Source: Verrucomicrobiales bacterium (GTDB lineage Bacteria; Verrucomicrobiota; Verrucomicrobiia; Verrucomicrobiales; DEV007). From it: a DNA stretch of 44,260 bases. The position numbers and the translations under genes are program-made. Below the pieces are notes generated by a model. That model saw only the letters and a program-made list of their open reading frames with translations. It had not been told where the DNA came from and did no database searches. Positions 1-44,260 of the stretch are shown here, one piece after another (within the stretch, counting starts at the first letter, position 1; every line of letters begins with the position of its first letter). The DNA lies in NCBI GenBank assembly GCA_024641425.1, contig JAHEDC010000002.1, positions 1 through 44,260 on the forward strand, given 5' to 3'.

Positions 1-1068
1 CCGGAAAGCGAATTCGCGACCGGCGGCTCGCTTTATCAGGTCTCGCCGCTGAAGGAGGGCACCGAGATTCTGGTCAGGGGACGCGCCGAAGGCATCGCGG
101 AACCGGAACCGGTGGCGTGGACGCACCGCTCTCCGGCGGGCGGTCGCGTCTTTTATACCTCGCTCGGACACAAGGAGGATTTTGCGAACACATCCTTCGT
201 TCGAATGCTGCGCAATGCGGTTTACTGGGCCCTCGATTCGCCCGTCCCGCCCGCGGAAAAGGTAGGCGTGTGGCGGCGGATGAACGTGCCGGGGACATGG
301 GAGGATCAGGGAGAGCATCTCGATGGCCTTGCGTGGTATCGCTGCCGGGTGAGTCTTCCGGAGAGTTGGAGAAACGAAGGGACGGTGCTCGAGGTTGGCG
401 AGATCGACAATGCCTGCGAGGTCTTTCTCAATGGGGCCTTGGCCGCAACGCTCGGTGCCATGCCTCCGGACTACCGGAACGGACTTACGGAACGGAAAGC
501 GATCCCGGTGCACGCCGCGGGCGCGGAACTCTCGGTCGCGCTCCGTGTCTATGACGAAGGTGGCCGCGGTGGTTTCAAGGGCGGAGCGCCGCGCGTGCTG
601 CGCGGTGACGAAGCGATCGTCCTCGCCGGTGAGTGGGATTGGCGCGCGGGAGACGACCGAAAGGGGGCGCTCGAACGGGCCGGCCCTGTCTTCGCCGCCG
701 TGACGACGACCCGTCACAGTGAACACGAAACACTCGACCAACCCTTAACACCCGAAGCGTCCCACCGACTCCTTCAAACCGCGAAGCCGATCTCATTCTC
801 TCCGATCCGCTGGTCTCCCAGCCGCTCCATATTTCCTTCGACGCCCGCGGCCGTCTCTGGCTCGTCGAATACCGCCAGTATCCCGATCCTGCCGGGCTCC
901 AGCGTCGGAGCCGCGACAACGTCTGGCGCACCGTTTATGACCGCACGCCTCCGCCTCCGCCGCACGCCGTCGAATCGCCCTTTCGCGGACAGGACCGCAT
1001 TTCCATCCACGAGGATGCCGACGGCGATGGCGTCTACGAGTCGCACAAGGTTTTCGTCGACGGCCTGA
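1..1068 (+). CDS. ThuA-like plus galactose-binding-like region, N-terminal part of a frameshifted PVC-type dehydrogenase (5' partial)
   Basis: The reading frame is open from base 1, so the gene starts upstream of the window. The first ~80 residues look like the C-terminal end of a ThuA (trehalose-utilisation-like) domain: a VAWTH segment, then GRVFYTSLGH and a final helix NAVYWALD. Next comes a beta-rich stretch (about residues 95-200) with LAWYRCRV and VFLNG, resembling the sugar-binding jelly roll of GH2-like proteins. Useful similarity ends near base 782. From 783 the expected continuation is in another frame (next entry), so the tail after about residue 260, up to the stop at 1068, is probably out-of-frame translation. 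PVC bacteria often carry ThuA, dehydrogenase and cytochrome c modules in one secreted protein, which supports one broken gene. A sequencing error could equally explain it. Substrate unknown. Confidence 0.7.
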   Translation, partial: PESEFATGGSLYQVSPLKEGTEILVRGRAEGIAEPEPVAWTHRSPAGGRVFYTSLGHKEDFANTSFVRMLRNAVYWALDSPVPPAEKVGVWRRMNVPGTWEDQGEHLDGLAWYRCRVSLPESWRNEGTVLEVGEIDNACEVFLNGALAATLGAMPPDYRNGLTERKAIPVHAAGAELSVALRVYDEGGRGGFKGGAPRVLRGDEAIVLAGEWDWRAGDDRKGALERAGPVFAAVTTTRHSEHETLDQPLTPEASHRLLQTAKPISFSPIRWSPSRSIFPSTPAAVSGSSNTASIPILPGSSVGAATTSGAPFMTARLRLRRTPSNRPFADRTAFPSTRMPTAMASTSRTRFSSTA

Positions 1069-3569
1069 ACATCGCGACTAGCGTCGCCCACGGGCGGGGT
1101 GGCATCTGGGTCACGAACCCGCCCTATCTGCTTTTTTACCCCGACCGCGACGGCGACGATGTGCCGGACGGGGATCCCGAAGTCAGGCTTCAGGGCTTCG
1201 GATTGGAAGACACGCATTCCGTCGCGAACAGTCTCGTCTTTGGCCCGGACGGCTGGCTCTACGGCGCGCAAGGCAGCACGGTGAGCGCCTCGATCATGCG
1301 TCCCGGAGTCGACAAGCCTGCGGATGCGATCAGGACGATGGGCCAGAATATCTGGCGCTATCACCCGGAGCGGAATATTTACGAGGTCTTTGCCGAGGGC
1401 GGAGGAAACGCCTACGGGGTCGAGATCGATGGAAAAGGCCGTATCTACTCGGGGCATAACGGGGGAGACACGCGCGGCTTCCATTACGTGCAAGGCGGCT
1501 ATTACCAGAAAAGCTTCAACAAGCACGGCGACCACAGCAATCCCCACACCTACGGATTCCTTCCCCCCATGAAGAACGCGGCGGTGGCGCGCTTCGTCCA
1601 TCAGTTCATCGTTTATGAAAGCACTACTCTGCCGGAAAGTTACCGGGGAAAACTTATCGGTGTCGATGTCCTGCACAACAACCTCGTCCGCAGCACGATG
1701 ATTGTGGACGGCTCGACCTTCCGAACGGAAGATGTCGACCGGCCGATAAGTTCTAAAGATAGTTGGTTCCGCCCGGTGATGGTTACGGAGGGGCCGGACG
1801 GAAACCTCTACATCGCCGATTGGTATGACAAGCAGGTGAACCACTATCGGAATCACGAAGGGCAGATCGACCGCGCGATGGGGCGCGTCTACCGGGTGCG
1901 CGCGAAAGGAAGCGCGCCCGGAAAAGCTTCCGACCTGGCGGCGGCAACGGATGGGGATTTGTTAGGGGTTTTGGCCTCGACGACGCGATGGCGGCGGATG
2001 ACGGCCTTGCGATTGCTGGCCGAGCGGCGTCCAACCGAGATTCTGGACACTTTGGTCACGAAGGAATCGCTCACGCTGGAGGAACTCTGGCTTGTCTACC
2101 AATGTGGAAGATGGGAGGAGGGACTTGAGAAGCGTGCCTTGGGTGATCGGGATCCGAGCATAAGGCTATGGGCGGTGCGCCTTTCCTCATCCGGGGAACG
2201 ACTCGCAGCTCTGGCAAGTTCCGAAAGCTCGCCCGAGGTGCGTGTCCAACTGGCTGCCAGTGCTCGCCGCCTGTCGGTTGGAGAAGGCTTGCCGGTGCTC
2301 GCCGCGCTTCTTCGACGGAGCGAGGATTTGGCCGATCCGCAACTCTCGCTCATGTGCTGGTGGGGGATCGAAGCGAAGTGCGCCGAGGCGCCCGAGGCGG
2401 TACTCGCGCTCTTCCGTGAAAAGGATCTGTGGACGAATCCTATGGTGCGTGAGGAGATCATCGCGCGCCTGATGCGGCGATTCGCGTCGTTGAATAACTC
2501 CAGAGGGTGGGAGCGTTGCGCCCGACTTTTTGCATTGAGCCCGGATGAGGAGACGCGGCGAAAGCTGATCGAGGGATTTGAAGCGGCGACGAAAGGAAGT
2601 GCCTTGTCCGGCTTGCCACACGTGCTTCTGGAGGAACTCTCGCAAACCGATGGGAACTCGGCGCTTGTCATTCGGATGCGGCGGGGGGATGCGGCGGCAC
2701 TGCGAGAAGGCCTCGCGTCCGAGTTTCCGGGCGTGATCGAGGTTTTCGGAGAGATCGACTATCCGGATGCGGTTCCCGTTCTGCTGGAGCGCTTCCTTCA
2801 TGAAAAGAACGAGGCCCTGCGGCGGGCCTGTCTCGTGGCTCTGGGGCCCTACGGAGGCAAGAAAGTGGGGGATTCCCTCGTTCAAGCCTTTCCAAACTTG
2901 GAGATCTCGATGAAGGAAGCCGTCGCGAACCAGCTTTGCGGCCGTGCGCAGTGGGCGGGAGCGCTTCTGGATGCCATCGAATCACAGGCCATTGCCCCCG
3001 GCGACGTTCCCCTTCCGCTCGTGCGAAAACTCAGGGCCCTCGGGGACCCGACCCTTCTGCCGAGGGTAGAGAGAGTGTGGGGCACCCGCTCCGAGGTAGC
3101 GGCAGGCGAGGAAGTTGAGATCGCGCGCATTGTTCGAATCCTCAGGGAGGGGGAGGGTGTTCCCAAGCGTGGCGAGGCCATCTTCCGACAGCGTTGCGCC
3201 GCATGTCATACTCTTTTCGGAAAGGGGGGCGAGGTCGGCCCGGAATTGACGAGTTATCAGCGGGACGATCTCGCAAGCATGCTCCTGAGTATCGTGAGTC
3301 CGGGAGCGGAGATTCGCGAGGGATACGACAATATCCTCATCTCCTTGAAGGACGGTCGGGTGCTGGGAGGCTTTCTCGCCGGTCAGGATACGACTTCGGT
3401 TGTGCTCCGCGATTTCGCGGGACAGACGAACAGGATTGCGCGCTCGAAAATTGAAAAATTGAAAGCCGCCGGAGCCTCCCTAATGCCCTCCGGGCTACTT
3501 TCGGGGCTCGAGGATGGTGCGGTGCGGGACTTGATCGCCTATCTCCGCAGCACGACTCCTCCCTTCTAA
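783..3569 (+). CDS. PVC-type membrane-bound dehydrogenase with HEAT-like middle and C-terminal cytochrome c domain (frame-disrupted from entry above)
   Basis: From 783 frame 3 reads as the conserved PVC dehydrogenase propeller: ISFDARGRLWLVEYRQYP, then HEDADGDGVYE, THSVANSLVFGPDGWLYG and GHNGGDTRG. The first usable start in this frame is a GTG at 1161, but the homologous sequence clearly begins earlier. The middle third is helical and leucine/alanine rich with HEAT-like units. The C-terminal ~130 residues form a heme-binding domain with the c-type motif CAACH at 3195-3209, which predicts export to the periplasm. Such proteins are thought to oxidise sugars or other carbon compounds, passing electrons to the attached cytochrome; the substrate cannot be read from sequence. 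Adding one G near 782 would join this frame to the preceding one, giving a single ORF of about 1,190 codons from base 1. Stop is TAA at 3567-3569. Confidence 0.8.
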   Translation, partial: EADLILSDPLVSQPLHISFDARGRLWLVEYRQYPDPAGLQRRSRDNVWRTVYDRTPPPPPHAVESPFRGQDRISIHEDADGDGVYESHKVFVDGLNIATSVAHGRGGIWVTNPPYLLFYPDRDGDDVPDGDPEVRLQGFGLEDTHSVANSLVFGPDGWLYGAQGSTVSASIMRPGVDKPADAIRTMGQNIWRYHPERNIYEVFAEGGGNAYGVEIDGKGRIYSGHNGGDTRGFHYVQGGYYQKSFNKHGDHSNPHTYGFLPPMKNAAVARFVHQFIVYESTTLPESYRGKLIGVDVLHNNLVRSTMIVDGSTFRTEDVDRPISSKDSWFRPVMVTEGPDGNLYIADWYDKQVNHYRNHEGQIDRAMGRVYRVRAKGSAPGKASDLAAATDGDLLGVLASTTRWRRMTALRLLAERRPTEILDTLVTKESLTLEELWLVYQCGRWEEGLEKRALGDRDPSIRLWAVRLSSSGERLAALASSESSPEVRVQLAASARRLSVGEGLPVLAALLRRSEDLADPQLSLMCWWGIEAKCAEAPEAVLALFREKDLWTNPMVREEIIARLMRRFASLNNSRGWERCARLFALSPDEETRRKLIEGFEAATKGSALSGLPHVLLEELSQTDGNSALVIRMRRGDAAALREGLASEFPGVIEVFGEIDYPDAVPVLLERFLHEKNEALRRACLVALGPYGGKKVGDSLVQAFPNLEISMKEAVANQLCGRAQWAGALLDAIESQAIAPGDVPLPLVRKLRALGDPTLLPRVERVWGTRSEVAAGEEVEIARIVRILREGEGVPKRGEAIFRQRCAACHTLFGKGGEVGPELTSYQRDDLASMLLSIVSPGAEIREGYDNILISLKDGRVLGGFLAGQDTTSVVLRDFAGQTNRIARSKIEKLKAAGASLMPSGLLSGLEDGAVRDLIAYLRSTTPPF

Positions 3570-3748
3570 GGAGGTGGTTTCGACACAAAACAGGAGGCGC
3601 GCGAAACTTTTTGCCCGGGGAGAGGTTGAATTGTGCGTCCTCTTCAAGGAAGGGGAATTCCGGCGCGGGATGGATGGAAGGGAATGCGACGTCCGGAAGA
3701 AGGAATACCCGTGAGCAAGGATTAATCGGAAGACGACGAAAAAACGCC

Positions 3749-3937
3749 ATGAAAACAATCACCGCACAAGATTCCGCACGAACCGGCGAGCACGATCACA
3801 AGCGCTTGATCTGTCGCGCGACTGAAGCAGATTTCAAGCCGCGCAAACTTATTATTCCCGCCGTAACAACAACCCGATTGGCGGCGGTGAATCACGACAA
3901 GCAGGACAGCAGCGACCCGAACGAGCTTACGTCCTAG
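3749..3937 (+). CDS. Possible 62-residue small protein, unrecognised
   Basis: An ATG at 3749 opens 62 codons to TAG at 3935. The product is polar and basic, with no membrane segment or known motif, and there is no well-spaced ribosome binding site. It lies in an otherwise gene-free stretch and its stop directly precedes the hairpin chain at 3938-4031. It may be chance. It is listed because the following terminator implies that something is transcribed on this strand. Confidence 0.15.
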   Translation: MKTITAQDSARTGEHDHKRLICRATEADFKPRKLIIPAVTTTRLAAVNHDKQDSSDPNELTS

Positions 3938-4031
3938 GGAAATGGGTATTTCCGATGGGAATCCCTGTGCCGAGGACAGGGCGTAAAACAGAGCCGCGGA
4001 ATCGCGGAGTGGCGCCAGGGAGGCGTTTTTT
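3938..4031 (+). ncRNA. Candidate structured RNA: chain of hairpins ending in a terminator
   Basis: Consecutive perfect inverted repeats are seen: GGAAAT/ATTTCC (3938-3953, 4-nt loop), CCCTGT/ACAGGG (3963-3981, 7-nt loop), CCGCG/CGCGG (3994-4007, GAAT loop), then the terminator stem at 4013-4025 and T6. This packing, in a gene-free gap of 486 bp (3570-4055), is more than a lone terminator and could be a small RNA or a structured 3' end. It does not match tRNA, 6S, SRP RNA or a riboswitch class I can recognise. I found no clear promoter upstream. The rest of the gap holds nothing else recognisable. Confidence 0.3.
4013..4031 (+). terminator. Rho-independent terminator
   Basis: CGCC (4013-4016), loop AGGGA, GGCG (4022-4025), followed by six T (4026-4031). 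The stem is short but all G:C. It would end plus-strand transcription from the dehydrogenase gene, or from the candidate small RNA, before the convergent gene at 4056. Confidence 0.5.
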
Positions 4032-4034
4032 CAA

Positions 4035-4057
4035 AGGTTCGGCCTCACGTCGAACCT
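4035..4057. repeat. Inverted repeat at the convergent gene end
   Basis: AGGTTCG (4035-4041) and CGAACCT (4051-4057) form a perfect 7-bp stem with a 9-nt loop. It overlaps the TAG stop of the minus-strand gene. It lacks a proper T-run on the minus strand, so a role as terminator or mRNA 3'-end hairpin is only a guess. Confidence 0.35.
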
Positions 4058-5024
4058 ACTCACCACCCTTGAACAATTGCCGGGCCATTTTGAGACCCAT
4101 TTCCTGCATGGCCCGCATTTGCTGCTGGCTTTGCTGGAAGACCTCCTGTTGTTCGGGTGTGAGAACTTGTCCCGCACTGTTGGCAATGTTCACCTGTAAC
4201 TCGTTCTGTTGTTCGAGGAATCTAGCGACGCTTTCCTCGGTCAAGGTCGTGGGGTCAAATTTGTTCTGGTCGTTGTAATCGAAGTCGTAATTTATTTGCT
4301 GGCGCTCATCGTACATGAGTTGCACGAGGGATTCTTCTTGGTCGACCGTGAGGGGAATTCCTTTCTCGGTGAGCGACTTGCTTAGTCCGCTCGTGGTCAT
4401 CCGCTCGTTCAGCGTCGTCGAGTAGAATTCGTAGTAAGCGTAGTCGGATTCGTCATTGAGGAACTCCTTGATACGGTTTTTGGCGGCATCCTGATCATCC
4501 TTTATTTTCTTGAGGAGGGCTTCTCGTTCGGGAGCCGAGAGATTGCCGCCCATGAGCTTCATTCCTGCTTCGACGTTAGCCATCTGGAGATCGGTGAGCA
4601 GCCCCTTGAAGTGCTCGAGCTCGTCCGGTTTCAAATCAAGCTTTTCGTAGAGCCCCTTGAAAAACAGGTCCAACTGGGCTTTCTGCTGGGCCACCATCAT
4701 GTCCTTCATGGCTGGGTTCTCCATCATCTCGGCCATGGCTTTCATTGGGTTTTCCTTCAGAGGATCGGGTGATGCCTCGGCAACGGTCTCCTTTTTAAGA
4801 TCACCGAGTTTCTTCTCCAATTCCGCGACCTTGTTCTCAAGGCGCCGGTTCTGTTCCCCAAGGAGTTCTGCTTTCTCGCGTTCGGGCCTCGCGACCGCTT
4901 CGGCGTGGGCCTCGAGAGTGGCGTCATTGTTGGAAAGCGAGACTTCCAGATCACGGCGGTCAATCAGCTGGTAGATGTTGAATCCAAGAAGCGCGGCAAT
5001 GAGCAGGATGACGACGGATTTCAT
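4056..5024 (-). CDS. Membrane-anchored coiled-coil protein, function unknown
   Basis: The 322-residue product is unrecognised. Residues ~3-20 (VVILLIAALLGFNIYQLI) form a single membrane segment or signal anchor. Residues ~25-80 are heptad-like and Glu/Lys-rich, a probable coiled coil. The rest is helical, charged and methionine-rich (NPMKAMAEMMENPAMKDMM). The C-terminus has LTPEQQEVFQQSQQQM, reminiscent of the LTxxQ motif of Spy/CpxP-type periplasmic chaperones, but this is too weak to assign a function. The topology implied is a short N-terminal anchor with the body outside the cytoplasm. The start ATG at 5024 gives the hydrophobic segment immediately, which supports it. The gene stands alone, convergent with the dehydrogenase gene and divergent from the enolase-superfamily gene. 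Confidence 0.75.
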   Translation of the reverse strand: MKSVVILLIAALLGFNIYQLIDRRDLEVSLSNNDATLEAHAEAVARPEREKAELLGEQNRRLENKVAELEKKLGDLKKETVAEASPDPLKENPMKAMAEMMENPAMKDMMVAQQKAQLDLFFKGLYEKLDLKPDELEHFKGLLTDLQMANVEAGMKLMGGNLSAPEREALLKKIKDDQDAAKNRIKEFLNDESDYAYYEFYSTTLNERMTTSGLSKSLTEKGIPLTVDQEESLVQLMYDERQQINYDFDYNDQNKFDPTTLTEESVARFLEQQNELQVNIANSAGQVLTPEQQEVFQQSQQQMRAMQEMGLKMARQLFKGGE

Positions 5025-5165
5025 GAGCGATGCGTTGGGTGGGTTATGAAAGCCATCCTATCGTTGCCATGCGCGAAAGGGAATTACAAAGTAGGCTCTC
5101 CTTTGCAATCGAGGTTACAGAGAAAAGAATTTGTGCGAGTGTCGGATGCCCTTCATGATTTTGCC

Positions 5166-6551
5166 ATGCCAACCGGTCTCAATGCCATCCACCTCCGCGA
5201 GGTCACGCTTTATTTCCTGCCCGTGACGACGCGGGTGCCGTTGAAGTTCGGCAGCCAGGTCCTGCGGGAGGTTACGTGCGCGCGGGTGCGGGTTATTGTT
5301 GAGGGCCGCGATGGCAGGAGGGCGGAAGGCTGGGGCGAGACGCCGTTGAGTGTGCCTTGGGTTTGGCCTTCGGAATTGTCTTATGGAGAACGCCATGAGG
5401 CATTGAAGGACTTTTGCATTCGGATTGCGACGGATCTTCAGGATTTTGGTCTTAGCGGACATCCGTTCGAGATCGGCTTTGCCTATCAACGTGATCGCCT
5501 GGGCGTGCTCCATGGGGAGGCGCACCCCGAAATGCCGCATCTGGCGGCGTTGGTGTGTCTTTCACCCTTCGACATCGCGCTTTACGATGCCTTCGGGAAT
5601 CTCCATGGCGTCAGGGCCTTTGAGATGCTCGACGCTTCCTGGCTCCAATCCGATCTCTCGATGTATCTTGAACCTGCGGAACGATTCAAAGGGCGGTATC
5701 CTGCGGATTATCTGAGCGTCCCGAGGTCGCCTCTTCCCGTCTGGCATCTGGTGGGTGGACTCGATCCACTGGAGCGGGACGAATTGAGCGGGGAGGAGCC
5801 GGAAGATGGATATCCGGTGCTGCTTTCCGATTGGATTCGCCGCGACGGGTTGAAATGCCTAAAAGTGAAATTGAGGGGCAACGATATGGCGTGGGATTAC
5901 GCGCGACTCTTGAAAGTCGGGCGGATCGCGGAGGCAGAGGGAATCGAATGGCTCACAACGGACTTTAATTGCACGGTGACCGATACCCGCTACGTGAATG
6001 ACATCCTTGACCGCCTTCGCGATGAGGCACCGCGGATCTACGGCATGATCCTCTATGTCGAACAACCATTCCCCTACGATCTTGAGGCCCATCGGATTGA
6101 CGTGCATTCGGTGAGCGCGAGGAAGCCTCTCTTCATGGATGAGAGCGCGCACGACTGGAAGTTCGTCCGGATGGGGCGTGAACTGGGGTGGACGGGAGTC
6201 GCCCTAAAGACCTGCAAGACTTTGACCGGAGCACTTTTGAGCCTCTGTTGGGCGAGGGAGCATGGTATGGCGCTCATGGTGCAGGACCTAACGAATCCCA
6301 TGCTTGCCCAGATTCCCCATGTGTTACTCGCCGCCTATGCCGATACTATCATGGGTGTTGAGAGCAATGGAATGCAGTTTTATCCCGAAGCGTCGAGGCT
6401 GGAGGAAGCCGTTCATCCCGGGCTGTTTCGTCGGCGCGCTGGTTCGTTGGATCTCTCGACGCTGGGCGCTGCGGGATTCGGATACCGAGTGGCGGAAATC
6501 GGTCGTGCGCTGCCGCCACCGGTGGTAGGCGAAGAAGTCAGCGGATCGTGA
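5166..6551 (+). CDS. Enolase-superfamily enzyme (mandelate racemase / muconate lactonizing type)
   Basis: The product is 461 residues from the ATG at 5166. Upstream in-frame starts exist (to 4905), but they overlap the divergent gene and add non-family sequence; the family begins around HLREVTLYFLPVTTRVPL. The barrel carries the expected acid/base and metal set: K-x-K (K233, K235), metal ligands D266 (TDFN), E299 (VEQPF) and D325/E326 (MDES), and a lysine at 348 or 351 (LKTCK). This fits abstraction of a proton alpha to a carboxylate with Mg2+. The substrate cannot be deduced. Compared with typical members (350-400 residues) there is extra sequence between capping domain and barrel (about 170-225). 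The 3' end overlaps the convergent phosphorylase gene by 14 bp. Confidence 0.85.
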   Translation: MPTGLNAIHLREVTLYFLPVTTRVPLKFGSQVLREVTCARVRVIVEGRDGRRAEGWGETPLSVPWVWPSELSYGERHEALKDFCIRIATDLQDFGLSGHPFEIGFAYQRDRLGVLHGEAHPEMPHLAALVCLSPFDIALYDAFGNLHGVRAFEMLDASWLQSDLSMYLEPAERFKGRYPADYLSVPRSPLPVWHLVGGLDPLERDELSGEEPEDGYPVLLSDWIRRDGLKCLKVKLRGNDMAWDYARLLKVGRIAEAEGIEWLTTDFNCTVTDTRYVNDILDRLRDEAPRIYGMILYVEQPFPYDLEAHRIDVHSVSARKPLFMDESAHDWKFVRMGRELGWTGVALKTCKTLTGALLSLCWAREHGMALMVQDLTNPMLAQIPHVLLAAYADTIMGVESNGMQFYPEASRLEEAVHPGLFRRRAGSLDLSTLGAAGFGYRVAEIGRALPPPVVGEEVSGS

Positions 6552-7770
6552 TGCCCTTCCTCAGAGCCATCGATGCCTGGTCCGCACTGGCCTCGTCGCG
6601 CGCGTGGATGCGGAGGATGGGCTCGCCGCGCACGACCGGCTCGCGGACCTTTCGGATGTGATCGAAGCCGACGGCGAAGTCCACGGCATCTTCGGCTCGA
6701 GCTCTCCCGGCGCCCAGCTCGAGGGCGGCGTGGCCGACAATGCCGGCGTCGAGGCGATGGAGGGTGCCGCTTTCCGGCGCGAGGAAGTCACGCACGACGG
6801 GAGCGGGATGGATGCCGTCGTAGCGGTCGAGGAGCGCGGCATCGCCGCCTTGGGCCTCGACGAGGGCGATGAATTTCTTCCAGGCCGTCCCGTCGCTAAG
6901 ACGGGTGGCAAGCTGCTCGCGAGAGAGGGCGCTGAGTTCGGCCGCGAGGTCGAGGGTGAGGGCGACGAGATCGCGGGGGCCCTCGCCCTGGAGTGTCGCA
7001 AGGCATTCGGCGACTTCGAGGGCATTCCCGACAGCGTGCCCGAGGGGTTCGTCCATGGGCGTCAGACGGTGGGAAACGCTTACGCCCATGGCTTCGCCGG
7101 CGGCGCGCATGGACTCGGCGAGCAAGAGTGCTTCGGAACGTGTCTTCATGAAGGCACCACTCCCGAACTTCACATCGAGGACAAGGGCGTCGAGCGATTC
7201 GGCGAGCTTCTTTGACATGATGCTGGCGACGATAAGCGGCCGGGAGGGAACTGTTCCGGTGACATCGCGGAGGGCATAGAGTTTCTTGTCGGCGGGGCAG
7301 AGAGCGGAGGTTTGTCCGGAGATGAAGCAGCCGACTTTCTCAAGCTGTGTCCGAGCCTCGGCGAAGTCGAGATTGGTGCGGAAGCCGGGGATAGCCTCCA
7401 GTTTGTCAAGGGTTCCGCCAGTGATACCGAGCCCGCGACCGGATACCATCGGGACCCAGAGACCCTCGCAGGCGAGCAAGGGTGCGAGGACGAGCGAGAC
7501 CTTGTCTCCGATGCCGCCCGTCGAGTGTTTGTCCACTTTTGGGGGCGTGCCTTCAGGCCAGTGGAAAACGGAGCCACTCTCCAGCATCGAGCGGGTGAGG
7601 GCGGCGGTTTCGTCACCATTCATTCCCTGAAAAAAGATCGCCATGGCGAGCGCGGCCATTTGCGCTTCCGAGACTGAGCCAACCGTGAAGCCATCGATGA
7701 GAAAGCGGATCTCCCCCGCCGTGAGGGCGTGGCCGTCGCGCTTGCGTTCGATGAGGGTGGGGATGTGCAT
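6538..7770 (-). CDS. deoA: Thymidine / pyrimidine-nucleoside phosphorylase
   Basis: The 410-residue product cleaves thymidine or other pyrimidine nucleosides with phosphate to base plus (deoxy)ribose-1-phosphate in cytosolic salvage. The glycine-rich phosphate-binding signature KHSTGGIGDK lies at residues 81-90. The substrate-binding run YALRDVTGTV followed by SIMSKKLAE is present, and so is the C-terminal alpha/beta domain (AGIVGHAALELGAGR). I chose the ATG at 7770 (MHIPTLIERKRDG), where the family normally starts; an in-frame ATG at 7815 adds 15 non-family residues. Sequence does not separate DeoA (thymidine) from Pdp (pyrimidine nucleoside), so the symbol is tentative. The neighbouring MFS gene upstream on the same strand is not an obvious nucleoside transporter. 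Confidence 0.9.
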   Translation of the reverse strand: MHIPTLIERKRDGHALTAGEIRFLIDGFTVGSVSEAQMAALAMAIFFQGMNGDETAALTRSMLESGSVFHWPEGTPPKVDKHSTGGIGDKVSLVLAPLLACEGLWVPMVSGRGLGITGGTLDKLEAIPGFRTNLDFAEARTQLEKVGCFISGQTSALCPADKKLYALRDVTGTVPSRPLIVASIMSKKLAESLDALVLDVKFGSGAFMKTRSEALLLAESMRAAGEAMGVSVSHRLTPMDEPLGHAVGNALEVAECLATLQGEGPRDLVALTLDLAAELSALSREQLATRLSDGTAWKKFIALVEAQGGDAALLDRYDGIHPAPVVRDFLAPESGTLHRLDAGIVGHAALELGAGRARAEDAVDFAVGFDHIRKVREPVVRGEPILRIHARDEASADQASMALRKGITIR

Positions 7771-7862
7771 GGCAGGGGGCGAAGGATTCCTTTCAAAAAG
7801 GTTTATCGATATCATCCTTCGGGTGAAATTGCCATGTGCGAATAGGGGCTAAGAAACGAATC

Positions 7863-7917
7863 CCCTCAAGAGGACGGCGGCAGGCCGGGGCATTCGGGCC
7901 GGGGCCGATCTTGAGGG
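7863..7917 (-). terminator. Long inverted repeat between the MFS and phosphorylase genes, possible terminator
   Basis: CCCTCAAGA (7863-7871) pairs perfectly with TCTTGAGGG (7909-7917). The ~37-nt interior is very GC rich and contains repeated GGCCGGGG, allowing inner pairing. Read on the minus strand it follows the MFS gene stop and is trailed by GGATTCGTTTCTT, a weak T-rich stretch. It may terminate MFS transcription before deoA. Nothing else recognisable was seen in 7771-8051. Confidence 0.4.
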
Positions 7918-8051
7918 CGCCTTCCTCGTTTTCCATGAAATATTTTCTCACGGGCGTGGCCGCTGCGGGTCGTATTGCGCGGCGGAAGGAAGCGATGGTG
8001 GATTCGCGCGATTCTTGGATCGACGCTGCCGGTGCCCTCCCCTCGGGGCAA

Positions 8052-9380
8052 TCAAATCCGCTGTGGATTGTCGGCTTTCAGCGAGGCGAGGAGAAGGATG
8101 GAGGGAATGGTGGCACTGATCCAGAGGGCGGGATTGTAGTCGCCGGCGAGTTTCATGCTGAGCCCGAAGAACAGGGGGCCGATGCCGCTGGCGATGACCA
8201 TGGAGGACATGGCGAAGCCGCTGATGGCGCCGAGCGAGAAGCGTCCGAAAAAGCGGGGCCAGACGATACCCGAGAGGGCGGCGAAGGCCCCACCGCAGAC
8301 TCCGTGTCCTGCGATGAAGACGGGTGGCCCCCACGCGCGGTCGAGGGAGCCGGTGCCGATGACGCCGGCGAGAGCGGCGGTGTTCATCATGAGGAGAAGG
8401 TATTTCAGGCGGGTGTGGGCGCTGGCGAGACCGCAGAAAAGATTGGTGGCCACGCTGGCGGCGGCGATGGGGACGAAGTAGCCGATGATCTGGGACCGGG
8501 GGTGGCCGGAAAGTTCACCGATGGAAACGATGTGGAAAGTGACGGCGGTGCCGAAAAGCGACCAGAACGCGAAGGTGAGATTGAAAGTCCAGAACGACCA
8601 GGTACGAAGGGCTTCGGTGCGGGTGAAATCGCGGTGGGCGATAGCGTCGGGGTTGGTTCGCCGTTTTCCGCGGGCGGAGTTTCCGCCGTCCATGAGAAGG
8701 CCGCATTCCTCGGGATTGTCGCGGACAAGGAGCCATCCAAGGGTGGCCATGACGCCGATGCTGGCGAGGCCGAGGACGATCCAGGCCCCGAACCATTCGA
8801 AGCGGGCGATGAGAAAATCGAGGGCGCGGGGTGCGAAGGAGAACGAAAAAGAGACGGCGATGCCGCTGACGGCGAGCGCGGTGCCGCGGTGGTAGTCGAA
8901 CCACTTCCCGATGGCGTTCCTCCCCGCCATGGTGAGCACGCCCTGGGCGGAGGCGCGGATGAGGTAGAAGCCGAGGGTGATGACTCCGAAGGCGAGGGCG
9001 ACGCGAGGGAGGGCGGGGACGAGACCGGCGAGCCCGTCGAGGAGGCTTCGGGTCGCCGCGAGGTAGAAGAGGACGGAACCGGTGGCGAGGGCGGCGTAGA
9101 CGGTCACGCGCCGCGCGCCGATACGGTCGAAGACGCGCCCCAGGTAAGGGAGGGTGAATCCGCTGAGGACAGTGCCGACACAGTAGGCGCTGCTGAGTTG
9201 AACGCGGCTGAGTCCGAGTTGCTCCATGAGGATGTCGGTGAAGACGCTGAAGCCCATCGTTTGCCCGGGGATGCTGAAAACGACGGCAGCGGTGCCGATG
9301 AAGACGATGATCCAGCCGTAGAAGATCGGGAATCGCGCGGGAGAGAATGGGAAATCGGGCTGCCAGCGTCTTTTGCTCAT
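8052..9380 (-). CDS. MFS transporter, oxalate/formate-antiporter-like (OFA) family
   Basis: The 442-residue integral membrane protein has about 12 hydrophobic segments in two halves separated by a charged loop (about 215-245). The opening FYGWIIVFIGTAAVVFSIPG and the next segment MGFSVFTDILMEQLGLSR are typical of OFA/monocarboxylate-type MFS members. The loop 2-3 motif appears as GRVFDRIGARR. It probably carries a small organic anion across the inner membrane, but the substrate is not readable. It is monocistronic or at most loosely linked to deoA downstream (281-bp gap with an inverted repeat). A 530-codon plus-strand ORF covers the same DNA but has a low-complexity Gly/Glu/Ala product and is a shadow. 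Confidence 0.85.
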   Translation of the reverse strand: MSKRRWQPDFPFSPARFPIFYGWIIVFIGTAAVVFSIPGQTMGFSVFTDILMEQLGLSRVQLSSAYCVGTVLSGFTLPYLGRVFDRIGARRVTVYAALATGSVLFYLAATRSLLDGLAGLVPALPRVALAFGVITLGFYLIRASAQGVLTMAGRNAIGKWFDYHRGTALAVSGIAVSFSFSFAPRALDFLIARFEWFGAWIVLGLASIGVMATLGWLLVRDNPEECGLLMDGGNSARGKRRTNPDAIAHRDFTRTEALRTWSFWTFNLTFAFWSLFGTAVTFHIVSIGELSGHPRSQIIGYFVPIAAASVATNLFCGLASAHTRLKYLLLMMNTAALAGVIGTGSLDRAWGPPVFIAGHGVCGGAFAALSGIVWPRFFGRFSLGAISGFAMSSMVIASGIGPLFFGLSMKLAGDYNPALWISATIPSILLLASLKADNPQRI

Positions 9381-9501
9381 GGGTCTAGCGCTTCCGTATA
9401 CCGGATTGAGGAAGGAACAACCCCATAAGCATGCGGTGACAGGGGAAATGGGGGGCGGTCGACGGGTATCGCTTCAATCGGACTCTTAGCGGCGATTCCC
9501 A

Positions 9502-12500
9502 TTAGGGTTCAGGAGGGACGCGGTCGGCGCAAAAGATGCCGAGGACGCCGGGAGGAAGATCGGGGAAGGAAAGGGTCTCTCCTTCGCGGAGCACCCGGAG
9601 GCTTCGCTTGCCCGCGAGGCGGGGATGGATGAAGTGTTGCGAACTCTCGAGGAGTATTCCGTTCAAGGCGATCAGGTAATCTCCCTTGCGGAGGCCGGCT
9701 CGGTCTCCGGTTCCGCCTGGCATCACGTGGATGAGGTAGGGGCGGACTCCGGAAACGGGCTGCCCCTTGCTATCCGTGAAGGTGACGCTTTCGAGCGTGC
9801 CTTGCCCGTCGAAGGTGGCGGTCATGCTTTGGTAGCCGTAGGCGGATTCATCGACCTCTTCGCGGATGAGGACCGTGGAGACGGAGGGGATCCTTGTGCT
9901 CACGCTTGTCAACTCGCCGGCAAAGCCCCTCGCGCGGTTGCCTCCTGCGTCCTCGTAGGTCGTGGTGGCGATCTCGGCATCTGGGATCGATGGATGCGGC
10001 GCGAAGGTCTTCCGCTCGAGAAAGAAGGGGACAAGGGCTGGATCGAAACCCGAAAGAATATTGGCGACGGGTTGCCCCTGGGGGCTGAACTCGTCGGTGT
10101 AGTCAAAATATCCGCTTGGATAGTTCATGTCAGGATAGCGGATGGCATTTCCATCGGTGTCTTCGTAGTGCCAATGAATTGATCGTCTCGTGCCGGTTTC
10201 CCAGTATTCGAATTCGCGAATCTGGGTGGCAAAACCATGCTTCCCCTGATCGAAGCCGGATTCATGATAGCGTGATGCCCGGCCTTTGTCATCGTAGAGG
10301 GCTTCGAAGCGAAGGTAGCCGTCGGAATGGCGTGTTGATTGGCCTTCGGCGTCGAGGTAGGTCCAAACGTCTGAATGCTTTATCTTTCCCTTGGCCCAAC
10401 GGGTGGTCTGGATCTCCACGGCGTAAGGGAATTTCTCGGGATCGAAGCCCGATTCGGTGATGATGGTATTGCGGCCGAACTCGTCGAATTCATCGACGCG
10501 CTCCGTGTAGCCGGAGTCGCTGGTCACGCGGCCTCCCTTCGCATCAAAGTAGGTGTGGATCCATTGGGTGACGGTTCCGGCTTCATTGTATACGAAGCGG
10601 ATGTGTTCGCGGTAGAACGGGTGTTCATCGGGATCGAAGCCGATCTGCTGGACAGCTTCGATGCGGTCATTGGCATCCATGACTTGCTCGTAGCGGAGAT
10701 TGCCCGGTTGATCGCGGACGGGATGGCCCTCGGAATCGGTGTAGGTCTCGACGGCTGTTGTTCCGCCCTCGGATCCAGTGCGGTATTCGAGGCGCTTCCC
10801 GAAGTGGCCTTCCTTCGTCTGATCGTAGCCCGTCTTGATTATCGCGATGGTCAGGCCCTCGTCATCGAAGTCTTCGGTATAGTCGAGGTAGCCGTCCGGA
10901 TGGCGGACGGGGGTGCCTGATCCATCAAGGAACGTCCAGGTGGCACTGCTCGCCGAGGGCAAATCTTTGGTCGCGTAGTGGTAATCGATGACGGCGGTGG
11001 CATAGCCGGTCAGGGCCTCGTCGAAACCGGTGTGCCTCTCGGACTGCGGTCGCCCCTGCCCATCGTAGTCGCGGCTCCATGCCTCGTTTCCCTTGCTGCA
11101 GCGAACCGGATTGCCGTCCGCGTCGAGGTATTGGGAGGACTTGCGCAGGGGGAATTCCCTCGTGTCTCCCATGGCGACACTCTCGCGCCGGGCGGCGATC
11201 CAGGCGGATGCCCGCGCAGGTCGGATTGGAGTGGCATCGGGATTCGGAAGATGGGCCTGATCGGCATTCTGGGAGTGGCTTGTCAGGGCGGCGCTCAAAT
11301 TCCAATGGGTTGCTTTCTCCGTGGCCCGTTCCGGCCAGTCCGTTCGCGTGACGGCCCTGTCGTAGGACTCCCGCGTGGGATCCATTCCGCTGAGGGTGAC
11401 AAGTCGGAGGCGGCCCAGCGAGTCGTAATCCTCGGTGTAAAGCGAATTCCCGTCGGCATGGTAGGCGATGCCGACGTCCTTCGACTGGTAGGCTATGATG
11501 CGGCGACGGATGCCGCCGCCGGGCTCGGGCTCGAGGGTTTCCAACTGCCGGGAAAAGGGATACGCCGCGGGGGGGTAGCCGTCCCGTCGGATTTCGACCG
11601 GCTGACCGAAACGATTTCGTCGGGTGATGCTGGTAAGATATTGACCGGGAGCGAAGGCCGGCTTGTCGTCCGCGTCCTCGAACCGGCTCCTGATGGTGTG
11701 GGTGCCATCCTCGTCCCAGGTATAGGTATCGATCTCGCGGAAGGGGGCGCCCTCCAACGCGGGAAGACCGGAAAATGTCCACGAGGCACGGCGGAGTTGC
11801 GTGTCATAGGTCATCGTTTCGTTCGTTGCGCCGTCGCCAAAGGAAAACCGGGCCGGAGTCGTGCCGTCGAGGCCGAAACGTGAAACGGCGACGCGATTAC
11901 CATGGGCATCGAAGTCATTTCGGATGCGGTGCACGCCCCCGCTGGCCGCGGGATTCCCCTCGGCGTCGAAGAAGCGGCTTTCAACACGGGGATCGGGATC
12001 GTTCAGATGGTAGGCTACCTCCAGCCGGCTCCAGCCTTCCTTTCCACCGGTGACGATTCCGTCCGCGTCGAGATTGACAATGGCGGATACCCGGCCGTTC
12101 CCATCGTATTCGAGGCGCCGGATGGAGACGCCATTCGGATCTGCCTTGATGGCCTGATCCTGATCGGTGTAGGCAAGCACTTCCTCCTGACCGAGGGCGT
12201 CGCGGAGAAGAAGAACGGACGAGATTCCGCCGCGCGTGGCAATGGCACGGGATTCGCCGTCGACGTAGTCGGCGCGGACGCGTGCCTGTGGATTGCTCTC
12301 GGTTCCGCTCCCGTCGGGGTAGGCGTAACGAAGCCGCGCGACGAGCTGTCCGGAAGGGTCGAGGAGGCGTTCCTCGGCGGGGAGACCATCGTCGTCGGAG
12401 TAGACGATTTCGAAGGCGGCGGGACGCATGTGTTCGGGGAGTCCCTCGAAAATGCCGGGAATGAGTTCGCCGAGGTTTGGATGGGGCGTGGTTCGGCCTC

Positions 12501-13860
12501 GGGAATCGACGCACTCAAGGCGTTTGCTCCGGCCATTTCTTCCGGCGCGGATGAGCCGGAAGGCCTGGAAGCGGTGGGTGAGATCTTCCTCCGACAACGG
12601 TTTGCCGATTCCAAAATACTGGCCATGGCGGCGGGTGAAATCCGTGTAGATCCTCGCGTCGTTCCAAACATAGAAGAAGCCATGAAAGGCCCACGCCGAA
12701 GCGGCGATGAGGAATGATGCCACCAGGCAACCGAGGGTGAGGCCGGTGCGATGCCTGCGAATCCAGCGGAAGGAGCGGGTGGCTGCGGTCAACGGTTTGG
12801 CGAGAACGGCTTCTCCATTTCGGAAGCGACGGATGTCATCGGCGAGGGCTGCGGCTGACAAATAGCGGTCCTGCGGGCGCTTGCGCAGGCATTTCAGGCA
12901 CACCGTTTCCAGATCGCGCGGTGTGTCCGGCGCGAAATTGGAGGGCGGGGGCGGGTCGTCGAGGCGGAGACGACGAAGCATCTCTGGCTCGGTCGAGGCG
13001 GAGAGAGGCACGCGGCCGGCGAGTGTCTGGTAGAGCATGACGCCGAGCGCGTAGATATCGGTTCCCGGACCGACGGGGCCGAAATCGCTGTAGGCCTGCT
13101 CGGGTGCCATGTAATGGGGGGTGCCCATTTTCTCTCCGCTGAGAGTGAGTTGGGGGCCGCTTCCATCGTCGTCGAGACGCTTGGCAAGCCCGAAATCGCC
13201 GATCTTCGGCTCCCCGTCCGAAGCGAGGAAAACATTGGCAGGCTTTAGATCGCGATGCACGACGGCACGCTGGTGGGCCCAATCCGCCGCCCGGGCGAGC
13301 TTTTCGAAGAAAAGCGCGATTTCCGGGTAGTCCTTGCCACGGGTTTTCATCCACTGGCGCATGCCTCCGCCATCGACATACTCCATGGAAATGAAGGGGA
13401 GCCCCTCGTCCTCCCCCAGCTCATAGATCTGGATGATGTTCGCGTGTTGGAGTCCGGCGGCAATCTCGGCCTCGCTAAGGAAACGAGCGCGGCCGCGCTC
13501 GCTCGAGTGCTCCCCGGCGAGCACCATTTTCAGCGCGACGATACGGTTCAGTTTTGTCTGGCGGGCGCGGTAGACGACGCCCATTCCCCCTCGGCCAAGT
13601 TCGTCGAGTATCTCGTAGCCTTCGATCTTCGGATGGATCTTCGGCGTTGCGGCGCATGCCGGTGGTGTTTGGGAGCCGGAATTCAGTCGCGGATCGATTA
13701 CCCGGGTTTCGTCAAGGGCGCCCTCCCCCGGGCGGTCGGTGTCCCGGGACGCGGGCTCCCCGCAATGCGGGCAGAGAAAGTCCTCCGTGGAAGTTGCAGG
13801 CCGAACCGTTTCGCCTGGTTCCCACGCGTGACCGTTGGGACAGCGGAGCCATGGATCCAT
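9502..13860 (-). CDS. Giant transmembrane Ser/Thr protein kinase with extracytoplasmic ~64-residue repeats and C-terminal PDZ domain
   Basis: The product has 1,452 residues. N-terminus: a zinc-ribbon-like pair RCPNGH (C7, H11) and CPHC (C30, C33). Hanks-type kinase about 82-345: glycine loop GRGGMG (89-94), K111, E130, HRDLKPAN (202-209), DFG (222-224) and APE (252-254), so catalytic residues are intact. One membrane span about 373-397 places the rest outside the cytoplasm. Residues about 500-900 contain diverged YD/RHS-like units (YDGNGRVSAI, FDAEGNPAAS). From about 911 to 1370 at least eight units recur with a period near 64. A PDZ domain lies at about 1372-1425 (GGTGDRAGLRKGDYLIALNG). PASTA, WD or TPR domains are more usual outside such kinases, so this sensor region looks uncommon. 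The gene is divergent from the dcw cluster; any link to envelope sensing is inference. The start ATG at 13860 leads directly into the zinc ribbon. Confidence 0.9.
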   Translation of the reverse strand: MDPWLRCPNGHAWEPGETVRPATSTEDFLCPHCGEPASRDTDRPGEGALDETRVIDPRLNSGSQTPPACAATPKIHPKIEGYEILDELGRGGMGVVYRARQTKLNRIVALKMVLAGEHSSERGRARFLSEAEIAAGLQHANIIQIYELGEDEGLPFISMEYVDGGGMRQWMKTRGKDYPEIALFFEKLARAADWAHQRAVVHRDLKPANVFLASDGEPKIGDFGLAKRLDDDGSGPQLTLSGEKMGTPHYMAPEQAYSDFGPVGPGTDIYALGVMLYQTLAGRVPLSASTEPEMLRRLRLDDPPPPSNFAPDTPRDLETVCLKCLRKRPQDRYLSAAALADDIRRFRNGEAVLAKPLTAATRSFRWIRRHRTGLTLGCLVASFLIAASAWAFHGFFYVWNDARIYTDFTRRHGQYFGIGKPLSEEDLTHRFQAFRLIRAGRNGRSKRLECVDSRGRTTPHPNLGELIPGIFEGLPEHMRPAAFEIVYSDDDGLPAEERLLDPSGQLVARLRYAYPDGSGTESNPQARVRADYVDGESRAIATRGGISSVLLLRDALGQEEVLAYTDQDQAIKADPNGVSIRRLEYDGNGRVSAIVNLDADGIVTGGKEGWSRLEVAYHLNDPDPRVESRFFDAEGNPAASGGVHRIRNDFDAHGNRVAVSRFGLDGTTPARFSFGDGATNETMTYDTQLRRASWTFSGLPALEGAPFREIDTYTWDEDGTHTIRSRFEDADDKPAFAPGQYLTSITRRNRFGQPVEIRRDGYPPAAYPFSRQLETLEPEPGGGIRRRIIAYQSKDVGIAYHADGNSLYTEDYDSLGRLRLVTLSGMDPTRESYDRAVTRTDWPERATEKATHWNLSAALTSHSQNADQAHLPNPDATPIRPARASAWIAARRESVAMGDTREFPLRKSSQYLDADGNPVRCSKGNEAWSRDYDGQGRPQSERHTGFDEALTGYATAVIDYHYATKDLPSASSATWTFLDGSGTPVRHPDGYLDYTEDFDDEGLTIAIIKTGYDQTKEGHFGKRLEYRTGSEGGTTAVETYTDSEGHPVRDQPGNLRYEQVMDANDRIEAVQQIGFDPDEHPFYREHIRFVYNEAGTVTQWIHTYFDAKGGRVTSDSGYTERVDEFDEFGRNTIITESGFDPEKFPYAVEIQTTRWAKGKIKHSDVWTYLDAEGQSTRHSDGYLRFEALYDDKGRASRYHESGFDQGKHGFATQIREFEYWETGTRRSIHWHYEDTDGNAIRYPDMNYPSGYFDYTDEFSPQGQPVANILSGFDPALVPFFLERKTFAPHPSIPDAEIATTTYEDAGGNRARGFAGELTSVSTRIPSVSTVLIREEVDESAYGYQSMTATFDGQGTLESVTFTDSKGQPVSGVRPYLIHVMPGGTGDRAGLRKGDYLIALNGILLESSQHFIHPRLAGKRSLRVLREGETLSFPDLPPGVLGIFCADRVPPEP
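9750..11133 (-). repeat. Tandem ~64-codon repeat array inside the kinase gene
   Basis: Repeat starts, judged from the T-Y-x-D-x-x-G-x-P-x-R motif, fall at residues 910, 976, 1039, 1103, 1167, 1231, 1301 and 1361, a spacing of 60-70 and mostly 63-66. Each unit then shows D-G-Y, E-F-D-x-x-G-R and S-G-F-D-P motifs at matching offsets. The units are diverged (no near-identical DNA), so the array is old and maintained as protein. Related but looser units occur before residue 900. Confidence 0.75.
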
Positions 13861-14104
13861 GAATTGGGAGGCAGATTAGCATTTCGATATCGCCTGTGCA
13901 ACGACCCCGTCCCCCTCAAATTCGCGGCCGAGGCAAGCATTCAGATACCTAATGGTGACCTTATGAACAAGCTTTTCGGAAAATACGAAAAATTATATAG
14001 GATATGTTTAATTTTAAGGTTTCAATTATTTCAAAAGATGGATACATTTCTAGCGGAGATCATTGTGAAACGGAAGGTTTATTGAAATTCTCCGTCGAAA
14101 TGAA

Positions 14105-14122
14105 GGTGATTTCAAAATCACC
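14105..14122. promoter_or_regulatory. Palindrome upstream of mraZ, possible operator
   Basis: GGTGATTT and AAATCACC form a perfect 8-bp inverted repeat around CA. The size and near-complete symmetry fit a dimeric regulator site, and it sits inside the divergent promoter region. No regulator is identified. Confidence 0.4.
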
Positions 14123-14185
14123 CGAGCGTTGGGCCCGCCTAATCTTCTATTACTTATGAAAATTCAATTGACCGAAAAATCAGGC

Positions 14186-14220
14186 TGGGTGAGATTGGGG
14201 GGAATTGGGGCAATTTGGAG
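14186..14220 (+). promoter_or_regulatory. MraZ box: four TGGGN-type repeats with 10-bp spacing
   Basis: TGGGT, TGGGG, TGGGG and TGGAG begin at 14186, 14196, 14206 and 14216, each separated by exactly five bases. In Escherichia coli MraZ binds TGGGN direct repeats with 5-nt spacers upstream of its own gene. The array ends 20 bp before the mraZ start, so autoregulation of the whole dcw cluster is the natural reading. The fourth copy is imperfect. Confidence 0.85.
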
Positions 14221-14240
14221 CCCCTTTTCCGACTTACTTC

Positions 14241-14699
14241 ATGAATCCCGAAAATCAGACTCCAATCCCCGTGTTTGCCGGAACGGTGAACCGTGTCGTG
14301 GACGAGAACCATCGGATCACCGTGCCTGCATCGTGGCGGCATCCGGAGGTGAGCGAATTGTATGCGATGCCCGATCCGCGGCAGCCCTCGATGGTATTGA
14401 TGGCGGCGGGGGAGATGGAGAAGATTCGCATCTCCGTGGAGTCGGATCCGTCGATTCCAAGGGCGGACGCCCGCGCCTTTGTTCGCCAGTTGTATGCGGC
14501 GGCGCGGCCATGCGCGATGGATCGTCAGGGGCGTCTCGTCTTGCCCGCCGAAGAGTGCGGTCGACTGGGCCTGACAGGAGAGGTTGTTCTCATCGGGGGC
14601 GGGGCCCGGATCGAAATCTGGACGCAAGAGGAATGGGCCAGGATAGCGGAACGCGAACGGTCCATCCTGACTGAAATCGCCGACCGGATCGGATTCTAG
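14241..14699 (+). CDS. mraZ: Transcriptional regulator MraZ
   Basis: The 152-residue protein has two AbrB-like halves, with the DNA-contacting segments HRITVPASW near residue 28 and DRQGRLVLPAE near residue 95. This is the two-copy D-x-x-G-R-hydrophobic-P pattern of MraZ, which assembles into a ring and binds TGGGN repeats. I chose the ATG at 14241 because the in-frame TTG at 14205 lies inside the MraZ box array. It is the first gene of the dcw cluster and probably represses it through the boxes upstream. In the first half the usual DxKGR is reduced to DENHR. A 237-bp gap to the preferred rsmH start (105 bp to the earliest start) follows. Confidence 0.9.
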   Translation: MNPENQTPIPVFAGTVNRVVDENHRITVPASWRHPEVSELYAMPDPRQPSMVLMAAGEMEKIRISVESDPSIPRADARAFVRQLYAAARPCAMDRQGRLVLPAEECGRLGLTGEVVLIGGGARIEIWTQEEWARIAERERSILTEIADRIGF

Positions 14700-14701
14700 A
14701 A

Positions 14702-14743
14702 AAAGCGGTATCTCACATTCAAGGGTCCGATGACATCCGCTTT
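14702..14743 (+). repeat. Weak inverted repeat after mraZ
   Basis: AAAGCGG (14702-14708) pairs with CCGCTTT (14737-14743) just after the mraZ stop, with a 28-nt loop and no T-run beyond TTT. It could attenuate read-through from mraZ into rsmH, but may be chance. Confidence 0.2.
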
Positions 14744-14936
14744 CGCCCTCGATCATTCAGTCGCTCACAAAAACTCACTAAATCCACAATTCTGAAGCAA
14801 AACCATGGCAAGGTTCATGACTTCCCTCATTCAGCATCTTCTTCCGCAGTCTGCCTTGACCGGTGACCGCCTGTTTCATCTCGCCCATTGGCCGGGTTCT
14901 CGGGAGGGTGCGGTGAAGGGGGGGCTGGGGTCTCGG

Positions 14937-15923
14937 ATGAAAGGCGGGGCGGGTAGCGAAAGCGATGAGGGAGGCGGGCGATTCCAGCGTGCCCGGCAGT
15001 TGGACGAAAGCTATCACCGGTCCGTTTTGCTGGAGGAAGTGACCCATTGCCTTGAGCCGCGTCCGGGCAAGCTGTTTCTTGACGGTACCTTGGGAGGCGG
15101 AGGACACTCCGAGCAACTTCTCAAGGCGGGCGCGAAAGTGATCGGTCTCGATCAGGATCCGGCAGCGCTTTCCTTCGCAAGGGCGCGCCTGAGCCAGTAT
15201 GAGGAGAATTTCGGTGCCATTCAGGGGAATTTCCGGGATTTCGGTGACATTCTGGCCACGATCGGGATTAAGGGGTTGGACGGAATGCTGTTCGATCTTG
15301 GGGTGTCGGGAACCCAATTTGAAGACGGCGAGCGCGGTTTCTCCTTCAGCAAGGAGGGGCCTTTGGACATGCGGATGAATCCAGCAGGCGACCTCACCGC
15401 GGAGATGCTTGTGAACGAGTGCGAGGCGGAGGAACTTGCGCGCATTTTCTATCAGTACGGTGAGGAACGCGCTTCCCGGCGAATCGCGCGGGCCATCGTG
15501 GAAGCGCGGGACAAGGATCCCATCACGACCACGGTACAACTGGCCGAACTGGTGGCGAGAGTGCTTCCGAAGAAGGGGAAGATTCATCCGGCGACCCGCG
15601 TTTTCCAGGCCTTGCGGATCGCGGTCAATGACGAGCTTCGTTCGCTCGAGGCCGTATTGAGCGAGGTTCCGCGCTGGTTGCGTCCCGGTGGACGGCTGGT
15701 GGTGATCTCGTTCCACAGCTTGGAGGACCGCATCGTGAAGACCTTCATGAAGCGGACGAGTTCCGCGATTGTGGATCGACCCGAGTGGCCCGAGCCCAGG
15801 CCGAATCCCGATTATGCCTTCAAGTTGGTGCTGCAGAAGGGGCTTGCTCCGTCTCCCGAAGAGGTGGCCAGCAATCCTCGCGCTCGTAGCGCCCGCCTTC
15901 GTGTTGTCGAACGTGTATCCTAA
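14937..15923 (+). CDS. rsmH: 16S rRNA (cytosine-1402-N4)-methyltransferase RsmH
   Basis: RsmH (MraW) methylates C1402 of 16S rRNA using S-adenosylmethionine. Family landmarks are present in order: YHRSVLLEEV, the SAM loop DGTLGGGGHSE, GLDQDPAAL, DLGVSGTQFE, GPLDMRMNP, KIHPATRVFQALRIAVNDE and VVISFHSLEDRIVK. The start is uncertain. The ATG at 14937 leaves about 20 residues before the conserved YHRSV; the frame is open back to an ATG at 14805, which would add 44 residues not expected in the family and containing a seven-G run. Neither start has a good ribosome binding site. It is followed one base later by ftsL. Confidence 0.92.
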   Translation: MKGGAGSESDEGGGRFQRARQLDESYHRSVLLEEVTHCLEPRPGKLFLDGTLGGGGHSEQLLKAGAKVIGLDQDPAALSFARARLSQYEENFGAIQGNFRDFGDILATIGIKGLDGMLFDLGVSGTQFEDGERGFSFSKEGPLDMRMNPAGDLTAEMLVNECEAEELARIFYQYGEERASRRIARAIVEARDKDPITTTVQLAELVARVLPKKGKIHPATRVFQALRIAVNDELRSLEAVLSEVPRWLRPGGRLVVISFHSLEDRIVKTFMKRTSSAIVDRPEWPEPRPNPDYAFKLVLQKGLAPSPEEVASNPRARSARLRVVERVS

Positions 15924-15924
15924 G

Positions 15925-16287
15925 ATGAAAAAAAATAGAAAGCGTTACACCCGAAACTTGGGAGTGAGGACGATATTCCTTGTTCTTGTCTTCGGAATCA
16001 TCGGCACCGCACTGGGGTGTGGATTCGTTCATCTGCGGACCAGCCGGGTCACCAATGGGGATCAGAAGCGGATGCTTGAGCGTGAGATTGTCAGTCTTCA
16101 GAAGGAGATTGACACCCTGGAATTACACGTGGCCCAGGCCACCGACCGTGAGGCATTGCTGATGCGCCTGCATATGGAAGGCAGCGAACTGGTGCAAATC
16201 GAGAACCAGTTTCAGACGCTCAGTGGAGTGGCCTTCGAACGGGTCGCCATGCGTGGGGATGCCCCCGAGTCCTTTCGCGGTCACTAG
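15925..16287 (+). CDS. ftsL: FtsL-like division protein
   Basis: The 120-residue bitopic protein has a basic N-terminus (MKKNRKRYTRN), one membrane span (about 16-38, IFLVLVFGIIGTALGCGFVH) and a coiled-coil outer part (LEREIVSLQKEIDTLELHV). It sits between rsmH and ftsI, exactly where FtsL lies in dcw clusters. Sequence alone is too diverged to assign, so the symbol rests on topology and position. FtsL forms a complex with FtsQ and FtsB and activates FtsW/FtsI. The ATG at 15925 is one base after the rsmH stop and is followed by eight A in a row, a possible slippage site. Confidence 0.75.
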   Translation: MKKNRKRYTRNLGVRTIFLVLVFGIIGTALGCGFVHLRTSRVTNGDQKRMLEREIVSLQKEIDTLELHVAQATDREALLMRLHMEGSELVQIENQFQTLSGVAFERVAMRGDAPESFRGH

Positions 16288-16320
16288 GGCGGCGTCTCGC
16301 CCTGCGTTCCTCCCAATACC

Positions 16321-18216
16321 GTGGAAAAAATCCTGCAAAAGAGAGTCCTCTTCGTCAGTCTGCTTCTGGTGGCCGGCTTCAGCGTTTTTTCCGTTCGCCT
16401 TTACCATCTCCAGATCGTCCGCCACGAAGAACTGAGTGGCATCGCGGAAGGGGAGCGCCTTCGAAAGCTGACTTTGCCGTCCTCGCGCGGAGGCATTGTG
16501 GATCGGAATGGCGAGGCGTTGGTGAGAAGCCAGCCGGTAGCTCATGTCTACGGGGACCGCACCCGTCTCCTCGACGCGAAGAATTGCGCGAGGGTGGTGG
16601 CCCACGATGAGGGCGTGCCGCTAAAGGATTATCGACAGGAGTACGACGACGAGGAATTGCGTCGACGTTCGGTGGCGGTGGTTTCACGGACGCTTGCGGA
16701 GGTGCTGGGGGAGAAAGGGTATCAGTTGGAAACGACGCTCTCCGAAACCTCGAAAGTGCGTTTTGCGGTGAGCAAGGAACTCGCGCATGACGACGCCGAA
16801 CGACTTCGCGCGCTCATCTCGGAGCGGAAGATCAGCGGAATCGAGTTCGAGGACGCGATGACCCGCTTTTATCCTAACATTCATACTTTGAGCCATGTGC
16901 TCGGCTACGTGAACGACCGCAACGAGGGAATGGAAGGCATCGAGAAGACCTTCGACGAGCATCTGCGGGGAACCGACGGGTACCGGCTGGTCGAACTGGG
17001 AGGGGATCGAAGGGAGATCGCAGCCTATCGGGCGGAGAATCAACCGCCGGTGAATGGCCGCACCGTGTCCCTGACCATCGATCTCGGCTTGCAGACGCGC
17101 CTGGAGCAGATTCTGGACAAGGCGGTCGTCGAATATCGTCCCGAGAGACTGATGGCGGTCTTTATGAATCCGATTACGGGAGAGATCCTCGCGATGGCAA
17201 GCCGACCCGACTTCAACCTCAACACGAAGGCGGGGAACCGTAAGAACCTCGCGATTTCCCATACGATCGAACCGGGCTCGACCCTCAAGATCGTGTCGCT
17301 GGCTGCTGCCTATGATCTTCAGTTGGTTACCCCGAACACGCCGATCTTTTGCCACAACGGATTCTACCATAAAGGAGCGGTTTTTCTACAGGACCACGGG
17401 AGCTACGGTGATCTGAAACCGTGGGAGATTCTGGAAAAATCGAGCAACATCGGTGCCTTCATGCTCGCAAAGCAGGTGACCTCGCACACGCTCTACAGTT
17501 ACATGCGCGATTTCGGATTCGGAACGAAGTCCGGGATCGACCTGACATACGAACACGCGGGAGTCGTCAATCGCCCGGGGACGACGGTCAACGAGGAACT
17601 CTCACTCTCGCGGGTGGCGATGGGATATTCGATCGATGTCACGCCCCTCCAGATGGTGAACGCAATGGCGACCATCGCCAATGGCGGGCTCCTCATGCGT
17701 CCCTACATCGTGGATCGGGTGACCGATGCGGACGGGCGCGTGGTGATGGCAAACGAGCCTGAGGCGATCCGGCGGGTGGTGAGCGAAACGGCGGCGAATC
17801 TGGTGAGGCGTGCGATGATCGAGGTAACAGGTGAGAACGGCACGGCGAAACTGGCCGCGATCGAAGGATACACGGTGGCCGGTAAGACCGGGACGGCGCA
17901 GAAGATCAAGGAAGACGAGAAAGGGCGCCGGGTGGGCTATTTCAATGGCAAGGACGGCGCGCCGCACCGCTATGTGGTGAGTTTCGGAGGGTTTCTTCCG
18001 GCCGAGAATCCCGCGCTTGTCGGAATCGTCGTGGTCGATGACCCGCACGTCAAGAGCGGCTCGACCTTCGGTGGCACGGTGGCCGCGCCCATCTTCCGTG
18101 AATTCGCCGAGGCGGCCATGCCCTATCTTGGTGTCGAACCCTCACGAGTGCCTCGCCGTGCCACGCGTGCGGTGCGGCGCAGCGTAGCCGTCGATTACAT
18201 CCCGAACCGCAGATAA
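16321..18216 (+). CDS. ftsI: Peptidoglycan transpeptidase FtsI (class B penicillin-binding protein)
   Basis: The 631-residue septal transpeptidase starts at a GTG (16321). A membrane anchor spans about residues 9-29. The pedestal domain includes LPSSRGGIVDRNGE, a class B hallmark. The transpeptidase active site is complete: S320-T-L-K323 (catalytic serine), S374-S-N376 and K522-T-G524. It crosslinks new septal peptidoglycan outside the inner membrane as partner of FtsW. A Tyr/Arg-rich tail follows the transpeptidase domain; no PASTA domain is present. The position between ftsL and murE is standard. Confidence 0.95.
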   Translation: MEKILQKRVLFVSLLLVAGFSVFSVRLYHLQIVRHEELSGIAEGERLRKLTLPSSRGGIVDRNGEALVRSQPVAHVYGDRTRLLDAKNCARVVAHDEGVPLKDYRQEYDDEELRRRSVAVVSRTLAEVLGEKGYQLETTLSETSKVRFAVSKELAHDDAERLRALISERKISGIEFEDAMTRFYPNIHTLSHVLGYVNDRNEGMEGIEKTFDEHLRGTDGYRLVELGGDRREIAAYRAENQPPVNGRTVSLTIDLGLQTRLEQILDKAVVEYRPERLMAVFMNPITGEILAMASRPDFNLNTKAGNRKNLAISHTIEPGSTLKIVSLAAAYDLQLVTPNTPIFCHNGFYHKGAVFLQDHGSYGDLKPWEILEKSSNIGAFMLAKQVTSHTLYSYMRDFGFGTKSGIDLTYEHAGVVNRPGTTVNEELSLSRVAMGYSIDVTPLQMVNAMATIANGGLLMRPYIVDRVTDADGRVVMANEPEAIRRVVSETAANLVRRAMIEVTGENGTAKLAAIEGYTVAGKTGTAQKIKEDEKGRRVGYFNGKDGAPHRYVVSFGGFLPAENPALVGIVVVDDPHVKSGSTFGGTVAAPIFREFAEAAMPYLGVEPSRVPRRATRAVRRSVAVDYIPNRR

Positions 18217-18224
18217 CCCGGACC

Positions 18225-19718
18225 ATGCGCTTCGAGACCCTTTTCAACGACGTGAATGTGACAAAAATGTCCGGTTCGAAGGAATCGGACATTTCGGCGC
18301 TCCATTACGATTCGCGTAAGGTTGCGAAGGGATCGCTTTTCGCTGCCCTGCGGGGTGCGACGACGGACGGGCACGACCACATTGGGGCAGCGATCGAGAG
18401 GGGGGCTTCCGGAATTCTCGCGGAAAGCGAGGCTCCCTCGAACCTCGGGACGGCCTGGGCCGAAGTGCCGGACTCGCGGGCCGCGCTCTCCCGGATTGCG
18501 GCGGCTTTCTACGGTCATCCCTCCAGGAAGCTGAAAGTAGTCGGCGTGACGGGAACAAACGGGAAGACGACGATCGGCTTCTTGCTCGACTATCTTCTAA
18601 CGTGCTCGTGGCGTCGGAGTGGACTCATCGGAACGGTCCGTTACCAGATTGCGGACGAGGAGATTCCGGCCACGCACACAACGCCGGAATCGGTGGATCT
18701 GCAGGCGCTGCTCGCGAGGATGCTTGATGCGGACTGCCGCTCTGTTGTGATGGAGGCGTCGTCCCACGGGGCGGTGCAACACCGTGTGGCGGACGTGGAG
18801 TTCGACGCCATGATCTTCACGAATCTGAGTCGGGATCATCTCGACTACCACGGAACGATGGAGAGATACTACGAAGCGAAGAAGCTTCTTTTCGAACAGG
18901 TGGCGGTCGCGAGGGGCGGGAAGAAGGGAACCCTCGTCATCAACGGCGATGATACCTACGGACGCCGCTTGCTCAAAGCCTACGACGGACGGGTGAACAC
19001 GCTGAGCTATGGCTTCGGGGTGGGATGTGGTTTCCAGGCCAAGGGGATCCGGTGCGATTTCAGGGGGACAACATTCGAATTGCATACCGGGGGACGGGCG
19101 CTTCTCGTTCGCACTCCGCTGATCGGTCGCTTCAACGTTTACAACACCCTGGCTGCCCTGGGCGCGAGCCACGTCATGGGATTGAATCTCCGCGAAGCGG
19201 TGGCGAACATGGTCAAGGCGCCTCAAGTTCCCGGTCGCCTCGAGAGCGTTGCCGAAAGCCGTTCGTTCCGAGTCTATGTTGATTACGCGCACACTCCGGA
19301 CGCTCTCGCCAACGCGCTGAAGACGGTGCGCGAACTGTCGCCCCGGAAACTCGTCTGCGTTTTCGGGTGCGGGGGAAACCGCGATGTGCCCAAGCGAGCG
19401 CAGATGGGGAAGGTGGCTGCCGAACTGGCCGACTTCTCGATCATCACGTCCGATAATCCCCGCAGGGAGGAACCGCGGGCCATCATCGACGACATCGTAT
19501 CAGGCTATGGCGGAGATCACTATCGGATCGAGGAGGATCGTAAGGCGGCCATCGAGCAGGCGATCGAGATGGCGGAGGGAGGGGACATCGTGGTGATCGC
19601 GGGGAAGGGACACGAGAGCACGCAGCAGTTCGCCGATCACTCGGTATCCTTCGATGACCGCCTGGTCGCGCGGCGGGTCATCGAGGCTCTTCGCGGCAAA
19701 GGAAAGGAGAAAGCATGA
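18225..19718 (+). CDS. murE: UDP-MurNAc-L-Ala-D-Glu:meso-diaminopimelate ligase MurE
   Basis: The 497-residue ATP-dependent ligase adds the third stem-peptide residue in the cytoplasm. N-terminal domain: ISALHYDSRKVAKGSLFAAL. ATP loop: GTNGKT with K114. The Mur ligase histidine/aspartate region is seen in HTTPESVDLQ and NLSRDHLDYHGT. The C-terminal domain carries D410-N-P-R413, the motif that selects meso-diaminopimelate rather than lysine, so DAP-type peptidoglycan is predicted. The start lies 8 bp after the ftsI stop, and the stop overlaps the murF start by four bases (ATGA), indicating translational coupling. Confidence 0.95.
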   Translation: MRFETLFNDVNVTKMSGSKESDISALHYDSRKVAKGSLFAALRGATTDGHDHIGAAIERGASGILAESEAPSNLGTAWAEVPDSRAALSRIAAAFYGHPSRKLKVVGVTGTNGKTTIGFLLDYLLTCSWRRSGLIGTVRYQIADEEIPATHTTPESVDLQALLARMLDADCRSVVMEASSHGAVQHRVADVEFDAMIFTNLSRDHLDYHGTMERYYEAKKLLFEQVAVARGGKKGTLVINGDDTYGRRLLKAYDGRVNTLSYGFGVGCGFQAKGIRCDFRGTTFELHTGGRALLVRTPLIGRFNVYNTLAALGASHVMGLNLREAVANMVKAPQVPGRLESVAESRSFRVYVDYAHTPDALANALKTVRELSPRKLVCVFGCGGNRDVPKRAQMGKVAAELADFSIITSDNPRREEPRAIIDDIVSGYGGDHYRIEEDRKAAIEQAIEMAEGGDIVVIAGKGHESTQQFADHSVSFDDRLVARRVIEALRGKGKEKA

Positions 19719-21088
19719 AGCCACTCACGCTTGCCGCCATCGCTGATTTCGGAAAAGGCGCCCTCACTTCAGGTCGGCTCGACAGCATCGTTCGCGGCGT
19801 GTCCACGGATACGCGGACGCTCCGTGAGGGGCAACTCTACATCGCGCTGGAAGGCGATCGTTTTGACGGTCACGACTACGTGACCGCAGCCTTCGAGAAG
19901 GGAGCGGCGGCGGTCATGATCTCGAAGGAATTCAAAGGCAATGTTCCGGCGGGCCGTGGCATTGTCAGGGTTGGCGATACCCTTGTCGGACTCCAGTGTC
20001 TTGCCCGATGTTATCGCCGCCATCTCGGCCTGAAAGTGGTCGGGATCACGGGAAGCAACGGGAAGACGTCGACGAAAGATCTCGTGGCCTCGGTGCTGCG
20101 CGAGAAATTCGTCGTCAATTCCACTCGCGGGAATCTTAACAATCATATCGGGTTGCCGTTGACCATCTTGGATTCGGAGGCGGACGATGGGTGCGGCGTC
20201 TGGGAAATGGGGATGAGCCATCCCGGTGAGATCGAGATTTTGGCCGACATCGCACGGCCCGACGTGGGGATCATCACGAACGTCGGAGTGGCCCACCTCG
20301 AATACATGAAGACGCGAGAGGCGATCGCCGAGGAGAAAGGAATGTTGGCTGAAGCGATCCGCGGGCGGGGGCTTGTCGTGCTCAATGCGGCCGATGAATT
20401 CACGCCGTCGATCCGCAAGCGAACGCGCGCCCGTATCATCACCACCGGGATCGGTTGCGGCGACGTCTTTGCCGAGGATCTGAAAGCGGTTGCCGGAGGG
20501 ATGGAGTTCGTCCTTCACTTTGGGCAGGCCAGCGCGCCCGCCTTCATTCCCGTTTCGGGGCGCCACATGGTTGCCAACGCCCTCATGGCGGTGGCGGTTG
20601 GTTTCGAATTCGGACTCGGAATGGACATGATCGTGGAAGGTCTCGCCAAGACCGTTTTCACGGGTGGACGCCTCCAGCGAAAGGACGCGGACGGAGTTGT
20701 CTTTATCGATGACAGTTACAACGCGAATCCCGATTCCGTGCGGGCGGCGATCGAGACTTTCGTGGGGCTCGACTGCAAGGGGCGCCGCTTCGCGATTCTG
20801 GGAGGGATGGCGGAACTTGGCGAGCGCGAGGAGGAAGAGCATCGTGTGCTTGGGAAAGAGGCTTCGAAATCCGGCATCGATGTCCTTGTGAGTGTCGGCG
20901 AACGCGGCCGCGCCTTCACGGCGCCGCTCAATGGATGTAGTGGCATCGTGGTCGAGCATTTCGACACTCAGGAGGAATGCGCGGCCTATCTGAGGAAAGA
21001 AACAAAACCGGGTGACTGCGTTCTGGTGAAAGGCAGTCGATCGGCGGCCATGGAGAAGGTCCTCGAACATTTCCAGCAAAGCGCATGA
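19715..21088 (+). CDS. murF: UDP-MurNAc-tripeptide:D-Ala-D-Ala ligase MurF
   Basis: The 457-residue ligase attaches D-Ala-D-Ala to complete UDP-MurNAc-pentapeptide. The N-terminal domain holds GVSTDTRTLREGQLYIAL, the ATP loop is GITGSNGKTSTKD, and NLNNHIGLPLTIL, EMGMSHPGEIE and DDSYNANPDS are classic MurF segments. The GGAAAGGAGAAAGC upstream is one of the few strong Shine-Dalgarno sequences in the cluster and supports the ATG at 19715. It overlaps murE upstream and mraY downstream by four bases each. Confidence 0.95.
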   Translation: MKPLTLAAIADFGKGALTSGRLDSIVRGVSTDTRTLREGQLYIALEGDRFDGHDYVTAAFEKGAAAVMISKEFKGNVPAGRGIVRVGDTLVGLQCLARCYRRHLGLKVVGITGSNGKTSTKDLVASVLREKFVVNSTRGNLNNHIGLPLTILDSEADDGCGVWEMGMSHPGEIEILADIARPDVGIITNVGVAHLEYMKTREAIAEEKGMLAEAIRGRGLVVLNAADEFTPSIRKRTRARIITTGIGCGDVFAEDLKAVAGGMEFVLHFGQASAPAFIPVSGRHMVANALMAVAVGFEFGLGMDMIVEGLAKTVFTGGRLQRKDADGVVFIDDSYNANPDSVRAAIETFVGLDCKGRRFAILGGMAELGEREEEEHRVLGKEASKSGIDVLVSVGERGRAFTAPLNGCSGIVVEHFDTQEECAAYLRKETKPGDCVLVKGSRSAAMEKVLEHFQQSA

Positions 21089-22194
21089 TCTATCATCTCA
21101 ACGACTGGCTCGTCGGTGGCGAAGAGGTTCTCGTCAACCTCTTCCGCTATATAACGTTCCGATCCGGGGTCGCGGCGATCTTCGCTTTCGGGGTTTCCCT
21201 GATGTTCGGCAATCGCGTGATCCGAAAGCTGATATCGCTCAAGATTGGCCAGCCCGTGCGGACGGCCGAGGAGGTGCATAAACTCGCCGAACTCCATGGG
21301 AAAAAGGCGGGTACTCCGACGATGGGTGGGGTGCTTATCCTCGCTGCTGTTGTGGGAGGAACCGTTCTCTGCGCCCGCATGGACAATCCGTTCGTGATTG
21401 CCGTGCTATTCGTCCTCGTGGCTCTCGGCGCTCTCGGGTTCTACGACGATTACCAGAAGGTGGTGCATAAGAACTCGAAGGGAATTAGCGCCCGGTTCAA
21501 GCTGCTCGCGCAAGTCGGCGTCGCCCTTGCGGCAAGTCTTTTCCTCTATATCCATCCCGACACTTCCGACTATATCCGTTCGCTGAATGTGCCATTCCTG
21601 AAGGAACCTCTTGTCAAGGATATGGGAATCTGGTGCCTGCCTTTCTTTGTGACCGTCATCGTGGGCTGTTCCAACGCGGTAAACCTAACGGACGGACTCG
21701 ATGGACTCGCCATCGGATGCACGGTTACGGTTGCTATGGCCTACGCCGTCTTCTGCTATCTCGTCGGAAACCAGGTCCTCGGGGAGCGCTATCTTTTTCT
21801 TCCCTTCAACAAATATGCGGGCGAATTGACCGTGCTCTGCATGGCTCTCGTCGGGGCCGGGCTCGGCTTTCTCTGGTTCAACTGTCATCCGGCGAAGGTC
21901 TTCATGGGGGATACGGGCTCGCTGGCGCTCGGAGGTGGCCTGGCCATGGTCGCTATCTGTAGCAAGCACGAGATTGTTCTCATGATCGTGGGAGGGGTCT
22001 TTGTCATGGAAGCCGCCTCGGTGATTATCCAGGTCGGCAGTTTCAAACTCCGAAAGAAGCGGGTCTTTCGTATGGCTCCGATCCACCACCACTTTGAGTT
22101 GAAGGGGTGGCATGAAAACCAGGTCATTATCCGCTTCTGGACCCTCTCCATCTTCCTCGCCTTCCTCGGTCTCGCCACTTTGAAGCTTCGTTAG
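21085..22194 (+). CDS. mraY: Phospho-MurNAc-pentapeptide translocase MraY
   Basis: The 369-residue, about ten-span inner-membrane enzyme transfers phospho-MurNAc-pentapeptide to undecaprenyl phosphate, giving lipid I. Diagnostic segments: KKAGTPTMGG, FYDDYQKV (the DD metal/substrate site), NAVNLTDGLDGLA, FMGDTGSLALGG and the cytoplasmic PIHHHFEL loop. The product of the murB to murF steps is its substrate and MurG acts next. Start overlaps the murF stop (ATGA); a 22-bp gap precedes murD. Confidence 0.96.
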   Translation: MIYHLNDWLVGGEEVLVNLFRYITFRSGVAAIFAFGVSLMFGNRVIRKLISLKIGQPVRTAEEVHKLAELHGKKAGTPTMGGVLILAAVVGGTVLCARMDNPFVIAVLFVLVALGALGFYDDYQKVVHKNSKGISARFKLLAQVGVALAASLFLYIHPDTSDYIRSLNVPFLKEPLVKDMGIWCLPFFVTVIVGCSNAVNLTDGLDGLAIGCTVTVAMAYAVFCYLVGNQVLGERYLFLPFNKYAGELTVLCMALVGAGLGFLWFNCHPAKVFMGDTGSLALGGGLAMVAICSKHEIVLMIVGGVFVMEAASVIIQVGSFKLRKKRVFRMAPIHHHFELKGWHENQVIIRFWTLSIFLAFLGLATLKLR

Positions 22195-22216
22195 AAAGAA
22201 ATCCGACATACGCAAC

Positions 22217-23536
22217 GTGAATTATCGCCACCAACAGATCGCCGTTCTCGGCGCGGGACGCAGCGGCCTTGCCGCCGCACGCCTCGCGTTGCGCGAGGGC
22301 GCCTGTCCGGTGGTGTATGACACGGGCGATGCGGCGAAGCTTGCCCCAATGGCCGCTCAACTCGCTGCGGAGGGGATCCCGCATGTCTTTGGTAGAGCCG
22401 TTCTGAAGGAACCGGTGACGGCGGATCTTGTCGTAATATCCCCTGGAATCGACGCCGCCTGGGAATGGCCCCGTCGCTTCTCCGATGCTGGCGTCCGCCT
22501 TATCGGGGAGACCGAGTTCGCCTTTTCGATCGGCACGGTTCCCGTGATCGGAATAACCGGAACAAACGGCAAGACGACGACGACGGAACTGGTGGCACGC
22601 ATCCTTTCCTGCAGTGGCCAGCGCACGGTTGCCTGCGGGAACTATGGTGTCCCCTACAGCGAGGTATTGCTTTCCGGCGAGGAATACGACGTGCTCACGA
22701 TGGAGATCAGTTCCTTCCAGTGCGAGACCATCGAGACCTTCCATTGCCCGATCACGGTGTGGCTGAATTTCGCCCCGGACCATCTCGATCGCTATCCGAG
22801 CGTGGTTGAATACCGCGCGGCCAAGATGCGGATCTTCGAGAACCAGACGGCCGATGACGTGGCCATTGTCGATGCGCGCGATCCCATGCCTGCCATCGCT
22901 GCGAGGAAGATTACCTTCAGCGCTTTCGACCAGGCCGCCGATTACACGCTCGACGGTGGAAGGATCCTGTTCCGGGGCGACCCGGTTGCCGATTTCCGCG
23001 CGACTCGACTTCGCGGAACGCACAACGCCGAGAACCTGATGGCGGCGCTCGCGGTGGGGCGGGAGCGTGGCCTTGCCTACGACGCCATGATGGCCGCCGC
23101 CGCTGATTACCTTCCGCCGCGCCACCGCTGCGAGTATGTCGCGACCGTGGACGGCTGCGAGTATATCAACGATTCGAAGGCCACGAACCTCCACGCGCTC
23201 GAAAGCTCGCTCGTCGCCATGGGCGAGGACGTGATACTGATTGCAGGCGGGAAGCAGAAGGGTCTGCCCTTCGGGGAACTCCGCGAGACCGTGGCCCGGC
23301 ACGCGCGCCATGTCGTGCTCATCGGGGAGATTCGCGAGCAAGTGCGCGAGTTGTGGGCGGACGCCGCTCGCTGCGAGCTTGCCGAAAGCGTGGACGAGGC
23401 GGTGGCCCTCGCGCACAAGGCCTCCAGGCCGGGACAGACGGTGCTCTTCTCTCCGGGGACCTCGTCCTTCGACATGTTTTCCGGATACGAGGAGCGGGGC
23501 GACACGTTCCGGAATGCCGTGACCAAAATGAACTGA
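22217..23536 (+). CDS. murD: UDP-MurNAc-L-alanine:D-glutamate ligase MurD
   Basis: The 439-residue cytoplasmic ligase adds D-Glu as second stem residue. An N-terminal nucleotide-sugar-binding fold opens with IAVLGAGRSGLAAARLAL, the ATP loop is GITGTNGKTTTTEL, followed by EISSFQCETI, NFAPDHLDRY and the C-terminal NDSKATNLHALESSL and SPGTSSFDMF segments. All are standard for MurD. A GTG at 22217 is chosen because it puts the Rossmann glycine motif at the normal distance from the N-terminus. Confidence 0.95.
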   Translation: MNYRHQQIAVLGAGRSGLAAARLALREGACPVVYDTGDAAKLAPMAAQLAAEGIPHVFGRAVLKEPVTADLVVISPGIDAAWEWPRRFSDAGVRLIGETEFAFSIGTVPVIGITGTNGKTTTTELVARILSCSGQRTVACGNYGVPYSEVLLSGEEYDVLTMEISSFQCETIETFHCPITVWLNFAPDHLDRYPSVVEYRAAKMRIFENQTADDVAIVDARDPMPAIAARKITFSAFDQAADYTLDGGRILFRGDPVADFRATRLRGTHNAENLMAALAVGRERGLAYDAMMAAAADYLPPRHRCEYVATVDGCEYINDSKATNLHALESSLVAMGEDVILIAGGKQKGLPFGELRETVARHARHVVLIGEIREQVRELWADAARCELAESVDEAVALAHKASRPGQTVLFSPGTSSFDMFSGYEERGDTFRNAVTKMN

Positions 23537-23545
23537 GTGAATTCC

Positions 23546-24604
23546 ATGAAAAACCAAGACCAAAGAACTGCCAGAAAGAACCGGAAGCGCAATACCTGGA
23601 GCAAGCTCTTCGCGCGCTCGCCACGAGTATCCGCTCATCTCACCCAGGAGCACGATTGGGAAACCGATGTGCCGAACATCAAGCTTTCGCGGGCGTTTGT
23701 CATTGTCCTCGCCATTCACGTGGTTGCGGTCGGCGGCATCATCGGCTTCGAACTGATGCAGCCCAATGCCACCGTCCTCGCCGAGGGCGGTGCGGGGCCC
23801 GAGGGTGAAGCGAGGGCGGAGACTGAGGCGGCTGGCGATGGGAACGCCGTCGTGGCGGAAATGGCCGGCGCGACGCCGCCGCGGGCTGAAGTGCCTTCCG
23901 TTTCCGAATCGACGGCTCCGCTTCCGAACGACTCCGGATTGAAGCACATTGTTTCGGCGGGGGACAGCGTCCGGTCGATCCTTGATCGCTACGGAGTCAC
24001 TCGGGGCGATCTTGCGACGGCGAGTGGTCTCCCGCTTTCCGCGACCCAGGAGCCGTTTCAAGGGCAAGTTCTCACGGTGCACAATGCCCGTCGCGGAACG
24101 GCGTCCATGGATGGCATTCTGCCCGTGATGGCCACCGAGCGTCCCCGGACGATCCCCACGGTGCCGATGACGCATCTTGTTGATTCCAGTCTGCCGGAGG
24201 CGGAATATACGGCCGACAACGATCCCTCGCTCGACCGCATGCCCGACCCCGTTTCGAGGGAGGCGGCGCCGGCTGCCGAGGCGGAGGAATTCACGCCTCT
24301 AGGCGATGATCCGGAGTACACCCTCATCGATGAAACAACCGAGATCGAAAGCGCGCCGCCCCGCGCGGCGGCGAGGGTGACGCAAACGGCACCGGTATCC
24401 CAGAGCCGGAGCGACGTCGTTGCCCCGAAAGTGGTGGAAAAGGCTCCCGCCGCTTCGGGAAACACGCACACGGTGAAGGCCGGAGATACGGCCTATGCGA
24501 TCGGACGCAAATACGGAGTCTCCGCCGACACGCTGCTCAAGACCAATGGTGTTTCCGATCCGAGCGCCCTGCGCATTGGAACGGTTCTCCGCATTCCCCG
24601 CTAA
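23546..24604 (+). CDS. Single-span membrane protein with LysM domains, within the dcw cluster
   Basis: The 352-residue product has a basic cytoplasmic N-terminus (1-48), one membrane span (about 49-71), a Glu/Ala-rich stretch, a weak LysM-like unit at about 133-180 (HIVSAGDSVRSILDRYGV), a long acidic linker and a clear LysM domain at about 307-352 (HTVKAGDTAYAIGRKYGV and LRIGTVLRIPR). LysM binds the glycan chain of peptidoglycan, so this would tether the inner membrane to the wall, possibly at the septum. It sits between murD and ftsW, which is not a core dcw position in well-studied bacteria. A GTG at 23537, just after the murD stop, is an alternative start three codons upstream. Confidence 0.85.
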   Translation: MKNQDQRTARKNRKRNTWSKLFARSPRVSAHLTQEHDWETDVPNIKLSRAFVIVLAIHVVAVGGIIGFELMQPNATVLAEGGAGPEGEARAETEAAGDGNAVVAEMAGATPPRAEVPSVSESTAPLPNDSGLKHIVSAGDSVRSILDRYGVTRGDLATASGLPLSATQEPFQGQVLTVHNARRGTASMDGILPVMATERPRTIPTVPMTHLVDSSLPEAEYTADNDPSLDRMPDPVSREAAPAAEAEEFTPLGDDPEYTLIDETTEIESAPPRAAARVTQTAPVSQSRSDVVAPKVVEKAPAASGNTHTVKAGDTAYAIGRKYGVSADTLLKTNGVSDPSALRIGTVLRIPR

Positions 24605-24617
24605 GCAACACCTTCCG

Positions 24618-25775
24618 ATGGCCGAGAAGAGCGCCCATATCCTTGTCGCAACCGTCATCGCACTCATTGCGCTCGGGATCACGATGCTGCTCAGCACGAG
24701 CGTCTTCGTTGAGAACGAGGCGAAGGACATCTACTTCGATGTGAAGCGTCAGGTCGTATGGATCGGTCTGGGCTTCGTGATCTGTGCCATCGTCGCGATG
24801 ATCGACTACCGCTTCTGGCAGCGGTCGGCATCGGTCTGGCTTGGCATCGGCTGTCTGCTTCTCGTCCTCTGCTTCGTTCCGGGCGTTGGCGAATACCGCA
24901 ACGGTGCGCACCGATGGATCAATGGTCGCTCCATTGGACTTGGTTCGCTCCGCCTTCAACCCTCGGAATTGGCGAAACTGGCCGTGCTCTTCGTGGTCGC
25001 GGGTTGGCTGACCAGGCATGTTGCGCGGGTGAGCGAGTTCGGTAAGGGATTCGCCTGGCCGCTTGTCATCACGGCCATCCCCGTATCGCTCATTGCGATC
25101 GAGGTGGATCTTGGTTCCACCGCGCTGATCTGCGCTATGGTAATGCTGCTCATGTATGTGGCGGGCACGCGGCTCCTTTATCTCGGGGGATCGGGAATTG
25201 CCGCGCTGGGTGCGCTCGCGCTTGCGGTCAAACTGGTGCCGAACCGGATGGAACGAGTTCTCGTCTTCCTTCATCCGGAGGAGCATACGACCGACCTCGG
25301 AATGCAGGCCTGGCGGGGGATGCTGGCCTTTGGTTCCGGGGGAGCGACCGGACTGGGGCTCGGCAACGGGAGGGAGAAACTGATGTATCTTCCCTACGCC
25401 CACACCGATTTCATCTTTCCGATGGTCGGAGAGGAACTGGGCCTTGTGGGAACGCTGCTTGTCGTCTTCGCTTTCGTCCTCATCATCGTGTCGGGCATGC
25501 TCATCGCGACGCACGCTCCCGACCGCTTCGGCAAATTGCTGGGCTTTGGTCTCGTCTGCATCGTAGTCCTCCAGGCGATGATCAATATCGGGGTGACCAC
25601 CGTGCTTCTCCCGAACAAGGGACTCCCGCTTCCCTTTGTGAGTTACGGCGGTTCGAACCTCCTCTTGTGCCTGATAAGCATCGGCATTCTCCTCAACATC
25701 TACAGGCAAGGGCGGGAACCCGCCGAGGCGGCCAAACTTGCCATGCCTCGCGGCCGCATGACACCGCGAGTCTGA
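24618..25775 (+). CDS. ftsW: Septal peptidoglycan polymerase FtsW
   Basis: The 385-residue SEDS-family glycosyltransferase has about ten membrane spans. Signature stretches: DYRFWQ, GAHRWINGRSIGLGSLRLQPSE (SEDS loop), LEVDLGSTA-like EVDLGSTALI, LGNGREKLMYLPYAHTDFIF, GEELGLVG and PLPFVSYGGSN. It polymerises lipid II into glycan strands with FtsI. The ORF is open upstream to 24495, overlapping the LysM gene; the ATG at 24618 gives the normal short N-terminus before the first span. murG starts 16 bp after its stop. Confidence 0.95.
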   Translation: MAEKSAHILVATVIALIALGITMLLSTSVFVENEAKDIYFDVKRQVVWIGLGFVICAIVAMIDYRFWQRSASVWLGIGCLLLVLCFVPGVGEYRNGAHRWINGRSIGLGSLRLQPSELAKLAVLFVVAGWLTRHVARVSEFGKGFAWPLVITAIPVSLIAIEVDLGSTALICAMVMLLMYVAGTRLLYLGGSGIAALGALALAVKLVPNRMERVLVFLHPEEHTTDLGMQAWRGMLAFGSGGATGLGLGNGREKLMYLPYAHTDFIFPMVGEELGLVGTLLVVFAFVLIIVSGMLIATHAPDRFGKLLGFGLVCIVVLQAMINIGVTTVLLPNKGLPLPFVSYGGSNLLLCLISIGILLNIYRQGREPAEAAKLAMPRGRMTPRV

Positions 25776-25791
25776 AGGTCCGGACGAAACC

Positions 25792-26901
25792 ATGCCGCTG
25801 AAAATCGTTATAGCCTGCGGGGGAACCGGCGGACATCTTTTTCCCGGGATCGCGGTCGCCGAGGAATTGCAGAAGCGTGGCCACGAATGCCTCGTTCTCA
25901 TTTCCCGAAAGGAGATCGATGCCCTCGCTTCCTTCGGCTACGACCACCTGCGGTTCGAGAAACTCGATGCCATCGGCATGCCGAGACTCCTCTCCCCGAA
26001 GATGTTGCCTTTCATGATCGGATTCTGGAAGACGCTTCGGCGTTGCCGGAAAATGCTGCGCGAGTTCAAGGCGGACGCGGTTCTCGGCATGGGGGGATTC
26101 ACCTCGCTTCCGCCCGTCTGGGCGGGGAAAAGGCTTGGTGCGCGCACTTTCGTTCACGATTCCAATTCCATTCCCGGGAAGGCCAACCGACTCACCTCCC
26201 GCTTCGCCGACTGTGTGTTTCTCGGGATCGGGGAATGCGCGGCATTTTTCCCGAATCGGCGCACCGAGGTGACGGGAACACCCATTCGTTCTTCCCTTCT
26301 CAAGCCCGTGGCCCGCGAGGAGGCGGAGGCATTCTTCGGGTTCGAGTCCTCGCCCGATGCCAAGACCCTCTTTGTCACCGGAGGCAGCCAAGGGGCCCGG
26401 GGAATCAATCGCGGGGTCAGCGGTGCGGTCGGGGAGTTGAAGAAGCGAGTGGGGGCAAAACTTCGGATCATCCATCTCGCGGGACGCGAGGACGCGGAAC
26501 TCGTCGCGAAGGCCTACGCCGCCGAAGGGGTCGCATTCTCGGCCCCGCCTTTTTGCAAGCGGATGGAATGCGCCTACGCGATCGCCGATCTCGTTGTTTC
26601 CCGCTCGGGAGCGTCGAGTCTGACGGAACTGGCGATGTTCGGAATGCCTTCCGTCCTCGTCCCCTATCCCTACGCCGCCGAGGATCACCAGACCCGGAAC
26701 GCGGAAACCTTCACCCGAAGGGACGCCGCCATCATGCTTCGTGAGGCGGACATCACCCCGGCTGGATTTGGTAAGCTTCTCGGGGACCTCCTCGCCGATG
26801 ATGCCGCCCGCGCGCGGATCGGGGCCGCCGCAAAGAACCTTGCCACTCCCCGCGCAGCGGAGAATATTGCCGCTTTCATCGAAGATAAATGTCGCAGATA
26901 G
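25792..26901 (+). CDS. murG: Lipid II synthase MurG (N-acetylglucosaminyltransferase)
   Basis: The 369-residue GT-B glycosyltransferase adds GlcNAc from UDP-GlcNAc to lipid I on the cytoplasmic face of the membrane. The N-terminal glycine loop GGTGGHLFPGIAVAEEL, the second domain TGGSQGARGIN, and the donor-binding stretch SRSGASSLTELAMFG plus PYPYAAEDHQ are all diagnostic. The 3' end overlaps the murC-murB gene by 13 bases. Confidence 0.95.
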   Translation: MPLKIVIACGGTGGHLFPGIAVAEELQKRGHECLVLISRKEIDALASFGYDHLRFEKLDAIGMPRLLSPKMLPFMIGFWKTLRRCRKMLREFKADAVLGMGGFTSLPPVWAGKRLGARTFVHDSNSIPGKANRLTSRFADCVFLGIGECAAFFPNRRTEVTGTPIRSSLLKPVAREEAEAFFGFESSPDAKTLFVTGGSQGARGINRGVSGAVGELKKRVGAKLRIIHLAGREDAELVAKAYAAEGVAFSAPPFCKRMECAYAIADLVVSRSGASSLTELAMFGMPSVLVPYPYAAEDHQTRNAETFTRRDAAIMLREADITPAGFGKLLGDLLADDAARARIGAAAKNLATPRAAENIAAFIEDKCRR

Positions 26902-29204
26902 AACTATGGAGCCGCCAATTGCGCGAGCGCAGCCGTCAACCCATTCGCATCCACCTTATCGGGGTGGCTGGCTCGGGGATGAGCGGTCTGGCTTCGCTTA
27001 TGCTCGGGTTGGGACACAAGGTCAGCGGTTCGGATCGGACGCGGACGAAGGAGATCGACCGACTTGAACGGGCTGGGCTCGTTTTCGCGGGCGCGCAATC
27101 CGCGGATTCGATCGCGGACGCGGAACTTGTGGTCTATTCCTCGGCGATAAAGCCGGGGAACGCCGCCTTTGATGCGGCGGTGGCGGCCGGGATTCCGATG
27201 ATGAGACGCGCGGAGGCCCTCGCGGCCCTTCTCGCGCAGCGGAGGGGAATCGTCGTGGCAGGGACCCACGGGAAGACGACCACCTCGGCTCTGGCGGCGC
27301 ATGTTCTACGGGGAGGGGGACTTGATCCCTCGCACTATGTCGGTGCGGAGATTCCAGTGCTTGGCACCAACGCCCACTGGAGTATCGATGGAGAATACAT
27401 GGTTGCCGAAGGGGACGAGAGCGACGGCACGCTCGTGAATTTCCATCCGGAGTTCGCCCTGATCCTGAATATCGAGGAAGAGCACCTCGACCACTACACG
27501 AACGGCATTGTCGGGATTCGCGAAGTCTTCCAGCGATTCGCGAGCCAGACCACGGGTGCGGTGATCTATTGCGCGGAGGATCCCGAGGCGCACGTGCTCT
27601 GCGTGGATCGACCGGGCAGTATCAGTTTTGGATGGGACCCACGCTGGGAGTTCTCCGCCGAGATTGTCGAATCACGCGGGGCAAGCACGGATTTCATCGC
27701 GAGAAGGAACGGGCGCGAGATCGGCACCGTTACCCTGGGCATTCCGGGCGCGCACAACGTGTTGAATGCCCTCGCCGTTATTGCTCTCGCGACAAAACTG
27801 GGAGTCGCTTTCGAGCGGATCGCCGAGGCACTGCACAGTTTCCGCGGTGCGAAACGCCGCTTCGAGGTGCGGTACCGCTCGACGAATTTCGCCGTCGTCG
27901 ATGATTACGGACATCATCCGACGGAAATCAGGGCGACGGTGCGCACGGCACTCGCGACGAAGCCGGAACGTCTCATCTGCGTATTCCAACCGCACCGCTA
28001 CAGCCGCACCCAACTCCTCCGGAAGGAATTCGGGACCGCGTTCCGGGGCGTCGACATGCTGTATGTCACCGGCATCTATGCCGCAAGCGAGGTTGCCATT
28101 CCGGGTATCTCCGGGCAAACGATCGTCGACGAGGTTCTGGCCACGGGACAGGAGAATGTCCGCTATTTGCCGGATCTTGAAACGGCCCATTTGGAAATCG
28201 GCAGCCACTTGCGGGAGGGCGACATGGTGCTTACGCTCGGGGCGGGGAACATCCACGAGATCGCGACCATCCTGGAGAGGGACCTTGGCGTTCTCGATGA
28301 GTTGCGCAAGCGACTCAACGAACCCGAAACCGAATTGCGCCTCTATGAACCGATGAGCCGGCATACAACGATGAAAGTCGGCGGCCCGGCGCAATATTGG
28401 ATTTCGCCCCGCAGTGTGGATAGTTTTGCCGTTAGCCTGCGCTTCTGCGCGGAACGGGCCATTCCGGTGCGGGTGGTCGGGCGCGGTTCGAATCTCCTCA
28501 TCCGGGACGGAGGCATTCCCGGTGCGGTCATTCATCCTTCGAAAGGTGAATTCGAGGAAGTTCGTTTTGTTGGCAATCATCTTGTCTGCGGTGTCGGCGC
28601 GCGCTTCAAATTGGTCAGCGCGGTGGCGAAGAAGGCGGGTATCGGCGGATTCGAGTGGATGGAAGGCATCCCGGGGAGTGTCGGGGGAGGACTTCGCATG
28701 AATGCGGGAGCCATGGGACGCGAGACCTTCGACCATGTGGTGCGTGTCAGCTATCTCGACCGCGCGGGGAACCTTCACGAAAAGGCCGGCGAGGAATTCG
28801 CCCACCAGTACCGGAACGTCCCCGAATTCGTCGAGAACTACGCTGTCCAAGCCGAATTCGATGGCGAGTCGGTGGAGCCCGATGAGATCGAACGCCGATT
28901 AGAGGAATCGGTGCGCAAGCGACGGGCCTCGCAACCCGTCGCCGCCAGTGCCGGCTGCATTTTCAAGAATCCCGAAACGATTCCGGCAGGTCGGCTCGTC
29001 GAGGAACTCGGTCTGAAGAATGCCGCCGAAGGAGCCGCGCGAGTCTCTGAGATCCACGGAAACTTCATCGTCAACGACGGGGGCGCGCGCGCCTCGCAGG
29101 TGCTTTCCCTTATTGCCCGGGTGCAGGCCGCCGCGCTTCAGGAACGGGGGATCGCCCTTCAAACCGAAGTACAAATCCTCGGCCAGGACGCGCCCTACCG
29201 ATGA
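26889..29204 (+). CDS. murC/murB: MurC-MurB fusion: UDP-MurNAc:L-alanine ligase / UDP-enolpyruvoyl-GlcNAc reductase
   Basis: The 771-residue product has two enzymes in one chain. Residues 1 to ~460 are MurC: IHLIGVAGSGMSGLA, the ATP loop AGTHGKTTTSALA with K129, EGDESDGTL, NIEEEHLDHY and DDYGHHPTE. Residues ~475-771 are MurB, an FAD enzyme: MSRHTTMKVGGPA, GRGSNLLIRDGG (FAD binding), GIPGSVGGGLRMNAGAMG, SAGCIFKNPE with the likely catalytic serine, and IHGNFIVNDGGA. MurB makes UDP-MurNAc, the substrate of MurC, so the fusion joins consecutive steps. No stop or frameshift lies at the junction. Separate murC and murB genes are the norm; Chlamydiae fuse MurC to Ddl instead, and here ddl follows as a separate gene. 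Confidence 0.95.
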   Translation: MSQIELWSRQLRERSRQPIRIHLIGVAGSGMSGLASLMLGLGHKVSGSDRTRTKEIDRLERAGLVFAGAQSADSIADAELVVYSSAIKPGNAAFDAAVAAGIPMMRRAEALAALLAQRRGIVVAGTHGKTTTSALAAHVLRGGGLDPSHYVGAEIPVLGTNAHWSIDGEYMVAEGDESDGTLVNFHPEFALILNIEEEHLDHYTNGIVGIREVFQRFASQTTGAVIYCAEDPEAHVLCVDRPGSISFGWDPRWEFSAEIVESRGASTDFIARRNGREIGTVTLGIPGAHNVLNALAVIALATKLGVAFERIAEALHSFRGAKRRFEVRYRSTNFAVVDDYGHHPTEIRATVRTALATKPERLICVFQPHRYSRTQLLRKEFGTAFRGVDMLYVTGIYAASEVAIPGISGQTIVDEVLATGQENVRYLPDLETAHLEIGSHLREGDMVLTLGAGNIHEIATILERDLGVLDELRKRLNEPETELRLYEPMSRHTTMKVGGPAQYWISPRSVDSFAVSLRFCAERAIPVRVVGRGSNLLIRDGGIPGAVIHPSKGEFEEVRFVGNHLVCGVGARFKLVSAVAKKAGIGGFEWMEGIPGSVGGGLRMNAGAMGRETFDHVVRVSYLDRAGNLHEKAGEEFAHQYRNVPEFVENYAVQAEFDGESVEPDEIERRLEESVRKRRASQPVAASAGCIFKNPETIPAGRLVEELGLKNAAEGAARVSEIHGNFIVNDGGARASQVLSLIARVQAAALQERGIALQTEVQILGQDAPYR

Positions 29205-29241
29205 CCCGCCTTGACGTAACCCATAACCCTGACACGAATTC

Positions 29242-30174
29242 ATGAGTATCGCAGGAAAGAAGATCACCGTCCTCAAGGGAGGGCCCGGTTCGGAGCGTGA
29301 GATCTCGCTCGCGACCGCACGGAGCGTCGTCGACGCGTTGGCGGAGTGCGGGGCGGAAGTCAACGAGGTCGATGTCGTGGGTCCCGAGTTCGAACTTCCC
29401 GCCGAATGCGATCTTGCCTTCAACTGCATCCATGGAACCTTCGGCGAGGACGGGCAATTGCAGCGCATCCTCAACCAGCGTCGCGTTCCCTACACCGGCG
29501 CGGGGGCTGCCGCCAGCGAGTTGGCTTTTGATAAGATTCTGAGCAAGAAGCGGTTCATCGAGAATCTCGTCCCGACCCCGCTCTTCGAGTTACTCGTGGT
29601 GAAGGAAGGCGCTGATCCGGGCCCCGTCGCGATGCCGCTTCCCTTTGTGGTGAAGCCGCCGAAAGAAGGTTCCAGTGTCGGCGTTCATATTGTTCGAGAG
29701 GAGGCGGAAGTGGCCCCGGCGCTTGCGGATGTCGCAAGATACGACGCCATTGCCCTCGTGGAGGAATTCATCGGAGGGAAGGAACTTACGGTGGGGGTGC
29801 TGGGCGATCAGGCGCTTCCGGTCATCCACATCTGTCCGAAATCCGGCTTCTACGACCTCAAGAACAAGTACCCATGGCTGACAGGGGAAGGAGGCACCGA
29901 ATACATTTGTCCGGCCGACATCGCCCCCGAGACGACACGCGCCGTGCAGGAGGCTGCTCTGGCCGCCCACCGCGCCCTGGGGATCGAAGTTTATTCGCGG
30001 GTCGATCTGCTTTTGGATGAGGCCAACAGGGTGTATGTTCTCGAAGTAAACACGATTCCGGGAATGACTTCCAGCAGTCTGCTTCCGAAGGCCGCCCGGA
30101 CGGCTGGAATCGAGTTTCCCGAACTTTGTCGGCGCATCGCCGAGATGTCGCTCCGTATTCGTCCGAAGCGCTAG
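29242..30174 (+). CDS. ddl: D-alanine:D-alanine ligase
   Basis: The 310-residue ATP-grasp ligase makes the D-Ala-D-Ala dipeptide used by MurF. Seen: LKGGPGSEREISLAT, FNCIHGTFGEDGQLQ, VVKPPKEGSSVGVHI, VEEFIGGKELTVGVLG, and VYVLEVNTIPGMT near the C-terminus (metal ligands E and N). The omega-loop region FYDLKNKY keeps the K-Y pair linked to D-Ala rather than D-lactate specificity. The start ATG at 29242 is 37 bp after the murC-murB stop. Confidence 0.94.
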   Translation: MSIAGKKITVLKGGPGSEREISLATARSVVDALAECGAEVNEVDVVGPEFELPAECDLAFNCIHGTFGEDGQLQRILNQRRVPYTGAGAAASELAFDKILSKKRFIENLVPTPLFELLVVKEGADPGPVAMPLPFVVKPPKEGSSVGVHIVREEAEVAPALADVARYDAIALVEEFIGGKELTVGVLGDQALPVIHICPKSGFYDLKNKYPWLTGEGGTEYICPADIAPETTRAVQEAALAAHRALGIEVYSRVDLLLDEANRVYVLEVNTIPGMTSSSLLPKAARTAGIEFPELCRRIAEMSLRIRPKR

Positions 30175-30205
30175 GAGAAGGCTCACGCCGATTGCGCAAC
30201 ACACC

Positions 30206-31330
30206 ATGAAGAACCGATTCCGAAAGCGAGGAGACAGCGAACGCAACGCCCGGCGCAAGCGACGGGGCACGCATGTCCTTGATGTGCGTGTACGTCCCGG
30301 AGCACGTAAACTCCGCCGCCGTCTCTCGCCCGGCCACAAGCGTATGATCGGAATGGCCGCGATCTGCGCCTGCGTCCTTCTTGCGGGAGGGGCCATCCGC
30401 TGGGCCGTGAAGCGTTACCTCCTTGAGGCCCCCGAATACACGCTTCAGATCATCCGTTATGAAACGGATGGGAAGCTTGCCAAGGAGACCGTTCTCCGGC
30501 AGGCCGAATTGGAAGTGGGGGTCAATCTTCTCACGGTCAATCTTGACGCGGTGCGCTCCCGGATACTCGCGCTGCCGGAGATCAAGTCAGTCGATCTGGA
30601 GCGCGATCTGCCGGACAAACTCGCGGTCGCTATCACCGAACGCCGCCCCGTGGCGTGGTTGGCCTGCAAGTCCCTTCGGGTCGAGCCCCGGACATCGACC
30701 TACCGTGATGGTTCGGTGCGGGGCCTCATGATCGACGAACAAGGGGTGATTCTCGAGTGTCAGAAGCTTCGCCCCGAATACGTGAAAATGCCTGTATTTC
30801 ACGTCCGTGACCTCTCCGTCAGCACCCCGGGGCAGCGACTTGAAGACGGTCAGATCGCGCGGGCCCTGGAACTCGTGGGGCTCACGAACAGCCTTCTCGT
30901 GGCCGATTCGCTTCTTCTGACGGACGTCGAACTCCGCAACGATTTCTCGCTCGTCGGGAAGTTCAACAGTGGCGCCGAAGTCACGTTCGGACTCGAAGAA
31001 ATCGAACGGCAGGTGCGCGACTACCAGCTTATCAATGCCGACACGGCCCGGAAACGCCGGCGCATCGAGTCCGTCAACCTTCTGGTGAAGCGTAATATCC
31101 CGGTTACCTTCGTCGAGGGGGGCGGCGTCCAGGCCCAGGGGGCGGGGCCTTCGGAGGGCGACCCCGCCGAGCCCGAAGCCTACCCGCTCGCCGAGCCCGA
31201 GCCCGCGATCAATTCCCGAACAATCCCCGCCCGCCCGAAAGTCCGCCGCAGTGCTCCGGTCATCCGCCGGGCGATTCCGCGGGACGATCTGGGCGATCCG
31301 CAATTGCGAAATATCCTCGGAGCGGGTTGA
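30206..31330 (+). CDS. ftsQ: Division protein FtsQ
   Basis: The 374-residue bitopic protein has a strongly basic N-terminus (residues 1-47, many Arg/Lys), one membrane span (about 48-68, MIGMAAICACVLLAGGAI), then a POTRA domain (about 78-150) with NLLTVNLDAVRSRILALPEI and DLPDKLAVAITERRPVAWL. This last run is the FtsQ/DivIB hallmark. A beta domain follows, then a proline-rich tail (about 300-374) longer than in E. coli FtsQ (276 residues). It recruits FtsL/FtsB to the septum. Location between ddl and ftsA is canonical. Confidence 0.92.
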   Translation: MKNRFRKRGDSERNARRKRRGTHVLDVRVRPGARKLRRRLSPGHKRMIGMAAICACVLLAGGAIRWAVKRYLLEAPEYTLQIIRYETDGKLAKETVLRQAELEVGVNLLTVNLDAVRSRILALPEIKSVDLERDLPDKLAVAITERRPVAWLACKSLRVEPRTSTYRDGSVRGLMIDEQGVILECQKLRPEYVKMPVFHVRDLSVSTPGQRLEDGQIARALELVGLTNSLLVADSLLLTDVELRNDFSLVGKFNSGAEVTFGLEEIERQVRDYQLINADTARKRRRIESVNLLVKRNIPVTFVEGGGVQAQGAGPSEGDPAEPEAYPLAEPEPAINSRTIPARPKVRRSAPVIRRAIPRDDLGDPQLRNILGAG

Positions 31331-31423
31331 CTATTAAGCGATTGAATGATGATTTAGCATCTGGTTTCGGGGCCGCTCATTTGCGGGGCCTCCGGATCCG
31401 AACGATAGGAATCCACTAACTCC

Positions 31424-32644
31424 ATGGCGAAAGCGAATATTTACGTCGGCCTCGAAATCGGCACCTCGAAGATCTGTGTGGTCGTGGGAGAAGTGCGCGG
31501 TGATGGTGCCGTCAAGATTCTCGGGGTTGGCCAGGCCCCTTCCCGCGGCATCCGGAAGGGGGAAATCGTTGATTACGAGACGGCGCAGACTTGCCTCCAC
31601 GACGCCCTGCTACGCGCCGAGGACAGGAGCGACGTGATGATCAATAACGTTTATCTGGCCATCACAGGGTCGCATGTGGAAAGCCTGAACAATCGGGGGG
31701 GGATCAACATTCCCGACGACCAGAACGAGATCACCGAGGAGGATCTGGAAGAGGTGAAGGAAATCGCCCGCGACGTTCCGATTCCCCAGCAGAACGTCTT
31801 CCTCCACAGCATTATCCGGCACTACTACGTGGACGGACAGGAAAAGGTCGTGAACCCGGTGGGGATGCTCGGCAAGAAGCTCGATGCCGACTACCACATC
31901 GTCCATGGCATTCGAACCCGCATCCAGAATACCATCCGTTGCGTGCGCGAGATCCCACTGGAGGTCGAGGACGTCGTTTTCAGCGGTATTGCCTCCGCCC
32001 AGGTGGTGCTCAACAAGGAAGACAAGAAACGAGGCGCCGTAGTCCTCGACATCGGCGGTGGCACTTCCGACTATGTCGTCTACGCGGACGGGGCCATTTC
32101 CCAGTCCGGCTGCATCGCCATCGGAGGCGACCACATTACCAATGATATCTCGCTTGTGATGAAAATCCCGCTTTCCAAGGCGGAGCGCCTGAAAGTGGAG
32201 GAGGGGAACGTCACTCTCGATCCGGCCGATGAGGGCAAGATCATTCGTCTGGAGGATGATCCCCATTTCGCGGGTCGCGAGGTCGACCGCGGACTCCTCA
32301 ATCAGGTCATCCATTTCCGCGCGCGGGAGATTTTCGAGTTCCTGCGGAAAAAACTGGAAAAATGCGGCGAGCGTGACCGCATCGGAGCGGGGCTTTTCCT
32401 GACCGGTGGATGTTCCCGCCTCAAGGGACTCCATGATCTGGCCGAGGAAATCCTTGAAATGCCTGTCCATCGGGCGAGCGTAACCTCCATGAGCGGCACC
32501 ACCGCCACCTTCGAGAACCCGATCTATTCCACCCCGATGGGCCTGGTCCGCTACGCGCAGATTCTTGATAGCGAGCGACCAAAGAAATCGACATTTGCGA
32601 AAATCGGTAAGAAGATCGGCGGAATCTTCGGGGGATCGGGCTAG
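31424..32644 (+). CDS. ftsA: Division protein FtsA
   Basis: The 406-residue actin-fold protein tethers FtsZ filaments to the membrane. Landmarks: IYVGLEIGTSKICVVVGEV (phosphate 1), the SHS2 region with VYLAITGSHVESLNNRG, VVLDIGGGTSDYVVYADG (phosphate 2), and GAGLFLTGGCSRLKGL (adenosine motif). The C-terminus FAKIGKKIGGIFGG is a short amphipathic helix suited to membrane binding. The 93-bp gap from ftsQ is one of the larger ones in the operon and could hold a promoter, but I see no convincing one. Confidence 0.95.
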   Translation: MAKANIYVGLEIGTSKICVVVGEVRGDGAVKILGVGQAPSRGIRKGEIVDYETAQTCLHDALLRAEDRSDVMINNVYLAITGSHVESLNNRGGINIPDDQNEITEEDLEEVKEIARDVPIPQQNVFLHSIIRHYYVDGQEKVVNPVGMLGKKLDADYHIVHGIRTRIQNTIRCVREIPLEVEDVVFSGIASAQVVLNKEDKKRGAVVLDIGGGTSDYVVYADGAISQSGCIAIGGDHITNDISLVMKIPLSKAERLKVEEGNVTLDPADEGKIIRLEDDPHFAGREVDRGLLNQVIHFRAREIFEFLRKKLEKCGERDRIGAGLFLTGGCSRLKGLHDLAEEILEMPVHRASVTSMSGTTATFENPIYSTPMGLVRYAQILDSERPKKSTFAKIGKKIGGIFGGSG

Positions 32645-32714
32645 TTTCCCGCCCTTCCGCCACTTCAGACTGACCCATTCAACCCAACGACCAAACACGA
32701 ATCCCTGAACCCAT

Positions 32715-34739
32715 ATGCTTGAATATACACGCGATGACGCGGAACGCAGTACCGAGGCGACCCCCCTCTCGGTGAAGGTGGTCGGTATTGGTGGCGCTGG
32801 TGCCAACGTACTCGACCGCATCGCCCTGGAAGGAATGGACGGGGCCGAACTGATCTCGATGAATACCGATGTGCGCGGACTGAGCACCTCGGTCGCGAAT
32901 AGCAAAATCCAACTCGGCCGGACTCTGACGCAGGGCCTCGCCGCCGGTGGTGATCCCGAACTGGGCCAGCAGGCCGCGGAGGAGGCCGAGGCTGAGATCC
33001 GCGCCGCTCTGCAAAACAGCGGAATGGTTTTCATCTGCGCCGGCCTCGGCGGGGGAACCGGTTCCGGTGCGGCACCTTACATCGCTAAGATCGCCCGGGA
33101 GGAAGGGGCATTCGTCGTCGCCTTCGTGACGGTGCCCTTTTCGTTCGAGGGACGTCGCCGCCTCCAGCAGTCCTCCGATTCCCTGCGACAGCTGGAAATC
33201 TATGCGAACGCCCTCGTCACCTTCGACAATGACCGCATGGGCGACCTCGTCCTCCCGAAGGAAGGCATCCAGCAGGCCTTCACGGCCGCCGATCAGATCA
33301 TCAGCCAGAGCGTGCGCGCCGTGACCAGCCTCGTGACCCAGCCCGGTCTCATCCGCATCGGAATGGACGATTTGCTCACCGCCCTGCGGAACCACAATTC
33401 ACGCTGCCTCTTCGGCTTCGGCCAGGCGAAAGGCGAAAACCGCGCCCAGGAAGCCCTCGCCCGTGCCCTCAAGAGCCCGTTGCTCGACAAGGGCCAACTC
33501 CTCAAACACGCCGCCAATGCCATCATTCAGGTAACGGGAGGTGACAGCATGACTCTCTATGAGGTCGAGATCCTCATGAACGAGGTCGGCAAGCACGTTC
33601 GCGACAGCGCCCAGATTCTCTTCGGGGTTTCCGCCGACGCCAAACTCACCGACAGCATTACCGTCACGATCATCAGTTCGGTCCAAGAGGCGCAACTGAA
33701 GCCCCTTCCGGAAGGCGAGGCCGCTCCGGCTCCGGCGGCGAGACCCGCTGCGGCCCCGGCTGCCGCGCCACCACCGACTGGAGGAGGAGGCCCGCAAAGC
33801 CCCGCCGCAGTCGCAAAAAAGTCTGAGGCTCCGGCTCAGGATGAGCCGGAGCGCGCACCCGCCGCGTCCAACCCTCAACCCGCTCCCGGGGGCGCGCCCC
33901 CTCCGCAAGGAAAGGCCGTGCCTCTAGTGGCCAAGGTGGCGGCTCCGGAGCTACCGGCGATCGAGGCCGCACCCGCCGACGAAGCGGTGCCGGAGGCGCC
34001 TCCTCCCGAGCAGGAAACCGAACCGGAGACCGAGCCTGAACTTGAGGTGGTCGAAGTCATTGAGGAGCTTGAGGTTTTCGAGGAACAAAAGATCTCGGAG
34101 CTGGATGTTTTCGTCGATCACGATGAGGACGGATCTCCCTTCGTGGACGAAGGCCCCGAAGACGCGCCGGTCTTTGCGAACCCTATCGCCGAGGCGATGG
34201 GCGGTGACGCCAAAGGGGACGACGAAATCGTGGAGTTGGAGGAATCATCCCTTGAAGACGTCTTCATCGATCCTTCTCCGGACGAAGAGGAAGCCGTTGC
34301 GGTTAGTCCCGAGCCCGAGCCTGAAGTAGCGGCGGCGAAGCCGGAATCCGTCCCGGTTCCGAAGACAAAAGGTGGGCTCTCAAAGTTCACGTCGCGGTTC
34401 CGCGGAAGGCCGAAAGAGAAGACCGGGGATTCGTCCGACGCATCCGAATCCGTCGGAACCGAGATGCCCGAGATGGCGGAACTGCCTGCCAAGGCGGAGT
34501 TGCCGTCGACCCAATTGCCTCCCAAGCGCCGACCGGTGGAGCCCGCTCCGGAGCCCGCTTCATCCGAGCATTTGCCGCCTGTAAAGACTGCGCCAAAGGC
34601 TTCTCCCCTCGCAGCGCAACAGGACGAGCTGATTCCGCGGAAGCCCGTCGCAAGGGGGCGCTTCGAGAAAACAGAACCCACCATCATCGATGGTGAGGAT
34701 CTCGATGTCCCGGCGTTTCTTCGAAAGAAAGGAAAGTAG
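32715..34739 (+). CDS. ftsZ: Tubulin-like division GTPase FtsZ with very long linker and altered T7 loop
   Basis: FtsZ forms the Z-ring. Of 674 residues, the GTPase core is about 15-325: VKVVGIGGAGANVLDRI, NTDVRGL, the tubulin signature GGGTGSGAAP (from residue 112), FSFEGRRRL and the NDR triad. The T7 synergy loop, NxDFxD in E. coli (N207, D209, D212), reads R214-I-G216-M-D-D219, so N207 and D209 appear replaced. Residues ~326-656 are a Pro/Ala- then Glu-rich disordered linker, versus about 50 in E. coli. The conserved C-terminal peptide ends the protein (DLDVPAFLRKKGK). A second, diverged copy of this peptide's coding sequence lies at 35619-35672. Core divergence may be usual for this lineage. 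Confidence 0.93.
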   Translation: MLEYTRDDAERSTEATPLSVKVVGIGGAGANVLDRIALEGMDGAELISMNTDVRGLSTSVANSKIQLGRTLTQGLAAGGDPELGQQAAEEAEAEIRAALQNSGMVFICAGLGGGTGSGAAPYIAKIAREEGAFVVAFVTVPFSFEGRRRLQQSSDSLRQLEIYANALVTFDNDRMGDLVLPKEGIQQAFTAADQIISQSVRAVTSLVTQPGLIRIGMDDLLTALRNHNSRCLFGFGQAKGENRAQEALARALKSPLLDKGQLLKHAANAIIQVTGGDSMTLYEVEILMNEVGKHVRDSAQILFGVSADAKLTDSITVTIISSVQEAQLKPLPEGEAAPAPAARPAAAPAAAPPPTGGGGPQSPAAVAKKSEAPAQDEPERAPAASNPQPAPGGAPPPQGKAVPLVAKVAAPELPAIEAAPADEAVPEAPPPEQETEPETEPELEVVEVIEELEVFEEQKISELDVFVDHDEDGSPFVDEGPEDAPVFANPIAEAMGGDAKGDDEIVELEESSLEDVFIDPSPDEEEAVAVSPEPEPEVAAAKPESVPVPKTKGGLSKFTSRFRGRPKEKTGDSSDASESVGTEMPEMAELPAKAELPSTQLPPKRRPVEPAPEPASSEHLPPVKTAPKASPLAAQQDELIPRKPVARGRFEKTEPTIIDGEDLDVPAFLRKKGK

Positions 34740-34768
34740 CGGAGGCAGGATTTTCGCAGGAAGTCGCT

Positions 34769-34824
34769 TTCAGACGATTCACGGCTCGGCGCGCTCTCAC
34801 TATGAGGTGTCGTGGTCGTCTGAA
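34769..34824. repeat. Imperfect long hairpin downstream of ftsZ
   Basis: TTCAGACGA (34769-34777) pairs perfectly with TCGTCTGAA (34816-34824). After a small bulge CACG pairs with CGTG, giving a 13-bp interrupted stem. There is no T-run after it. It may be a transcript end structure after ftsZ or a remnant of a mobile element border. Confidence 0.4.
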
Positions 34825-34876
34825 GATGTTCAACGGTGTACAAAACTTCCCCGGATAACGGTGGCCGGGATGGGCT

Positions 34877-35142
34877 GTAAGCGTCCCAAAATTCTCCCCC
34901 TTGACTCGGGCGGCCTCGGCTTCCCGTCCCTGCTCTCGGCGGCGATCCTCGATGGGGTAAGCGCGGCAGCCTGTTTGGGCGTCGCGTTGACCGGCAGCCG
35001 TTTGATCGCCTCGGTGAGGGAACTCGGGGGATCGAGGCCCTGCCGCTTGCAGTTCCCGATCAGGGTGTGGAGCAGCGCGTTGTTCGCCCCGGCTTCGGCG
35101 CTCCCGAAGAACAGACTGTTCTTCATTCCGAGCTTGGGGGCC
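34877..35142 (-). mobile_element. Remnant of the C-terminal end of an IS66-like element
   Basis: On the minus strand, coding similarity to the IS66 transposase C-terminus runs from about 35140 to 34915: MKNSLFFGSAEAGANNALL, then NCKRQGLDP and AAALTPSRIAAE. The plus strand has GTAAGCGTCCC starting at 34877, which fits an IS66-family terminal inverted repeat (5'-GTAAGCG). The rest of the element and its other end are missing; similarity stops where the RAYT-like sequence begins. An open frame on this strand runs across unrelated flanking DNA. The family call is from memory of the motif, not a search. Confidence 0.55.
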
Positions 35143-35511
35143 GGATCGCGTTTCTCCCACGTCGTTTCCCGGGTTGCGGGGCGGGCAATCCTTTTTGGAG
35201 ACGCCGAGCGGGAGGTATTCAAGGAAAGTTTTGTCAAGTAGTTGCATTTCAGTGGGTTGCATGCAATCGTCTGGTGCTTCATGGGAAACCACTTCCACGT
35301 GTTGCTGGGTGTTCCGGCCACTGTTTTCGCCCAGAAAAGCCCTTTGGTTCGTGCCATTCAGGAGGAGCCCGTTGAAAGGAGGAGGAGATTGCTGGAGCGT
35401 GGCGTGAATCGGGAAGGGGCTCCTTCGCGTGCGTTCTGTCCCCGTGAGTTCGACGGTCTGCGCGATGGTGGCGACGGGCAGAGAGAATCGGCTGCAACAC
35501 GCTCTCGCTGA
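35143..35511 (+). pseudogene. Decayed RAYT/Y1-type (HUH) transposase with an in-frame stop
   Basis: In one frame the sequence reads SHVVSRVAGRAILFGDAE, then EVFKESFVK, a TAG at 35239-35241, and FMGNHFHVLLGVP. These match the N-terminal half of REP-associated tyrosine transposases, including the HUH motif (histidines at 35290 and 35296). A C-to-T change at 35239 (CAG to TAG) would account for the stop. After about 35490 the expected catalytic tyrosine region is not found in any frame. So it is both interrupted and 3'-truncated, and its 5' end abuts the IS66-like remnant. Confidence 0.6.
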
Positions 35512-35618
35512 CCGTGCCGGCGCGAGGTGGAGGAAACTTCCTGTTTTCGCGGTCATCCGGCCCCGTGATCAGGCGTCCCCTTTTCCTCGCGTGTGCTTCG
35601 AAGAAAGCCGAGTCCGCC

Positions 35619-35672
35619 GTCATCGATGGAGAGGATCTCGACGTCCCGGCCTTTCTCCGGAAAGAGGACAAG
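35619..35672 (+). pseudogene. Second, diverged copy of the FtsZ C-terminal peptide coding sequence (relic)
   Basis: Codons here read VIDGEDLDVPAFLRK, nearly identical to the intact FtsZ end encoded at 34683-34727 (IIDGEDLDVPAFLRK). The DNA differs at seven positions over 15 codons: six are silent third-base changes and one gives I to V. Beyond this the frame diverges from FtsZ, and no GTPase core precedes it. The pattern shows this stretch was under protein-level selection, so it is a leftover of a second ftsZ or of a former ftsZ end, not a fresh duplication. No other gene is recognisable in 35673-35911. Confidence 0.65.
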
Positions 35673-35911
35673 GGCCACCGCGGCCGTTGGCAGGACGCGG
35701 GTCGCCCCGCAGCGCACCGGCGAAGCCGTGTCGCCCGTCAATCCAAGGCCGCGTTTTCCGTTCCGCCGCACCCTCCGGTTCGACATCGAGTGATCCCTCC
35801 TCCCCGTCCCATTCCGAGCCCTCTCCACTTTTGGAAAATCTAGGGTTGCCACCGCGCATGGCTTCCGCCTAAATGTCACACATACGAAACCCCTGCTCTC
35901 TCCATTCATCC

Positions 35912-37201
35912 ATGTCCAGTTCTCCGACTCGTCCCGCCGCGCTGAAGCCTCGCCTCTGCGTCATGATGTTCATCCAGTTCTTCATATGGGGAGTTTGGTA
36001 TGTGCCGATGTGGAATTTCCTTGGTGGCATCGGGGCAACCGACGCGCAGGTTGGCTCTGCCTATGCCGCCACGGGGATCGCCGCGATCATCTCCCCGTTC
36101 CTCGTCGGCATGATAGCCGACCGCTTCTTTCCGACCCAGATCGTCTTCGGGGTGCTTCACCTGCTTGGGGCGATGTTCCTCTATCTTACTTCGAGGGCAC
36201 AGAATTTCGATGATTTCTACCCGATGCTCCTATTGCATCTTGTCTGTTACATGCCGACTCTCGCTCTCGCCAATACCGTGCTCTTCCGGAATTCGGCTTC
36301 ACCCGAGCGCGACGCCCCTCCCATACGAACCTTGGGGACCATTGGATGGATTGCCTCGGGGGTTTTGGTTGGCGGTGGCTTCCTTGTCGCGGGAGATTTT
36401 ACCTGGCAACTTCCCAAATTTCTCGGCGGGCCTGACGCTCCGGCGGCCGCCGTCACGCTTGGCAGTACGGTGTGGCCCTATTACTTCGGTTGCGGGGCTT
36501 CCGTGCTTCTAGGTCTCTATGCTTTTTCGTTGCCCCACACGCCGCCGCAACTCAAAGGGAAGACCGTTTCGGTGGGGGACATTCTCGGGCTTAAGGCTGT
36601 TCGCCTCATGAAGGACCCTTCTTTCGCGGTCTTCATCATCTGTTCTTTGCTCATCTGCATTCCTCTTTCTTTCTATTTTCAGAGCACCAATGGCTTTCTC
36701 GGCCAGATGGGAGTGCAAAATACCGAAGGCGTCATGACGCTCGGACAAGTCTCGGAAATCTTCTTCCTGCTCCTTGTTCCCGTCTTTTTCAGGAAGCTTG
36801 GAGTGAAATGGATGCTCGCGATCGGGATGCTCTTCTGGGTCCTTCGCTACGTGCTTTTCGCCAACGCTACCCCGGAGACCCATTCACTGCTTTATCTGGG
36901 CGTTCTCTTTCACGGGATCTGTTATGACTTCTTCTTTTTCACCGGGCAACTCTATGTGGACAAGCGTGCTCCCGAGGACGTGCGTTCCGCCGCCCAGGGG
37001 TTCATCGCCTTTGTCACGCTGGGCATCGGAATGTTCCTCGGTGGGAAACTCAATGGCTGGTGGAATGGCCGCCAGACGGTTGACGGCGTGAAAGACTGGG
37101 CCGCCATCTGGTGGTTTCCCGCCATCATGTCCGGCCTTGTTCTTGCGGTCTTCCTGGTTCTTTTCAAAGACAAGTCGCGCTCACCGCGTTCCGAAAACTG
37201 A
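35912..37201 (+). CDS. Nucleoside:H+ symporter-like MFS transporter
   Basis: The 429-residue, about 12-span inner-membrane protein opens with MMFIQFFIWGVWYVPMWNFL and includes GMIADRFFPTQ, RTLGTIGWIASG, and later FHGICYDFFFFTGQLYVDK and APEDVRSAAQG. These are typical of the NupG/XapB-type nucleoside symporter family. In PVC and Bacteroidetes genomes many such members sit beside sugar oxidoreductases and may carry other substrates, so nucleoside transport is not certain. I chose the ATG at 35912; an upstream in-frame ATG at 35873 adds 13 residues in a non-conserved stretch. The Gfo/Idh/MocA gene starts 4 bp after its stop, so the two form an operon. Confidence 0.85.
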   Translation: MSSSPTRPAALKPRLCVMMFIQFFIWGVWYVPMWNFLGGIGATDAQVGSAYAATGIAAIISPFLVGMIADRFFPTQIVFGVLHLLGAMFLYLTSRAQNFDDFYPMLLLHLVCYMPTLALANTVLFRNSASPERDAPPIRTLGTIGWIASGVLVGGGFLVAGDFTWQLPKFLGGPDAPAAAVTLGSTVWPYYFGCGASVLLGLYAFSLPHTPPQLKGKTVSVGDILGLKAVRLMKDPSFAVFIICSLLICIPLSFYFQSTNGFLGQMGVQNTEGVMTLGQVSEIFFLLLVPVFFRKLGVKWMLAIGMLFWVLRYVLFANATPETHSLLYLGVLFHGICYDFFFFTGQLYVDKRAPEDVRSAAQGFIAFVTLGIGMFLGGKLNGWWNGRQTVDGVKDWAAIWWFPAIMSGLVLAVFLVLFKDKSRSPRSEN

Positions 37202-37205
37202 AATC

Positions 37206-38282
37206 GTGAAAGCTCCCCTTAAAGTCCTCACCGCCGGTTGCGGTCATATGGGCACCTCGCATTCGAGGGCCTACATGGCCATGGACGGCTTCGAACTGGT
37301 CGGTCTCGTGGCCCGCAACGCGAAAAGCCGCGACAAACTCTCGGCCGAATTCGGCGGAAAGATTCCTGGCTTCTCCGACTACGCAACCGCACTGAAGGAG
37401 ACGCGCCCCGATGCCGTTTCGATCAATACCTATCCGGATACGCACGCCGTTTACGCGAAAAGCGCTCTGGAGGCCGGGGCCCATGTCTTCCTGGAGAAGC
37501 CGATCGGTGTCACGGTTCCCGAAGCCCAGAGTGTGGTTGATGCGGCGATCGCGAACGGCCGGAAGCTTGTCGTTGGCTACATCCTCCGGCACCATCCCTC
37601 GTGGATCCGGTTCATCGAGATAGCGCAGACACTCGGCAAGCCACTCGTGATGCGGATGAACCTGAACCAACAGAGTTCCGGGGATAACTGGGGGACGCAC
37701 AAGAACCTCATGAACTCGATGTCTCCCATCGTCGACTGCGGCGTCCACTACGTCGATGTCATGTGCCAGATGACCCGGTCGAAGCCGGTGCGTGTCAGTG
37801 CGATCGGAGCAAGACTTACGGATGAACTCGTGCCGGGAATGTATAACTACGGCCAGCTCCAGGTAACATTCGACGATGGTTCCTGTGGTTGGTACGAGGC
37901 CGGGTGGGGACCGATGATGAGCGAGACCGCTTATTTCGTGAAGGATGTCATCGGACCGAAAGGCTGCGTGAGCATCGCCACCAACGAGCAGACCAAGGCT
38001 GCGGGCAGTGACGACGTCGATGCCCATTCCCGGACGGATTCGTTGCTCCTCCATCATGCCGAGCTTGGTGCCGACGGGAAGTTCGCGAAGCCCGACGAGC
38101 CGATCGATCTTACCGACGAACCGAACCACGATGAGTTATGTCGTCGGGAGCAGGAATATTTTCTCAAGGCGATCCGGGAGGACATCGACCTTACCGACCA
38201 TATGAACGATGCGGTGAACAGTCTCGCGATCGTCCTCGCTGCCGACGAGGCGTTCAAGTCCGGGCAGGTGGTCTACCTCTGA
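37206..38282 (+). CDS. Gfo/Idh/MocA-family NAD(P)-dependent oxidoreductase
   Basis: The 358-residue product begins at a GTG four bases after the transporter stop. The N-terminal Rossmann fold opens KVLTAGCGHMGTSHSRAY; the cofactor/catalytic motif is EKPIGVT (the family's EKP), followed by VVGYILRHHPSW. The C-terminal domain holds the acceptor-site pattern DCGVHYVDVM with the conserved histidine. The family oxidises or reduces sugars, inositols or sugar derivatives; the particular substrate is not readable. Coupling with the transporter suggests uptake and catabolism of one compound. It converges with the DUF58 gene across a 26-bp gap. Confidence 0.88.
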   Translation: MKAPLKVLTAGCGHMGTSHSRAYMAMDGFELVGLVARNAKSRDKLSAEFGGKIPGFSDYATALKETRPDAVSINTYPDTHAVYAKSALEAGAHVFLEKPIGVTVPEAQSVVDAAIANGRKLVVGYILRHHPSWIRFIEIAQTLGKPLVMRMNLNQQSSGDNWGTHKNLMNSMSPIVDCGVHYVDVMCQMTRSKPVRVSAIGARLTDELVPGMYNYGQLQVTFDDGSCGWYEAGWGPMMSETAYFVKDVIGPKGCVSIATNEQTKAAGSDDVDAHSRTDSLLLHHAELGADGKFAKPDEPIDLTDEPNHDELCRREQEYFLKAIREDIDLTDHMNDAVNSLAIVLAADEAFKSGQVVYL

Positions 38283-38308
38283 AGGAGACGCGCGACGAGG
38301 GCGAACCC

Positions 38309-39217
38309 TCACCTCCCGGCGAGATAGCCTGCAAGGACTTCCGTGACGGGAACGGAGGTGTTCACGGGAACGTAATCGGCGTTGAGATGTCCGCAGGCGG
38401 CTTCGATCTTACGGACGAAGGCGCGGATGTTCTCTAGATAGGAGGCGCGAAGGGCCGTCGGATCGATGCGCAGACGGTTGGCGGCGATTTCGAGGTCCCT
38501 GAAATCGCTGAACTTCGTGAAGGGAAAGGTAAATTCCTCCTCGGCCATGAGGTGGAAGACCACGAGTTCGTGCTTCCGGTAATGGAAGTGGTGGAGAGCT
38601 TCCGCGAGGGCATCGCCATCGTCGAAGAGATCGCTGATGATGAAAACGGTTCCGCGCGGCGGGATGCGCTCGGCGACGTCGTGGAGGACCTTCGCCGCCT
38701 CGGTATCGCGCCCGGGCGCCGTTTCGTGGAGTTCCTGGAGGATCTGGTGGAGCTGGCTTGGCTTCGCGGCCGCCCGAAGATACTTCCTAACCTCGGAGTC
38801 GAAAGTGACCAGTCCGGCGGCGTCCTGCTGGCGGATGAGAAGGAAGGCGAGGGCGGCGGCGAGATAGCGGGCGTATTCGAACTTACTGACCGGCGAACCC
38901 TCCACGCTCGTGGCGTGGGTGCCCCGGTACGCCATCGACCCTGACGCGTCCACGACGAGGGTTCCGCGGAGATTCGTTTCCTCGATGTATTGTTTGATGT
39001 AGTAGCGGTCGGCCTTGGCGTAGACTCGCCAGTCGAGATTTCGAAGATCGTCGCCGCGTGCGTATTGGCGGTGTTCGGCGAATTCCACGGAAAAACCCTT
39101 TTTGGGACTGGAATGCCGGCCATTGATCCCGCCGTCCATCTTCCCGTGCGCGAGGAATTCCTGCCGTGTGATGGTGGCGGTGATTTCGGGAGGGAGTAAG
39201 GTGAGATAGTCTGGCAC
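38309..39217 (-). CDS. DUF58 / von Willebrand A-like protein
   Basis: The 302-residue protein has the DUF58 core GFSVEFAEHRQYARGDDLRNLDWRVYA-type region (about 42-70: RGDDLRNLDW is diagnostic) followed by a vWA-like fold with a MIDAS-type DASGSM near residue 93. No membrane segment is seen. DUF58 proteins accompany MoxR ATPases, which are thought to act as chaperones for metal-dependent or envelope protein assembly. Here it lies 68 bp downstream of an FHA-MoxR gene on the same strand. The further vWA and membrane partners often found in such operons (BatA, BatB) are absent; the next gene is convergent. Confidence 0.88.
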   Translation of the reverse strand: MPDYLTLLPPEITATITRQEFLAHGKMDGGINGRHSSPKKGFSVEFAEHRQYARGDDLRNLDWRVYAKADRYYIKQYIEETNLRGTLVVDASGSMAYRGTHATSVEGSPVSKFEYARYLAAALAFLLIRQQDAAGLVTFDSEVRKYLRAAAKPSQLHQILQELHETAPGRDTEAAKVLHDVAERIPPRGTVFIISDLFDDGDALAEALHHFHYRKHELVVFHLMAEEEFTFPFTKFSDFRDLEIAANRLRIDPTALRASYLENIRAFVRKIEAACGHLNADYVPVNTSVPVTEVLAGYLAGR

Positions 39218-39285
39218 GGGCGGGTCCTTGGGCTTCAGGATGCGGTTTCCAGTGACGATTCAGGCGCAGAAAACCGAACAGTCTT

Positions 39286-40701
39286 TCAGACGTTCACGTC
39301 TACCCCCGGTTGATAGTATTCGAGCAGCATCCGGATGATCTCATCGCTCGTCACTCCTGCCGCCTCGGCGCTGAAGGTGGTGAGAATACGGTGCCGGAGA
39401 ACGGGAGGAGCCATGGCAATCACGTCGGCGGTCGTGCAATGGAAACGTCCGTGGAGAATGGCGCGGGCCTTCGCGGCCGTAACGAGGTTGATGCCAGCCC
39501 GGGGGCCGGCGCCCCATCCAACCATCTCGCGGACGAAGGGGGGCGCGTCGGGTTGCTTCGGGCGTGTGGCGCGGGCAAGGGTGGCGGCGTATTCAATGAC
39601 GTGGTCGGCGACCGGGACCCGACGGACGACCTGCTGCAACTTCAGGACCTCGTCGGCGCCAAGGGCAACCTCGACCTTCGCCTCATGGGCTCCGGTGACC
39701 TGGCGGATGATGCGGACTTCCTCCTGCGCGGTAGGATAGTCGACGATGATGTTGAACATGAAGCGGTCGAGTTGGGCCTCGGGGAGAGGATACGTTCCCT
39801 CCTGCTCGATCGGGTTCTGTGTCGCGAGGACGAAGAAGGGTTCGGGAAGGTGCCAGGTCTGGTCGCCGACCGTCACATGGTGTTCCTGCATTGCTTCCAG
39901 GAGGGCGGCCTGGGTTTTCGGAGGGGTGCGGTTGATTTCATCGGCGAGCACCATATTGGCGAAAATCGGACCCTTTACGAAGCGGAAGCGCCGGGCGCCG
40001 GTGGCGGGATCCTCCTCCAGGACCTCGGTGCCCGTGATGTCGGCGGGCATGAGGTCGGGGGTAAACTGAACGCGCTTGAAGCTGAGGTCGAGGACATGGC
40101 TGAGGGTGCTGACGAGAAGGGTTTTGGCAAGTCCCGGTACTCCCATGAGCAGGGCGTGGCCGCGGCAGAAGATGGCGATAAGCATTTGCTCGATGACCTC
40201 GTCTTGCCCGACGATGACCTGGGCGAGTTGCTCGCGCATTTGCGCGTATGCGCGGTTCAGCTCACCCACGAGCGCGGTGTCGCTCGCAGGAGTGGTGCCG
40301 CCTGGGGGGGGGGCGGATTTCGCATCCCCCACTTTCCCGGTCTCGGAGCGGGAGCTAACCGACTTGGGGGCCGTCGCCTCGATCACGGGAGGTCCTTCAG
40401 GTTCGTTCTCGCCGGCTTCCAACTCGAATACGAGCGCGCAGTTGCCGAGCTGGATGCTGTCTCCGGAGCTGAGACTTCCCGCGCGGGCGCTCTCGCCATT
40501 GAGCCGGGTGCCGTTGGAGCTTTCGAGATCGTAGACCCACCAGCGGCCGCTGTCGTTGCGGATCATGGCGTGGCGCCCCGAAACCTTCGTGTCGTCAAGC
40601 TGGAGGTCACAGGAATAGTCGCGGCCGAGGGTCAGGCCCTCGACAGGGACGTTATAGGCTTTGCCCTCGCGAGGGCCGGAGGTGAAAGTGATTCGCGGCA
40701 T
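39286..40701 (-). CDS. MoxR-family AAA+ ATPase with N-terminal FHA domain
   Basis: The 471-residue product joins two modules. Residues ~1-95 are an FHA phosphothreonine-binding domain: [11 protein letters not shown] (G26, R27), SGRH (41-44) and SSNGT (61-65) are the peptide-contact residues. A Pro/Gly/Ser-rich linker (about 97-140) follows. Residues ~150-471 are MoxR AAA+: Walker A GVPGLAKT (187-194), Walker B VLADE (251-255), EAMQEHHVT, and sensor 1 in [19 protein letters not shown]. MoxR proteins usually lack FHA, so this one may respond to a Ser/Thr kinase; the kinase at 9502-13860 is a candidate only by presence. The linker is encoded by a run of ten G on the plus strand (40304-40313). 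Confidence 0.92.
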
Positions 40702-40778
40702 GGATGCTGAGGTCGGAATGCGGGAAAGTCCGGGACGCGGGCTTGCGCGGAGCTTTCGGTGGGAGGATGATAGAAGGG

Positions 40779-42137
40779 ATGTCGCCGTCTGTTAAGCTGA
40801 AAAACGCGTGTCTTTTACGGGCCGGTACCTGCGTGCTCGTGTCCGCCCTTTCGAGCGGCCTTTCGGTGATGGCCCAGAATCCGAAGCCGAAGCCCCCGCC
40901 GCCCGGGCTTTCCGACAAAAGCCTCCGTCCTTACAGGATCGGTGTCTTCGCGGGAAAGGCCGATCCGGCCAGTAAGCCCGGCGCCGCGGACGAAACGGGT
41001 GCCCTGGTTGCCGGTGGGCCGCGGTACGCGCAGCATTTCGCACGGAGTGGGACAGGTTACCTGACCGCGCAGGTGACGTTTGAGAACGGTCGCTTCGGGG
41101 AGAACGAGTTCACCTACGAGGTCATGGTCGGGCTTTACACATACGACAACCGGCCGATCAGTGCGAACAGGAAGATGATGATCGTCGCCGCCGATTGGAA
41201 ATACGCGTGGACGAGCCAGAGCTATGGTTGGGACGAGCCGGGAAAGTGGTCGGTGGGGACGTATCGGATCAAGGCGTGGGTCAATGGCGAACTGGCGGGT
41301 GAGACCGCGTTTTATGTCTTCGATGACAAGGCCGATCCCGAGGTTCTGAAGGGGGAGGCGGAGATCGATATCGACAAGCTGGAACTGTTCGAGGGAGGCG
41401 AGTTCTTCCGTCCCGGCCTGACCAAGACGGCGGCGACGAGCTTTTCCCGCCGGACGACGCGCCGCATTTACTGGGTCGCGCGGGCGAAGAACCGGCTCCA
41501 CGAGGTACGGGCCCAGCAACCGAATGTGATCGGTTATTTCTACCGTCCCGATGGAACCCTGATGGGGGAGACCCCGAACCGTTTCCTCATCGCTCCCGAA
41601 GTGAGGGATATCGTGCTTGTCGAGGGGATCGGTTGGGCCACGCCCGGGAATTGGGACGCGGGCACCTACCGCTTCGAATTGGAACAGAACAACCGGCTCG
41701 TCGCCGAGCGAAAGTTCGAGGTGGTGGACCGGTTCCAGAAAGAGCAGATCGCGGCGAGGGTCGTGCATTACGGGATTGTCGACGGCGGTGTCTTCGCGGG
41801 CGATGTCACATTGCCCGAAGACGATCCGGGCCGGGTTTTTGAAAAGGTGTTCGAAGGGGGGGCGTTGAACCACGTGTGGGCCGAACTGGTTGTAGCGAAC
41901 AACCCGAACCACACGGAGGCCCACTCCCACAAGGCGCGCTGGGAATTCCTCGGGCCGAACGGGGTTCTCCTCGGTCAGGCCGAGACCGATTTCACCATCC
42001 TCCCCGAGTGGAAGACCGCCCGGCAGCGTGCCTCGACCGGATTCGATGACCCGAAGAAATGGGTCAAGGGGCATTACAAGGTGCGGGTGAGCCTTGACGG
42101 GCACTTGGAAAGGGTGCTGCGTTTTGAAGTCCGGTAA
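40779..42137 (+). CDS. Secreted protein of three related beta-sandwich-like domains, function unknown
   Basis: The 452-residue product has a probable signal peptide (VKLKN then [24 protein letters not shown]-type core within the first 33 residues, cleavage near MAQ). The mature part is three copies of a ~90-residue unit. Each ends with a W..GTYR or W..GHYK strand, then a strand with [28 protein letters not shown] or [13 protein letters not shown]. Each also has a mid-domain F.AP/ILP/VAA strand before GW or GF. I do not recognise the family. Start choice: ATG 40779 has GGGAGG 12 bp upstream; ATG 40767 in the same frame is also possible. It is divergent from the FHA-MoxR gene. Confidence 0.75.
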
Positions 42138-42209
42138 GTCGATTCCCCGAAATCCGATTCTCGCTGAATCATCGACTCCGACGGAATTCTCGCCTTAAAT
42201 CAGGTCTCC

Positions 42210-43346
42210 ATGAAACTCCTTAAGAAACTTGCCTTTTTCGCCGCGGTTCCCGTCGGTCTCGTCCTCGTGGTCGAGCTCATCCTACGATTCGCGTTTCCGG
42301 TCGAGATGGAACCGACAACCCGTGTCATCCTTCGGAACGATGTTCCGGAATTCGCCGACACCGAGGTAACCTATCAGATTTCTCCGGAAGGTCTGCGGGG
42401 TTACCAGTGGTCGAAGACGCCGGGTGAAGGCACCCTTCGAATCCTCGTCGTGGGCGTGAATTCGACCTCCCACATGCTCCAGAACGTCGAGAATACCTGG
42501 TGGGGGCAGTTGGCGAGGAGGGTTGAGGAAAAGACCGGAAAACGCGTCGAGGCCGCGGCTCTGGCGACCCTTGCCGACCCCGGTATTCTCCCGGGAGTCG
42601 TTTGGGCGGAACGGGTATTGGCGGAAACCCGCGCCGATCTCCTCCTCGTTTGCTACGGGTTCGGGGATGTGATGAAACCGCCCTTCGACTACGAATTCGA
42701 CCCGGACCGGCTTTCCAAATTGAAGGTCGAGCCCGAGCGCGGCTTCAAATACAAACTGGCCGAGGTCTCGCAGATCTGCCGCCGCATACGGCGGGGCAGG
42801 GTGGCCTCGGCGCGGCGGACTCAGCTTGCGTCGTGGAGTCAGGAAAACCAGTATCTCGCGATGCTTCAGGCGGGGATAAGCCATTATCAGCAGCAGCCTG
42901 CCGTCTCGGGCGTGGTGAGGAGCAGTGACCCGCTTCAGGAATACCTGCTGGGTGTCCGGGGATTCATCGACCTCGCCAAACGCAAGGGCCTCGGACTTCT
43001 GGTGATCGGGGAGCCTTCCCTTCATCATGAATTCCTGGGAAGGGATAGCCTTGATGCCAGCGAACTGCGGCAGGACGGCCGGTTGAGGCTCATTACGACC
43101 GTGCGCCCCGGTCCGGAGCCCACCAGCGAGGGGAGGGCGGACTTCGCCTGGGTGCAGGGGGAGCTCGATCGCTATTACGGGAATGCGGCTCTCGTCTGCA
43201 AGGAGGCCGGAGTATCCTTCGTCTCGCTCAACGGGAAGATTCCGCGAAATCCCGAATATTTTCTGACCGAGGTACTTTTCACCGACAAGGGGGCACGCAA
43301 GGCGTCGGAAATTCTTCTTCCGGCCATCGAACCCTTGATCCCCTAG
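42210..43346 (+). CDS. Membrane-anchored SGNH-hydrolase-like protein with atypical active-site blocks
   Basis: The 378-residue product has an N-terminal span (about 6-28, FFAAVPVGLVLVVELILRFA) then an SGNH-like fold: ILVVGVNSTSHM (78-89) occupies the place of the GDS block, LLLVCYGFGDV (144-153) that of the G-x-N block, and FTDKGARKASEILLP near the end that of the D-x-x-H block. Of the usual Ser/Gly/Asn/His set, a serine is available in the first block, but the Asn and His positions look changed (D and K/R). It may therefore have a changed mechanism or be a non-catalytic acyl/glycan-binding relative. It follows the secreted three-domain gene by 72 bp on the same strand. Confidence 0.65.
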   Translation: MKLLKKLAFFAAVPVGLVLVVELILRFAFPVEMEPTTRVILRNDVPEFADTEVTYQISPEGLRGYQWSKTPGEGTLRILVVGVNSTSHMLQNVENTWWGQLARRVEEKTGKRVEAAALATLADPGILPGVVWAERVLAETRADLLLVCYGFGDVMKPPFDYEFDPDRLSKLKVEPERGFKYKLAEVSQICRRIRRGRVASARRTQLASWSQENQYLAMLQAGISHYQQQPAVSGVVRSSDPLQEYLLGVRGFIDLAKRKGLGLLVIGEPSLHHEFLGRDSLDASELRQDGRLRLITTVRPGPEPTSEGRADFAWVQGELDRYYGNAALVCKEAGVSFVSLNGKIPRNPEYFLTEVLFTDKGARKASEILLPAIEPLIP

Positions 43347-43354
43347 GTGCGCCG

Positions 43355-43383
43355 AGCCAAACGCTAACAGAAAATTGTTGGCT
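43355..43383 (+). terminator. Possible terminator hairpin before the ExbB/TolQ gene
   Basis: AGCCAA (43355-43360) pairs with TTGGCT (43378-43383), followed by AAAAGACTTTCATTTTC. The stem is short and the T-run broken, so termination after the SGNH-like gene is only suggested. Confidence 0.25.
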
Positions 43384-43524
43384 AAAAGACTTTCATTTTC
43401 ATCGCCCATGTGTTAAACAGGGCACGTCTTGCGCGCCGCGCTAGCCCCCATCCGTGAGTTCCCACCTCCCTTTTGGTGTCCGCTTACGGAATTCCAGTAG
43501 ACACTCCACCCATACTCATCCGTT

Positions 43525-44260
43525 ATGTCGCAGAATCCGTTCCATCCGAAACGCCACCGCCGCGCTCTCAGTAGCACGGCTGTCCTCTCCATCGTCTTCA
43601 TGCTCGGGCTCGTGCTGGCTCCCAGCATCTTCGCGCAGGACGGCGCCGCCGAGGGTGCGAAGGAAATGACGATGCTTGACCAGCTTAAGAATGGCGGATG
43701 GTGGATGGCTCCCATCTACCTCTTGTCGGTGGGAATGGTCACGCTGATCGTCTTCAATTTCCTGCAGCTCACCAAGGGCAAATTCATGCCCGACGAGTTG
43801 CGCCTCATGCTTTTGGACCACATGCAGAACTGCCGTGTGCGCAGCGCCATCGAAGTATCGTCGATGAGCCCGACGTATCTTGGCCGGATGATGGCCAACT
43901 CCCTCCCTTCCGTCGATGCGACCGAGCCCGAGACCCTTGGTCGCGAGGCGGTCGAGGACCAGATGGCCGAATTCACGATCCGCGAGAACCGCGGCCACAT
44001 GGAGTGGATCGGTTATTTCTCCGTCATCGCCCAGGCCGCACCCATGCTCGGGCTGCTCGGAACCGTTGTCGGTATGATGAACGCCTTCGCCAAACTCTCC
44101 GCCACGGCGGGTGCCGGCGCCGACAAGTTGGCCGGTGACATCTCCCTCGCGATGGTCACCACCATGGGCGGTCTTGTCGTCGCCATCCCGTCGATCATCG
44201 CTTACTTTTTCTTCAAGAACCGTCTGAACAAGCTCGTGGCCGGCTGCCACGCCACGGCGG
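43525..44260 (+). CDS. ExbB/TolQ/MotA-family proton channel protein (3' partial)
   Basis: From the ATG at 43525 the frame is open for 245 codons to the window end, so the gene is cut. After a basic start and hydrophobic stretch (about 19-37) comes PSIFAQDGA, which looks like a signal peptide with cleavage after A-Q-like IFAQ. Then TM1 (GWWMAPIYLLSVGMVTLIVFNF-type, about 60-82), a cytoplasmic loop, and TM2/TM3 with IGYFSVIAQAAPMLGLLGTV and SLAMVTTMGGLVVAIPS. The GLLGTVVGM and TTxxGL patterns are the family hallmark. It would form a proton-driven motor with ExbD/TolR and a TonB-like protein, probably encoded just beyond the window. An N-terminal signal peptide is seen in a subset of ExbB proteins. 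Confidence 0.88.
   Translation, partial: MSQNPFHPKRHRRALSSTAVLSIVFMLGLVLAPSIFAQDGAAEGAKEMTMLDQLKNGGWWMAPIYLLSVGMVTLIVFNFLQLTKGKFMPDELRLMLLDHMQNCRVRSAIEVSSMSPTYLGRMMANSLPSVDATEPETLGREAVEDQMAEFTIRENRGHMEWIGYFSVIAQAAPMLGLLGTVVGMMNAFAKLSATAGAGADKLAGDISLAMVTTMGGLVVAIPSIIAYFFFKNRLNKLVAGCHATA

What the first reader, a model, noticed from the sequence alone, without database searches (positions are those of the whole stretch)
9502..13860. Ser/Thr kinase with a ~64-residue periodic outer domain and terminal PDZ
The kinase core is catalytically complete and membrane anchored. The outer ~1,000 residues are an unusual repeat array with motifs Y-x-D-x-x-G-x-P, E-F-D-x-x-G-R and S-G-F-D-P, recurring at residues 910, 976, 1039, 1103, 1167, 1231, 1301 and 1361. 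A PDZ domain at the very end could bind C-termini of envelope proteins. I know of no described receptor kinase with this layout, and it sits divergently beside the division cluster.
Basis: partly seen in the sequence, partly recalled or inferred. Interest (0 to 1): 0.75.

Follow-up and report, generated by a model that had tools for sequence, protein, structure and literature searches.

The report
Receptor kinase with RHS-type outer domain
This Verrucomicrobiales gene encodes a membrane kinase whose long outer part is a chain of beta-hairpins of the kind found in RHS toxins and animal teneurin receptors; in related bacteria the same outer part is fused to other signalling domains (TIR, STAND), which suggests an undescribed group of bacterial surface receptors with exchangeable inner parts.

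Summary
ORF 9502-13860(-) encodes 1452 aa: a Ser/Thr kinase with its catalytic motifs, one transmembrane helix, and a ~1050-aa outer region with a real 64-residue period (stronger than in any of 1000 shuffles; the array reaches back to about residue 560). The 64-aa unit is two 32-aa beta-hairpin units. Relatives with regular 32-aa repeats pass the Pfam RHS_repeat cut-off, and their predicted structure matches RHS cores and teneurins (E down to 1e-32). So the repeat is not a new fold but a 32-residue variant of the RHS/YD hairpin.

The outer region is a module: a juxtamembrane 'cap' of ~120 aa, then the hairpin array, with or without a C-terminal PDZ. It also occurs on four TIR proteins, an nSTAND1 NTPase and two enzyme-less proteins with the terminal PDZ. 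A cap model built without the kinase finds it with 26.8 bits (best of 5000 shuffles 5.9). I found no description of such receptors; bacterial teneurin-like proteins are reported to lack an intracellular domain.

A division link is not supported: none of ten relatives has a kinase beside mraZ. Ligand and function are inferred. New variant of a known kind.

The parts
9502..13860 (-). whole gene, 1452 aa receptor-type Ser/Thr kinase
   Evidence: open frame 1457 aa, no inner stops
13762..13842 (-). N-terminal segment with Cys7, Cys30 and Cys33 (CPNG...CPHC), possible zinc ribbon (residues 7-33)
   Evidence: sequence; zinc binding inferred
12844..13617 (-). protein kinase domain (residues 82-339), catalytic motifs present
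   Evidence: Pkinase 159 bits; motifs
12667..12747 (-). single transmembrane helix (about residues 372-398), preceded by Arg-rich RSFRWIRRHR, so kinase inside and C-terminus outside
   Evidence: hydropathy; topology inferred from the positive-inside rule
12313..12672 (-). juxtamembrane cap domain (residues 397-516), shared with TIR, STAND and PDZ-only relatives
   Evidence: leave-one-out HMM 26.8 bits, best of 5000 shuffles 5.9; hhalign 96%, E 4.5e-9
9751..12183 (-). array of 64-aa units, each two RHS/YD-type beta-hairpins of about 32 aa (residues about 560-1370)
9973..11139 (-). six best-conserved 64-aa units (residues 908-1296)
   Evidence: 85-95 bits each
9538..9747 (-). C-terminal PDZ-like domain (residues 1372-1441)
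   Evidence: PDZ_6 22.5 bits; SNX27 PDZ E 3.6e-5; BLASTP 3e-6 to the terminal PDZ region of L177, which is over Pfam cut-offs

Best explanation
It is a single-pass receptor kinase. The kinase lies in the cytoplasm. The outer region, a cap next to the membrane followed by a shell or spiral of RHS/YD-type beta-hairpins and a PDZ domain at the tip, lies in the periplasm or at the cell surface. Shown by computation: the domain layout, the repeat, its kinship to RHS hairpins, and the presence of the same cap-plus-hairpin module on proteins with other inner domains. Inferred: the outer module senses a ligand or a contact (a protein C-terminus through the PDZ, a sugar or protein through the hairpin shell), changes oligomeric state or shape, and so switches the kinase on; in relatives the same kind of signal would be wired to TIR or STAND effectors.
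For: Kinase complete and membrane-anchored. Hairpin array: AF2 model of residues 895-1452 has two hairpins per 64 aa, with block-mean pLDDT of about 71-89 over the first ~120 residues and 57-88 up to ~310; Foldseek top hits RhsA, other Rhs cores, TcC and teneurin-3, E 1.7e-8 to 1.5e-5. Model of the ectodomain of the related TIR protein L038: pLDDT about 75-92 over most of the array, matches to Rhs cores E 1e-32 and teneurins E about 1e-24. Related proteins pass RHS_repeat (28-44 bits, cut-off 22). Same order cap, repeats, PDZ in L177, L180 and the kinase.
Against: No second kinase with this ectodomain was found: single copy in its own genome, none in 75 genomes of the family. RHS_repeat itself scores only 12.1 bits on this protein, so the link runs through relatives and structure. 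The fold matches are local: TM-scores 0.08-0.15 for the kinase Rhs hits and up to 0.40 for the TIR relative. The PDZ and the last repeats are poorly modelled, and so is the cap of the TIR relative. No ligand, substrate or expression data.
Confidence: 0.62

Rival explanations
1. The hairpin array is a passive stalk or ruler that holds the PDZ tip at a set distance in the envelope; only the PDZ senses, for instance exposed C-termini of unfolded envelope proteins, as PDZ domains do in the HtrA/DegS stress proteases.
For: PDZ at the very end in the kinase and in two relatives; degenerate repeats with little conservation beyond the hairpin frame.
Against: Five relatives (four TIR, one STAND) have cap and repeats but no PDZ, so sensing cannot depend on it across the family.
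Confidence: 0.2
2. A kinase that couples cell-wall or division state to the neighbouring mraZ-ftsZ cluster, like PASTA kinases.
For: Divergent position 345 bp from mraZ; kinase domain closest in NCBIfam to PknB_PASTA_kin.
Against: No PASTA domain; equivalog score 250 against a cut-off of 450. In 10 relatives with mraZ no kinase lies in the ~7 kb fetched. The ectodomain is otherwise found on non-kinase proteins.
Confidence: 0.08
3. A contact-dependent toxin or adhesin of the RHS type (polymorphic toxin) to which a kinase was fused by chance.
For: RHS hairpins are best known from such toxins (PMC3482391, PMC13018210).
Against: No DP-x-G-L type RHS core signature; the protein ends in a PDZ-like domain, not in a toxin domain; kinase at the N-terminus before the membrane helix; several different signalling domains in the same place in relatives.
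Confidence: 0.04
4. Assembly artefact joining a kinase gene to an unrelated RHS-like gene.
For: Fragmented assembly of 721 contigs, architecture seen once.
Against: One open frame without inner stops; the cap sits directly after the membrane helix in all relatives and also here.
Confidence: 0.03

Closest known systems
RHS/YD-repeat proteins (Rhs effectors, Tc toxin B/C cocoon)
   Same: Array of beta-hairpins; relatives of this ectodomain pass Pfam RHS_repeat; Foldseek E to 1e-32
   Different: Period 32 (64 in the kinase) against 21 in classical RHS proteins measured side by side; no RHS core signature, no C-terminal toxin; sits on a receptor-type protein
Metazoan teneurins and bacterial teneurin-like proteins (TLPs)
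   Same: Hairpin shell outside the cell; teneurins, like this protein, are single-pass with the N-terminus inside
   Different: TLPs are described as lacking an intracellular domain and as carrying toxins (PMC13018210); Pfam finds none of their accessory domains here; here an intracellular kinase
PknB/PASTA-type receptor Ser/Thr kinases
   Same: Cytoplasmic kinase, one helix, repeated outer sensor
   Different: No PASTA domains; RHS-type hairpins, cap and PDZ instead
TIR and STAND proteins with the same cap and repeats in Verrucomicrobiae (L038, L095, L096, L178, L179)
   Same: Homologous cap and 32-aa hairpin array after one helix
   Different: Inner domain is TIR_2 or nSTAND1, no PDZ

Membership tests
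Bacterial Hanks-type Ser/Thr kinases | Pkinase domain over cut-off with Lys, HRD, DFG | tested here: met
Bacterial Hanks-type Ser/Thr kinases | phosphotransfer activity | not testable with these tools
   needs an assay
PASTA kinases (PknB/Stk1) | extracellular PASTA repeats / NF033483 over cut-off | tested here: not met
   250 bits against 450, no PASTA hit
RHS_repeat (PF05593) / YD repeat (TIGR01643) | family model over its cut-off on this protein | tested here: not met
   12.1 against 22; 14.4 against 15.8
RHS_repeat (PF05593) / YD repeat (TIGR01643) | family model over its cut-off on homologues of the same ectodomain | tested here: met
   L038 38.3, L178 35.5, L177 28.2, L180 30.3 bits; YD on L038 21.4
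RHS/YD fold | consecutive beta-hairpins forming a shell | tested here: inconclusive
   hairpins predicted, Foldseek E 1.7e-8 (kinase) and 1e-32 (TIR relative); closure into a shell not shown, low TM-scores
Polymorphic RHS toxins | RHS core DP-x-G signature and C-terminal toxin domain | tested here: not met
   C-terminus is PDZ-like
Teneurin-like proteins | TTR, FN-plug and NHL domains plus YD shell | tested here: inconclusive
   none found by Pfam; no dedicated structural comparison
PDZ | Pfam PDZ model over cut-off | tested here: not met
   22.5 against 27 here; homologous terminal domains of L177/L180 are over cut-off
Cap + hairpin receptor module (named here) | cap homologous to that of TIR/STAND/PDZ-only members, directly after the helix | tested here: met

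The most novel reading that the evidence does not exclude
Verrucomicrobiota have a family of teneurin-like signalling receptors: one recognition module (cap, RHS-type hairpin shell, optional PDZ tip) that recognises neighbours, phages or damaged envelope parts and is plugged onto exchangeable inner effectors (kinase, TIR, STAND), i.e. a bacterial analogue of immune or adhesion receptors built from a toxin scaffold.
Probability: 0.3. Interest if true: 0.85.

Novelty: new variant of a known kind. Interest (0 to 1): 0.64.

Why it matters
RHS/YD shells are known in bacteria mainly as toxin carriers and in animals as teneurin adhesion receptors; bacterial teneurin-like proteins are reported to lack an intracellular domain. 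Here the hairpin array sits on proteins with cytoplasmic kinase, TIR or STAND domains, which makes signalling through such a shell in bacteria directly testable and gives a concrete family for asking what the outer part recognises.

Tried and rejected
A search with the 64-aa unit alone found only one relative and made the kinase look isolated; wider profiles and the ectodomain alignment were needed. The first genome-contig scan with the single protein found nothing. Weak hits to residues 930-1036 of the query in many genomes are, from their place in the query, PDZ matches (not opened). Hits G436 and G446 are classical RHS proteins of period 21, not members. Seventeen other kinase frames of the same genome carry neither the repeat nor the cap. 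PADLOC hits of the kinase (PD-T4-6, mad6) match the kinase domain only and do not show defence. Plasmids: only the TIR domain of a relative finds matches. Division link: not conserved. Rfam: nothing in the window. Promoter/terminator scan: nothing decisive. Literature searches found no such receptor, within an open-access library only.

Full report
What is there. The - strand ORF 9502-13860 (1452 aa) has, in order: a short Cys-containing N-terminus, a protein kinase domain (82-339, 159 bits) with its catalytic motifs, one hydrophobic helix (about 372-398), and an outer region of about 1050 residues. The Arg-rich stretch before the helix suggests that the kinase is inside and the C-terminus outside (inference).

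The repeat. Autocorrelation of the outer region peaks at 64 residues and exceeds all of 1000 shuffles. A model made from six clear units finds further, more diverged units back to about residue 560, so there are up to 13 units or remnants, more than the eight reported. In the AlphaFold2 model of residues 895-1452 each 64-aa unit holds two beta-hairpins, one turning at the D-x-x-G of 'FD..GR' and one after 'SGFD'. Local confidence is mostly 70-89 over the first 120 residues, more mixed up to about 310, and poor beyond that, including the PDZ.

What the repeat is. Foldseek ranks RhsA, other Rhs cores, Tc toxin C and teneurin-3 first (E 1.7e-8 to 1.5e-5), followed by the single-layer sheet of OspA. 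TM-scores are low (0.08-0.15), so this says 'same kind of hairpin chain', not 'same closed shell'. Relatives are clearer. An Akkermansia TIR protein (L038, JAFURE010000018.1) has about 26 units spaced 32 residues, passes RHS_repeat and YD_repeat cut-offs and gives a model (pLDDT 75-92 over most of the array) that matches Rhs cores at E 1e-32 and teneurins at about 1e-24. Classical RHS proteins measured alongside have period 21; this group has 32 or 64. The nSTAND relative also has a stronger 64 than 32 period, so the pairing of units is not peculiar to the kinase.

The module. Alignments showed a second shared part, directly after the membrane helix: a cap of about 120 residues with a pattern like Y-x(7)-G-x(3)-G-I-x-x-L-S-x(5)-H-R. 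A model built from seven non-kinase caps finds the kinase cap at 397-516 with 26.8 bits (E 1.6e-6) against at most 5.9 in 5000 shuffles and 0.5 or less in other kinases of the same genome. Domain scans of the relatives: TIR_2 in L038, L095, L096 and L178; nSTAND1 (107 bits) in L179; no enzyme but a C-terminal PDZ over cut-off in L177 and L180. The kinase and the two PDZ-only proteins share the order cap, repeats, PDZ (BLASTP 3e-6 over the last repeat and PDZ). Members are scattered: 1 of 75 genomes of the family (this one), and a small minority of genomes of the class (many of its hits are repeat-only proteins). Named relatives come from freshwater and gut metagenome assemblies (contigs matched to genome handles by their lengths). 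That the order is Verrucomicrobiales follows from the Akkermansia genome being listed as 'same order'.

Function. The scattered distribution and the exchange of inner domains behind one outer module suggest a recognition module wired to different outputs. TIR and STAND domains are common in bacterial defence and self-killing systems (general knowledge), and the eLife study of NTP-dependent conflict systems discusses kinase effectors and a TIR context (PMC7159879); that makes recognition of other cells, phages or envelope damage a plausible role, but nothing here tests it.

Division cluster. mraZ lies 345 bp away, divergent. In ten relatives in which mraZ was found and its surroundings read, no kinase lies in the stretch fetched. 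The neighbourhood is not evidence of function.

Novelty. Each part is known: kinase, RHS/YD hairpins, PDZ. The combination of an RHS-type outer region with cytoplasmic signalling domains was not found in the papers searched; the 2026 study of bacterial teneurin-like proteins says they lack an intracellular domain (PMC13018210), and Akkermansia YD-repeat proteins are only listed as outer-membrane proteome members (PMC4960237). The literature searched is limited to open-access papers, and annotation databases may already list such proteins under 'RHS repeat' or 'TIR domain-containing'.

Noticed in passing
window 32715-34739 (+): FtsZ of 674 aa: GTPase and C-terminal FtsZ domains end near residue 321, followed by a ~350-aa Pro/Ala/Glu-rich tail, far longer than usual.
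   Followed up: no
window 26889-29204 (+): MurC-MurB fusion: Mur ligase domains and MurB_C in one 771-aa protein.
   Followed up: no
own genome G000: 51 protein kinase matches in a 6.5 Mb assembly, most in frames over 700 aa; of the 17 other kinase frames examined, none shares this ectodomain.
   Followed up: partly
L186 (G000:C509:3000-13500): The same genome has a 2455-aa classical RHS/YD protein with an RHS core and a secreted-looking N-terminus.
   Followed up: partly
L181, L182, L183, L184: A second group of YD-repeat proteins in family f102 with a signal-peptide-like start, about 10 repeats and a shared C-terminal multi-helix membrane domain of unknown family.
   Followed up: no
L072, L074, L097: Small Akkermansia-genus proteins with one membrane helix, a cap-like segment and a few repeats, no known inner domain.
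   Followed up: partly
L073:1629-3878(+): Akkermansia-genus protein with a few YD repeats before a membrane helix and then a region that by eye resembles an alpha/alpha-barrel repeat (terpene-cyclase-like); not scanned.
   Followed up: no
window 4056-5024 (-), 39310-40710 (+), 42210-43346 (+): Long ORFs without a Pfam match; some may be the shadow of genes on the other strand.
   Followed up: no

Follow-up and report, generated by a model that had tools for sequence, protein, structure and literature searches.

The 3′ end (tail) of the division gene ftsZ occurs twice in the stretch of DNA analyzed here (the window, 44,260 nucleotides). The second copy is probably a non-functional leftover ftsZ 3′ end from one additive recombination in the ftsZ tail, with homology-facilitated illegitimate recombination involving DNA of a related strain as the likeliest route. 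The window forms contig G000:C87 of a metagenome-assembled genome, which totals 6.5 Mb in 721 contigs at 90.6% completeness and 5.48% estimated contamination. The genes ddl, ftsQ, ftsA, and ftsZ make up a division gene cluster, and the locus lies at its end. The ftsZ gene (32715..34739, + strand) encodes 674 amino acids with a GTPase domain, FtsZ_C, a long variable linker, and a conserved C-terminal peptide. Its product matches Pfam PF00091 (E=2e-40) and PF12327 (E=5.5e-20), and its best matches are in verrucomicrobial genomes, Verrucomicrobiales MAGs among them.

Copy 1 (34660..34736, + strand) is the functional ftsZ 3′ end, encoding FEKTEPTIIDGEDLDVPAFLRKKGK followed by the stop codon; its homologous block, copy 2 (35595..35672, + strand), is a displaced and frameshifted ftsZ 3′ end with no stop at the position of the ftsZ stop. 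The repeat of about 78 nt starts at 34660 and 35595 and ends at the last sense codon of ftsZ (34736 and 35672), with both copies on the same strand and 936 nt apart. It is the only direct repeat of at least 45 nt in the window, and the local alignment score of the two copies was 89, whereas 300 shuffles reached 42 at most. At its 5′ edge, the homology contains a 1-nt indel that shifts the beginning of copy 2 into another frame. The original prediction had proposed extending the alignment upstream of both copies; when it was extended outward, the homology reached back to 34660 and 35595, and no homology between the flanks was found on either side, so the duplicated unit can be delimited only as far as the tail itself. 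The sequence 3′ of copy 1 is likewise unrelated to that 3′ of copy 2.

A profile built from the tails of relatives detected copy 2 in a genome-wide search (E=7.1e-9), and exactly two strong tail matches were present in the genome. The consensus tail in relatives is RGRFEKTEPTIxDGEDLDVPTFLRKK. By comparison with these relatives, two replacements can be assigned to copy 2 (P to S and T to A), both giving residues found in no relative. The alanine in DVPAF is common to both copies, the relatives shown having S or T at this position, and an alanine-specific DNA pattern gave no match in any other genome of 75. This shared alanine indicates that both copies come from one lineage.

The gene order in relatives reveals what was added. 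In six of them (G013, G016, G024, G031, G039, and G014), a single-tailed ftsZ is followed directly by MFS and Gfo/Idh genes, with a spacing of roughly 100–140 bp between ftsZ and the MFS gene, which is 38–72% identical to that of the window. As these six relatives lack the insert, the window has gained about 0.9 kb and a second tail. The MFS-like transporter gene of the window (35873..37201, + strand; first reliable homology from 35912) is the ancestral downstream neighbour of ftsZ, and it is this gene that copy 2 adjoins. Both marks of a displacement, an ancestral order without the insert and a displaced end beside the ancestral neighbour, were thus found by comparison with six relatives. One option in the original prediction, that copy 2 is a former end of ftsZ, is supported by this position and by the decay of the copy. 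A sample of roughly 600 genomes, drawn at the levels of order and class, gave a tail match in about 470, and a second strong tail 3′ of ftsZ on the same strand was found only in this window and in genome G148. Genome G204 has two tail matches on separate contigs, the second probably from a second strain.

The predicted decayed IS66-like and RAYT-like elements between the copies were both confirmed by Pfam, protein, and DNA matches. The first is a remnant of the C-terminus of an IS66-family transposase (34942..35156, − strand), with a weak match to Pfam PF13817 (E=0.025) and DNA matches at 67–72% in several relatives, e.g., G105 and G011. The second is a RAYT (Y1-type transposase) gene of which only the 5′ part is left (35101..35337, + strand), interrupted by an in-frame stop; full-length RAYTs elsewhere in the genome, at G000:C268 and C447, share 55–61% identity with it (E about 1e-23), and a DNA match covers 35151–35320. 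The two remnants abut almost exactly at 35151–35156, which suggests insertion of one into the other or recombination between them. The stretches 34740–34941, 35340–35594, and 35673–35872 have no assigned homology. A search of relatives with the insert DNA returned nothing beyond the IS66, RAYT, and ftsZ-tail matches and one short marginal match, and no target-site duplication longer than 7 nt was found around the insert.

An open frame runs through copy 2 (35514..35843, + strand), apparently by chance, and is not supported as a gene. Its GC contents by codon position were 0.72/0.57/0.66, whereas ftsA and the genes farther downstream show about 0.6/0.4/0.7; it had no Pfam match, and its matches in relatives were accounted for by their ftsZ tails. 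We therefore rejected the idea that copy 2 is part of a conserved unrelated gene or an FtsZ-tail mimic, as there is neither coding composition nor conservation outside the tail. The original prediction had listed, as evidence against itself, relatives with a single ftsZ and no tail copy together with a copy 2 lying in an unrelated gene; the former is what the six relatives have, whereas no support was found for copy 2 lying within an unrelated conserved gene.

The divergence between the copies was examined for traces of constraint. The original prediction reported that 34683–34727 and 35619–35663 encode nearly the same 15 residues with seven base differences, six of them silent, and our recount agrees exactly. 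Over 34662–34727, with the indel removed, there were 12 nucleotide differences (8 silent and 4 replacement), so the 15-residue stretch was the most silent-rich part. In simulations taking copy 1 as the ancestor and based on few sites, a copy 2 dead from the start gave a mean silent fraction of 0.36–0.38 and a probability of 0.014–0.019 for at least 8 of 12 silent differences; constraint for half the time gave a probability of 0.07–0.14, and under full constraint the observed result was ordinary. The homologous block is short, so such substitution tests are weak. As far as the sequences can tell, the silent excess favours some period of constraint on copy 2. The claim that the silent changes show both copies to have evolved as protein has only moderate support: the observed count is improbable for a never-constrained copy but less so under constraint for half the time, and a second gene is not needed. 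A tail from the working ftsZ of a related strain would supply constraint before displacement without a second gene, as G148 illustrates. Mostly silent divergence of two short copies is by itself no proof of two former genes.

G148 is an independent, fresher case of the same kind of duplication. Here, the last 321 nt of ftsZ are repeated 2 kb downstream (L113, G148:C1:424000-433500), with 13 differences between the copies, 12 of them silent. The homology stops at the stop codon, unrelated sequence follows each copy, and other genomes of the genus group of G148 share neither downstream region. The homology begins 321 nt before the stop in G148 versus 78 nt in the window, and such different joints are expected for illegitimate joints. 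ORFs lie between the G148 copies; one of them is a weak candidate for a PIN domain, with a Pfam match (E=0.08) that falls short of the curated cut-off.

From an ancestral state with about 100 bp between ftsZ and the MFS gene, a single additive recombination in the ftsZ tail would have added DNA next to the MFS gene and left two tails. The likeliest mechanism would be homology-facilitated illegitimate recombination in which the DNA came from a related strain, one joint being formed via homology in ftsZ and the other by chance. Copy 1 would then complete the essential gene as a fresh tail, and the old tail would be displaced, with copy 2 staying beside the MFS gene and losing its frame and stop. 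The IS66 and RAYT elements would have entered or come along and then decayed. The duplication with its limits and its decay, the ancestral gene order, the lack of another ftsZ, and the parallel in G148 are seen directly in the sequences; we infer that one tail is foreign, in what order the events took place, and which of the tails came in. Homology-facilitated illegitimate recombination is documented elsewhere (PMC5361080, PMC3240628). Displacement of 3′ ends has been described in Vibrio T6SS immunity arrays (PMC5361080), and that paper also cites C-terminal displacement in rhs. In these systems, an incoming 3′ end replaces the existing one, which ends up farther downstream as an orphan, as proposed here; they differ from the present case, where a housekeeping division gene is involved, its coding outcome stays the same, and no more than 78 nt of the orphan are left.

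An in-place partial duplication of the ftsZ end, followed by transposon entry between the copies, neutral decay of copy 2, and silent changes in copy 1, is only moderately disfavoured, and we regard it as possible though unlikely. The 936-nt spacing of the repeats on one strand and their common alanine fit such a duplication, as do the frameshift, the replacements, and the missing stop of copy 2. However, the silent excess is hard to reconcile with a copy that was never constrained, the sequences after copy 1 and copy 2 are unrelated, and the 12 of 13 silent differences in G148 fit poorly.

The locus could instead be what remains of an integrative element that inserted site-specifically at the 3′ end of ftsZ, carried a replacement tail, and later lost its body; we consider this improbable. 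The model is the e14 prophage in E. coli icd, where the gene keeps a full 3′ end and a 163-bp copy persists as a pseudogene beyond the insert (PMC6379469). The architecture here fits: one tail completes the gene, a displaced end copy lies at the far side of the insert, and the homology ends at the stop codon. However, e14 has a site-specific integrase and a fixed attachment site, and neither was found here: no integrase was detected in or near the insert, which contained only the IS66 and RAYT remnants, and none was recognized between the G148 copies. No tail was confirmed in viruses, and no viral contig carried one. The 5′ limits of the two repeats, at 78 and 321 nt from the stop, indicate that there was no common attachment site, which also argues against an integrative element.

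The other option in the original prediction was a former second ftsZ, taken here as a full-length gene, that lost its body as the transposons inserted. The silent excess between the copies would suit such a history, but we judge it very improbable. FtsZ and tail searches found no second ftsZ anywhere in the genome (one FtsZ match in total), and no significant homology to an ftsZ GTPase body or linker was found 5′ of copy 2. The prediction had suggested looking for tandem genes in relatives; these have a single tailed ftsZ, and no tandem genes each with a tail were found. Genome G025 has a second FtsZ (L146, G025:C97, about 7834–8754) that is tail-less and 46% identical to the FtsZ core of the window; it lies outside the division cluster, and the 14 kb examined there gave no match to ftsA, ftsQ, or ddl. 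An extra FtsZ copy in G044, on a 3-kb contig, is probably from another strain.

An altered T7 loop had also been put forward as a hint of a two-FtsZ past. The usual T7-loop pattern is NxDxxD, as in E. coli FtsZ, and the loop of the window FtsZ is GLIRIGMDDL (33341–33400). In all relatives examined (L001–L134), NxD is replaced by xIG, giving the pattern xxGxD[DE], in which the first aspartate is lost; this loss may bear on GTP hydrolysis. Because the change is present in all relatives examined, it is a feature of the clade and no trace of a lost partner, so the T7-loop argument fails. A past two-FtsZ system is not supported.

An assembly artefact joining two strains, which a metagenome assembly in 721 contigs with 5.48% contamination might invite, is the least probable account. 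The copies have no exact run in common longer than 11 nt, and within the window every 16-mer of the region occurs only once, leaving no repeat to mislead an assembler. Apart from ftsZ itself, nothing else in the genome matches at more than 74%, and the gene order is native on both sides.

Additive recombination in the ftsZ tail is our preferred reading. In Verrucomicrobium spinosum, FtsZ likewise has a long C-terminal extension, and the division cluster is essential (PMC12283558, PMC1845146); the extension is itself essential and tolerates very few insertions (PMC12283558). The available sections of these papers describe no tail duplication. Given this low tolerance, only rearrangements leaving a full working tail would survive. 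We found nothing in the literature on duplicated ftsZ ends. A speculative and improbable extension is that DNA arriving in Verrucomicrobiales genomes repeatedly lands at the ftsZ 3′ end and brings its own ftsZ tail; if true, insertions beside an essential gene would stay harmless. In summary, the tempting idea of a lost two-FtsZ system gives way to a scar left where part of an essential gene was duplicated, for which G148 offers an independent parallel, and the tail duplication is a real but ordinary genomic scar.
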